DNA of 64,000 nucleotides from Taxawa tesnikishii (nom. ined.). Taxonomy: Eukaryota > Ascomycota > Dothideomycetes > Dothideales. Below, in pieces: positions 1-64,000 of the stretch. Where the stretch lies: positions 496,001 to 560,000 of the forward strand of contig JAPDRO010000005.1 of the NCBI GenBank assembly GCA_030247885.1, in the 5' to 3' direction. Every line of letters starts with the position of its first letter. Position 1 is the first letter of the stretch. The notes beneath the pieces were generated by a model that was not told where the DNA came from, searched no databases, and was given only the letters and a program-made list of their open reading frames with translations. The position numbers and the translations under genes were made by a program.

Positions 1-3000
1 GGGTGCCGACGAACTTGGCGGCAGCCGCAAACCAAGCGTCAGGGAAGAGCCTGACGACAATGGCCCAAGGCAGGCACAAAGCAGCTATGATGATACATAT
101 AGCCCACTGTGGACCATTGATCGGGACGATGCTGAATGCTTTGCCACCCACGAACGCGATGGCGACCTGTCCGCCGACCATGATGCAGTTGATCGCAATG
201 AAGAACCAGTTCCGGTGCAGGCCGGTGAAGATGTTGAAGCGGTTGTCGAGGCGGCGGTTGTTAAACTCGTTGAAAATCTGCATCCAGACGAAGGTGTTGA
301 AGATGATGGAGCGCCGCTCGGCGTCGCTGTAGCTTGGGTAGATGGAGGCGCCGCCGAAGTGCAGGATCAGGGTCACAGTCAGTTGGAAGATCGCTTGGCC
401 GATAATCATTTTCCACATGATGGTCGAGATGAGTGGTGCGCTGCGCTTGGGTGGCTGTCGGTCGAGGATCTGGTCGGTTGGAGGGTCCGTAGCGAGAGCG
501 AGTGCAGCAAGGGAGTCCCTGTAAGTTCGTGTCAGTACGCATGTAGGAGCTAGTGGTTTCTTCAGAGTAACAACTTACATGATCAAGTTGATCCAAAGGA
601 GCTGCACTGCGGTCAGCACAGACCGCATCTCAGGATCGGAAACCGAGGAGATGAACGTCAGCAGCACAGCGGTGATGTTGACAGTGATCTGGAACTGCAG
701 GAACTTGCGCACGGCATCGTTCACAGCGCGCCCCCACATTAGCGCTGTTAGGATAGATGCAAAGTTATCGTCCATTAGGATGATGGCAGACGCTTCCTTA
801 GCAACCTCGGTGCCAGCAATACCCATAGAGAAGCCGATGTCTGCTGCCTTGAGCGCAGGTCCGTCATTGGTGCCATCTCCCGTCACAGCGACGATCTCGC
901 CGAGTGCGCGAAGCCGAGTGACGAGGATGCGCTTATCTTCGGGCGAGGAGCGAGCGAGCACCTGCAGTTTCGGAAGAGTCTCATTCATCTGTGCATCAGT
1001 CAAGGTACGGAAGACCGGGCCTTCCATGACGATTCCATCAGTGTAGATGCCACAGTCTGTCGCTATTGCCCTAGCGGTGACGACGTTGTCGCCTGTGACC
1101 ATTCGTACAGAAACGCCAGCATGATGACACTTTGCAACAGCTTCGGGCACACCAGGCCGAATCGGATCTTGAATACCAACGAGACCGAGGAACGTCATGT
1201 CTTTGAGAAGCAGGTCGACATTGGCAGAAGATGGATCGTTCTCGCTGACTGCGTCATGTGGCGGCCACTGAGGGAAGTCTTTCGTGATCAGGGCGATGGT
1301 GCGTAGGGATTCCTTTGCGTATGAGTCAATGACACCTTCGAGACGTTCACGCTGAGATCCGTCCAAGGCGACGTCGCCAGAACGTGTCCAGACAGAGGTG
1401 CTGTAACCGAGAAGTATCTCCGAGGCCCCTTGACTTGGAAACGATAAGAGCCAGTAGAGAGCTTCTGAACAGCGCCCATGCATTTTCGGCCAGAGTCGAA
1501 TGGCATCAGTTGTACAACCTCTGCATTGGAGCGTTCTTCGGCAAGCGAACCCATGCCAAGCGAATGGCGCGCGAATCCCAGAAGTGCGGTTTCCGTCTTC
1601 GAGCCCACGAAACCGTGCTCGCCGTTGTCGCTTTCGAAAGCGGTCGAGTTGATGGCGATGGCTTCGATGATCATCCGCTTGTGCTCGGACGACAGATCTT
1701 GTGCGAAAGCTGCAGAGCGGCGCTCGTTGCCCGTTTGGCTCTTGTCGTCAAATGAGTCTTCGCCGAACGTGCCCTTGACAACCGTCATCTTGTTCTGGGT
1801 GAGAGTGCCCGTCTTATCGGAGCAAACAGTCGTGGCATTACCCATCGTCTCGCAGGATTTCAAAACGCGCACCAGGTTGTTGAGCTTGACCAATCTGGTA
1901 GTAGCAAATGCAAGAGCCAAGGTCACTGAAAGAGGGAGCCCCTCAGGAACAGCGACCACAATGACCGTGATGGCGACTATGAGGATATCCATGAACTGAG
2001 AGCCCTTCTCAGCGGGCGAGGCAGTGTTGCCGGAGAGGTTGGCGAGGAACCGGAACAGAAGAACGAAGAAGAGGAATCCGGCGGCCGTGGAACCCAGTTT
2101 GCCGATAGCGGTAGCAAGGCCGTCCAGTTTGACTTGAAGAGGAGTAGGTTCCGTCTCCTGGCGCATGGCCATCATGATTTTACCGAAACTGGAGTTGACG
2201 CCAACGGAGGTAACGAGATATGTGCCAACACCCTCAAGTACCTTGGCTCCGGAGATGATAAAGCAGTCCAGATCCTTGGGATTCGTGATCCCCTGCTCCA
2301 TGAGGCGCAAAACTTGCTCTCCACCAGTCTTCTTGAGCTGATCGGATTCACCTGTGGCGGAGGATTCGTCGCACTTGACATTGTGACCAGTGATGAAGAC
2401 ACCGTCCGCTGGGATAAGATCGCCCGGCTCCAGGTGAAGTATGTCGCCAACCAGCACATCATGGACGTTGATCTGGAAGGACTTTCCGGATCGAACGACC
2501 TTGACCTCACGGTCTTCCTTCTTCGCGTTCAGCTTCACAAAAGCCCTCTCCTTCTGCCAGTCGTTCAATGAGCCGACCAGTACGACGATGACAATGGCAA
2601 TGCAGATGGCGCAACCCTCGACCCAATCAACAGGCATGGGGGTACCGGGCTCGTGCTCAACACCGAAGGTTTCGTATAGTCCGAGGGCCAACGATATCGC
2701 GGCGGCAACACTGAGTAAGATCAGGATCTTGTCATTGTACGCTTGCCACATCAGTTTCCAAAGCGGCGTAGGCTTCTTCTCCGGAAGCGTATTTCGGTTG
2801 AAGATGCGGATGCGGTCGCTGAACGCATTGTCGGATGCTGACTGCTGAGGTGTGGTCGCTGTCCGGGTTCCGAGCGGCCGAGGTGCTGCTGTGTTACCGC
2901 CAACCTCGCGGAGTTTCCGATAATATCCACTGGCCTCATCAAAGCTCACCGAACCGTCTAACGTTGTCTCATCAATGCTAAGACCTGCATCGACATCTGT

Positions 3001-3276
3001 ACGCAGGCCTCTCTCTAGGCCAGGAAGGCCGCCTAGAGCAACGAATGCCGCTAGTGACTTAGGGTTTAGAAGCTTGTTTAGTTGGCCAGGAGAAAAGGCA
3101 AAAGAGTTATTCTGAACTTCAAAGTCTTGTTCCGAGCCTGGGTCGGGCTTGAGCGCATCCTCATGATGGTCGAATGTGAACACACTGGAGCCACTGCCGA
3201 AGGAGGATCCTCCGACCGGTGTTTTCGGTGGCGATAGGAGGGAGGGCGACGAAGGAGCCACCGTGCTGCCGCTCAT
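1..3276 (-). CDS. pmc1: P-type Ca2+-ATPase, PMCA/Pmc1 type (3' end outside window)
   Basis: ATP-driven calcium pump, in fungi usually in the vacuolar membrane. Exons seen: 3276-579 and 518-1, with a 60-nt GT-AG intron at 519-578; the C-terminus runs off the window. Visible signatures: the TM4 motif PEGLPL, the phosphorylation loop CSDKTGTLTQ (about residue 480), the nucleotide-binding KGASE region, the hinge GDGTNDGPAL, and the TM6 stretch QLLWINLIMD. The long Ser/Pro-rich N-terminus followed by LNKLLNPKS is typical of fungal Pmc1-type pumps. The frame breaks once, at the C run 1426-1429: one more base gives the conserved VKGASE junction. This is probably a sequence error. The start at 3276 is the first in-frame ATG; coding-like sequence continues a little upstream without an ATG, so a 5' exon is possible. 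Confidence 0.93.
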
Positions 3277-4190
3277 GCCTCGGTCTCTTGGAGTCCAGGA
3301 AGTAGCACTTAGGTTGCTTATTGACCGGTCTCTTGTGATTGCTTCTGAGATGGGGAGGTTTCCGCTGGAGTCTGGGCATTGTCCTGTGCCCGGAGTCAGC
3401 GATCACCATGCACTTTTAGTTGATGCGCCCCCAGCTTACCGGAATATCAAGTGTTATGCGAGGCAAGGCAGACTGGCGGTGTTCGCCAGAATGGTTTTGA
3501 GGAGCCATCGCAACTATACTCAACGCTCAACCGCGAAGAAAGGACGTTATTGATACACCTCTTGCCAGGTAGCGTTACATCGAAAAGGCAGAAGAGGTCT
3601 CTGTCCTGTGTTTTATGCCTCCCAAGGGGCTGTGCAACAATCGAACAGGTGGGCGATGCCCAGGCACCGAATGTTTGACAGACAAACCATGGCACACGTC
3701 AAGAGAGCAACGCCTAGTTCACACACGACGCCAAGTGCGCGTTGTAATGGCGAGATACTCAGCCACGAAACATAAGAGCACGTATCCCTCATTGACTAAA
3801 GTCAATAAGAAACGAGCGGCGGAGTGCGTGGCGAGCGGCAGCGGAGCGCCAAGCCCAAGTTTGCCAAGGCCAAGGCCAAGAAAGGTCATCAGCGGTGCTC
3901 AAGCCCGCGCCGCGCTCAACGAACGTATAGGCCAGACATGGACCATGGCAGGTCGTGCACATGACTTGCCCGACTTGAATGGACTCTTTTCGCCATCTTC
4001 GCATAGTTCTTTCGGTCGAAACCCGGATCCGCTCAACTAACCCCAGACCTCCGCATGGTGGAATCAGTTCTACCTCCCTTCTAAAACCTGTACGCGTTGC
4101 TGAGATCTCGCCGGCATCCATCTGTGGGCGCCTTGTCGGAACATTCGAGATGCGTAGCTAGGGGAAGGCGTGTGTGGCTTCTGGCATGCG
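3277..4190. other. Intergenic, nothing recognised
   Basis: Short open frames on both strands show no recognisable domain. The part near 3277 should hold the promoter of the Ca2+-ATPase. Confidence 0.5.
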
Positions 4191-4194
4191 TTGT

Positions 4195-4980
4195 GAAGCT
4201 ATTAGTGGATGGAGTTGCAACGAGATTTGTCCTCAGGATCAACTGTATCGTTAACCAGACCATCCCCGTCCGGCTCAAGGCTCAGTGGCAAGTACCGCTT
4301 GGTCTGCAGCTTCTGCCGCCCGCTGGTATGCAAAGGAAGACCGTTGGGATGAGGCTGGCAAGACGATGGGGTAGACCTGCAAGCTGCCAAGGAATCATCC
4401 ATTCGTCCAGCTAGAGCTCCAAGATATTCGGACTCAACTCGAGGTTGGCCGCATTCGGAGGGCGCGCAAGTATGACAATATTGTGCTCGTCGTATGTGGC
4501 AGAATGGTACCCGCAATCGAGTTGGCACCAGTCTTCTGCTCATGGCATACAAGGGGTTTACCGGCGTACGCGGTGTCTACAGATCTGTGAGATGTACGAA
4601 CGATGCTAGTGTCTGCTCAGGTTAACGCCATAGCCTGCTATTCGCCTCGGATTTTCGAGACATTCGGCATCACTAGCACCTCGGTCAAGCTGTTCGCGAC
4701 AGGCTTCTATGGTGTTACCAAGACGACCGGCACGATCGCTTTCAGTGTCTGGCTCATCGAAAAGGTGGGCCGTCGCAGGAGGCTGATCCGATCTGGGGGC
4801 CTTCGTAGGCAGTATCCCGACGTGGTATATTGGCGACTGTGTCTCCTGGAACGGCTCAGCTGCGACCGCTGCGCGTGGCGATGCTGAGCGGGCTGAATGG
4901 GACTATCACGCCATGTTTTGCGTATACCTGTATGAACTGATTTACTGCGCCACCTGGCAGGTAAGTAAGCCCATCTTACG
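4195..4980 (+). pseudogene. Relic of an MFS sugar/quinate-type transporter
   Basis: Pieces in different frames line up, in order, with the middle of fungal quinate/sugar permeases. They are VNQTI and AQWQVPLGLQLLP (about 4250-4315), KEDRWDEA then LPRNHPFVQLELQDIRTQLE (about 4340-4440), NAIACYSPRIFETFGITST and VKLFATGFYG (4627-4720), WLIEKVGRRR (about 4750-4785), and a C-terminal piece with VYLYELIYCATWQ (about 4920-4965). The frames do not connect, and no start or C-terminal helices were found. This is host transporter debris rather than a working gene. The frame changes are too many to be explained by the single-base run errors seen elsewhere in the window. Confidence 0.75.
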
Positions 4981-5656
4981 CCGAGAGGTTACCTTCCGGC
5001 TGGCTGTTATGGAACTCCAGAGAATCACATGAGTGTACTGCTCAAAAATCTTCCTTGTCGACATCCGTGTTAGTTTCTGTGGCTATCACCACTGCTGATC
5101 AGTGATTCTAATCCTTCATCATCTCTCGTACCACGTCGTATGACGACCTCATTGAGGCACCGTGTGTAAGTTCTTTGGCTCGCTCATGGTCTGCGTGGGC
5201 TTGGGCCTGGTGGCGTGCACCTGAGACCAGGGGCAAGACACTCGAAAAGATGGAAGCTTTCTTCGGCGCATCATCGAAACCTTCACCAGGGTAACGAGGC
5301 GAAGCTGGGAGATGATGGGTCCTTCAACGAGAAGGAGGTGATCCAGATTGGGAATGTTTAATTGGACAGCGAGTAGCGAGCCAAGGCTTGCCATCGTAAA
5401 GAGCCTATCGCTGAGCGAGACGGGTCTTGTGTATCTAGTTGATGGCCAGCGGGTGGGCGAGGCAAAGGTGCTGTTTCTATGGGGTGTGGCTGTGCGTAGA
5501 GAGTGCGGTTGCTTGGTCCGATAAACCCCCGAGCACCTCGGCTGCGGGTAGGGAAGTGAAAGCGATCTGTACAAAGTAGCGTACGTAATTTGCAACGCGT
5601 TCCATTCCAGCAAAAGCATAGTTCAACCACCAAGGAGAAGAAAAGGAAAAAGATAT
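4981..5656. other. Intergenic, nothing recognised
   Basis: No domain is recognisable on either strand. The last bases next to the tRNA 3' end are A-rich on the plus strand, so the minus strand shows the T-rich stretch expected of a Pol III terminator. Confidence 0.5.
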
Positions 5657-5746
5657 TGCCCCCTGACGGATTCGAACCGGCGGCCTCGACATCTCGGCAT
5701 CTTGATGGATACTAGTGTCGCGCTCTACCAACTGAGCTAAAGGGGC
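5657..5746 (-). tRNA. tRNA-Thr (anticodon AGU) with a 17-nt intron
   Basis: The minus strand folds as a tRNA. The acceptor arm GCCCCTT pairs with AGGGGGC (one G-U), with discriminator A. The D arm is GCTCAGTTGGTAGAGC, the anticodon stem CGACA/TGTCG, and the B box GGTTCGAATCC. The anticodon loop reads CTAGTA, placing AGT at 34-36. The extra 17 nt directly after position 37 is the canonical place for a nuclear tRNA intron; removing it leaves 73 nt. One T-stem mismatch (C-U) is present. The run of T after the 3' end fits a Pol III terminator. Confidence 0.93.
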
Positions 5747-8499
5747 AAGGCCTCGCATGACATGGATGAACCTGAGAGAAGGGTCGACCCATCACGTGAT
5801 CTGATTGACAGATTATTTATGTGAATAAGAATCCATTTAGTCCAGTAATCCTCGCTGTTGCCACGTGCTAGCAGGAGCTCCAACAGCCAGAGTTGCTCAT
5901 TGAAGGTGGAGGAAGAGGAACGCCAAGCGTGGCTAAGTAATCTGGCTGCATCACCAAACATGCCATGCCTCGCTTCTCCGCGATCAACTTACTGACTCTC
6001 GATGCCTAAGACGACGATGTTACCGGTTTTTTTTTCGTTTCTCACGTCCGGGCAGGTGCCCAGAGTTTCGGTCAAACATTGGCAATGACAAAGTGCCCTG
6101 AATTTTCTCGCCAAGCTGGACAAGATTTTGACTTGTGGTGGCTGTGCCTCTCGGCAAGCTTGGTGTGAACGAGACAAGGGCTGGAACAATGGACTTTTCG
6201 AACGTACAAACGAATTGCGTCAATCTTCTTTTGCCGTTGTCAGTGTCATAAGAGCGTTGTCCATGGAATTGTAGCCCGTAAACCCGGAGAAGACGTTGGT
6301 AGGAGCAGCTTCCGCACACCTTGCGAAGAGTGGGATAGAGCCTCTGTCATCGAGCATGCAGTTTCAGTCTTTTGGCGAGCAGACGTCCCAGTCCGTCATC
6401 AGTGAGGAACCCAGACATGACACAGAATCGCCTACCATGCCCTCACAAATCGAAGCTGAAATGCTGTCGGAGATACTCTTTGACATAGCAGGATCATACG
6501 GTTACCCCGTTGATCGCGGTACTCCAACAATTGTCTCGACTTTGTTTGCAAGGTATGCGCAAATGACAGTTACGCAAGCCTTGGCCTGTCAATGCTCTCG
6601 ATGATCCCCTGCTCTCTTAGCATGGCCATTCAGATTCCACGTGCTCCTAGCAGCGACCACTAGGATGCGCACAAAGGACGTTTAGTCGCGCTGCCGGTAC
6701 CGCCGTTGTTGAGAACTGCTATCGATTAGCGACGCGCGAAACGAGGTCTTCTAGTTCCTAGGAGGAGCCCGGTGCGGTTGAACCGGCGCTTCTGCTGGCC
6801 ATTTTCGCTAGGACTTGCGATATTAGTTTCATGGTTTCACCCGCTCAATTTGATTGCGAGAGGGTGTCCTGACGGAGAAGCTTGGCAAGGGCTTTTATCC
6901 GAAAAGTGGAGGCGGCACGACTCGCTCCGCAGGCTTGGATGCTTGCGGTTGATTGCTTGCTAGAAAGGTCAAATCGTTCACGGTCGTGGTTGTTTGTCGG
7001 TTGTCCGTGAGGCAGGACAGTTCCTTCGGTGTCAACAGCGACCATGCTTTGGGTGCCATTGTCCAGTGACGTCGGTATCGTGGGTATGACCCTGCGTGCT
7101 GCCGGTCAGTGTGTACGTACTCCCTAGGCCTGGGCACCTCAACCATCTCGAGCAGAGCGAATTCGATGATTGAGTAGCGCCCTCATACCAAAAGCAGCGG
7201 ATGAGCGGGACGGATAACTGAAGTGGGGATGGCCTAGTAAGACCCTGCAGTGGAGACTAGTGGGCGGGCCTTTCCATGCCTGCACCAACTCGATGCGGGC
7301 TCACGGATCCTCATAGGCGCCTTCACCACGGTGAGCTTGCGCGACTGCCTATGCGAGGGCCCACGGATGCATGCTGCAGTACCTGCATTGACAGCGGGTG
7401 AGCGGGTGAGTGGGTGCGTGGATGAGGCTCGTGGAACTGCGATAATGCAATCGACCGCGGAATTACTGCCAACAGCTAACAGTCGTACCCACCCTGCCAT
7501 CATATATGTACATATGTGGCTGAATCGAGCGCCGAGACGGATCGGTATCAACGATCGGCGACTAGACGAGCGATCCTCTCCGATGCGAGCCTGGATTGAT
7601 CGTTGTTGAGACATGAATGCGGCGGATGCGATATGCTTGTTTCTTACGACATTGGCCGTACCGCGCACCCCTGACGTGTTCTCTGTAGGCCCGTGGCATG
7701 ACATGAGCACGATGGGAAGGATCCGGCATTTGCATGTTGAATGGGATTTGCCGATTTGTAGACCATCAGTCCTGGTGGCGGTTCTCCAGCTTTCCCGTTG
7801 CAGCGCGTGCACGTTTAACGCGTGTGCAAACGCAGCAGTTGCAGTTGCGGTTGCAGGGGTGCCCATGGACGCTGGAGGAGAGAGAGGCAGCGGATGTGTG
7901 TGGGGATCCATGCGGCGGATGATCCGCAACAATTCCAAAGAACATGACGATTCCCTGGACTTCCCTGGATCCGCCCGTTTGTGTGATTGGAGCAGGTAGG
8001 AAAGTGCTCGACGATGAGATGCCCCGCCGCTATGTTAGCTTTTGTACATGACGTTCGGCCAGCGGGCAGGCTGCATAAGTGAGGAGGCCGTTGCTGTCTT
8101 GGTTGTAGGTGGACAGTCACGTGCGAGGAGGCGACGTTAAGCTTTCGGTAGCGCACGCCGACCCGTCATGCTAGTCGCGACTCGACCGCAGAACCGCAGA
8201 AGCTCGCGTTCGCTCACACCTTCTCCACGAACTCCACGCCCACATCGACTCGACACTTCTCTGCCGGCCCTCGTTCTGCCTCCGAACCACCGCGGACCAG
8301 CGTGAGGCGACGAGACCCTAGTTCGCGCGTGGCTTCGTCTGCTACGTCAGCCACATCCGCACCTCGGCCCATTCACCACTTCCAAGATCCAACATATAAC
8401 CTATACACTCTCCTCAGAGGTAAACACTTCCTGTCTGTTTCCTTCGCCTGGTCTGCTTTCGTACCGTCGTTCCACTCCAGCATCAATTCGTCGTCCATC
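5747..8499. other. 2.7-kb intergenic stretch, no supported gene
   Basis: Several open frames exist on both strands, the longest 234 codons at 7234-7938 minus. None shows a domain, a credible intron pattern or conserved motifs. The last 200 bases before 8500 are C/T-rich, as expected for the promoter and 5' UTR of the hydrolase gene. Confidence 0.5.
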
Positions 8500-9948
8500 A
8501 TGGTTGCCGCGTCTCTTTTCGCTCCAGTCTTTCTGGCTGGCCTCGCTGCCGCCAAGGTCTGCACTAACGTGACTGTGCCGGTCAACATCGACGCCCGCCA
8601 GGGTGTGTTCAATGTGCCAACGCTGCAGTCGAACCTCGACGCGACTACCTTCGCCCTAAACTTCACCAGGCAGGGCACCAACTTCACTAATGTCGCCTTG
8701 ACCGGCTACCAGACCCTCCAGTTCTCGGCCAACATCTCTGCCAAGTACTGCAGGCCGGACAACGACAACTCTACGAACCCAACCGTCCAGGTTCTTGCCC
8801 ACGGTATCGGCTTTGACAAGAGGTACGTTTGCACTCAGTGAGCAGACCTAGTTGCGTGCGTGCTCATCTATGTGCTCTAGCTACTGGGACCTGCCCTTCA
8901 ACAACTACAACTACTCCTATGTCGATGTGGCTCTGTCGCGTGGCTTCCACACCGTCTCGATCGACCGCTACGGAATCGGCAACAGCTCGCACGGTGAGCC
9001 GCTGAACCAGGTCCAAGCCCCAGCTGAGGTCTCCGCTCTCCTCGAGGTCTCGAACATGCTTCGCAACGGCACCTTCCCTAGCGTGAACACGAAGTTCAAC
9101 AAGGTCGTTCACGTCGGCCACTCTTTCGGTTCCGCTCAGAGCTACGTGCTCTCTGCCATGTACCCCAACGCTACCGATGGTGTTGTACTCACCGGCTTCT
9201 CCATGAACGCGACTTGGCTCCCAGCGACAGTTGCCGACTGGAACCTCCACCTCGCCCGCTTGAACCAACCGCTGCGCTTCGGTAACGTGACCATCGGCCG
9301 CCAAAGCCGCTGGTCCTCCAAGTACCTCAGCACCAACACTGTCCAGCTGATCCAGTCTGCCCTCAGCTTTATCGGTATCAACTTCGGCAACTACGCCGTC
9401 TGGGAGGAGATTGCGACCACCGAAGTCGGTGACATCATCAACGGCTACAACGCGACTGTTGCTCCAGTCGCTCAGAATCTGCCAACTGGCTACCTCAGCT
9501 GGTCTGACTTCACCGCAAACATCTACGCCTTCTTGACCCCCGGCATGTTCGACATCGGCTTCGGCCTCTTCGCTGAGATGACCAAGCAGCCTGTCACCCT
9601 TGGCGAGATCTTCACCCTTGCCAACGGCGCGCCAGAGACTTCTCCGTTCACCGGCCCCGTTCAAGTCCTGACCGGAGAGAACGACCAGATCTACTGCGGT
9701 GGTGACTGCCTCGCTACTGGTGGTGTCGGGCCAAGCATCCCTGATGCCGTTAGGAGCGCGTTCCCCAGCGCAAGGACCTTCGAGGCCTACATCCAGCCTC
9801 ACACCGGCCACGGAATTAACTTCCACTACAACTCAACCGTAAGCGCATGTCGTGAACCAACGCTTCTGTAAAACGGCTAACGATCTTTTAGGGTGCCTAC
9901 AATGTCATCCAGGACTTCTTTATCCGCGAAGGTCTTGCAAGCTCCTAG
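8500..9948 (+). CDS. Secreted alpha/beta hydrolase
   Basis: Exons 8500-8822, 8881-9838 and 9892-9948 give a 445-residue protein without frame breaks. Residues 1-19 form a signal peptide (hydrophobic core LFAPVFLAGLAAA). The nucleophile elbow GHSFGS is at about residue 189. The likely acid lies in the GENDQIY segment and the base in HTGHGINF near the C-terminus, the order expected for a Ser-Asp-His triad. Many N-x-S/T sites fit passage through the secretory pathway. Substrate is unknown; the fold covers esterases, lipases and peptidases. Both introns are short GT-AG with good branch sites. The start is the only ATG that gives a signal peptide. Confidence 0.88.
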
Positions 9949-10566
9949 ATGGCGATCGAAGAAGTCTCAACACTCACATTAACATACGCCTGGGCGTTTG
10001 TACGATACAAGCTTGGCGGCATTCTCTGGTCTCTTTGATTGGCATGGTACAGGTTATCGCAAGTCAGCCTTGTTTGAACCGGAATTGCTATAATACATAA
10101 TTGTACATTACCCTATATCCAAGCGCAGCTGTTTGTGCGAACATCGATAAAATGTTGCGAGTCTGTGGGCTCGTGGTGCTGATAGCGACGGCTTCGAAGT
10201 TGATTTGTTATGCACGATAGGTGGTGGGTGCCTGACCAAACATAATCAGGTACTGGTGTTTGCAAGAGGCCTTGAACTGGACTCTTGTTGACTGCTTGTC
10301 GCAATGTCCTACCACACTAGTCTCTCGGGCATGCAGTAAGTAGAGATGTCTGTGGACTGCCCTGCGCTCTTTAGGTTTGCATGTGAAGACGGTTGACGCA
10401 TTTGCACCAACGACGATCTGCCGAACAGTCGGCCCGGGGAAAGTGGGAAGGCATCCCACCTTGCCGTCACTGTACACCTATACCACTTTCCCACCTCCCT
10501 CTCGGCAACACTTGCTAATGAAACCCTAGGCTGCACGCATTCGTTACATCCTGCTACGCAGCCACA
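9949..10566. other. Intergenic, nothing recognised
   Basis: The 3' flank of the hydrolase and the 5' flank of the E2 gene. No coding signal was recognised. Confidence 0.5.
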
Positions 10567-11554
10567 ATGTCCACCGTAGGGCAGTTCTCCGGCAAGACGC
10601 CCACCGTCAAGCGCATCCGTAAGTTCACTCATCAACCTCTCTTCTCTCCTAGCATTCCACGGCCGTCTTTCGTTGACAGCGCCTTCCCACAACAGTCCGT
10701 GAAGCCGCCGAACTGGCCAACTCTCCCTCACCCGACTACACCGCCTCACCGCTCGAATCCAACCTCTTCGAGTGGCATTTCACACTGCGCGGCCCACCCG
10801 CGCCCTCCCCTTCGCCGGCGGCATTTACCACGGCCGCATCGTGCTCCCACCCAGCTACCCACTGCGTCCACCCTCCTTCCGCTTCCTCACCCCCTCCGGC
10901 CGCTTCGAGGTCAACCGCGAAATCTGCCTCAGTATCTCGGGCCACCACGAGGAGACGTGGCAGCCTGCGTGGGGGATACGGACGGCCATCGTCGCGATCA
11001 GAAGTTTCATGGATTCGGAGGCAGGAGGGCAGTTGGGAGGCATGAACGCGGCTGAGGGAGTCAGGAAGAGGTTGGCGGCAGAGAGCAAAGCGTGGAGGTG
11101 TACTGGATGCGGCAAGAGCTGCGAGGAGGTTATGAGGGAGCAGGAGGAGAGGGTCAAGGAGGCCGAGAGCGAGGGCAGGAGGAAGGAAGAGGCGGTGCCG
11201 CAGGAGCTCAAGTTGGGGTACAGGGATGAGCTGGGCAAGGAGGGCGAGGCGGGCAGCAGGAAGGCGGACGAGGCCACGGCGGACCTGAGTGCGGGATCCT
11301 CTACGCAGCAGCAGCAGCAACGAGAACCAGTGGATTCGAGTACGGTTAAGACCCCAGTTCAGGCGTCAATCCCGGCTACTGCAGGACCTGCAATGCAACC
11401 GCCGACCACGTCCGCGCCCGTACAGCGCCAGCTGCAGCAACAACCGCTCCAGCAGCGTCCGGCAGCTCAAGCGGATGTACCGACATGGATCGACAAGGCA
11501 ATCATCGGCGTGGTAGTTGCGCTTGCGTACATTCTGTTGCGGAAGTTTCTCTGA
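10567..11554 (+). CDS. ubc6: Ubc6/UBE2J-type ubiquitin-conjugating enzyme, tail-anchored
   Basis: ER-anchored E2 of the ERAD pathway. Exons are 10567-10618 and 10696-11554, with a 77-nt intron; splicing restores KRILREAAELA. The UBC core shows FEWHFTLRGPP, GGIYHGRI, LPPSYPLRPPSFRF and the active-site Cys in NREICLSISGHHEETWQP (about residue 94); like other Ubc6/UBE2J members it lacks the HPN motif. A Cys pair (CTGCGK) follows, then a charged and Gln-rich linker, then a C-terminal hydrophobic anchor (AIIGVVVALAYILL) with KFL at the end. The frame breaks once at the C run 10807-10810; one more C gives 303 residues. Probably a sequence error. Confidence 0.9.
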
Positions 11555-12258
11555 GTGAGAAAACTCCGTTTTCTTTGATTTCGCGTCTGGGTTTCAAGCG
11601 TGGAGTTTTGGGGCTATGGTAGATTCGGCAACGGTTTATGGCCCCTTTGAGAGCTCTTCATACGCGTCTACGGCACTGGATATCGATGGTATCGAATGGG
11701 GGCTGTTGGTCGGTAGCACAGAGCGCTTTTTGAATGGCGATGGGTGATAAGAGCTGCTTCTTCGTCACTGCTGAAACCTGGTTTCGTTACGCCTTTCATA
11801 CGATCACTGAGTAACCGACTTGAGCGCGCAGCAAGCTGTACCACCACGAGGACGCCATTATACGAAGACGTGCAGGTTTTCGAGTGCGAAAGGTACGAAC
11901 GCGTGATGCTATTGTTGAGATAGTTGGTGAGGAAGAGAGACTCCGATCATGGGTTGGGAAAGTGATCTTCGGGCATGTGAACTGAGATTTTCATCTTCAA
12001 CAACGGAATAAGGCATATCGCGTATCATTGTTCGAGATGTCGGCAGGATACAAATCTGTCTCGACCAGCCCCTTCCCCATACCATAGAGTCTTCATAGTT
12101 TCAGACTTCCGGTTTCTTACATAAACGTAGCGGTCTGTCCAAAAATGTGGCGAGAATGACACTCTGTCGTTTCTCGTTTACAGTCGGGCTTATATGCACT
12201 ATGTCAGTAGCAATATCCAGCCAGTACAACAGCAAAGTGTCACGCCGGGTGTCGCAGT
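11555..12258. other. Intergenic between convergent genes
   Basis: 3' flanks of the E2 gene (plus) and the oxygenase gene (minus). No coding signal was recognised. Confidence 0.5.
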
Positions 12259-13655
12259 CTAATTGTGCACCTTTGCTTGCAGACCCGGAATGATCTCCAG
12301 GTCCTTCTGATCATAGAAGTACTTTCCATCCTCGCTGATCTTGGGCTGCTTCGTCTTGCGCTGCTGCTGCGTTTGGCGCTTTCGCACCCACTCCTCCATC
12401 GTGAGATGTTGGCCGAGTTCCGTGAACTGGTTGCTCTTCAGCCCGAGTCGATTCAGAACGGGACTGTTCTTGATTGGGTCTAGGATCACGTGGTTGTTGG
12501 GCCTGCGGGAGGTGTCAGACGCCGCGTCAAAGTCAGAAGCATAGCGGAAACATGTACTCACCGAGCAAAGTACAAAACGCCCAATCGGTCGATATGCGCC
12601 TGATCTTCGGGCGGCGCGCGCACCCGGTGGATGCTAGACTTGATGTACCCGCCAGTCAAGGCGGTCAAGGCATCGCAGGTGTTGATGGTGATTGTAGCAT
12701 CTTGCGGCTTGACCCACTTCCAATCACCATTGTTGTTCAGGATCTGGAGTGCCGCCACCGGTTGCCGGAATAGCAGTGTCACACTCCCGATGTCAGTGTG
12801 GCCAGGAGTGTAGAGCTCGCCGACCTTCTTGTTTTCCTCGGCGGAGCGCGCTTTGTAATGCATATAGCGCAGGTGGTCCTCACCGCGGTCATCGTAGACG
12901 TGGTCGCGCACAAATTGATCCTCGTCGGGCAGTTCGAGCAGAATGGCGAAGAGGCGGAGGAGCTTGACTACGACTTCTCGATGACATTTCTGGATGCGGA
13001 ATGTCAGTATTGTAATCCATTAACGGCTGGTGACGGGTTCGTGCTTACTCTGCTAAACTCTTCAATCTCTTGGATATTTTCCTGCAGTACAGGCGGGTGC
13101 TGTCGTTGATGGAAGCCGTCGAACTTCGGGATGTTGTACACCTGAATGTTATCGGTAACTCCATCTGCGAGTCTGTCGCATGCGTCAGCATAGCGTCTCT
13201 CATTCCTCATTCAACCTTTCCGTACTTGCGGAGCCCAGCAGGTCTGTAACCATTGTACTCTCCGCTCTCAAGATCCGCTAGATTGTGGTGTTTGAGCTTC
13301 CCTTCGAGCGGCAAGTCGTAGAATTCCCTTCCTAGAACGAACTGCCTATCCACCTCTTCTTGGCTGATGTTGAAGTTCTTAACGTAGAAAAAGCCTCTCA
13401 ATATATGAGCATTACCTGGTAGATCGCATTAACGGTGAAGCCACCCACTGACGTAGCGGACGGCATGCTCGAGCTTCTTGACAAGCTCTTCCTTGCCACC
13501 CGATCGTTCGAACAACCCAAGATCGAGGGTCACGAGTTCGGCCCAGTCGACTATGTTTAAGTGTCAGTCTGGCAGTACGACGTGGTATCTCTGCACTCAC
13601 GGTCGGCTTTGGTCACTGGGACCTGCTCGTATGGGGAGACGGTTCTGCCGGGCAT
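12259..13655 (-). CDS. 2-oxoglutarate/Fe(II) oxygenase, isopenicillin-N-synthase-like fold
   Basis: Six exons: 13655-13601, 13550-13449, 13394-13226, 13172-13049, 12989-12562 and 12502-12259. They sum to exactly 374 codons (373 residues) with no frame break. The DIOX_N part carries FFYVKNFNI and GYRPAGLRKLA. The C-terminal 2OG-Fe(II) part has the HTDIGS iron motif (His about 213, Asp about 215) and the distal His in SSIHRVRAPP (about 277), whose Arg would bind the 2OG carboxylate. The donor of intron 2 (GTGGGT) gives Val-Ser where relatives usually have Val-Gly, so that junction is the least certain. No nonribosomal peptide synthetase is nearby, so a role in penicillin-like synthesis is not supported. 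Substrate unknown. Confidence 0.9.
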
Positions 13656-15048
13656 TTTATTGTCAAAGAAAGGATTGTACAAATATTTGACTTAGCTGGA
13701 GTCTCGCTCACGAGAAGGGGACCGAGTCTGCATATATGTTGACACCCACCCCTCATGCCCCACTGTCGCCGTTCTGTAATCGCAGCTTATCTCGGCGATT
13801 TGGGATGCTGCATTTCACGCTGGTCCTCGAGAAGCACGCAATGCGTGGATCTTGTCGCGACATCTGCACTCACATTACCAAACCTAGCAGCGTAGCGTAC
13901 AAAGGCCTCGTGGTATGCTTGTGGCCACTGCAGTGCATTGGAACATTTGTTCCGATATCCGAGACGGCCTTGATGCACGCAGATGAAGCCCTTGGGTGGA
14001 TGCGGTTCACTCAAACCGGCTTGTCGACCGTACCGTGATGTGGAAACTTACAAGGGGAGATAATAGACAAAGCGGGAAGGTTAGGTTTGTCAGGGCGACG
14101 GACGTGTGTCGCATAAGATAATCACATGCATCTCTTTACATTCAGCGCAGGCCACGTAGGACGTGATGTTCGAAACAAATCACCGTGGAGCGGAGGCTCG
14201 GCTTCATTCCCGCTGCAAACGGCCAAACTTAGCAGCCGGCGCGTGTTTGCTAGAAAGAAATGAGAAAACCAGCCGGGAGACGAACGCAATGGGCGGAATG
14301 CTTTGGTTTTGTTGCCGACGTTTTCGTTGGCATAGTCGACGATGTCCGACGCGCCTATATCGCGCACGAAGTCGGCGTTCCTAGTTGCACACGTAAATGT
14401 AACCTGCCACCCTCTCGTCTGGGCGAGATCAACTTTCTTCGCCTATCCACTGCCAGGATCTCCGATAGCGTTCCGTTGCTGCCTGGAGCCATGGCGATAC
14501 CAAAGACATTGTCATCCTGCTTGGATGTTTGCTATACAGCGGAGCCTGCTGCGATGACGGCACCAGCAAAACCGCAGTCTGGGATCTTGGGACAAGACAA
14601 GCCCGTCACATGCCAAATAGGAACGTTCACCAGCTAGATATCCACGGCATTGAGAGCGACGGCATTGAGCACAACAAGGAGGGAGGAGGGAGGTGGGGGT
14701 GGGAGCTGTGGTCGGAAGGGTCGTTGTTGGAAGGGTGAGGTTGTGAGGACAACCTGGAGTAGTATACGTCCAGGCCTCGACTTCAGTCATGTTGGACGCC
14801 TTCGTCTGGCTGTTGAAGCTATGTCGTGTCGCGCGACCCTGCCACGGCGCTGCTGCTTGAGACGGAGGAACAAGGGAGAAAACTCGAGCGGAGATAGGGA
14901 GCGGAGATTCATCTGTTGACGTCATTGTATATAATTGTATCCGAACAATTGTAGCATTTCGACGAACATTTATTTGAATCTAGAGCAGCCAACTCTCCTT
15001 CAGCAGTGGAATCCCCTCGAAACCATCGACATCTTCTCTAGTTACACC
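13656..15048. other. Intergenic, nothing recognised
   Basis: Upstream regions of the oxygenase (minus) and the SDR (plus). Several 60-140-codon frames overlap each other on both strands without recognisable motifs. Confidence 0.5.
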
Positions 15049-15815
15049 ATGGCACGCATCTTCATCACCGGCAGCTCCGACGGAATCGGCCTTGTCGCCG
15101 CGCGCTCGCTCATTGCTCAAGGCCATCAGGTCACATTACACGCTCGGAATCAGCAAAGGGCCAATGAAGCCCAGAAGGCTGCTCCAGGAGCAGAAGGCGT
15201 CTTGGTATCAGACATCAGTACCGTAGCAGGCATGAAGAACCTTGCCTCTGAAGCCAACAAGACCGGCGCGTTTGACGCCGTCATCCACAACGCAGGCGTG
15301 GGATACAGCCAACCCTTCCGGAAGACAGAAGACGGTATTGCGACAGTCTTTGCAGTAAACAGCCTCGCTCCATACGTGCTTACTGCGCTCATGCATCCCC
15401 GAAGCGCCTCATCTACACAAGCTCTGGCCTCCACTCCGGTGGCGACGGCAGCTTGAACGATGTGACTTGGACCTCCGGCCGGCCATGGAATGGATTTCAA
15501 GCGTACAGCGACTCCAAGTTACACGATGTAATCCTGGCTCACGCAGTTGCAAGGCGGTGGAAGGATGTGGAAAGCAACGCCGTCGATCCGGGGTGGGTGG
15601 CGACCAAGATGGGAGGCATGTCAGCGCCGGGCACCGTCGATGCAGGCGCGGACACGCTGTCTTACTTGGCGGAGGGAAAGGAGTCAGCCAGTGGAAAGCT
15701 GTTCAAAAACAGGCGGCCTGTTCGATCACATGATGCCGCAGGCAAGGTCGACGTTCAGGAGAAGTTTTTGCAGATTTGCGAAAAGTTGTCCGGAGTTTCG
15801 TTCCCGGAGCATTAA
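15049..15815 (+). CDS. Short-chain dehydrogenase/reductase (SDR)
   Basis: Single-exon NAD(P)-dependent oxidoreductase. The N-terminus has the Rossmann signature ITGSSDGIG, then NAG in the HNAGVG strand, the catalytic Ser region (YTSSG) and the YSDSK active site (Tyr about residue 153). One frame break lies at the C run 15397-15400: one more C joins LTALMHP to KRLIYTSSG and gives 255 residues. Without it translation stops before the catalytic Tyr. Probably a sequence error. Length and motif order are those of classical SDRs. Substrate is not predictable from the sequence. Confidence 0.87.
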
Positions 15816-16720
15816 GAAGAACCCGTACTGTGCAAGCAGTTTGTACGCCCTTGAAACGCATCTGGAGCTGACATGCAACTGCGTCTCGCGGTTTGGGGAC
15901 TGTGTCTCCGTGGTCTTTGTTGGAGTAATCAACGACGGATGAAGAACCTGGAAGCGGAGCGGATACCAGCAGTTGGGACGATTGTCTTAAGCGAGATTCA
16001 ACAACGGCTGGCTTGCTACACCTGTTTCGTTAGATCAGGTAGAGAGTCTGCAGGTCGACACCACGTTGCCTCAACGCTTCTGTTGACAGCCTTGGGTCAA
16101 TCATTCGGCCCTCTCCCGTAGCCACAGTCTTGAATCTCAACGTCGAACCGTCCTCTTCGAGTCAAGGATCTTCCTTAGTGATAAGACCCGTGGTGGTCTG
16201 GGTGAAACCGCTGTAATTCATCCCGAACTCATCCGCGTGCTTCGAAAGCTTTCATCCATCGGACAAGGGCCCTAGCAGAACCTGTGGAGTAGCCGAATCT
16301 ATTGGAAACCCGAGTCAAGCGGGCGGTACCAGTACGATGGCAGCGACGACGCCATGGCACTTATGGGAGTAGAAGAGCGATAAGTTGTCGTGGGAAGCGC
16401 AACCAAGTGACACATAAGAATGTTGTTGAACAATGACCTATGCTAGCACGCCTAAGAAGCGGGGTGCGTTCTCTGTGTCTAGACTGTATATCTTTGCGTC
16501 TATTGCAAGATGCCCGTCATCGATATAAACTTCTGTGTTTTCACGTATGACTGCCAAAGGAGCAGACGAGAACCAGGTGTTGTTTTAGTAGTAGTAGCAG
16601 TAGCAGTAGTAATAGTGATATCATACAACATCGCATATCGTACATAATACGAACTCCTTCGCACAACAGGGTATCCGTAAAGCAACCATCGCGTCGTAAA
16701 AGTCATCCATCGTTCATCGT
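15816..16720. other. Intergenic; contains a TAG/CAG-type triplet repeat
   Basis: Nothing coding was recognised. A short imperfect triplet repeat (TAG/CAG units) lies at about 16586-16616. Confidence 0.5.
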
Positions 16721-17183
16721 CTAGCGGTAGTCGTGACCTGCGATACAGCAATCAGCGCTATGTTTCGTAAGCGACAAACAGGATCCACTACTTACGACCA
16801 AGCGGCTTTGCGCGCTTCGAGATATTCTTCGCTTGCGTCTGCTTGACCTTGGCCAGTCTCGCTTCTTCCGCAGCCTCTCTCTCCAACCTCTTAACCTGAT
16901 CCCTGGCGTCCCTGACCGCCGTACGTGCCTGCATGAGTGCGCGGTCGGCATCGCGTTCAGCTGCTTCGGCGCTCATGACTCGCTCTCTGGCTGCAGCGAT
17001 TGACGGGTCTTCATGATTACGGTGCAGGATGCCGCCACGGCGCGAGGATGGCGCGGTGCTGGTCGCCATAGTCGTCGGTGATGACGAGCGGCGGCGGCCG
17101 AAGAGGGTGCCGCTGCGTCTGGGCTCAGCAGCTGGTGGAGGTGGTGCAGGTTCCGTGTGACGATTGCTTCCGAAGAGACCCAT
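16721..17183 (-). CDS. Small basic conserved fungal protein of unknown function
   Basis: Exons 17183-16796 and 16737-16721 give 134 residues. The protein starts MGLFGS, has a Pro- and Ser/Arg-rich first half (SGTLFGRRRSSSP), then GILHRNHEDPS and a long charged coiled-coil-like helix (ERVMSAEAAERDADRAL to LEREAAEEARLAKVKQ), ending NISKRAKPLGR. I recall this as a common uncharacterised small protein of filamentous ascomycetes. Reading without splicing would stop after GRK. The 58-nt GT-AG intron instead adds a five-codon last exon ending HDYR, which fits the usual C-terminus of the family. The second-position Gly in MGLFGS could be N-myristoylated, but that is speculation. Confidence 0.8.
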
Positions 17184-18030
17184 GGTGGTAGTGCTTGGGA
17201 CGAGATGCTTTGGTGATAGTTATGAGACTTTGGAGTAAAGTAGAGAAATATTGAATGCGATTGCACAGAGAAGATGATGAGAGATCAAGTAGCAGGGGTT
17301 CTTCACCTCCCATATATATTGATGCCTATACCTACCTGTGCTACCGTGTAGTTTACGTATGATGCGTCGGATACCAGAGAAGCAGGTTTTGGTGAAGGGG
17401 CTGGCCTCGGATTGTAGATCAAACTGAAGATGACGTATAGATCAACAGCCAATACACACTTCGCTTACCAGAGCAAGAACATCGTCTTCTCTCTCAGCTA
17501 CGTTTGTCGAGGCTGTATAGTTTCGGAGAGAGAGACAGCTAGTCACTTGTGTTCATAGGTTATAGTTGTTGCAGCGAACTAAGGCACACGTAGATCGACC
17601 TGCGTCCAGGCGAGCTTTCGTGTGTAGGCGAAGTTGCTAGGCACCGGAACAACGTTTCCCGCAACCGCTACCTTGAGTGCTACTCGACACCAACACCTAC
17701 TGGCCTGTAGCGCTACACCTCTTTCTCTCCAACCCACCGCGAACATCGTGCAGCCATTCCTTGTCAGGCAGTCTGTCCATGTGAGCATTCAAAGAGATGC
17801 TGCAAATACGGCAACCTCGGTCATCTCAGTCATGTCTTTGCCGAGCGTCTAGCCATCCGCAAGGCTGAGGATTATACTACAACGCTACCTGCATCGTACG
17901 GGACGCCTAAATAAAGTATCGACGGCGGCCCTGTGCCGCATCAAGCTGAGGAGTTCCTCTTAAACAGCCTTCCCTCTAACATTTCAAAACTGCGCCCCAT
18001 GCATTTTCCTGGTATGTTCCTAATCGTGCA
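17184..18030. other. Intergenic, nothing recognised
   Basis: Promoter side of the small protein (minus) and of the Zn2Cys6 relic (plus). A TATA-like element (ATATATA) lies at about 17312-17318, upstream of the small protein. No coding signal. Confidence 0.5.
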
Positions 18031-20103
18031 ATGGCACAAAATAGCTTTGAACAGACTCAGAGTATTGAGGCTCCAATGGCATTCGCATCGAGTGCAGATA
18101 TTCCTTTGCCTTTACAAACGGGCGAAGACCGACTGTACACTTTGGCAGCTGAGCTTCCAACGGCTCATCTATCGATCGCCAGAAATGGAAAACCTGCGCG
18201 CACGACTGGGACAGGGTCCTCATCAGCTGTCTTGCAGAAGGTTGTTGCCTCATCTCGACCGTCCAGTGTCTTGAAGCAGCAAACCCACGAAGCGGTTATC
18301 TGGACTGGATGCCTCTCATGCTTGTAAACAAAACGCGATTTTAGGCTTCTAGGAACGGCACTGACAGATCTGCAGAGCCAAGGGTGTCCGTTGTAATCGG
18401 ACCAGGTCTAACACAGATTGTGCCCGCTTTTCGAGTCAGGAATGGGCATCGAACAAGTCAGACACCGAGACACACTTCCCAGACGATGATCAGAGTGAGG
18501 GGACAGCCCTGCATAAGACCGCTGCAGCCACTACACGGACACCGAGGTACCTTGCTCAACTCACGTCGGACAATCCACGGATGCAGCATTCCATTCGTTT
18601 CTTCGTCTCTCACACGGCACCTCAGTTAAGCGGTGCGTTTGGCAGCGAATTCTGGCAACGAGATGTCATCCATGCCGCTGTATGGGATCTATCTGTACGG
18701 CATTGTCTGGTTGCGCTGGGGTCTTTGCATGAACACAACCTTCAACGCCAGTCTCGGGAGTGCACACCGACTCAACTCCAGTAGTCGCTCTTTTCCACCT
18801 CAACAAATCCATCCGAGCGTTGGTTGACGGTATGAGAAAGCAGCATGCCCAAGTCTTCAGGGCTCTTCTGTTGGTAATCATTCCGTCTTCATCTCCGTAA
18901 AAAACGCGTCAAGAGACAGGGCTGACATCCTTATTGTGCACACTGTACAGTACATTTGAGGGACTCTCAGGAGACAGCCGCGATTTGACAAAACACGTCG
19001 TACAGGGACGCAAATTGCTGGCACAGTATGCTCGGGCCGGATCTCCCAGTGAAGAGGAGTTGCAGTCCATCGTTCCTCCACAGAACCTCATTGCAAGCGC
19101 ATCGTTCATCGGATCCACGACGCCAGTGACAGCTGAGGAAAGCAGCACAATGGGTGAATATATGGATCTCCCACCCTTTCCTGATAACTTGTTCTCTCTC
19201 CGTGAGGCCGAATTTTTCTTGAGCAGGCCCGAGCGAAGGTCTACACTCTTGCGTTGTATCAGCATTCCTTGCAATTCTCGGCCGATATACGTACATCACT
19301 GCTACGAACCAGACGTCGATTCTCGCAGTGGCTCTCCGCGTGGGAACATTCCTTCACAGCCCTTCTCTCTGCCATCATACCTACGCTGTCCGACCTAGAA
19401 GTGTGCCAGGCCATGGTTCTCAAAGTAAATCATCTACTTTTCACCATTATCGTGGATGTCAACATCGGAATGCCCGAAGCTTATGATCCCTCTTCTTACA
19501 AACTCTTCATACCAGAATTCGAAGCTATCGTCGCCTTGTCCAAAAGAGTACTGGCAAAGTACAAGACGCCGCCTCTTCCTTCCGTGCAGGTACTAGACGG
19601 ACCGTTCTTCACCTATGGGATGTGGCTGACCTTTCCACTCTTCTACACACGGAGTTGGGCCCCAGACGAGACGCTGAGAGCGGAAGCGAACAGGTTGTTC
19701 GAGCACCATCTCTGGTCTGCTGGATCAGTTTTCATCTTTTCGGATCAGCTAATTGAGTGCATAGGTTGTTCACGCACCATGCACAGTCAAAACGGGCAGC
19801 CAACAGCTCGATTTCTGACGCTATACCATTACCCAGCTAACTGATACTAGGTTGTTCTCGAGCCATCCAAGGTCATACAACCAAAGCTGGGGAGTGTCGC
19901 AGATCGAGATGCGGTCATTAGACTCACTGCTGGACAACACTGTCGAGCAGCCAGCGGCTTCAGTTCATCTCCCAGTCGTGCTCGAACGACAGTACTTCAA
20001 ATATACAGCACTTTGTCGTACGGTACGTAAGCGTACGCGGTCAAGGGCAAAACGTGGGTTGTTGACGACCTGGAAAGCATTCTTCGTCCGATCGATTACA
20101 TGA
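18031..20103 (+). pseudogene. Degenerate Zn2Cys6 fungal transcription factor
   Basis: Exon 18031-18323 joins 18376 across a 52-nt GT-AG intron to form CLSCLAKGVRC, a C-x2-C-x6-C zinc-cluster start. The following DCARFSSQEWASN has Phe and apparently Ser where the last two ligand Cys should be. The fungal_trans-type middle region follows: FFVSHTAPQLSGAFGSEFW, VRHCLVALGSLHE, LFHLNKSIRAL, then LYSTFEGLSGD, and a C-terminal region ending near 19840. The frame changes at about 18757 (a G run), near the possible intron at 18874-18919, and at the T run of about 19211-19215. Two of these fit the single-base run errors seen throughout the window, but the lost zinc ligands do not. I call it degenerate, possibly a former pathway regulator of the block to the right. 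Confidence 0.7.
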
Positions 20104-20521
20104 CGTTACAAACGCTGTCCACTCCACGACGGAAGAGGCTGCATGTTGACTTTTGATTCCTGGCTGTTACTTCAATGGCTGACTGTCTGCAACCAATAGT
20201 GCGGCAATCCTTCTGCATGCTACTGGCAGTATACTCGCGGCGTCCGTTATACAATGTCCTCATTGGGCTTAACAATGTTGAGAAATAGCCTTTGCATGGA
20301 TCCGGCCGTACAGACGTCAGTTCGTTCAGACTGAAATCCTCAAAAAACTTCCCGCATGAGTTGTTGCAGACAGCTGTGTTTCATACCCTTGAACCAGTAG
20401 AGAAAACGTGTTAACGGCCAGCAAAAAGCATACAAAAAGGCCAATCGTTCAAGGAGACAAGCGCTTGCCGATAACGAACACCCAACTATCTAAGTCGGCT
20501 ACAACCATCTCAAGCTCCCTT
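20104..20521. other. Intergenic, nothing recognised
   Basis: No coding signal was recognised between the regulator relic and the lactonohydrolase relic. Confidence 0.5.
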
Positions 20522-21930
20522 TCACAAGAAAATATGATTCGGATCTGGTCCCTGCAAATCAAACTCGACCCTTGACATCCCACCAATGCCGACCAACCAC
20601 AAGGTTTTCAAGTCCTCTCCAGTCCACGCAATATTTTCCACCGCGTGCGTGGTCTGAATCCTTGCCACTGGTGTTCCGTCTTGCGCAATGATGTCCACGC
20701 CCGTCGAGAGCCCGGATCCGACCACGAGCATCCCGTTTCTTGCGACCTTCAACCCATCCGGTATACCTTCCAAGCTCTGGAAGATAGTGCGCTTACTGGT
20801 CAGATACGGCGCCTGGTTGTTGGGTGGACGCACAACGTCAAAGGCATAGATGTTGCGTTTGTTGGTGCCTACGAAGCCGATCTTGATGGGATAGGCATAG
20901 AAGTCGTTTTTCCCCACGGGAAGCGTCGGGGGTCACGACTTCCAGCCCGCTGTCGGCGATGTAGAGGGTGCGGCCGTCACGCGAGAATGCGATAGATACC
21001 GTTTGGCAGGGAGAGTGTGTCTTCGACGACGGAGATGGCGCCTGTTGAGGGCCGGAAGCGGTAGGTTGCGAGCTGGATCTGGCTTGGCGCTGGTGAGAGG
21101 CCGAGGGCGTAGCCGTACTCTGTAGAGACACATCAACACGTTAATTATAACGTAGGCAAATGGAGAGCCCGTACCGCTGTCTGTGAACCATACATCTCCG
21201 AAAGCATCAACGGTCAGATCGTTCAGACCGCCGAAGGAGAAACCATAGTAATTGTTGACAAGCCATTCAGCTTTCAGTGTGGCAGGGTCGACCCGGACGA
21301 CGCCTGACCGCTGCTTCTGACCGTCCGGCAGGGTCTGGATGTTGCCTTGCACGGCCCAGTATATCATCCCGTCGTGCAGGATATCGCCAGTGGGCTGGTA
21401 GACGGGTGGGTCGGTCACGAAAGTCTCGAGTGTCGGGGGATTCATGTTCAAATCGATGACCAGGTTGCTGAGGTTCCCAGGTGGACCATCCTGTGTGACG
21501 AAGAGCTTGTTCAGATGAGGGACGTAAATCGGCGCTTCATAGACGACGCTTGGGACGTCAAACACCTTGTGCTGCAGCTTCGGTGCTGGACCAAGTATCT
21601 CTAAACCGCGTTGACGGTTGAAGACGACAAAGTCGGCCTTTACAACTAGATTCTAGGAGGCATCGTCCGGTACCACGGTGCCTGAGTATCCCACGGTTGG
21701 ATCGGGATCCCGAAAGAAAGATGGCGGAAGCAATGAGCCGTAGCGTTCAATGCAGACTATGTTAGCTGTTGAGGGGCCGCAGACGGATGCAACCGAGTTT
21801 GAGGAAGAATTGGGTGGAGAAGTGCGAGGAGAAGAGTTATATTAAGCAGGCTGGGACGAAACAGAGCCAATGACCACGCTGCCGGGAAGCACAGAAAGAT
21901 ACTGTTTGCAGGACATGTTGATCGTTGACA
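20522..21930 (-). pseudogene. Broken SMP-30/gluconolactonase-type lactonohydrolase
   Basis: Beta-propeller lactone hydrolase of the fungal secreted kind. Recognisable parts, reading leftwards: LLPPSFFRDP (about 21710), EAPIYVPHLNKLFVTQDGPP, GDILHDGMIYW, GGLNDLTVDAFGDVWFTDS, an intron at about 21123-21173, YGYALGLSPAPSQIQLATY, FSRDGRTLYIADSG, and KRNIYAFDVV to the stop at 20522. Lesions: a TAG codon near 21657 between VVPDDAS and NLVVKADFVVF; a tandem TATC duplication at about 20995-21005, which shifts the frame inside LPNGIAFS; and one base too many in the G run 20928-20932. The short duplication and the stop are not explained by run-length error, so I call it a pseudogene. A possible start lies near 21917. 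Confidence 0.8.
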
Positions 21931-22964
21931 TGGACACAAGCTGGATGGCACAGGTCGTTCGATACGAATACTGCTCTTTTATCTGGAACCGGTCACGTTC
22001 ATATGCCTACCCTTGTATGTGCTTCGCAGTTCCCTTCTCGCTAGGAAAGTAGAGAACCATACTTAGAACAATGCTGAGCCACTCAAAACTTAGTCACAGC
22101 ACTGTCGGTAGAGGTTGATGGCTGCGTCGAAGATGCATACCATGACTGTCTCGCTCCAAGTTTGGAGCTGATCTTTGTTGCGGCTGCCGTACTACGAGCG
22201 CGTCTCGGCGCGGTGACTACCTGCCTGAACGACCTGAAAGCAAGGTAATGCTTCAGAGTGCTCCAACCGTCGTACCAAATGTGACTGATGCCTGCACTGC
22301 TGCGCCGCATACCTTTTCGTAGCCCGTCGGATGTGGTACCAACAATTGCGAGTATGACCTGAGATCGATGAGTGCATATCAGCCCTTTGTCTCAACGTCG
22401 CTGAGCCGTGAATGTTGTATACACTCGTGTATCCTGGGTCCGCAGCCATCGCGGGCAGGCCTACCTAGCGTGTGGTGTCGGGAAGCTGAAGACTAGACTG
22501 ACCTCGAGCGAAGGTGCGTGAGCAAGGTTGCCGGCCACAACCATGAATCACCAACGGAACGAGAGCGTGACATGGTTAGCTGCAGCAAACAAGGCTTGCA
22601 TTTCGTGAGGAGCTCAGCCTAGTTCGTGCGAGGGTGCTTGACCCGGTCGTGTGCGTGGTTCCGTGTTCTGCTATGCTTCGAGCAAATGCGCAAGCCACAT
22701 GTTAGGTGCCTCGCAGAAACCATACTTTGGAGCCTTCTCTAGATAAGAAGAAATAATGTTGTACGCGAGTAGTAGCAGCGGGAATATACAGTGTTTTCTG
22801 CAAGAGTAATGAATGGCAAGTCAAGTTTCAAAATCAGATGAACATGCGGCCGTCCCAAAGCGCTCTAGTGCCGTCCCAAAGCATTCTAGTGCCGTCCTCT
22901 GTGCTCTCCCGTTCTCCCGCTCCTCCCACCCCAGGTCTCCTCCAACAACGCGACTTTCTCAAGA
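21931..22964. other. Intergenic with a 22-bp direct repeat
   Basis: No coding signal was recognised. At 22849-22896 a unit starting GCCGTCCCAAAGC and ending TCTAGT occurs twice with two differences, followed by a third partial copy. Confidence 0.6.
22849..22896. repeat. 22-bp direct repeat, two copies plus a partial third
   Basis: Unit GCCGTCCCAAAGC.. TCTAGT repeated in tandem with two substitutions, downstream (3') of the MFS transporter. Confidence 0.8.
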
Positions 22965-24402
22965 CTACCAGTCGAAGTTGTCTTGACTCTCGAAGCTAAA
23001 CCGTCCAAGCCGCGGTGTTGTGGGACGATTCCTGAGTCCCTCCTGCACCCCGTCCTCATGCAATTGGATCAACCTTGCCGCCACCAGCACTGTCGTGCCG
23101 AGTAGCACCGTGCTACCACCAAAAATCTGCGCGTAGAGAAAGCCACCGTCTTTGAGCTGAATCAATGCTCACGATTGTAAACACCATACCGATGCGTACT
23201 CCCATTTTGCTCATGTCCTGCGTCAAGCTGGCCAGCGTCGAGGGAAAAAGTGTTTGCACTGCATTCGCGCACAAACCATACAGCAGGACCCAAACAATGT
23301 AGCTGCCGAGGTTGTTGACTCCAATCCAGCCGATTAGCATTATGCCGACTCCTGTCATTGGGGGTATCAGTGTGTTGAATGGGCCGAAATAACGGTCCGC
23401 AAGAAGAGCGGGTATCAAGCGGCCTGGCACGCCAGCTGTGTTGAAGATCATGACCAGAGTAAGTGAAGTCGACGACGACAGATGGATGACCTCTTTGCCA
23501 AAAACGGTGATCTAGCATCATCATGAGCATGGTTACTAGCTGGCCGCTCTGCGGAGACACTCACATAGTAGTATGCAAAGTAGACTCCAAGCAGGGACAG
23601 GAAAATCCCGATAGAGAAAAGCGCATATGGTCGCTCCCGGAATGCGTTCCACTCCATCAATGGCCCTTTGGCTCTCGATGCACGCCTGGGCCGCGCCAGG
23701 ACAAGGATAACTGCGGAATTGAAGAGCATGACGAATCCCATGACCCTTGTGGTCCATGGAAACCCAACGACTGGCGTCAGCTGTTGTGCGATCTGTCGCA
23801 AAAGTTAGCGTTCCCGCACACACCTCTCGCCCGGATTCTGAACATACCACTGGAAAGACAATGCCGCCAATCGGAGCGCCACATGCTGCTATACCGAGAG
23901 CAACGGCTCTGTTCTTGGAGAAATACGTCGAAACAAGAGTGACTGCTGGGGTAAACAGTAGTCCATTCCCGAGGCCTTGAACAACTCCTTGCGACAAAAG
24001 CAATTGCCAGTACTTCTGGCAAACTGATGTTGTAAAAACGCCCAGCAACTGCAAGCCGCATCCTGACCAGATCAGAGAGCGAAAGTATCCAGCATCCATG
24101 GCCCGTCCTGAGAGAGTTCTGATGAAGAAGAGCAGAAACATTTGAAAGGATCCGACCCAGGAGACATCAGATGCCGAACGCTGCAAGGTCGTCACCCAGT
24201 GCGACTCGAACAACGCGAACGAGGAGAGATACCCAAACCCATTGACAACAAGAAGATGACTGACAAGCACTCGTGACCAAGCTGTCCAGTGATTTGAAGC
24301 TGTATCGCTTTCCGCTGGTATAGGGTTTTCCCGCATAACAATGCCGGCGCTGCTGCTTTTTCTCACCGCTCCACGGGTTACACGTGAATCGCTTGGAGAC
24401 AT
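22965..24402 (-). pseudogene. MFS transporter (monocarboxylate-transporter type) with an internal 35-nt deletion
   Basis: Exons 24402-23848, 23792-23565 and 23511-22965. It resembles fungal MCT/riboflavin-type MFS proteins: FALFESHWVTTLQRS, SWVGSFQMFLLF, GVVQGLGNGLLFTPAV, STYFSKNRAVALGIAACGAPIGG, then VPGRLIPALLADR and GVRIGMVFTIVS. Directly after that the frame jumps to ALIQLKDGGFLYAQIFGG near 23163. The loop that should carry the conserved TGPPIAG-type motif is missing. The remaining codons only add up if about 35 nt were lost. The gene lies head to head with the isocyanide synthase, so it may have exported that product. An alternative start is 24489. Confidence 0.8.
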
Positions 24403-25327
24403 GGTCGGTGAAGGTCTGTGTAATGTGTGAGATTCGACCGCAACTTTTGCTAACCTCAAGCCGGGCTGCTGGTCTTTTTGGGACTTCATTCAACCACATT
24501 CAGCATTGCATATTCTTACACCCGTCTTCCTGACAGCACTATCGGTATCGCCTTTGAAGTGGCTCAGCGACTGCGACCAACCAATCCCAAAAATAATATA
24601 TTCGTACAGCTTACGGCCAAAGCTCAGCAAGCTCTGAGACATCTTCCGTTGGCAAGGGAGGGACATATTGCCGTTGACTTGAGCGTTCTAAGCCTAACGT
24701 TTGCGGCGCTGTCGTTTGGCCTGCTATCCTTAGGATGGCGTGCCTTCAGCGTCTGCCTGATCAAGCAGCATTTTCGTGAGCCTTGGAGGATTGTCAGTGC
24801 GCGCCATCCGCCTCATGTGAAACCCATCAACAAAAACCTTCTCTTTCAGACCAGACCACCTCGTTCTTAGCGAAACGCTCAGCCTGGCTGCTTTTTGGTC
24901 TGAGCTTGGTGGCACCAGCCCAAGACACCCATACGATCGGGCGCAGACGGTCGTAGTACAAGACCTGCGGCTGAACAAGGGTTTGCACGGCGTTGAACTC
25001 ACCTGGTCTGTTCACCGCTCACCTCATGCTCATGGTGGAACACCCACGTAAGGACACATTCTACTGGAACACAACGCTCGGAAACGGCCTGTCACTCATT
25101 GCACCTGGACCTCCTACCGCATTTTCAGGATTGGTAACATTAGAACTCGCTTTGTTCACCTCAGCTCTACAATCGGTCTTGCCGGTGAAGGATTCAGCAA
25201 GTACGACGCTACAATCACAGCAGTCGAAGTGCTGAGCGATGTGATTGCACAGCCGACCGCTTCGAAAAGGCATCGAGCAATGTCGAAGACGATCGGAGAT
25301 GGTATATTAAGGTGCTGCCATCACTAG
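24403..25327. other. Head-to-head intergenic region with an unassigned open frame
   Basis: Region between the MFS transporter and the isocyanide synthase. A plus-strand frame from about 25139 to 25324 reads coding-like (it contains STIGLAGEGFSKYDATITAV) but has no recognised family and no clean splice to either neighbour. It could be a missed 5' exon of the synthase or a fragment of another gene. Confidence 0.4.
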
Positions 25328-26944
25328 GGACTTGAGTTCAATTCATCCTCGCAGTACCATCCGCTTACTATTCCATCGCCATCTGCCTTCGGTGAAAAAT
25401 ATCTCCTCGGTCGACATTACGATGCTTCCACATCAAACCTCCTTGCCTCGGCACACGCAGCAGTGGCACTAAAGTCTACTGATATAGACGCTCGGGTATC
25501 TTTGCTTGAGCGCCTGGTCTCCGATCTTATCCAGTGGCAGCAAGCAGCTGTGTCCTCAATAACTCATCCAATGCACCGGGCCCCAATAACTGAGTCGATG
25601 GCAACCGTTAGCAACCTCCTCCTGCAGGTCCCTAGTGACCATACTGAGGATGTCTCTGCAACCATATCGCGCGCGCCAACTCCGGGATTCTCCGACAGCG
25701 AGAGTGGTGATGAAGGCAGTGTTGTGAGCACGGCGGCAACTAGCGTCGTCTCACTTCCCGACAAAGAGGAGCCCTTGCCTAGTCGCTCTTCCAGCCAAAT
25801 TGCTGAAAGCATTCTCGATGTCCTTCAAATGTTCGGACAACATTTGAGCGCTGACGGCATCGATTCGTGGACTGGAAGGGCAATGTTCTTTGGCTCGGTA
25901 CACAAACGCGTCGAGGCCGGCCAGCCGATCAAGATGGTTCTCCCTTCGTTCCCATGGAAAAGCATCAACCGCGTGCACAAGGGCATAGGGAGCCTTCCAG
26001 ATCTCGCGGAAGAACTGGCCCTGTCGAGACTCGACCACCTCTGTAGAGAGATCGAGAAGGTCTACGCAGGTGGTGCTGAGGTCACGATAGCCACGGATGG
26101 CTTGATCTTTGATGACGTTGTCGGAATCACTGATGATGACACTTGGTCCTACGGCGAGGCTCTAATGGACCTGTGTGCGGAGAAGTGTTTTAGCCACATT
26201 CGACTCGTCCGGGCTATGGAGCTTCTGGGCTACACTAGTGGTCAGCAGCTCACCAAAGAGAAGTACTTCGCGCTTGCACAAAAGTGTCGGGAGGCTCTTC
26301 TGACCAAGGAATTCTGCCGTACGGAAGAATATGTCCGGGCGATGATGAAGGAAGACGCCGATACCATGTCCACCTACTTGGGTTTCATCCGCTTCTTAGA
26401 GACAGATTTAAAATACAGCCCAGTTGCCAAAGATGCCGCCAGCGGACACAAGTACCGCAAAATTGTCAAGAAGGTCGCCATCGGCATGGTGATCCGAGCA
26501 GAGTCCTTCACCAAGCTCCTGCAATCTAAGTGCGCAGGCTACATTCGCCTCTCCATCCACCCTTCAGGCGGCGCAGTCAAGCTTTCCGTCCCACTGATCC
26601 CGCAAGCTGACGGCGCGTTCCCCGCTCACCATGGCACTGTACCATCGCCGTCGATGTCAATGGAGCCCGCCGGACTGTGCACGTACAGGATGTCCGCAAA
26701 ATTCACACGCTTGTGCACTGCTACGGACGTCCCTACTATTATCGTGAGAAGTCTCAACTCTGGGATTGGGAGGAGGACGGTGTGGCTTTTGAGCCCCAGT
26801 ACCCAAGCGGTATGCTGGTCCGCGTGAAAAGGAGACAGAGGCCGAGAAGAGGGTTTTGACAAAGGAACAGAAGGAGAGCATAGAAGAGCTGGCGCGCCTG
26901 CAAGGGCCGATCACTCTGGCTGGCTTCGCGAACGCAGCGGACGT
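25328..26944 (+). CDS. Isocyanide synthase (Dit1/PvcA family), truncated before its TauD domain
   Basis: Dit1/PvcA enzymes turn the amino group of an amino acid into an isocyanide, using ribulose 5-phosphate as carbon donor. The fungal forms of the dit group carry a C-terminal TauD-type dioxygenase. Seen here: an N-terminal Ser-rich linker, FPWKSINRVHKGIGSLPD, the adjoining AEELALSRLDHLCREIE, VTIATDGLIFDDVVGI, IRLSIHPSGGAVKLSVPLIP, PWHCTIAVDVNG, VHVQDVRKIH and FEPQYPSGMLVR, then a linker and GPITLAGFANAAD, the first strand of the TauD-like part, after which similarity ends. Frame breaks at the C run 26620-26623 and the A run 26826-26829 each need one base and look like sequence errors. The N-terminus is unresolved: the frame is open from 25328, with an acceptor-like CAG ending at 25354, but has no ATG before 25571. 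Confidence 0.85.
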
Positions 26945-29119
26945 AAGGGGGTTATCGTTGTGTAGAATGTCTGATGCGATCTCTTGGGATTTGATGGCGC
27001 TCGTAGAAAAGCAGCAATGTATTTCATTCCATAAACCTAGTCATATACAAGTAAGCTATGATCGTTGGATTGTTTCCAGAAAACGGATCCGCGCAGTTCA
27101 CGTTCAGACGAGGCAGCCTCGTTACGGGCCACGGGCTATTAGAGCAAGATTTGCCTTCCTCCGTGGCAGACTCACACAACTACATCGTCGAAATTCATGA
27201 GCAACCAGAGCATAACACAATCTACTTCTTAGTCTATCTGCAGATGCCATGAAGCTATCGGCAGGAGGAGCCGCAATCAGCGGATGAGGCGGCCAACGAA
27301 CGATCACTAGACCTGCTTGACCGACAAGAAGCTATACAGCAAGAGCAACCGGAACGCTGTCGTGAGCAGCCATCAATACCACACCGATGGCCGTACCTTT
27401 CATGGAGATCCGGGCTTGCGCCGCTACGGTTTCCTTCAGCGAACGCTAATGATACGAGAGAGCGTGAATGCAAGCCATGTTTTCAACAATCGAAGACAAC
27501 GAAAATGCGCCATGACTGCAGCAAAACCCCTGACTTACACGTCAAGTTCGCCCTTGTTTGGAACGTCCACTCTAATAATAACCTAAGGCAGACACGCTGA
27601 GGGGTTGTAGTAACACAGAAAAGCAGCCTTCCTTTCAGCCTCGGATCATACCAACAGTTGTACGACATAGCATAAGAAAGCTGGTCCCTAGAGCTAACTC
27701 TCAGCTTCTTATAAAGGGTGGCAGTACAAGGCAGTGCTTAAGCCATGGCTCAGCACACGAGATGTCTGGAAGCAGCCCCGGCTGATGAGCTTACGGAGCG
27801 CGCGATACACTCAGGCAGGTTAATGTAGAGATGGTAAAGTAGAAAAGGTCAAGATATGCTGGCCTGAGGGTGTGTTGTCATCAAACAGCAGTCTCGATAT
27901 GTTCTCGAGCGAAGGGCCAGGTCTTGTTGCGGCACAGATCCATTTTCTCTTCGCTTTCTTCGCTTCTTCGTTCTCGATCTACCAACAACATTGCTTGAGC
28001 TTACGTAATCCCAGTGAGTGCCCTCCAACCTCCACGCTTGCACAACGTTACCCTACACCATCATGTATACCACTCGAGGCATCAGACGCCATCCTTCACG
28101 GATTGTCCGACTTAGTGGATTACTGCGGCTCCTTCTGCTCTGCTGGTTGGAGACGGCTGGGTGGCGATATTCAGGTGGCTGGGCGATCCACTACGATTAA
28201 GTGAAGTCTTTTCTTCACTCGATCATTGGATTGTCAAGTCTTCATGAGGTATATCTCGAGGGAATCAAAACACTCCTATCAGAATGCTTGCACTCGAAAC
28301 AGTAGGTCCGTCACGCTGTTGTGGAACACAGTTCCTCCGCTCTTTCCATTCTACGGATTTCCGCATCATCACCCTCTTGTGCTTCACTACAATCCCCATG
28401 TCGACATGCCTCTCTTCACCTCAAGCCAAGGCCCAATCGTAGTGCACTAGCCCGTCCCACAACCAGCCTCTTTTCCGCGCTAAACCAGCCATACAATGTC
28501 TAGAGGCAGGGCATCGACGACAACGCACGGACGCACGCTAGAGCAGACTGAAGCTGAAGCCGAGCTATACGGATGCTGAAGTGAAGCTCACACTGAAGCT
28601 CAGCTGGGAAAACAGAAAAGCAATTCACGAAACGGTACAATAGGACTTCGACAATGGCTAACGTCCTAAATGTCTGGAAAAAGGATAAAACCACATCCTC
28701 GAGACCATGACATGGTCCTCGACTTCCTTCCTGTTTTCCTGATAGAAAAACATCTTCGACTGTTCTGTACAACCTGTTTTGCATCTTCGCCTTGATTTCT
28801 GGGTTTTTCACCCCTCCTCACTTCAAGCATCCATATATTGGAGATCTAGCTGGACTAGTGCCCAGGTCTACGACTGGTCAGTGCTCGATGCCTTACTGAG
28901 AAAAAGGCTCCTTTGCCCTGTTCCTATCTTCTCCCCTTTCCATCCACGATTCTCTTTGCAATTCTGACATTCTACAGACAATTTTCCCTTCTGTTACATC
29001 CAAAACACCGCAGGTCGGTTTATCATACGAAATAGCCGAGAAGCAGCCACACCTACAACGCCGGTCGTTGTACAAGCAACAAAACGTGAACACAAGACTA
29101 TTGAAGATCTCGACCGAAA
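26945..29119. other. 2.2-kb stretch after the isocyanide synthase, no gene recognised
   Basis: The place where the rest of a TauD domain would be expected contains no recognisable TauD sequence in any frame I read. A donor-like GTAAGG at 26943 follows the last homologous codon. Short open frames to 29119 show no domains. The 28.9-29.1 kb part is the presumptive promoter of the next gene. Confidence 0.5.
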
Positions 29120-31072
29120 ATGCCCGTCCGCGGACCCTTGAGCATCTTTTACTCCCGAGAGGGTGGCAGAGTCCCAGGTAAGGGCTTTTCGAGCCCTGAC
29201 TGGTATACAACGCTGACATCTATCAAGAAACCATTCCAGAAGCCGCCATGGTTTGTGATCGCCCTATCTTTCATATGGCCCTGCGCTCTGCGTCCCTCCA
29301 GCGATCTGGAATCTTTCCCTTCCTCAAGCTCCCCCAGAAATCCGTAACATGATCTATGATCTGCTGCTGGACTTCAACGGCATCCACACGTTCTTCGACC
29401 GATACATCAAAGAGCTCGAGCAGCGCCTGGCAAAGCGTTCGAGGAAAGATAGATCTGATGTGCATTTCTGCAAGCATCGTATCGTATCTCCTCCCATCCT
29501 TCGTGTCAACAAGCAGATCTTCCTCGAAGCGAGCTTCATTCTCTACAACAAGCCATTAGTCTTCTCGCACAGCCTGATCAAGCAGCGGGCGACCAATCTT
29601 GTGAGCGAAGAGCTCATCCAGAACATCACCCATCTCCGCATCAATGACTCTCGCTGCGACATTGTCGATGAGCGCTTCAAATGGGTCTTCCACGGATACG
29701 TTTCCCTCTTCGAGCAGCTTGCGGATGAGCTCGAGAAAGGCCATTGTCTGAAGCAGTTCGAGGTTGTCATCAAGAACGAGGAGTTCGAATGGCACCAGAA
29801 GGTCTGCTGTAACGCTCGCATGCCTAACGACAACTGCGGCATGATTGACTTCGTCGTTCGCGTGGGCGATGCCCTCAAGCGCATCCGCGGTGTCAAGAAT
29901 GTTCACCTGGAGGGAGTTCTGCCGGAGCCAATGCTTGAAGAGATCAAGCATGTCATGCAGAGTGGCTCTTCGCCTCTCCTGCGTCTGCCTGTAAGAATCC
30001 AGTGGAAGATCTTTGATCACGTCCTAGACCGGACTGACGCAAGCGAACAGCTCAACAAGCGTCTTCTCACCATGCAAAACAGCGGCTCTTCTCCACAAGC
30101 AACGGAAAACGTCATGAAAGACACGGCGAGAATGACATACATGGCAGAGGAGCTTCATGTCCTCTCGCAACCCCCATCTGGTGTGGCGTGGCCAGTCGGT
30201 CTGCCTCGCCGTCCGGTGACGCACAAGTATACGGTGCAGGAGCTGCTCAGTCTTCAGAATAGCGGTTACTCCCCTGCTCCTTCCTCCATCTCGTCTCATG
30301 CTGTCCCAACCCCACCTGGCTTCTCGTCTCTCGGCTCCACTGACTCAAACTCTACACTTCTGTCCTACTTCAATACCGACGGGTACACCGACAACAGTGG
30401 CTCTCCTTCACAAACGATGGAAGACGTTACGTACTCGGCAGAGGCACCTATCACCCCCAGGCAATATGGGGACCACGAATCTGCGCCCGCTGTCGCTCAG
30501 GCCAGCTCCTACCCTGTTGACCCGATCTTCATGACGGATTCAGCCAAGATTTGGCGAGAGGTTGCGCTTCGTGTGAACAAGCGCAGGGAAAAGGCGGCCG
30601 CTATTTTTGCTGCTCAGCTTGAGCAAAGAGAAAAGCTGCTGCGAATGTTGGAGGAACTCAGACTAGCGCGCCGCCAAACATCCCCTCCACCCTAAAGGCT
30701 AGCCATGAACTTGATTCTTCGTCCCTTGTCCTCGCCAACTCGGATCCCGCTCCTCTAACCTACCTCAACCCCGACGAAGACATCTACAGCAGCACTTCGC
30801 AGCAGCTGCCACAAACAGTATATTCAGAAGAGGAGATTCTTGCCATCAGACAATGCGCGACTGCTTCCTACCATAGCGAATTGACCCCGACCGGCTCTGC
30901 GTCCTTCATCCCCGCTGACTCGTGCTCCACTCTTCCACCCTATCCTACCACTCACGGATACATTTCCAGCAGTGCCGCCTACGAGCTATCACAGACGACC
31001 CCTATGGCAACGTTGCTGAACCAGAAGACCTTCGATCTGGCGAGCAACGCTCTCAAGCGTGTCAATGGCTAG
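29120..31072 (+). CDS. PPEIR-motif (F-box-like/2EXR-type) fungal protein
   Basis: Exon 29120-29177, a 62-nt intron, then 29240-31072; about 630 residues after correction. The front carries the motif LPPEIRNMIYDLLL, common in fungal F-box-like and 2EXR proteins, followed by PPILRVNKQIFLEASFILY. The second half is Ser/Pro/Tyr-rich and probably disordered, with a charged helix (KRREKAAAIFAAQLEQREK). Two frame breaks, at C runs 29331-29335 and 30682-30685, are each cured by one more C: the first restores FLKLPPEIR, the second joins ARRQTSP to STLKASHELDSS. Total length then is a whole number of codons. Function unknown; relatives are often lineage-specific. Confidence 0.75.
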
Positions 31073-31869
31073 ACTGAGCAATGAGAAGATGAAGAGCAAG
31101 CTGATGATGGGGATATCGAATGCTTGACATACGTGTTTTGAGCCTGGAGTGTAGTGCATGTCGTCGGACTTGGGTCTCACTTTTGGCAAGTATACCTGTC
31201 TCAGCGACTGAGGAGGAGTGAAGGATTGCCGTCTTCCATGATCAAGGCTTGTCGGCTTTATTGACGTTATCTGGATGGAGCGGTGAAGGGTGAAGAAACC
31301 AAGGATACCTAGCCGAGCGTGGCGCGAGGCATACGGCTTCGGACAATATCAGCAACACCACCCTCCTCCCACTTCGGCGGATACGGAATTGGGTTGTTTT
31401 GGATTCAGATCCGACAGCGGACGATATCGAGCCAAGTAAATAAGGAATATGAAATGTTCTCAACTCCTATATTGAGTGCGCAATTGTCCGAGTGTATCAA
31501 CGCAAGCCCATTCTGAAGGCCGGTGGTGATTGGGTAGCACCTGTTGGCCTGTTGTGCAGGCGTGGCCACTCACGTTGACGGACCCTCATATACTTAGCAC
31601 ACGGTGGTTCTCGACGATTCTTCCGCTTGCTGTCATCCATTTGTACCCAATCCGTGGCAATTCCCGACTCGGACAACTGCCGTCCAGCAATCTTTGCTTT
31701 ACTATATACTTGCGGGTTGTGTGCTAAGCCCGGGCCTTGTACGAGCAGAAGAGGTACGCTTATCATGTGAAAGGAGGATAGCTTGTTCATCGTGCATTGT
31801 AGCAGAGCTATCGAGGAGAGGTAAAGTACCAGCTTCAAGCAGACGACCGCACAGTCGTCCAAGCGTCTA
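31073..31869. other. Intergenic between convergent genes
   Basis: No coding signal was recognised between the PPEIR-motif gene and the Med2-like gene. Confidence 0.5.
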
Positions 31870-33082
31870 TCAGAATTTGAACAAGTCCTCGTCGTAGTTA
31901 ACACCGCCGTTCTCACCCTCGCCCTCCGCAGTACCGAAATCGCCAAAATTGAAGTAATCGTCGTTCATGAGATCGTCAAACGTGGTATCCCTCTCACCCT
32001 CACCTCCGGCCGGCTGTCCTTGGTTGTTTTGATCCTGATCTTGACTCTGCCCTTGGTTCTCGTTGCCCTGTACGCCGACGTCGCTGGTTCCGAAGTCGAA
32101 ATCCGGCATATCGCCGTTATCCGCCGCGTTGGCGTAGCTCTCCAGGCCTGGTAGAAGCGAGCTGATGGTGTCGTCGCCACCGTGCATATCAGTATTCTCA
32201 TTTTCGGTCTCGTTGGCGAGGGACTCGTTAAAGCTGGTGAAATTAAAGTCGGGCATCGCATCGTCCTTGTCGCTTCCGGTTGGCTTGGCAGTGTCCTCGG
32301 GACCTGCGCTGGGTAGGTCGAATGGGAATTCGGATTGCTTGTTCTCGGAAGTCGCACTGGCTGGATCACCAAAGAGGTCGTCGAAGTTTGCAGTGTCAAG
32401 GTCCTGCGCCGAGGCGCCATCTTGGGAGGCGGCCGGACCGGTAGAGGTGTCGAGTTTCAGTGGTGATTGGGGCTTCTGATCGGGCGCTGCCTGCTCTTCA
32501 CTTTTCATGGCATCCGAAGCTTGCTGTTCGAGCTCTACAGGAGAGGAGTCAGGCTTCATGTCTGCGGTTGCTGTCTCAGTCTTGGCTGCTGGTGGCGCTT
32601 CCTCCATGGTGATGTCGGTGTCGGCAGGCTGGGCGTTGGTGATTCCCGTAGTAGTGTTGGCAATTTGCGCACCTTCACCGCTGGCATCCTGAGAGGCAGC
32701 AGTAGTGCTGCTCTTGTTCCCTCGAAGAACGGCCAAGTCTCTGCGCATAACAGCCTTTGCCACCTCCTGTCGAGTATGTCATTAGACGCGACGAGCTCCA
32801 GAAGGACAAGTGACGGCGCCTTACCAGCTCGTACTCCAGCTCGTCCAGAGCATCTTGAAAGTTCGCGTTTGCGCCCGGGTACATCTGCTTCAGCTTCATT
32901 GCCTGGACGGTGCGGTTTTCCTTGCTTCCTTTTGCGGTAGCTGCAAAGACCCGACCGGTTTGCTCGAGCTGCGACCTGTGAGCTCATGTCTGGCATAGTG
33001 GACTACGCGCGCGACGTACGACTGCATTGAGGTTGGTCTGCAGCTGGTCCAGGTACTGCCTGACGGTCTCGGGCTGCTCCAT
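31870..33082 (-). CDS. Mediator subunit 2-like protein (Med2 family), acidic C-terminus
   Basis: Exons 33082-33020, 32968-32825 and 32766-31870 sum to 368 codons (367 residues) with no break. The N-terminal 100 residues are helical: RQYLDQLQTNLNAV, then TGRVFAATAKGSKENRTVQA, then FQDALDELEYELEVAKAV and MRRDLAVLRG, which matches the pattern I know for fungal Med2 of the Mediator tail. The remaining 260 residues are acidic and low-complexity with repeated FDDLF, FDFG and FNFGDF blocks, ending YDEDLFKF, like an activation or condensate-type region. Assignment rests on the N-terminal helix pattern only; an unrelated acidic nuclear protein remains possible. Confidence 0.65.
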
Positions 33083-33959
33083 GGCTGCAGTCAAGGGAGT
33101 GGTATCGAGCGGTTTACGATGGGTAAGTGGGGTTAGATTGCAAAGAAGAGATGAAGGAAGGAAGTGGCGTGGATAGACGATGTGAATGGATCGATGTGGT
33201 TGGCAGGTTAGTCAGCAGTGTTTCTATCTAGCAGGCAGCGTTTCCCCAGCAGGCAGTGTCACTCACCCACGCAAACGCAAACGCTGCACGTCCGTTATGA
33301 TAGACGTGCGATGCGCGGCGGTTGGCGTGAAGGCAGGGTCTGTAGCTCCCGTCTACTGGTCGAACCATCGTCCCCGCGCTAACCTCGCACGGTCTAGCCG
33401 GCGGCCGCGAGAACCCTGGGCTGCGCGCTTGTCCGAATCCTTCTTCCGCTTCCCTTCGACTCGAACTCCGTCCATCTTACTCGAGTGCACCCCCAACACC
33501 TCCGCGTCACATCACATCACATCCACCTCGACTGGACGAGTCACCAAGAGGAGTCGAACGCCTTTTCTTCTCCTTTCTCGTTCCCTTGTCTTTCCTACTT
33601 TCTCCTCTTTCCTGTATCGCTTCTTCTGTGTCTGGATCCACGCGTTCAAGCATCCGTCTGATTAGCACAACGACTCCGTTTCCCGCTCATATCGGCTTCC
33701 CCGTTCAGCGCTACTCCCTCTGCCGACGCTTGTCGCAGCTTTTCCCGCTGTACTCTGTACCTGTACCGCCTACCTTTCGAGTCCCTGTATACGTGTCGGC
33801 GTCTAATATCACCAGTTCAAGTCGCCTGTCCTGTTTCTTCGCTGTCTTCTGGACCTACCCCACAGTCGGCCTATACAGCCAGCCTTGTCCGTCGCAAACC
33901 ACAGTCAGGTCCCTCCCTGTTCAGTATTTCAATCACTGTACCGAGTATCGTAAAGAGCT
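33083..33959. promoter_or_regulatory. Divergent promoter region, Med2-like / Pub1
   Basis: 877 bases between two divergent start codons. The right half is strongly C/T-rich on the plus strand (33430-33760), as is common in long 5' leaders of fungal RNA-binding-protein genes. Near 33225-33260 the heptamer GCAGGCAG occurs twice. No upstream open frame with a domain. Confidence 0.5.
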
Positions 33960-35865
33960 ATGGACATGAATGTCAAGACCGAGTCGATGGCCGCGCCAGG
34001 CCAGTTTGAACACGCCCAGGGCAACGGCCACCCCTCCGTTCCTCCCCTCAACATCCCTCAGAACAACAATCCGATCCCGACCGCTGTCGGCTCTGGCATT
34101 GACTCGATCATGTCGCCAACCAGCGCAGGCGGTACCGTCCGTCGTGCCGCCCCAGAGCCAAACAAGCGCGCTCTCTATGTTGGAGGCCTGGATCCAAGAG
34201 TTACGGAGGATGTCTTGAAGCAGATCTTTGAGACGACCGGCCATGTTCAGAGCGTCAAGATCATCCCAGACAAGAACGTAAGTGACCTCACCGTTCCGTT
34301 TAGAGATCTCAGCTTTGTGTAGGGCATGGTCATGGTTTTCACTACGCACGAGCGAGCGCATCACAAGCCACCGCTGCTGCCTAAGTCTTTTATCGGCAGC
34401 CTGTGCCGAACAAACGTGGCTCGTAAATCTGCTTGTTCATTGCCTTTCACATGTCTTGACCCACGTGGTCAACGTGTCTGCTGCTGCTATTGTTGCTGCT
34501 ATCGCTGCTGCCACTGCCACTGCCACTGCCAAACCTGCTTCTCGTCTTCCACATCGAACCAACAACACACCAAAACCGTCCGTCACGATCAAAACACACT
34601 AACCACTCCTCTCATACAGTTCCAATCCAAGGGCTTCAACTACGGTTTCGTTGAGTACGACGATCCTCTGGCTGCGGAGAGAGCCATGCAGACGCTTAAC
34701 GGTCGCCGCGTTCACCAATCCGTAAGCTTGGCCTCCTGAGGTGCTATCATCACGTGCTAACGCCAGTCAGGAAATCCGCGTCAACTGGGCCTACCAGTCC
34801 AACAGCACTTCGAAGGAGGACACGTCCAACCATTTCCACATCTTCGTCGGCGACTTGTCCAATGAGGTCAATGATGAGGTTCTTCTGCAAGCCTTCTCCG
34901 CCTTCGGCTCGGTGTCAGAGGCTCGTGTCATGTGGGATATGAAGACTGGTCGTTCCCGTGGCTATGGCTTCGTTGCCTTCCGTGAGCGTGCCGATGCAGA
35001 GAAAGCACTGAATGCCATGGACGGCGAATGGCTCGGTTCGCGTGCCATTCGCTGCAACTGGGCTAACCAGAAGGGACAGCCTTCGTTCTCTCAGCAACAG
35101 GCCATGGCTGCCATGGGAATGACCCCGACTACCCCATATGCTCAGCATCACAACTTCCCAACTCAGGGTGTCCAGTCCTACGACATGATCGTCGCTCAGA
35201 CGCCACAGTGGCAGACTACGTGCTACGTCGGCAACCTTACCCCATATACTACGCAGAACGACCTTGTCCCACTCTTCCAGAACTTTGGCTACGTCACCGA
35301 GACCCGCTTCCAGTCTGACCGTGGATTCGCCTTTATCAAGATGGATACACACGAAAATGCTGCGATGGCCATCTGCCAGCTCTCTGGGTATCAGGTCAAC
35401 GGCCGTCCTCTCAAGTGCAGCGTGAGTCTACGGGCATGATTCCTTCTTGACCGACGGCTGACACACAGATGAAAGTGGGGCAAGGATCGCCCGCCTACCG
35501 GTCAGTTTGACGGAGCCTTCTCCCCAGCCGGAGGCCCACCCAACTCTGCCTACCCACCTACCCCGTCCGGCTACGGCTTCCCTCAGTACGGCGGACCTAC
35601 AGCTATGTCCCCACAAGGCAAGCTCTTGCCGCTCATGCATGATTCGGCCATTTGCTAACCATATCACAGGTCCTAGCCCAGGTGCTCACTTCCAGCAGCC
35701 ACCACACGGCGGATACGGCGCTCCTGCCGCCATGTCCCCATACGGCCAGATGCCCCCCAGAGTGCTGGCGGCTTCGGTCGTGGAAACCAGGGCCCTGCCG
35801 GATACATGGGTCAACCCCAGGGTGGTAACTTCGCCGGCAGCCCTTACGGCGGCTACCAGGGCTAG
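33960..35865 (+). CDS. pub1: Pub1/TIA-1-type RNA-binding protein with three RRMs
   Basis: Exons 33960-34277, 34620-34721, 34771-35421, 35476-35617 and 35670-35865; 469 residues after one correction. RRM1 has LYVGGLDPRV and GFNYGFVEY, RRM2 has HIFVGDLSNEV and GYGFVAF, RRM3 has CYVGNLTPYT and GFAFIKM. The C-terminus is Gly/Gln/Pro-rich. The order and linkers match Pub1/TIAL1 proteins, which bind U-rich mRNA and join stress granules. The first intron is 342 nt, unusually long here, and its first in-frame stop comes soon after the donor. The last intron has a GC donor (GCAAGC). The C run 35753-35758 needs one more C to read PPQSAGGFGRG to the stop at 35865. That is probably a sequence error. Confidence 0.92.
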
Positions 35866-36820
35866 GAGCCTTACGAGTCAAGAAGCGAGGAGATCTCGCC
35901 GCGATCGTGCCACTCGTCACGGATCTTCTAACGGCATCGATTTGGATACTGTGCGGCTGTCACTTGCTCCTTGCATGTTATAGCTAGACGGATGTTCTGT
36001 GGCGGCTTTTCCGGCTTCTCATCCTCTGTCGATCTGGATAAGGCCTTTCACTCCTGCCACTGCACAGCGTCTTACTCCATTTCCATGTCACTGCATGCAT
36101 ACCCAGATTGTTCTTTCACCATAAAAAGCGTACCCAGCGGTTCTCGAGTTAGCTCGGAGGATAATGTTTCAGATTGTCGGAGGAGGAGCTCTTCGAGCGG
36201 TGGTAGATTTGGGGTTTTTCCTGTATTCAAGCCCCGGTCCCTGTCTCTGTAGTTCTTCTACTTCTTCTCTCTCTCAATAACTCTCACGCATCTCCTATGT
36301 CCTTCCTACACGGATAATGACGGTGTACTGTTTTCCTTGTGTTCACACCTTGGTGCTTTCTCTGATTGATCTGCTAAATACCCCATCTGTCGTCTCACAT
36401 ACATACTGTCGCGATTGTCATGCTTTCTCGTTCATGCGCAGTTTGGAGTTCACTTTGCACGGACTCGGCGGCAGTTTATCGTACCGTCTAAGTAGGGCTA
36501 GTAGGAATGGAGGACACCGGCATTAACAACATTACTCGGCTCCAATAAGTAGCGTGACGCTGATGAGTACACGTCCACTATGCAACAGTGACCTCCTGTA
36601 TAACTCAGTATGCGAGATTCGAATGCGTGTGACAAGGCGGCAGGCACGCTTATGTAAGAAAGCGCTAGATTGAATTAGGCAGCGGGGACCACAACCGCGT
36701 AACATGCGCGTCGCCCCGTTCTCGCTGATGGCGTTCGTGCTACGTGAAAGCTTGAGAGTGTGCGAACTTACTGTTGTTCTTCTTTTCTTACTTGTAGCCT
36801 TTACCCTGTTCTTTTGCTGC
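35866..36820. other. Intergenic, nothing recognised
   Basis: 3' flank of pub1 and promoter of pif1. In the pif1 frame an open stretch begins at 36704 with a membrane-like segment; I think this is 5' leader rather than coding. Confidence 0.5.
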
Positions 36821-39615
36821 ATGCCGGCAGGCCGCTTCGCAGGGAAGGCACTGTTGCGACTACCCGGGACTGCCACTGCCATTCCTTCAAAGTCCCATTA
36901 CTCACCACGACTACCACTTCGAGCTCAACCCCGTCGCTCCTCTGCCTACTACCGCCCATACACGTCAAACGAGATGCTCAAACGCGCTGTTGACACGCAC
37001 CACGCTTCCACCTCCCACCAGAAAAAGCCCCTCTCGCACACACTGTTCCCCTCGAGTTCCCCGGATCACCAACCTTTGCCTGCTAGCAATCGCACGCCCA
37101 TGACTGCCTCGAGCAATGGCCTTCGTCCGAACCCTTCTTCATCTATAAATGGATTCCTAAACAGCAAGCCCCGGACCAATCCTTTCGTGAGCGGAGTCAA
37201 GCGCACATCCAGCGGTCTCGCCAAGACACTGAGCAGTCATAGCACATTTGAAGAGGTGGAAAATGCGCCGGTGAAGAGCACTGCACCCCAGGTCACGCGG
37301 TCGGAATATTTCGACGAGGGAGACTTTGACAGCGACATTGACCTGGACATCGAGGACCCTACCACCAAAAGCTCGGTGACTTATCCCATCTTGCCCAAAG
37401 CGCCGGCGTCGCCTGCAAAACCAACATTCTACCCAACGTTGCAGAGACAGCAGATTCAGACATGGAGAACTACGACCCCGGCGGATTCGGGTTACGGTAC
37501 AGCAGAACCTCCAGTTCCGGACAGTAGCGCTCCTTTGCCGTGGTCCTCATCGCCAGCAGAACACTTCCAAGCACATCCGCAGAAAGTCGATCTCAAGCAA
37601 TACACGCACAATGGTGTCCCAACACAGCGGCTACCGGCGAAGAAGATTGGTTCTGGAGCTCCAGAAGCACGCCCGACCAAGCGAAGGACGTTGCCTTGGT
37701 TGGACCAAGAGACTCAGATGCTTCAGAACGGACCGCCGCTGCCGTCAGAGACTGTAGCGAGCGCAAGTTCCAGGGCACATGGAGGAACGCCCAGTTCCGC
37801 ATACCCAACTCCCGCATACACTCCTCTACCAAAAGACAACAAGAGGTCGACATACCCGTGGAACACCACGGCAAGCGCCGTCAAAGAACAACAGAAGCAG
37901 CTCCGCGAGATCAACAAGAAGAAGGTCAAGAATAACGAAGGGACAGAACACCTCGTCCAAAAAGCGAAAACAAATTCGAGGAAGGTCGCGCGGGTGTTCT
38001 TGAGTGAGGAGCAACAGCATGTTCTGGACTTGGTCTCTGAAGGCAAAAGAGTGTCTTCTTCACAGGTTCCGCCGGTACTGGAAAATCCGTCCTTCTTCGC
38101 GAAATAATCTCCACTTTACGACGGAAATATACGCGTGAACCGGACAGGGTTGCTGTTACTGCTTCAACCGGTCTTGCGGCATGCAACATCGGTGGTGTCA
38201 CGCTGCATTCTTTCGCTGGCATCGGCCTTGGCAAAGAAGACGTTCCGGAGCTGGTCAAGAAAATCAAGCGCAACCAAAAGGCGAAGCACAGATGGATGCG
38301 GACAAGGGTCTTGGTCATTGATGAGATATCCATGGTGGATGGAGAATTGTTTGACAAGCTTGAGGCCATTGCAAGACAATTGAGGAACAACGGACGACCG
38401 TTTGGTGGCATCCAACTTGTCATAACCGGAGATTTCTTTCAACTGCCGCCCGTACCGGATTATGGCAAGGTCGCGAAATTCGCCTTTGATGCTGCATCCT
38501 GGAACACGACTATCGACCACACTATCGGTTTGCATCATGTTTTCCGTCAAAAGGATCCAGGTCAGTGAATTTAGTCGAGTGACAATTACAGGTCTAACAA
38601 CGAATTGCAGAATTCGCCAACATGCTCAACGAGATGAGGGAAGGCAGGTTGACTCCCGCTTCTGTAAATGCGTTCCGTGCTCTGGAGCGTCCACTCTCAT
38701 ACGAGAACGACCTGGAAGCCACTGAATTGTAAGTTCCTTCATGATGCTGATCACTGGCCATCCGTCCTGACTTGTTGCCCTAGGTTCCCTACTCGGCAAG
38801 AAGTAGAGAAGGCGAATAGTACTCGCATGGCGATGCTCGTTGGCGAAACGATGGTTTACGAAGCTCGCGACGGCGGCACCATCATTGACAAAGTTCAGCG
38901 TGACAAGCTCCTATCTAACTGCATGGCATCCGAAACAGTGATCCTCAAGAAGGGCGCGCAGGTTATGCTCATCAAGAACATCGACGAGAGCCTCGTCAAC
39001 GGCTCTCTTGGCAGGATCATCGGCTTTATGTCCGAACAGACCTTCGACGCGTACCACGAAAATGAAGAAGACTTCATGGCAACGCAAGGCGGCACCTTGG
39101 CCGACGGCCCAGAAGATAGGAAGAAACAGGCGAAGAACCGCATCATGGACAACCTGCTTGGTAGTACCACGCAGCTTTGGCCCGTTGTGCGCTTCTCGAT
39201 CGCTGACGGCACGACCCGGGATCTCCTCTGCCAGCGCGAAACGTGGAAGGTCGAACTCCCCAATGGCGAAGTGCAGGCCTCGCGTGCACAGATTCCGCTC
39301 ATCCTCGCCTGGGCGCTGAGTATCCACAAAGCGCAAGGTCAGACCTTGGAGCGTGTCAAGGTCGACTTGGGCAAGGTGTTCGAAAAGGGTCAGGCATACG
39401 TTGCATTGAGTAGAGCGGTGAGCATGAAGGGTTTGCAGGTTCTCAGGTTCGATGCCAGGAAGGTCATGGCGCACGACAAGGTCAGGAACTTTTATGCCAA
39501 TCTGTCGAGGGTGGAGCTGTCGGAAAAGGCGACGGAGAAGGAGGGCAAGGGGAAAAAGAAGAAGGGCCTTGATGCTTCCGATTATGAACGGAGGTTCGTC
39601 GGGGGTGAGCTCTAG
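36821..39615 (+). CDS. pif1: Pif1 family 5'-3' DNA helicase
   Basis: Exons 36821-38560, 38611-38728 and 38784-39615; 896 residues from 36821 or 845 from 36974. A long disordered N-terminal half is followed by the helicase core: [12 protein letters not shown], Walker [29 protein letters not shown], the DEISMVD Walker [10 protein letters not shown], then the Pif1-specific part and [10 protein letters not shown] with YVALSRAVS. Pif1 acts at telomeres, G-quadruplexes and in mitochondria. The first start gives an Arg-rich, acid-free leader ([16 protein letters not shown]) like a mitochondrial presequence; the second (MLKRAV) would give a nuclear form. The A run 38045-38048 needs one more A to read [16 protein letters not shown]; otherwise the protein stops before the helicase core. 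Probably a sequence error. Confidence 0.93.
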
Positions 39616-40123
39616 ACACGGATGAGGATGCATGGTCTGGTATGATATCTGCTTTGTTCGGGACGGCTTGAAGACTCGTGGGCTTGCTTGCTGAATGGGG
39701 TTGCACATACGCGGCGCTACACACTTTCTTTGCTATACCCTGTTTTGTTTTGCTGGTATACCTTTCGTACAACCATTGCGCACCCATTCCACTCTATTCT
39801 TCGTACCCCTTCTCAACTTAGCATTGAACAGGGGGTACCTCTGTCCGGCTTCGGATGCAACTGATTCCGAGATGTCGACACTACTCTCCCCGCAACAGTC
39901 CAGACCCTTGGCTGCTTGGGGAAAGTGTGGGGATACGCAAAAGAGGGGACGGTGATCGGTGATTGATCTGCTGCAGGGTCGGGAGGAGGGTAGCTATTTG
40001 GGTTGACGCTAGCTCTACCACACGTCTGGGGGGAGGAAATGATGCACAACGCATAGGCAGGTCAGAGCGAGACCGTTTTCAGATTGAGGTGTGTACTGAT
40101 GCTCTTCAACTTCAACCACGCTA
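39616..40123. other. Intergenic between convergent genes
   Basis: No coding signal was recognised between pif1 and the P450 gene. Confidence 0.5.
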
Positions 40124-42007
40124 CTATTCACATTCCACAACCACGCCCTTAGCATCGACTCTTCTGTCCCCTAACCAATACCCTTCCCTCTCCGCCTCCT
40201 CCCACTCCCTCCTCAGTACCGCCTCCTTCTTCGCGTTCCGCACCGCAAACCGCACCTTGAACGGCTTCGGCAACGTGTTCCCGCCGTCCTCGTACGCCGC
40301 ATCCGACACGTCGACCTCCTCTTCCCTCCCGTCATCCCCGAGTGGCGGCAGGATCTCAAAGGCCCACAGGATCTTGGAAAGCGTGATGTAGAGGCTGTTC
40401 TCGGCGAGGTGCATGCCGGGACAGATGCGCCGGCCGGCGCCGAAGTCGAAGTGGTCGCGTGCGTAGGGGTCCGGGTGCGCGGCATAGAAGCCTGCTTTTT
40501 GCGGGTGGCCGAGGAAGCGTGAGGGGTCGAATGCGTCGGGGTTGGCGTAGTGCGAGGGATCGTAGTGGATGGCGTATTGGTGGATGCTGATGACGGTGCC
40601 TGTGTATCGTAAGTTTTTCGCTGCCGATAGGCCTGCCGCGGCAAACGCGTCAAGAGAGGTGCGGTAGGTAGTCCGACAACGAACCTTTGGGGATGAAGTA
40701 GTCTTTATAGATGACGTCTCCAGTACTGTAGTGTGGAGTTCCGATGTTCGTCACGGGTCTGATACGCAAGACCTCTTTAATCATGGCGCGGACGAACGGT
40801 AGATTTGGCTCGTCGTCCCAGGTCGGAGACCGTGAGTCGCCAACAACCTTGGAGATCTCTTCGTTCGCTCGAGCTTGCACAGAGGGATTGGCAGCGAGAT
40901 ACTTGATGCAGCTGTTGAGTGAAGAACTGGTCGTCTCTGATCCCGCCTCTATCATTGCTGGTTCGCTTGTCAGTGCTACTCTGGATCAGGCTTGTCGATG
41001 CCAACATACACCCGGCCAAAAACGCGCCCTGCAGATCGCTGATGCCCTGAGTCTTGTAGTCCGTCTCGATGAACTGCTTCACAAAGCAATCCGGCGCCCT
41101 CTTCTCCGCAATCTGCTTGTTCAGATCTGTCCAATACTTCATCCAGATCTTGGTCTGGCGATCCTGATACTTCAGCGCTCTTTTTCGCCACCACTGCATC
41201 CAGACCGGGATTTTGGCCAGGGGTGGGATCATATCGGCCAGGAATGCGCCCGGCGCGGCGCTTTCGCTGAATTCTTGCATGAGACCGTATACCTCTCGGA
41301 CATCCTCACAGTCCCATTCAGGCACCCTTCGGCCGTAGGTGGATGTCATCATCACTGATGTTGAGTACCTGGTAGAAGTTAGGGATTGGTGCTTCTGATG
41401 GAGCAGTGTGCAGTTCTTTGGTACGTGCCTCCGCACCGCAGTGTAGAAACTCTTTTGGTCTCCATTTCGTGCATACAGGTCATGTACCAGTTGCTTCGCT
41501 TCGAATTCTTGACTGGGCTTAAAACCCTCCGATGCCCTTGGAGTAAGTAGCTTGTTGTGTACAATAGCCCTCAGCTTGCGCCATGTTGGTGTGTATCCCA
41601 TGAGCAAGAAACGCATTCCTCCGGATACCAGATCTTGTAGCACGGGCGCGGGATAACGCCCGGATGTAACGGCGGATTGCTTGTCGAGGATTTCTTTTAC
41701 GGCTTGGGGACTGTTGACAAACACCCAGCTATGAGGATGAGCATCATGAGTGTATCATAGCAGCGTGGACATAGACCCACTTCTCCCATCCTATCTTTAT
41801 TTGGAACAGTTCACCATACTCTCGAGCAAGCTGTTGCAGGTGCCGTTGAGGCTGAGCCTCGAGCTGGTGGGTATTGCCAACGACTGGAAGACCTTTGGGG
41901 CCGGGAACACTCCGGAGTCCTTTGGGTATCTTGACATCCTTCCTTGATTGAAGCACGACATATGTTGCTGCCAGCCCAACGAGGGCAAGTAACAAAAATG
42001 CTAGCAT
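40124..42007 (-). CDS. Cytochrome P450 (microsomal, class E group I)
   Basis: Exons 42007-41781, 41728-41429, 41368-41010, 40957-40685 and 40599-40124 give exactly 545 codons (544 residues), no frame break. An N-terminal membrane anchor (LAFLLLALVGLAATYVVL) precedes the Pro-rich hinge VPGPKGLPVVGN. The I-helix is EAGSETTSSS (about residue 300), the K-helix ExxR is EVLR (about 360), and the heme loop is FDFGAGRRICPG with the Cys ligand at about 445. The style is that of fungal secondary-metabolism and detoxification P450s; no CYP family is assigned. Intron 2 (41369-41428) has a GC donor (GCACGT), is 60 nt long, has no in-frame stop and a strong CCTAAC branch site, so retention would insert 20 residues. 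It is divergent from an SDR gene 344 bp away. Confidence 0.93.
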
Positions 42008-42351
42008 GTTGCTAGGGGTGTGTCAGCAAAAACCGTCCGTTCAGTGGCCTGGCAGCAACAACGAGGGTGTGTACTCAGATAAAGCGTTCGCACTTGATCT
42101 GTACCCCAACCGCTGCGTTACGTCCCCAAGATAGAGTGATGCCAAGCACCTGCTGGTGTGTTCCTGCATGCGGGGTTGAGAAGCGTGCGGGGTGACCCGA
42201 CACTGCTTCCCCAATCGACACTTGCATAGCGTCCATAACCAGGGTTATGGGTGAGCGTGAGACGGAGCGAATTGATTCTGAGAGTACCTGAACCATCTTG
42301 TGCAAACCACAGCTTGTCCTTGAGTTCACTAAGCCACAAGTCCAAAAGATC
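42008..42351. promoter_or_regulatory. Shared promoter of the P450/SDR pair
   Basis: 344 bases separate the two divergent start codons, so both genes probably share control elements. No particular operator could be assigned by eye. Confidence 0.6.
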
Positions 42352-43474
42352 ATGACTACCTACACTCTGGATGAGCCTGAACTGGGAAAACTGAAAGACA
42401 AAGTTATCTTAATTACTGGATGCGCTACTGGCATTGGACGTGCAGCAGCAGTGATAGCACACAGTAGGTGCTTCGAACGACGACTAGTGGGCAACACTAA
42501 AACGCCGTGCAGAACATGGAGCCAAACTCGCACTCGCGGACTGGAACGAGGAGAAGTTGAGGGAACTGGCGGAGGAACTTGGATCAAACGAGTGAGAACC
42601 ACATGAGAAGAGGTTGACAACATCTCATAGAGAACCTAGAACAGTAATCTGGAGGAAAACGGACGTTTCCGTCTTTGACGATGTCCTGGAAATCTTTCAG
42701 GCTGCCTGGAAAAGGTTCGGTATCATTCATGCAGTGCTATCCAACGCCGGCGTCGTTCGGGAGGACATGTTCAAAGACGAGATCGATCCTTCAACAGGAA
42801 AGCTCATGCCACCTGATATGAAATCGCTTGATGTCAACCTTGGAGGACAGCTGTACTGTGCGAAGTGTGCTGTACATTACTTTGCGAAGTGGCCGAACAC
42901 GCAGTGCCAGGCAAGTTGAGAATGACCAGGAATTCTGTCGCCCGCTAATGACTGCAGATTGTGATGACTTCTTCGGCAGCCGCTTTCTTTGACACTCCGC
43001 CTAACCACCTATATTGTGCTGCCAAAGCTGGAATCCTTGGGTTTATGCGTTCCGTGAGGACCCAATTAATCAAGAAGAACATTACCACCAATATTGTATG
43101 CCCCTGGATGACAAGTGAGTAGCTTCTTGGTGTTGCATCGGCGAAATCATGCAAGCAGGACGCCGTCACCGGCGTGAAACTACGAATACTTCGAGTAACG
43201 GCACGAGACTGATCCGCCTTGTATTGCAGAAACCCCAATGCTCCCACAGTGGCTTGTCGATATGTGGAAAGGACTCCCGGAGAATGAGCCATGGGGTGTA
43301 GCAAACGCTCTGCTTCTTCCAGTTGTACGTCCAGACATGAACGGGAAGTCTCTTTTTGTAGGAGGTCACCAGATTGTCGATTTGGAAGAGAAGCTGCATG
43401 AAACGCAGCCGTTGTGGATGGGCGAGCAATTGAGCGCTGACTTTGATGAAGGACAAAGGAGGCTAATATCGTGA
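42352..43474 (+). CDS. Short-chain dehydrogenase (15-PGDH-like classical SDR)
   Basis: Exons 42352-42463, 42513-42591, 42631-42910, 42958-43114 and 43230-43474 give exactly 291 codons (290 residues). Cofactor loop TGCATGIG, an acidic residue after the second strand (ALADWNEEK) that favours NAD, SNAG in AVLSNAGVV, catalytic Ser in VMTSSAAAF and YCAAK (Tyr about 176). The PWMT motif follows, typical of 15-hydroxyprostaglandin-dehydrogenase-like fungal SDRs. Intron 3 (42911-42957) starts with GC in the ideal context CAG|GCAAGT. The gene is divergent from a P450 and could oxidise the alcohol that the P450 makes, which is inference. Confidence 0.92.
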
Positions 43475-46013
43475 TCATGGTGAAGATCCATTCCAGAGGC
43501 AGGCAGGTAGTAGTTAGAGATCAATGACAGCTTGTGACATCCTCCCGAATTGTACAGAGATCTGGCGTGCCGCTTGCCGTATGCTCCTGATCTGATTGCA
43601 GATAATTCCGGTAACTGCGCTTTGTTGTCCTGGAGTAGCATGACATCTCCACCCAGAGTCTGTATCTTTCCGCGCAGCGTGTCTCTACACATAGGTCTTA
43701 TATCCGCCTGTGATCATTAAAGAAGACGAGTATTAGCGACGATGGCAAGTCTGCCCTTATAAGGATTAGTAGGTTTCGCGTTACTTAACTCCACTACCAA
43801 GAACAGCCGATCGCTGTGGGTAAGGAAGCCGAGGGATGGTGCATACCTATGTTCGTAGTCCAACTTTTCCCCATCCACCAGACACTGCTTCCGAAACACG
43901 AGGATGAGCGAAATGTCCATGCGAACTCCAGATCAACCTGGCTCGTGATGGCCCCGCCAGGCCGCAAGCAGAGACGCTGCAGGAGCTACCGTACAATGGA
44001 CGAGTAAGGCCGGCAAGGCTCCGTCATGATCTGGGGAGTATATGCAAAATAATGATTGAAGGATACGTCTGACCAGATGTGATGCGAATGCGAGCAGTTT
44101 CTGATTCTCCCGCATGGGGAGGTGTCCACACAGTTGAACAGTCCTGGTTCTCTTCCTGGACACTTCCTACCCACAATGGAGCCGCACGAGAGTTCACTCC
44201 CATCGCGGGGGTGATACCAGCCATCTCCCCTGTTCCGTAGCATCATGCCTCCTCGTTGGCGGTGCAGATCGATAGTTTGACGCGCAGCCAGCCGCTGCGC
44301 TGGTCCCTGTGAGACTCTATTCTCACGTGCCGTAGTAATCCAGTATACACAATGCGCATGTTCCTGTTCCCTGCTGTATCCATTATCCTTCCAGATGGCA
44401 CAAGAACCTCCGCAATAGATCAACATATCGCGAAAAGGAACATCTGGAGGCATATCAGGAGAGATGCGGAGGACGCGGGTGGCTCATTATCGTTCTGCAG
44501 GCGCAGGGAAGAAGGATCGAAGACGGAAGCTCGCGCTCCACCCCAACCGACGTCGAATGAGCCCTGGTATGAGGTTGCTTTGACGTTGTGGGTACCGCCA
44601 GAAGTGTGTTACACGATTATCTCCGAGTCAGCCGGGAGACCGTATTTCTGGCCGCGATTCTACCGCCCAAATCGTCAGCCAAGCTGTATCGAGATTTTGG
44701 AAAAGTTTGACTGCTTCCGGTTTGATCCTCATCGTTGACCTGTTGTCGTCTCTGAGACACTGGGTCCAGGAAGCGAATATCGGGCGACGTGTCGGGACAT
44801 CCTCGCATATCAGAGGAGATCCGAGATACGACCTCAGTCGGTGCATCCAATATCGGTCCTTCGGCGGACCTGGCAAGATTGCAACTCCACACCTCTTGGA
44901 GACTGCGACGGACCATACTCGGTGCTATCTGCCATTGTGCTTCCGGTAAGTTATCCGCTCGGGGCGAAAGAGGGGAAGGATGGGCGAGAAGAGCTGGATA
45001 GTTGCACGCTTTGCTGACCGTACCGGACTTCACTCAGCAAAAAGGCTACGAGCTACAGGGCACGGCAGGTAAGCCGAAAGACGCGCGCCACGATCACCGT
45101 TGAAGCGGATACGTCCGTCCGCGAACCGCTGCAGGCATCGGCCCGACAAAGCTTAAATATGGCACTATATGCGGCTACAGCACGTCTCAAGCCTTTTCTA
45201 CATGACTTCTGTTCGTACGGACGGTACGGAAGGTATAGCGGACTATGTCGTGTATTCTGCTCATACCTCTTACCGCCCGGCTCCCGGCACGCTTCAACGT
45301 CTGCTGACAAGCGGGATCTCAAACGTTCAAACTTTTGAGTCAGCTAAATGTGGCAGACGTCATCTATCGTACTGCTGCTCGGCTGCGAAACTATGCCACT
45401 ACTATAGCTCGGATGTCTGCATTCTCTCAAGGATCGTTAGACCACACTCAGAAAGGTAAGTACGGCGTGATAAACATCTCTAATCTGACCGAAAGAAGCG
45501 CAGTCCGTCGCCGGCTTAGCTTTCACGGGACTGTCAGCCCAGGACGGGGAACTGGCTTTCCCTCTGCCAAGGGTCAAGGTAGTTATACCGAACCGTTACA
45601 TGGCTAACCGGCGACGCTGTCGTCAAAACCGGGTCCACATTTCCGCTACCAGCAGACCCATATATATCAAGGCAGCCAGAAGATGTCCTAGAATCAAACC
45701 AACAGACCCGCAACTGTCGCGTGCACCCAGCTCGAGCAATCTGCACCAGCCTCATCTCTACCCACGTTCCAACGCCTCCACTGTATTCCTGAAGGCACTC
45801 GTGCAACGCAGTTCATACCGGGTGTATCCACGGGAACTCCAGACCCAGATCTGTCATCACACGCTCCACACCTTTGACCTTCAAAAGAAAGCCTTCTTTC
45901 CTCTTTCTTACCCTTCACTTCCTCCGTTCCTTTTACGCCATACGCCTTCCCTTTCTTTCTTTCTTTCTTTCTTCCTTCCTTCCTTCCTTCCTTCCTCCAA
46001 ATTCAGCGCCATC
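43475..46013. other. 2.5-kb intergenic region; pyrimidine tetranucleotide repeat at the right end
   Basis: No supported gene; the open frames of 60-155 codons on both strands carry no recognisable motifs. The tract 45949-45997 is (CTTT)n followed by (CCTT)n, directly in the leader of the hexose transporter gene. A TATA-like element (ATATAT) lies at about 45660. Confidence 0.55.
45949..45997. repeat. Tetranucleotide microsatellite, (CTTT)n(CCTT)n
   Basis: Pyrimidine tract in the 5' leader of the hexose transporter gene, ending about 17 bases before its ATG. Such CT tracts are frequent just upstream of highly expressed fungal genes. Confidence 0.85.
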
Positions 46014-47722
46014 ATGGGGTTCTTCAGCAAGGGAACGGAGAATGAGGCTGCCAACGCCGCAACGGTCGAGAAGACCCCAGGCAATGGCGAACTCCCCGAT
46101 CAACAGGAATCTCGAGTTACCTTCCTGGCATGCTTTCTTGGCCTTGTCGCCTCAATCGGCGGTTTCATGTTCGGTTATGTGTCTGGTCAAATTTCTGGTG
46201 AGACCAAGTTGAAGCATCTACTGCGTGTCCAATGCTAATATCCAATCCAGGTTTCTTCGCTATGGATGACTTCGCCCGTCGCTTCGGTGAGCTCCAGTCC
46301 GATGGCACCTACGGTTTCAGTGCCGTCAGACAGGGCACCATCACCTCCCTGCTGTGTGCCGGTGCTCTCATTGGCTCTTTGATCGCTGGAAAACTCGCTG
46401 ACTACAGCGGACGCCGTCTCGCCATCTCGATGTCCGCTTTCTTCTGCTGTATTGGAACCATCGTCGAAATCTCGTCTCAGCACTCCTGGGCGCAATTCGC
46501 CGTGGGTCGTCTAGTCAACGGTGTCGGCATCGGTTCCCTCTCCGTCGTCGTGCCGATGTACCAGTCCGAGTCCGCACCGAAGGTCATCCGCGGTGTCCTC
46601 GTCGCATGCTACCAGCTCTTCATCACTCTCGGTATCTGGACAGCCGAGATGATCAACTACGGAACCGAGACGATGGCAAGCAGCGCCAGCTGGAGAATCC
46701 CAAACGGTATCTCTTTCGCATGGGCCCTCACCCTCGGTGCCGGTATCCTCTTCCTGCCAGAATCGCCTCGTTATGCCTACCGTATGGGACGTGAAGACGA
46801 AGCCCGTGGCGTTATCGCTCGACTTGCCGGTATCCACCCTCACCACCATGAAGTCCACTCCCAGATCAACGACATTCGCGTCAAACTTGAGGAAGAGAAG
46901 GCTGGCAAGGATACTAAGTGGTATGAGATCTTCACCGGCCCTCGTATGGCTTACCGTACCATTCTCGGTATGGTTCTGCAGGCCGGCCAGCAGCTCACAG
47001 GTGCCAACTTTATCTTCTACTACGGAACCACCGTTTTCAAGGCGACCGGTCTCTCCAACTCGTACGTCACCCAGATCATCCTTGGATCCGTCAACGTTGG
47101 CTGCACATTCGGTGGCCTCTACGTTGTTGCCAAGTGTGGCAGGAGGAAGGCTCTGATGGCTGGTGCTGCCTGGTCCTTCATCTGTTTCATGATCTACGCA
47201 TTCGTCGGTCACTTTATGCTTGATCAGGCTCACCCAGAGAGGACACCCACCGCCGGCAACATCCTCATCGTCTTCTCTTGCCTCTTCATCGTCGGCTTCG
47301 CCACAACCTGGGGTCCTATCGTCTGGGCCATTGTTGCCGAGCTCTACCCGGCCCGCTACCGTGCCCCTTGCATGGCCCTTGCCACCGCAAGCAACTGGCT
47401 CTGGAACTTCCTCATCTCCTTCTTCACGCAGTTCATCACCGGCGCCATCGACTACCTCTACGGTCTCGTTTTCGGTGGCTGCTGTTTTGCGCTCTTCTGG
47501 ATCGTCTACTTCTTCGTCATCGAATCGAAAGACCGCTCGCTCGAGGAGATCGACACTATGTATGTCATGCATGTCAACCCAATCACATCCGCGAAATGGG
47601 ACGGTTCCAAGTTGCCTGAGGATGCCTGGTCTTCTGGTGTTGTCACACCGAACCGCGACGAGGAGTCCGGCAACGCTACCCCCGTTGAGCGCGTTCCCAC
47701 TAAGACCATCCCAGACAACTAG
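46014..47722 (+). CDS. MFS hexose transporter (sugar porter family)
   Basis: Exons 46014-46197 and 46251-47722, 552 codons (551 residues), no break. Sugar-porter signatures in order: GGFMFGYVSGQIS (TM1), GKLADYSGRRLAI (loop 2-3), VGRLVNGVGIGSLSVVVPMYQSE, LPESPRYAYRMGREDEA, QQLTGANFIFYYGTT (TM7, QLTG-type substrate motif), CGRRKALM, TTWGPIVWAIVAELYPARYR and the closing VIESKDRSLEEIDTMY. This is the pattern of fungal high-affinity glucose/monosaccharide transporters at the plasma membrane. The 53-nt intron falls in TM1, a common position in this family. Codon use is strongly biased to C-ending codons, suggesting high expression. Confidence 0.95.
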
Positions 47723-48427
47723 ACAAAACCAGCTGCTTTGGCCGGAGAACAAGAACACTTTTTCCTTTCACACGAGATAATATATTGCATGATCTGGTGT
47801 TAGGCGCAGGTGTTAGGGCATAGGGAACAAGGATGGCGGATTTTTGTTTCCTTGTACATGTGTAGTTGACAAACGAGCATCCTATCGAACCAGACATGTG
47901 CTTCTCATCGCCTCTCACGTATGCATGTGCCTTGGCCCACCAAATACGGGCGAAACCAGTCTCACACTACCACCGTTGCACAACCCTCTGTCATGCTAGC
48001 TGGACTGCCGACCTCTCCAGACCCTAAACACAACCTGAATCTCGGGACTGTCTGTTCGAAGCTGGTGGGCACAGAAAGCGCTCGGCTTGGAGGTACACAG
48101 CTGAGTTCATCTCCGGCGACCGGTATGAGACATGCATGAGATGATTGCTTTTCTTGTCCGTCGCGCCGCATCCACCTTCACCAACCTCTTATCGATCTGA
48201 CGTTGACCTGTGATTGATCTCTATCAAGCTTTTGCTTGCCTTTCCGTTTGCCCAAATCTTGGAACCGAATGGAATGGGTCAACTGTGTGTGTATACGATT
48301 GATAGGGCTAGAACTCCATTCGCCGCCGCTTGATGATCATGCACATCAGCCCATTCATCCCGAATCCGTTTCGCTACGCCCAGTAATCCCTGATGGCCTG
48401 AGCAGTGGACTCAAGTTCTCCGAAGGA
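47723..48427. other. Intergenic between convergent genes
   Basis: No coding signal was recognised. Confidence 0.5.
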
Positions 48428-49093
48428 TTAAGCCTCCGGGTTGAAGGCGTCTTCCTCCTGCTCGTTCTTGATGTGAGCCTGGACCTGATCGTCATCATCA
48501 TCCTCCGTACCGGTAGCCTCGGGCTGAGTCTTGCGGCTGCCCTTGCCCTTGGCGGGCTTCTTGCTGGGAGTCTCTTCGGTGTCGTCGTCCGCGGGCGTTT
48601 CAGCTGGGTGATGTCAGTCACGATGCGGTTTGGAGGACCGGACCTGGGTAAAGGCGAAGAAAGCTCATCGGAATATGCTTTGGTTGCTAGGAGCCATGCA
48701 GGGCTGGAAGCAAGAGAGATGGGAAAAGTATGTATCGTGTGGATACAGATTACTTTTCTTACGCTTGCCGGAAGTCGCGGTCTTCTTGCCGCTGGCAGGA
48801 GTAGCGGGAGCTTGGGTACCGCCTCCATTGACGCTGGCTCCCATCAGCTTCTTCTTTGCGATGGCCCACTTGTCGCGGGCGACCTTGGTGGTGTTGTAGT
48901 TGGCATCGCTGGCAACGCCCTCCCAGTTGGTCTGAGCGAACATGACAGGTTAGCTAAGTGAAGAGCACATAGAAGGAGGAGAGATTGGTGGGAGGCTGCA
49001 TGTGTGCAATTGGTTGACTACCTGGATTTCGGAGTTCTTCACGACAGCGACGAGGAGCTGAATCTCGCGGGCGCTGAGATCACCGACAGACAT
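48428..49093 (-). CDS. Small Myb/SANT-like conserved fungal protein
   Basis: Exons 49093-49022, 48931-48763 and 48603-48428 give 139 codons (138 residues), no break. The first 50 residues form a short helical module, LSAREIQLLVAVVKNSEIQ then TNWEGVASDANYNTTKVARDKW, which looks like the minimal Myb-like domain of many small fungal proteins. A Lys/Gly/Thr-rich tail (GKKTATSGKRK, PSKKPAKGKGSRK) and an acidic end follow. Likely nuclear and DNA- or chromatin-bound; exact role unknown. The introns are 90 and 159 nt, longer than the local norm. Confidence 0.8.
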
Positions 49094-50904
49094 TGTGTGT
49101 GCTGTTTGATGTCTTGTTGCACGAGGTTGGTAAAGATTGGATCGGAGTTGTAGAGGATGAGGTTGTGTCGGGAAGCGAGCGAGGGGAAAGATGGACGAAT
49201 TTGCAGGCACCAGCAAGGCTATGCTGGGGTTGGCAGACGAGGTGAGGGTTGTCAGAAGTGAGAGGGACAGGCGAGAAAGAGTGAGCGGGATTTGTATCAC
49301 AGTCCCCGCCAAAGTTGCTTCACTATGTTGACCGCAACGCATTGAGCAAGACCTCACACCCGCTGCACGCCATGCGGACAGCACAACCGTGCAAGGGAGT
49401 GCATGATAGAAAGAGGCGTAGTAGGGACAATGGATCACCTAGCTGTACTCGCATATGACCAAGAGTAACCAAGTGGAACTCATACATACTACAAGACAGG
49501 GGGTGACGATAAATTGTTGAAACCCTTTACGTTGCCCACAGCATCGGGTTGCCAGCATTCGACAGGCCGTCCAACGGGAAGAAGACTCTCTGAGGAGATA
49601 GCCCATGGCGAGGGCGGCTTATCAGGTAGTTATCGACCGGACCCTGGAAGGACTGCCGCATGGAGGCATTCCGGCAAACCATGGGAGCAAACAAACGTCC
49701 CGCCGAGAACATTGGTGTCTGTCATTTTCTGTCGGCTACCACACAGGACCTTCCAGTGATGCTCGTACCCACCAATCCGTTCCATGCGGTACCTCAAGTT
49801 CCGAAGGCCACAACAATGCCAAGGCGCAGCCGTGTAAGTTGTAGTTGTCCGGAAGGGCATTTGCAGGGCTGTCGGCATCGAGGATCATCTGGAAATCAAT
49901 AAGCTCTATGATCTGGACGACAAGCACGCGCCACAGGATGATGGTTGTGGGTGTTGACCGCAGCAGATCGTGGCAGTGTCCATACGCTCTTCCTCGCCCT
50001 CCTCTTTCCTTTGCATGTGAGTTCAGCCTACCACCTATCGCTTTTTGGGAGACATCTAGCTAACCTGTGTGACAACGGACTTCAAGGCCGCATCAAGGGG
50101 CACAGACGTAGGGCACGGATATGTTAAGCAACACAGGAACATCTACAATCAGAGCAACGGCGGACGGAGCACAATGGGACATGGACAAGAGGCATTTCAG
50201 TAAAGATTGGATTTGGACTACGTACAAAGCGCCACCCAGACTCGGCCCATCCATCGCACCACCAGAACATGAGATTTTTCGGAGCCTGTCAGACTTCTCA
50301 CAGCACCCTCCCAAGCGGGCCGACCGAAGCCAGACACCCACATGGGTTGAGATCATCACCACTGCAGTGTCTGCAGTACACGGCATCACTCTTGGGCACC
50401 GGAGATGTTGATCATCAGCCAGGTTGGAGTTCTGTGGCTGATTTAAGGAAATCAGACTGGGTCGTTTACTATAGAAATGATTCTATGAAGTCTATTATCA
50501 CAAAGGTCAGCTAGACGTCTCTCGAGAGCGATAGGTGGCAGATTGAACTCACAAAGTCGACTGAAGGAAGAAGGAGGAGGGCGAGGAAGAGCGCAGTTTT
50601 ATTCCTTTGGATTGGCGCACGGTCCAGGCGGTGGGCGGCAGAAAATCCGGAAAGCCTGGAAAATCTGCAGAAGGGCCGGAATCGGGACCGGAATCGGATC
50701 AATCTTGCCAAGCATTCACCGACTCGCGGCAGCAGAGCCCCACGTTGCGCTTGCTCATTCACGCCCGCATACAAGAAATTGTTCCAGTATACGAATCTCC
50801 TGGCAGCATACCAGAGGATAACAAAGCATCGTATTCTCGCGCACACGGCAAGGGCGGCATTCGGAAAGCCCAGATCTGGCGCAATACAAACTGAGCGCAA
50901 CGCA
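49094..50904. other. 1.8-kb intergenic region, nothing recognised
   Basis: Upstream regions of the Myb-like gene (minus) and thr4 (plus). Overlapping small frames have no motifs. Confidence 0.5.
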
Positions 50905-52779
50905 ATGGCTTCCCACACGGCATCGCAGCGTTACCTGAGTACGAGGGAGGATCCTACGATGTACGGCATTCCGCAACCCCCAATTGCAGCAACATCAGTC
51001 AAGAGACTTACGCTGAGAAAGCCTACTAGCTCTCCTTCGAAGATGTAGTTCTTAAGGGACTGGCTGCAGACGGCGGCCTGTTCATCCCAGAGGAAATCCC
51101 CTCCCTCCCCTCCGATTGGCAGACCAAGTGGAAGAACCACTCATTCCAAGAGCTGGCATTCGACATCTTCTCCCTCTACATCTCGCCCTCTGAGATACCG
51201 TCAGACGACCTCAGGGACATCATCAAGCGGAGTTATGCCACTTTCCGTGCGTCGGACGTTACGCCTGTTGTGACTCTTGACGAGTCCAAGAACCTACACC
51301 TGCTTGAGCTGTTCCACGGCCCAACCTTCGCATTCAAGGATGTGGCGCTGCAATTCCTCGGTAACCTCTTCGAGTACTTCCTCGTGAGGCGGAACAAGGG
51401 CAAGGAGGGTACGGACAGGGAACACTTGACCGTCATCGGAGCGACCAGCGGAGACACTGGTTCAGCAGCCATCTACGGTCTGAGGGGAAAGAAGGATGTT
51501 TCGGTCTTCATCATGCACCCCAAGGGCAAGGTCAGCCCGATACAGGAGGCCCAGATGACCACTGTATTGGACGCAAACGTCCACAACCTTGCCGTTGACG
51601 GCACTTTCGACGATTGCCAGGTTTGCATCCCCTATACCTCCTCCACTTTGGCCGCTCGAGATATGCTTACACTGGACAGGACATCGTCAAAGCCCTTTTC
51701 GCCGATCCAGACATCAACAGCACCCACCGTCTTGCCGCAGTCAACTCCATCAACTGGGCGCGCATTCTTGCTCAAATCACCTACTACTTCGCTTCCTACT
51801 TTACCCTTGCGCGCCACCTCTCCACCACCAACGCCAAGTACTCTGAGCCACCAAAGGTTCGCTTCGTTGTCCCTACCGGCAACTTTGGTGACATCCTCGC
51901 CGGCTACTTCGCCAAGCGCATGGGCCTGCCAGCCGATCGCCTTGTCATCGCCACCAATGAGAACGACATTCTCCACCGTTTCTGGCGGTCCGGATACTAC
52001 GAGAAGAAGCCGGTGCACGGGCGCGACGCGGAGGGTGGCTTCCCGGAGGACGGCGTCAAGGCCCACGAAGAGGGCGTCAAAGAGACACTTGCCCCGGCCA
52101 TGGACATTCTGGTGAGCAGCAACTTCGAGCGCCTGCTCTGGTTCCTCAGCTACCGGGTCCACGGCTCCGGAGATGTCTCCTCGCGCCGCAAGGCCGCAGG
52201 TGAGAAGGTCAAATCCTGGCTCGCGCAACTCAAGGACGAAGGTGGCTTCAATGTCGAAGAGAGCATCCTGGCCGCCGCCAAGGAGGACTTCGAGTCCGAG
52301 CGCGTCAGCGACAAGCAGACCCTCGACATGATCAAGCAAATCTACCAACTCCGCTCCTCGCCCGTCACCATGGGCACCGGCGCCACCGACGCCTCCCAAC
52401 AGAACGGCACCCACAAGCCCACAACAGGCACCGTGCACGACGGCCACTACATCCTGGACCCGCACTCGGCCATTGGCGTTGCCGCGTCCCTGCGCTCCGC
52501 CTCTCGCACCGGAACCGCGGTCCACCACGTCTCCCTCGCGACGGCGCACCCTGCGAAGTTCTCGAGCGCGGTTGAGACGGCGCTGGGACAGGAGCAGGGA
52601 TTTAGCTTCGAGACGGTGCTGCCGGAGCAGTTTGTCGGTCTCGACAAGATGGAGAGAAGGTGCACCATTGTCAAGAAGGGGCGGGCTTTGAGGGTGTCAG
52701 GGCTATTGTGAGGGAGGAGGTCGAGGCTGAGATGAAGGGTAAGGCGGATACGGGTGCTGGTACGGTCACCAAGCCATAG
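50905..52779 (+). CDS. thr4: Threonine synthase
   Basis: PLP enzyme that makes threonine from O-phosphohomoserine. Exons 50905-50960, 51030-51620 and 51680-52779; 582 residues after two corrections. Seen: SQRYLSTRGGSYDLSFEDVVLKG at the start (in two pieces across intron 1), GLFIPEEIPSLP, the PLP-lysine segment FHGPTFAFKDVALQ (Lys about 122), GATSGDTGSAAIYG, HPKGKVSPIQEAQMTT, NSINWARILAQITYYFASY and PTGNFGDILAGYFAKRMG. The G run 50945-50947 needs one more G to give STRGGSYD; the G run 52678-52681 needs one more to read KKGAGFEGV to the stop at 52779. This amino-acid biosynthesis gene is normally indispensable, so both are probably sequence errors. Confidence 0.95.
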
Positions 52780-53450
52780 AAAGTCCGAGATGGGCAAAGA
52801 CGGGGTACAGTAGGCGTTGGATGGGTAGGTTGCTGGAAACGGAAAGAATAGGGATGTGGATAGACAACGAAAGAAAAACTATGTAGAAATGGATATAAGA
52901 CTTTACTGCCTGAGCTTTGAGTGGTTGTGTCGTCCGCTTCGTTCGCTTGCTTGACCGCGGGCGCTTAGCGGCAGCAATAAGATCTTGGAGGTTTCAGCGT
53001 CCAAATCCTGACAGTGCCCCCGTAGGTATGCACGTGCATTGTTATAGGCCGTTAAGACCATCAATATTTTTGTCCTTCAGAACAGCTCTGCGGCGCTAGC
53101 ACATGGCCTCATGGGCAAAAGTGCAAGATAGTCGTAGAGCTCCATGGCTGGCACAGTCACGATAAGCGGACAAGAGTCCGTAGGACATCACGACAGACGG
53201 GAAGTTTGCAGCCACTCGGGCACGCAATAAGACCAGCAGCAGAAGGAGTAGAGAGATATATTGTAACCATATCCGTAATACATTTGAGATCTTTCTTTTT
53301 CCTCGAATCGAAGAAAAATAAGGTACAATACAAGAAAAGTCGCTGAATATGCTGTACAATGCCGTTTCTGGGTTTTGTTACAAAGAGGGTTCGGAGAAGG
53401 GGGTATGTGGTTTGGTGTATTCGAGGAAGGGATGGGGGTTGAGGTCGCAT
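52780..53450. other. Intergenic between convergent genes
   Basis: No coding signal was recognised between thr4 and hsp10. Confidence 0.5.
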
Positions 53451-54161
53451 TTACTCGTTGATCTTGGCCAGGATCCTGGAAGGAGTTGTCAGCGAAGGCC
53501 TCTGTAAAAGGTGTCTGGGGTGGTACATACTCGGAGTCCCGGAAGAGGTGGAACTCCTCGTCGCCGACTTTGATAGGGCTGCCGCCGTACTGGAGAGGCA
53601 AACGTTAGCACATGGTTCTCTTTCTCGTCCTTCACCCTTTTTCCCCAGTGTGCGACCGAGCCAACTCATGATTTCGCATCTCACTGCCCACTCGAATTTT
53701 TTCGGCCCGCCTCTTCATTCTTCATTCTTCGCACGCCGCGGGCTTGCAGCGCAACCCTTAATTGGCTGCTCGTACGCCTATCGGACAATTCGTCCTACTG
53801 CTCCCGTCTTCTTGCCCCTTCCCCTTGCCCACCCGCTCAGACCCTTCCATTTCGCAATCATCAGAAACTCACCTGAGGGATCAAGACCTTGTCGCCAGCG
53901 GACACGCCCATAGGTATTCTCTTTCCATCACGGTCGGTTGCGCCAGGTCCGACAGCCAACACCTTGGCCTCGTTCAACTCCTTGACACTGCTCTCGGGAG
54001 GAAGATGCCGCCGGCGGTCTTGGCCTCGGCCTTGATGCGCTGCACCAGAACGCGGTCGAGGAGGGGCGCGAGAGACTTGATGGACTTGACAGCGAGAGAC
54101 TGTGACGGTTAGCCTCTCGTTGGAGTTGGGTACAGTGATGAGATTCGAGGATGCGTACCAT
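53451..54161 (-). CDS. hsp10: Mitochondrial co-chaperonin Hsp10 (GroES family)
   Basis: Cap of the mitochondrial Hsp60 chamber. Exons 54161-54159 (the ATG alone), 54099-53873, 53589-53531 and 53475-53451; 104 residues after one correction. Family motifs: LAPLLDRVLVQRIKAEAKT, the mobile loop GGIFLPESSVKELNE, VLAVGPG, DKVLIPQYGGSPIKV and EFHLFRDSEILAKINE. An intron interrupts the gene directly after the initiator ATG (59 nt), and the second intron is 283 nt. The G run 53996-53998 (C on the coding strand) needs one more base in the LPESS loop; without it the protein ends there. Since Hsp10 is essential in yeast, this is probably a sequence error. Confidence 0.95.
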
Positions 54162-54563
54162 TGTGAAGTGGTGGTGGATGCAACGAGGATTGGCTGGACG
54201 AAGGGCCGAGATAGGTACGGTATGGGATAGTTGAGATCGGATTGGAGTAGTCCTTGGTATAGACGGGGAGATGTGCAATTTGTTGTTTGGCTGTGGAATT
54301 TTCCAGAAGTTCGAGATTGGAGAATCTCTCCCATTTCCCCTTCCGAGGTTCGCGTCGTCCGCGTCGTTGGAGCTTGGGCCATACCGCATCACATCTACAT
54401 AGAACATGCTTGTGAAGGAAAAGTCGTCTAAATGATTAGAATCGAGAGAGAGTAGGGAAAGATACACCGTAAGGTACTTGTACAAAGTAGTGCGATCGCG
54501 AGTTCGACAGGCTCAAGTACAGGTAGGGACGCGTCTAGTTTACCGTATCAACCTCTCTCTTTC
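54162..54563. promoter_or_regulatory. Divergent promoter region, hsp10 / WD40 gene
   Basis: About 400 bases between divergent start codons. No individual element could be assigned by eye. Confidence 0.5.
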
Positions 54564-56031
54564 TTGCATCCATCTCCTAGCCAGCACTTGAACTTGACCG
54601 ACATGGACCGAACACCTGCATTTCCGGAACCGAGATGTCTGGCATGTACAGGCGAGACTTTTCGTAAATCAGTCGCGCAATGCAGCCCTGGCACACAGAC
54701 AGACCATGTACTAGGACGCCCACCTCACGGCAACGAGAATAATTGCTTCCGCAGCGCACAGTTGTCCGCGGACGGCTCGACCGTAATCACGTATAATGAG
54801 GACTGGAAGTTGCGGACTTTCTTCATGTGCGTCTTGTCACAATCTTCGATCTCACTCTTGATAGAACAACTCCAGACCAAAGATCCATGCATGTCACGCT
54901 CCCAAGAACCTACCCCTACTCCTCCAGCTCGTGGTCGATTGTATCCCTGGGTTTTAGTTGACAATCTCGTCGCAGTACTCAAGACATCCTCGACCACGCG
55001 GATGCCGAACCCCGCCACCTCGAAGCGTACGCAACCCTTGAATCCCCGGCCCACTCGTACGCCTATGCTCTTTACCCGTATTACCAGGCTTCGGATCTCA
55101 ACACCACCACTGTTCTCATATCAGAAGTAGACCTTCCCATCCGTCTCGCAAACGCCGTGAACCTCGCCTACCAACACGCCTCGTACCCTTGGATTAACGC
55201 CACCACGGAAGCGTACATAGCCCCTCTCTCGTTGCTCTTCAGCCCTGATGGCACGCGCTTCATAGCTGGTGCCAAGGAACGCATTGCCGTCTTCGACAGC
55301 AGCCGTGATGGCGAAGGGCCAGCGGTGGATATGCAGACCAGGACATCAAGAAAAGCTAGACGGTATGGCTTCCCTGGGGTCGAATGCCGGGGGCTGATCT
55401 CCGCGCTTGCCATTCGTAATGATGACGGTTTGCTCGCGGCGGGGACAACGTCGAGGGAAGTGGGACTCTGGGCCGCGTATGGCATGGGCGAGTGTGCGGC
55501 GACGTTTGAACTTGATACGGATGATGCGAGTGGGAACGGTATTACGGAGATGAAGTGGAGTCCATGCGGCAGATACCTCTTCATCGCTGAGAGGAAAAGC
55601 GATGCTCTGCTCATCTACGACATTCGCGTCTCCGGTAAACGGTTGGGCTATACGAGTGGCAGGAAAGCCATGACGGCACAAAAGTTGGGCTTCGATGTGA
55701 TAGAGAGGAACGGTAGATACGATGTCTGGGCTGGAGGAACGGACGGGTCGGTGAGGATCTGGGAGAATGTTACGAGCAAAGAGGACGGTGTCGAAGCAGC
55801 TTCATCGATTGAAGCACACAAAGGTGCGTTGTGGATCTCACGTTCGAAGTCCAGTGTAGTGCTGACCTGTGTTCAGATGCTGTGTCCAGTGTTATTCTGC
55901 GATCATACGGAGACCAAGCTGTGCTGATAACCGCTTCTGGTCAGAGACGTGATCCTCAGGACTTGGTTGCCCTAGATGAGCCTGCAACGGCCGTAACGCC
56001 AGACAACACGCTCAAGATCTGGTCGATATGA
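54564..56031 (+). CDS. WD40 protein, WRAP53/TCAB1-like
   Basis: Exons 54564 (or 54603)-54826, 54976-55823 and 55877-56031; 421 or 408 residues, no break. The sequence follows the WRAP53/TCAB1 pattern: NNCFRSAQLSADGSTVITYNEDWKLRTF, a spacer, ALYPYYQASDLNTT, LPIRLANAVNLAYQHASYPW, LLFSPDGTRFIAGAKERIAVF, ISALAIRNDDGLLAAGTTS, MKWSPCGRYLFIAERKSD and VWAGGTDGSVRIWEN. In animals TCAB1 carries scaRNAs and telomerase RNA to Cajal bodies; fungal members are little studied. The two starts are in frame. The 149-nt first intron is supported by the conserved continuation after it. Confidence 0.85.
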
Positions 56032-56476
56032 CGGGTTCGTGTGTGCGACATCGAGCGCGAATGTGCGAGTCCCAGATCAGTGTAAAGGGTTGAAAATACG
56101 GATCTATGCATGCATGAGCCAACCGAAGTCGGACGTGGTCGAGACGAGAGTCAGATGAGGAGCAGGTAAAGCTCAAAAGAAGCTCATGTAGGGTGTGACA
56201 GTGAAGCTCAATTGATGGGTGGAAACTCTTCGCTTCCGCTTCGGCTTCCGGGCGTTACTTGGGATAGGGTAGTAGTAGTATCTGCTGGGCTTGCAGCGGC
56301 TCGCTGCATTGCATGACCCTGACGGCGCACGACAAAGAACAGCATGAAGAACGTTGTTCGAGTTGAGACAGTAGACCCATCTGCGTAAGAAACCAATGTT
56401 GCGCCAAAGGCACAAGGCTTCGGTCGTAGAGCTCTCCCCGAGAAATCTCCCTTTCGCCATCAACGGAACGCAGCAA

Positions 56477-56510
56477 GACAGGACAGCAGGACAGCAGGAC
56501 AGCAGGACAG
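56477..56510. repeat. 8-bp tandem repeat (GGACAGCA units)
   Basis: About four copies of an octamer GGACAGCA, nearly perfect. It is a short minisatellite-like tract with no evident function. Confidence 0.8.
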
Positions 56511-56740
56511 GGCTCCGCTTAGCAATCCTTCCGAGTTGTCCCCGAGACGGTCCGGTGCTTGACTTTCTAATGGTAGCACGGAGGTAAGGAAGGCGTTTGG
56601 ACTCTACGCATGTCCGACGACTGGAAGAGGTAACTCTGTACCGAGCCCGACGCCATGGAGCCAGATGGAGGGCGTTTGGGGGAGCGATCCGCTCGCGCGG
56701 CGAGGGTTTCGAGTCCTGGCAGATCCCTCCCCCATCGGGA

Positions 56741-56783
56741 GCCGTGCTGAGCCGTGCTGAGCTGTGCTGAGCTGTGCTGAGCT
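56741..56783. repeat. 10-bp tandem repeat (GCYGTGCTGA units)
   Basis: Four consecutive decamers: two GCCGTGCTGA then two GCTGTGCTGA, followed by a partial copy. The unit does not match a known fungal element that I recognise. Confidence 0.85.
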
Positions 56784-57472
56784 TTGCGGTTGCGCCCACG
56801 CGTCACGTGGTTCGAGTGAACTGCTGGGCACTTTCTCGCGTCAAAGCACGCCGAAAGGGCCTCTGTGCTCTCCGGAACCGTGGAGCAGTGCGCTCATCAC
56901 ATCAACGGACTACGCGGGGCCAATCTTGGCCGTCCGCAGCTCTCTGTACAGAGGTGCTTCAGTTTCTTGCACCTGTCTCTACCTGCCCATCTCGACAGGA
57001 GCATCGGACAAGTGCTAACAGGATCGGATAGACTCGGTCCAGACGACGCGGCATGCGTCGCATCACTGGATGCGCGGCGTGCATGGGCGCATCCAAGAAG
57101 CCATGGACAGCAGGAAGACCCTGACGACAACGCGGGGTAGCACGAGTTCCCCTCCGTTAGTGTTTACATGTGCCCTGTCGCCCGCGACTCCGAGGCCACT
57201 CTCTGGCCTATCACCGCCCGCATTTCTGTGCTCGACCGCCCGAACCAGGCAAGCCGTCTGAGACGAGCTGCCTAGGACGAGTGGAGACTCTGTTGCTTGT
57301 GCTGAGGAGATCTGGCCCTTCCAATGAGCATACTTAAAAGACAGCCCCCCGTTCTTCTTCCCCCTCACTCCTCACATCCCACCACTCTCCATCTCCTCTC
57401 CCATCTATCCCATCTAACCATCATATCTGCTTTTCCTTGTTTTTAAGATACCCCATTGAATAACCAGCAATC

Positions 57473-59167
57473 ATGAGTGACGTTTCCGTTCAACTCGAGA
57501 CCCCCACTCGGGCAAGTACGAGCAGCCCACTGGACTGTAAGTTGTCACTTATCAGCATCGCGGAGACAGTTGCCGTGAGTCTTATCCACCCGAAGAAGTT
57601 GGGGCTAACGGTCTCTCCAGCTTCATCAACAACGAGTTCGTCAAGGGTGTTGACGGCAAGACGTTCGAGGTTATCAACCCCACCAACGAGAAGGTCATCA
57701 CCTCCGTGCACGAGGCCACCGAGAAAGACGTTGACATCGCCGTCGAAGCCGCCCGCAAGGCTTTTGAGGGCCCATGGCGGAAGGAGACCCCGGAGAACCG
57801 TGGCAAGCTCCTCGTCAACCTCGCCAACCTGTTCGAGAAGAACCTTGACCTCCTCGCCGCCGTCGAGTCTCTGGACAACGGCAAGGCCATCACCATGGCC
57901 AAGGTCGATGTCGGCATGTGCGCTGGTTGCCTGAGATACTACGGTGGCTGGGCGGACAAGATCGACGGCAAGGTCATCGACACCACCCACGACACCTTCA
58001 ACTACACCAAGAAGGAGCCAGTATGTCTACACTATCTACACTTGGAAAGGGAGCAACACACTGACATTTGCTGCTCAGATTGGTGTTTGCGGTCAGATCA
58101 TCCCATGGAACTTCCCGCTGCTCATGTGGGCGTGGAAGATCGGCCCCGCAATTGCATGCGGTAACACCGTCGTCCTGAAGACTGCCGAACAGACCCCTCT
58201 CTCTGCCCTGGTTGCCGCAAGACTCGTCAAGGAGGCCGGCTTCCCCCCCGGTGTCATCAACATCCTCTCCGGTTTCGGTAAGATCGCCGGTGCCGCCATC
58301 GCCTCGCACATGGATATCGACAAGGTGGCCTTTACCGGCTCCACCGTCGTCGGTCGCCAGATCATGAAGGCTGCTGCTGGCAGCAACCTCAAGAAAGTCA
58401 CCCTCGAGCTCGGTGGCAAGAGCCCAAACATCGTCTTCGACGACGCAGACATCGACAACGCTATCTCCTGGGTCAACTTCGGTATCTTCTTCAACCACGG
58501 CCAGTGCTGCTGCGCCGGTAGCAGAATCTACGTCCAGGAGGGCATCTACGACAAGTTCATCCAGCGCTTCAAGGAGAGGGCACAGAAGAACGTCGTCGGC
58601 GACCCATTCGGAAGCGACACCTTCCAGGGCCCACAGGTCTCTCAGATCCAGTTCGATCGTATCATGAGGTGAGCCGGCCTTTTGTAAACAAGCATGCCGA
58701 AAACATACACTGACAACCGTCCCAGCTACATCGAGGAGGGCAAGAAGGCCGGCGCAACCGTCGAGTGCGGTGGCAAGCGCAAGGGCAACGAGGGCTTCTT
58801 CATCGAGCCGACCATCTTCACCAACGTCAAGGACGACATGAAGATCGTGCAGGAGGAGATCTTCGGCCCCGTGTGCACAATCTCAAAGTTCAAGACCAAG
58901 GAGGAGGTCATCAAGGCCGGCAACTCCACCACCTACGGTCTCGCCGCCGCCGTGCACACCTCCAATCTCAACACCGCCATCGAGGTCTCCAACGCCCTCC
59001 GCGCCGGTACCGTCTGGGTCAACACCTACAACACCCTCCACCACCAGATGCCCTTTGGTGGTTACAAGGAGTCCGGTATCGGCCGTGAGCTCGGCGAGGC
59101 CGCCCTCGACAACTACTGCCAGACCAAGACCGTCAGCATCCGGTTGGGTGACGCCCTCTTCGGTTAA
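57473..59167 (+). CDS. Aldehyde dehydrogenase (ALDH1/AldA type)
   Basis: NAD(P)-dependent oxidation of aldehydes such as acetaldehyde. Exons 57473-57536, 57621-58020, 58079-58668 and 58726-59167; 498 residues after one correction. Motifs: [48 protein letters not shown], catalytic Glu in LELGGKSPN (about residue 263), catalytic Cys in [11 protein letters not shown] (about 299), EEIFGPV and [16 protein letters not shown]. Length is that of the family. The C run 57501-57505 needs one more C to read [20 protein letters not shown] across intron 1; as written the frame misses the splice. Probably a sequence error. Codon bias is strong, suggesting high expression. Confidence 0.95.
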
Positions 59168-60128
59168 GCGGAGAACGTCTGTGTGGGAATGGGATCTGGT
59201 CTGGCGCCTGGGGGGACAGTTGGAGATTTTTGGAGAAATGTGTCCCAAAATACTTTCTTCCGTGTATCTACGTTTCCGATCGCCCTTTGGATAGTTAGGA
59301 AAGGGTGGCGCATGAGCTTTAACGATGTCAATGCAAATATGGAATACGACCTCATTCATCCGATGTGTATGCCCTCTAGTGTTTGTGATCCGGTGGGTGT
59401 TTTTTTTTTTTTGAGTCAGTCCTTCTCGGTTTCGTCTCTGCAGGTATTCACCCCGTCGATTGGTGTCTCGAGTCTCCTCTCCTGGTTAAACATCAGCCGG
59501 AAATGATTCGGGTTACGTGAGCTGGGCCCTCTCAACTTCACGGTGTCCGATATCGTGCACCCCGTCAATCCAAAAAAGAAAAAATTCCTCTGAAGACAAG
59601 CGAGCTGCTGCTCTCTCACCGGGACTCTGACATGGTCGCCCGCGCTCTCATAGCAACAAGCCGTCCATCTGCGTTTCGGGCGTTGTCCATGTGGGTCGCC
59701 GATATGATCCTTTCTACTTCAGGTTGAACCCCTAGTAGAAAGGGTGAAGATGGATATATATCGGAAACATCTGGGCTAATGACGGTGATGCGAATAGCGT
59801 GCCGGCAATACCTGGCAGTTCCAAAGTCTACTACACAAGGGGGAAAAAAGGCACGCCAACAGGTGCGGTGGACGGAACGCATGATCGGAAATTCCTACAC
59901 CGATGCGCTGGGATAATGGGGAGAGGGGCTTTGAACAACCATGTAGTTGTTTCGCAGATGGATCAGCTGTTTGGTTGTTTTACATAAGGGCCCGGTATCT
60001 CCATGTGCTCCAAGTGCGCGAGCAAACCGTTCCTCACGATTTACCCACAACGATCTTCTCAGGCCACAGCAAGAAAAGTCTGAGATCCAGGATCGAGGAG
60101 CGCAAAGGCAGTCGAGCCTTTCCTGCGC
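59168..60128. other. Intergenic between convergent genes, contains T13
   Basis: 3' flanks of the aldehyde dehydrogenase and elg1. A run of 13 T lies at 59400-59412. No coding signal was recognised. Confidence 0.5.
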
Positions 60129-63100
60129 TTACTCGGCCATCTCATCCGCGCTCCCTTCCCTGCTCGCACCCACCGACACGTCTCCGACCGAACCCGCGGA
60201 CGGTCCGATCGTTGTCTTCGGCCACTCCTTGCCACCAGTCTTGAGCACGAGATCCAAATCCATCTCCCTTGGAAACCACCTCTCTCGTCTCGTGCTTTCC
60301 CTCTTGCCGCCCTCGAGCGCACTTCTAGCCGCCCTTGTCGTCCTAGCACGCTTCGCGCCGCCTCTGCTGTCGAGAAGGGTGCCGAGACGCAACCGTTGTT
60401 CCTCGAGCGCAATGTCATACTGCACGATGCTCCGGACGTAAGGCGCGATATCTGTGGTGATCGTGCGGAACGGACCATCAAGTGCAGAATACTGCAGGCC
60501 GGTGAATGTGGAGAGGGCGGCCGAGGGGGCTCGCCAATAGGATCGAGAGCGGCCGAGAAGTCGAGGCGGGTAAGATTGGGATTGGGTCTGTGGGGATCAC
60601 GCTGAGATGTAATCTCGGCGAGCATGTTGGAGGAGGAGAGGTGTGGTTTTCGTGGGGTCCGGGATGGATTGTAGCGATCGGTTGCAAGCTCAGAGATAGC
60701 AATTGCAAGCTGCGTATCCATGTTAGTGTAGTCGATTTGCTCGTCTGTTTGAAGTAGAGGGCGTCCATCGATGTAGCTTGCGCGTTTCTTGTCAGATATT
60801 GGCGGTTGGGAAGGATCCAGGATGACCTAGACTTGTTAGGAAAGAAAAAGATACAATATCCAGTGAAGATGTCGACTCACTCGACTTTCAGCTGGCAAAC
60901 CAACATTGCAGAAGATGTCTGCGGCGCTGAGTCCGTCGATCATGGTACCGAAATGTTTCAATGCTCTTATTCTTGCCTGTGGGTTCTCGTTCGCCTTAAC
61001 TGGTACTGTCTGCGTCTCTGCACGCTGGAAGGCGCCATCCCGGGGATCGATCAGCCATTCTTCCCAAGCTTGATTGAGTACAGTACTCTCGTCGAGCAAT
61101 GAAGGCTCGTATGTCAAGCAGCCCATGCCGGTAGTGTAGGTGGCTTCACTGGCCACACGGATGGGTTTACCGTCGACATCCATACCTGTGCCAGCAGGCC
61201 AACGCTGAAAAATCCACCCCAATCCTCCCCTAGGATCACCCACCCCCATCTGACAAAAGAACTGCAAGTCTGCAATACTAGCCCTGAGGTCGTGGCCTTT
61301 GGTCCGGTAAAGGGTTTCGACGGCGGCATGCTCGAGAATGTGGCCTTCTCTTGCAGCCATCAGCAGAAGATAACTTGCTGCGAGGTCTACAGGCGGTTGA
61401 CTCAGCCGAAGGATGGCGTGTAATGACAACACATTCAGTGGCACGAGATCTTCGTTGTTGCAAGTCATGATGACAGGGCGTCTCGAACTCTTGAGCAACT
61501 CAAAAACGGTCGTCCAGAAACCCCTATCCTCCTCGAACAGGACGTCTACCTCCTCGAGCAGTATCAGAGACTGTTTCTGGTTGCGTGCTGGCTTAAGCTT
61601 TGGCTGTGCAGCCTCCGCCTGCACAGGCTTGGGCTTAGCCGCCTTTTTCTTTTCTCCTGCGAGCTGTTCATCTTCGATTGAAAGAAAGAGTTCATGGTGC
61701 CCTGCCGACCGCTCTCGAGGTCTTTGCTGAAGGCTTCAGTGAGCCTACCGACCTCTTCGTCTGTCGAGATATCGCCAGCGTCAGCCAGATGCCGTTGGAC
61801 AAGATGGTTCTCAGTCATGTCTCCGATACGCTCAAGGATATCCTTTCCGGTACGGCGACTACTCGAGTTGATTTCAAAGATCTCGAAGCTCAACTCTTTC
61901 GCCACAGCATAAACCATAGCAGACTTCCCACAGCCAGATGATCCGCTGATCAGCACAGCATTTGTGAGCTTCTTGCCCTGAGCAAGCCCCGCGGTAGCGT
62001 CGATACCACCGCGTACAACGGTCCTCTTCTGTGATCCTTGCGGTAGGTCTCCGGCATCTTCTGGCTCGGTTAGCTCATCCCGCAGTTGGCCCTCCTCATC
62101 ACTATCGATGATGAAATCATCCAACCCCACTGCCTTTTACGCCGCTTCTTCTTGTGCTTCGGATCTGGTTTGTCAGACTTTGAAGGAGCACTTGCGGTTC
62201 CCACCGCAACGACTGTGAGTGCTTTCATCCATTCGCGCAAGATAGTCGCCTCTTTGCCCGTCTGAAGAACCTGTGCTGCAGAGGTTGGGGCATACTTTTG
62301 CGACCAAGCTCTGGTCTCGCATCTTCCTTCATCAAATGGAGTAAGCGTGCTCGGGATGGCCTCGAACATTGATTTGCAGGCTTGATGCGTAGATTGTGCG
62401 CCGGGCTGTAGACTCTCTAAAGCTCTGACCTGGATTGTTGGGCCTGTAATGAGCAGTTTGTTAGGTTTGCGCAAGCAGTCAGGAGGTTCCGGAAAGCCAT
62501 CGTCAACAGGTTGCTTCGGTTCGAAGTCTAGAGTACTCCGGAACACATTCAGAATACTTTCTTGGGGATTTAACCGAGTAGATGTGTCTTTCATCTTACG
62601 CAAGGGATACCCAGCGTTGATTCTAGTCGAGGGCTCATCGAGCATTTCAACATCGGCAGCTTTGTCAACGTCCATGGATCCATGAACATGCATCGCTTCT
62701 CGGTCGGGCCAAGCCGCTTCGCGTAGACCGGGGTGTTTGATCATTTGACGATCTCGAGCCATTCCAAACGACGGTTGCGGAAGACGGTCCTCATTCTCTC
62801 GGCCTCTGATATTGCGTGTTTGCATTCTCAGTTTACCAGGTGTAATCGCCGAAGCCTTCCTTGCCGGACTTTGAGCGATATCATGCGCTATGTCTGATGA
62901 TGTTGCAACACCTGGGGCATTTTTGGCTTTGCCGAGGAAGAACGGATGTGTAGCCTTTGAAGGCTGGAGCGGCCTAGGAGGGTTGTGAGGCTGTTGCGTA
63001 GGAGTGTGAGCAGGTTGTGCCACGGGGTGTGCCTTTCCTCTCCGGAGAGTATCCGAGAGATCCTCGGCCCTAGACCTTCCATGTGAATTGGGTATCGCAG

Positions 63101-63991
63101 AATGACCAGTAGCTGTCCCTGCTTCTTCTTCGGTCTACCTCTCCTGTTCTTGGTCTTGGTCTCCTCCGCAACGTGGTCCGCGTGAGGCTTCGTGACTGGT
63201 GGGAGAAACGTCCCACTTCCGGTAAGCTGAAGCATCTTTTTGGGAGGCACGTTGGATGGAGCGTCGTCATTCGGAAAAGCTTTTGGTGTCGTCTGGTCTC
63301 CAACAGTTTCCGTCCCGACCTGTTTGTCCCCAGTTAGAGGCAACTCCTGCGGCTGAGCCACATTGGGCGTTCGGCGCGGTATCTGCACAGATGGGTAGCT
63401 CTTGGTTTGCCGTTCCGGAGCTTTGGCCTTCGGTGTGGCGGGCGATAGCTGGTGCTCCATGCTAGATGTCGGAAGGGACACTGGACTCGATGTAGGTATT
63501 ATCGCATCCTCCGAACCCTTCAAGGCCGATGCCCCTTCTTCCATACCAACATCTCTTCCTTCGATTTGACTTGTCCTTCGTCTTTTGCGCCGACGAACAT
63601 TTTGGTCGGGTTCCAGCCCTGAGGCAGCCGCAGAGGTGCCCAAGTCGTCGATTTTTGCTGTTTCGCGCCTTTGCCGCCCTTCTTTCGAGGAACTTTCGCA
63701 CTGGCATCATTCCTTCCCTTTATAGCATCCTTTGGGTCTTCTGTATAGCCAGGTAGCCCTTCTCTTATAGTAACGTCATCGTCTCCACTGTTGTGTGGTC
63801 CTTCAGGTGGTGTCGGAACAACTGATTTGGTCGGATGTAGCTCGCCGTTGGTACTGTCGAAATTCGGTTTCGGTTTGACTACGAGGTGGACCATCTAAGT
63901 ATAGGATTGCTATATGGCCAGTCGGCTGGAGAATGTACATACCACTTCCTTTGACGAAGAATGGATGTACGATCTTTTGCCCATCATTCAT
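60129..63991 (-). CDS. elg1: Elg1/ATAD5-type RFC-like AAA+ protein
   Basis: Large subunit of the alternative clamp loader that unloads PCNA. From 63894 to the stop at 60129 (54-nt intron 60827-60880) the gene gives exactly 1239 codons after five one-base corrections. Seen: a basic N-terminus (RRRKRRRTSQIE), a second ATHPFFLGK motif, Walker A GSSGCGKS (about residue 650), SFEIFEINSSSRRTGKDI, Walker B LILLEEVDVLFEED, ILRLSQPPVDLAASYLL, RASIADLQFF, and a C-terminal part with YNPSRTPRKPHLSSSNMLAE and GLQYSALDGPFRTITTDIAPY. Frame breaks lie at 63652-63656 (T5), 63025-63028 (G4), 62125-62128 (C4), about 61668 and 60515-60517 (G3). The 5' exon 63991-63943, encoding HPFFVKGS, fits the family's PIP-like start but joins out of phase. 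Confidence 0.85.
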
Positions 63992-64000
63992 TGCAACCAC

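Follow-up and report, generated by a model that had tools for sequence, protein, structure and literature searches.

A fungal isocyanide synthase locus with broken reading frames, possibly in a recent stage of decay

Introduction

Enzymes of the isocyanide synthase family build an isocyanide from two sources, the amino nitrogen of an amino acid and a carbon of ribulose-5-phosphate. A stretch of 64,000 nucleotides, hereafter the window (C30:496001-560000, from a genome of 29.37 Mb in 34 contigs), carries an apparent synthase of this family next to genes for a transporter, a lactonohydrolase and a regulator. Does this arrangement represent a working natural-product cluster, or a cluster that is being lost? 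Here we show that the gene families and their arrangement are those of a fungal isocyanide locus, and that the reading frames of all four genes are broken in this assembly, more often than the assembly background would predict. We then weigh decay against errors in the assembly.

Results

Gene content and layout

The central gene of the locus is an open frame at 25328-26824 on the plus strand. It matches the Pfam family PF05141 (DIT1_PvcA) with an E-value of 1.2e-75 and 255 bits, which exceeds the gathering score for family membership (cut-off 26.4), and the match spans profile positions 1-243 of 273, at residues 191-431. The PvcA structure in the PDB (3e59) also matches (E 1.4e-24), as does the NCBIfam PvcA model, at an E-value of 6.8e-32 that lies below the cut-off of that equivalog. 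The assignment to the Dit1/PvcA synthases made in an earlier sequence-only reading is thus borne out, and in a profile search of the 29.37-Mb genome this gene was the sole PF05141 match scored. The upstream part of the open frame contains no ATG, and the first in-frame ATG, at about 25571, is the likely start.

We searched for additional domains of the kind that are fused to other synthases. Pfam detected no TauD-type dioxygenase on the open frame, on the piece at 26793-27197 or in the six frames of 27060-29260, and no AMP-binding or carrier domain on the open frame or in the scanned flank frames. Because these flank scans yield no family, the synthase reads as a monodomain protein, not one of the xan or crm type.

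Head to head with the synthase lies a monocarboxylate-type gene of the major facilitator superfamily (MFS) at 22968-24489 on the minus strand, as the sequence-only reading had also proposed. It matches MFS_1 (E 1.6e-11) and, below the cut-off of that model, the monocarboxylate transporter model TIGR00892 (E 1.3e-14); a paralog with 44% identity is found at C31:147217. Two normal-looking introns can be read in this gene, at 23847-23793 and 23564-23512. The upstream region shared by the two genes (24490-25570) contains no Pfam family in a six-frame scan. Beyond the MFS gene lie a lactonohydrolase gene and a regulator gene. The former, of the SMP-30/gluconolactonase type (20525-21841, minus strand), matches PF08450 over the cut-off at approximately 20.5-21.8 kb (E 1.2e-7), so that the earlier call of a lactonohydrolase holds at the level of the family. 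It has a paralog at C16:493689, which is 57% identical across query positions 5-100 and reads through in one frame.

The regulator gene (17980-19841, plus strand) consists of a finger region, in which an intron of 52 nt can be read at 18324-18375, and a body of the Fungal_trans_2 type. One of its pieces matches Fungal_trans_2 below the cut-off (E 0.037). Searches within the same genome returned 9 other matches for one piece and 12 for another, and three of these relatives, on C32, C31 and C10, match Fungal_trans_2 with E-values from 4e-8 to 6e-6. The gene had been described as a Zn2Cys6 regulator. Its paralogs support a transcription-factor-like protein, but not a six-cysteine cluster: only four of the six expected cysteines are visible, and Pfam Zn_clus reaches at best an E-value of 0.23, in one of the paralogs with a finger region, and is absent from the matches of the other. 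We considered loss of the zinc finger as a lesion and rejected it, since both paralogs in which the region falls within an open frame (C32:402 kb and C31:669 kb) likewise have four cysteines. For the same reason the four-cysteine finger appears to be characteristic of the family rather than a sign of damage.

The genes of the window have short GT-AG introns and encode fungal-type domains, from which we presume a fungal source. To the left of the regulator, at a distance of 2-6 kb, are a 2-oxoglutarate dioxygenase-type gene (DIOX_N and 2OG-FeII_Oxy, 12259-13655, minus strand) and a short-chain dehydrogenase gene (14935-15812, plus strand); these are possible tailoring genes, and nothing connects them to the synthase. 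An isolated piece of a sugar transporter (4591-4884, plus strand; PF00083 profile 270-321) may be the relic of a gene or a single exon. A DNA-level search of the genome revealed no other copy of the 9-kb stretch, and contig scans with a reach of close relatives returned no close bacterial, archaeal or viral relative.

Broken reading frames in all four genes as assembled

All four genes contain frame changes without a fitting intron, a property that the sequence-only reading had missed. In the synthase, the PF05141 profile stops at nt 26620 and restarts at nt 26623 in another frame, so that in this assembly the frame is lost just before the conserved PWH motif. The continuation (26611-26856, plus strand) contains this motif and matches profile positions 242-268, below the cut-off (E 0.01). 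In all four bacterial proteins that we aligned, PWH directly follows the preceding block, and because the two blocks are contiguous in these relatives, there is no fitting place for an intron at the break. A second frame change near 26.83 kb is less certain. It is suggested by coding score alone, and would lead into a possible C-terminal tail in a third frame (26832-26966, plus strand), which lacks homolog support and scores 0.057 per codon, between the 95% and 99% values of noncoding sequence (-0.006 and 0.064).

The MFS gene differs from its C31 paralog, whose open frame was checked around the gap site, by about 35 missing nucleotides at approximately 23170, where the paralog has 11 residues. 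The lost residues belong to a motif that the paralog retains, and the accompanying frame change leaves the 3′ part of the MFS coding sequence out of frame. As assembled, the MFS gene is predicted to be disabled. The same prediction applies to the lactonohydrolase gene as assembled. An in-frame stop at 21653-21655 lies within a stretch that aligns without gaps to the C16 paralog, and there are 4 surplus nucleotides near 20991 relative to that paralog. Another frame change is probable near 20.9 kb, and the gene may include one more in-frame stop, at 21842-21844. Finally, the regulator has one frame change near 18.76 kb and another at a run of T near 19.21 kb, while its paralogs are open in one frame.

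We scanned 16 junctions across the locus for introns. The MFS gene and the regulator finger contain good introns, and candidate GT-AG pairs occur at nearly all junctions. We rejected introns as an explanation for the frame changes, since in our reading no candidate can bridge the break in the synthase, the gap in the MFS gene or the surplus in the lactonohydrolase gene without loss of conserved residues. The lactonohydrolase stop could be skipped by a 42-nt intron, but this candidate was likewise rejected, as its donor is poor and the paralog reads as coding at the aligned position.

The coding signal of the broken genes is retained. Of the three frames on its strand, the expected one has the highest score in each of the 14 pieces examined from the four genes; all 14 had been preselected for being open in that frame, and they did not include the short middle frame of the lactonohydrolase. 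Therefore, any decay would have to be recent. Scores are near zero in four of the pieces (the first of the MFS gene, the first of the lactonohydrolase gene and two of the regulator), and equally so in two of the three regulator relatives and in the first exon of the MFS paralog.

Frame changes in the assembly background

The interpretation of these breaks depends on how often the assembly itself alters reading frames. Conserved genes elsewhere in the same assembly also change frame without introns. An example is an HSP70-like gene (C3:494622-494625), and within the window a cation P-type ATPase gene (578-3402, minus strand) has a probable frame change near 1.43 kb, at a run of G and with no intron, which is likely an assembly error. 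We surveyed four gene families for pairs of Pfam matches that are contiguous in the profile but lie in different frames, with shifts of at most 14 nt. Cytochromes P450 gave 9 frame changes in 38 pairs (106 matches, 61.7 kb, from the best 92 of 127 genome candidates), although some of these P450s are possibly true pseudogenes. HSP70 gave 1 in 9 pairs (11.8 kb; 16 of 20 rows, after four that were weak or overlapping had been dropped), while all rows were kept for the other three families. Aldehyde dehydrogenases (ALDH) gave none in 3 pairs (14 matches, 12.3 kb, the best 11 of 48 candidates), and sugar transporters yielded no pairs (9 matches, 11.3 kb, the best 9 of 323 candidates). The total is 10 frame changes in 97.0 kb. 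A separate count by gene finder, over 42 models in 20 control stretches (79.1 kb), gave at least 6 frame changes; this approach is insensitive, since frame changes can be hidden inside false introns, and the gene finder indeed spanned the P-type ATPase frame change with an intron. The HSP70-like and P450 cases suggest that residual indels occur throughout the assembly.

Over the 14 locus pieces, which total 5.07 kb, the background rate predicts 0.52 shifts. The four homology-supported shifts that fall under the same criterion (one in the synthase, two in the regulator and one in the lactonohydrolase gene) have a probability of 0.0021. The MFS gap is larger than 14 nt and is thus outside this like-for-like count; adding it gives five shifts (P 2.1e-4), and adding also the two less certain changes gives seven (P 1.3e-6). 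The frame changes are thus in excess over background, in a contrast that is inflated to the extent that the locus was read more closely than the background genes, and local consensus quality may also be worse here.

The kind of change differs among the lesions. Eight of the 10 background shifts have the phase expected from one lost base, and the synthase shift and both regulator shifts share it; because this phase is common in the background, these three shifts resemble background. The phase of the 4-nt surplus in the lactonohydrolase gene occurs in the other 2 of 10. A shortfall like the MFS gap was seen in none of the 50 background pairs of the four-family survey. In-frame stops were outside that survey, which covered frame shifts.

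Decay or a working locus

The sequence-only reading had taken the gene set for a small natural-product locus. With regard to family and content, this description agrees with known fungal isocyanide loci, for which the gene content is ordinary, but a working cluster of four genes is not supported by the locus as assembled. A working cluster should have intact transporter or tailoring neighbours; instead, the MFS and lactonohydrolase genes appear disabled, and the synthase and regulator are broken in frame.

These breaks could all be assembly errors in a poorly polished stretch, in which case a small isocyanide cluster would still be working. The background frame changes, most of which share the phase of the synthase and regulator shifts, are consistent with this explanation, and the frame changes in these two genes may well be errors of this kind. 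The coding signal kept in every piece and the strong synthase core also fit. However, neither the loss of about 35 nt from the MFS gene nor the in-frame stop in the lactonohydrolase gene is a small shift, and the background pairs contain nothing comparable to the gap. These two lesions are harder to explain by assembly error, and we consider it rather doubtful that the whole cluster is intact.

Alternatively, the synthase alone could be functional, its shifts being assembly errors, apart from neighbours that have decayed, much as dit1 can occur away from dit2. A single frame change in the synthase is unremarkable against background (P 0.12), the core is long, and its pieces have a positive coding score of 0.10 per codon. 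Fragmented dit loci are also on record, in a survey of fungal isocyanide genes (Nickles et al. 2023, PMC10153163). Two frame changes would be less likely by chance (P 0.0077), although the second is uncertain, and the coding score does not reach the lower quartile of the controls (0.117), which were gene models picked for high scores. On balance we regard a lone functional synthase as unlikely.

The reading that we favour is that of a fungal isocyanide synthase locus, monodomain and lacking dit2, in a recent stage of decay, for which we see about an even chance from the lesions read in the assembly. The case for real decay rests on the MFS gap and the lactonohydrolase in-frame stop, which we infer to be true mutations. 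In such a history, an intact synthase would have formed an isocyanide from the nitrogen of an amino acid and a carbon of ribulose-5-phosphate. The divergent MFS carrier would have transported this product, and control of the genes may have lain with the nearby regulator. The carrier would then have lost both motif residues and frame, the lactonohydrolase would have been stopped and frame-shifted, and the synthase would have been broken before PWH, so that the locus would presumably no longer yield its product.

If decay is true, we see here a fungus in the course of losing isocyanide production, and the locus would help in judging the dit1 loci that the above survey calls fragmented. More generally, a domain match alone is insufficient to establish a working cluster, and the present assembly should be polished before any of its genes is declared dead.

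Comparison with known isocyanide systems

Bacterial isonitrile synthases, i.e., PvcA and its relatives, share motifs with the synthase, including RLSIHP and PWH. A tblastn search of plasmids returned 13 records; the 12 of these that were listed cover 64-79% of the synthase query, with an identity of 28-33%. Unlike these, the gene here is fungal, and the bacterial loci examined have different neighbours, except that in one Burkholderia locus an MFS gene also adjoins the synthase.

Among fungal systems, the synthases of the xan and crm clusters belong to the same family. XanB is described as a fusion of synthase and dioxygenase (Lim et al. 2018, PMC5974471), whereas no fused dioxygenase was found here. 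CrmA is a fusion of a synthase with an NRPS-like protein, and no NRPS-like domain occurs on or beside the present synthase.

The survey mentioned above (PMC10153163) reports an MFS gene in approximately 60% of fungal isocyanide loci, a P450 in 34.6% and a zinc-finger regulator in 21.3%. It describes 200 gene cluster families and names three characterised fungal clusters: dit, xan and crm. The earlier statement that no product is described for the present gene set, if correct, is therefore unsurprising. In the literature library searched we also found no paper that mentions both an isocyanide synthase and a lactonohydrolase, nor, judging by titles and the openings of abstracts, any on a pseudogenised dit or isocyanide synthase locus of this kind. 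The locus could instead represent an undescribed cluster family, with a P450-free monodomain synthase, a monocarboxylate-type carrier, an SMP-30 lactonohydrolase and a regulator with an incomplete finger, but this seems to us very unlikely, and a known type of locus that is decaying is more likely than a new working cluster. Should such a family exist and be kept intact in relatives, the genome studied here would be a natural loss mutant.

In the same survey (PMC10153163), the dit superfamily comprises the isocyanide synthase dit1 and the P450 dit2, and dit loci are defined by a dit2 gene that adjoins the synthase; in an additional 11.2% of the ascomycetes surveyed, dit1 is found apart from dit2. 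The present locus differs in that no dit2 was found beside the synthase. Pfam detected no P450 or dit2 relic in 15 flank frames (which did not include the plus strand of 21985-22961), and within the window a single P450 was matched, at 40.1-41.8 kb and at a distance of 13 kb from the synthase. What the locus does have in common with the dit superfamily, which includes an MFS-bearing clan found mainly in Dothideomycetes (PMC10153163), is a monodomain DIT1_PvcA synthase with an MFS gene adjoining it.
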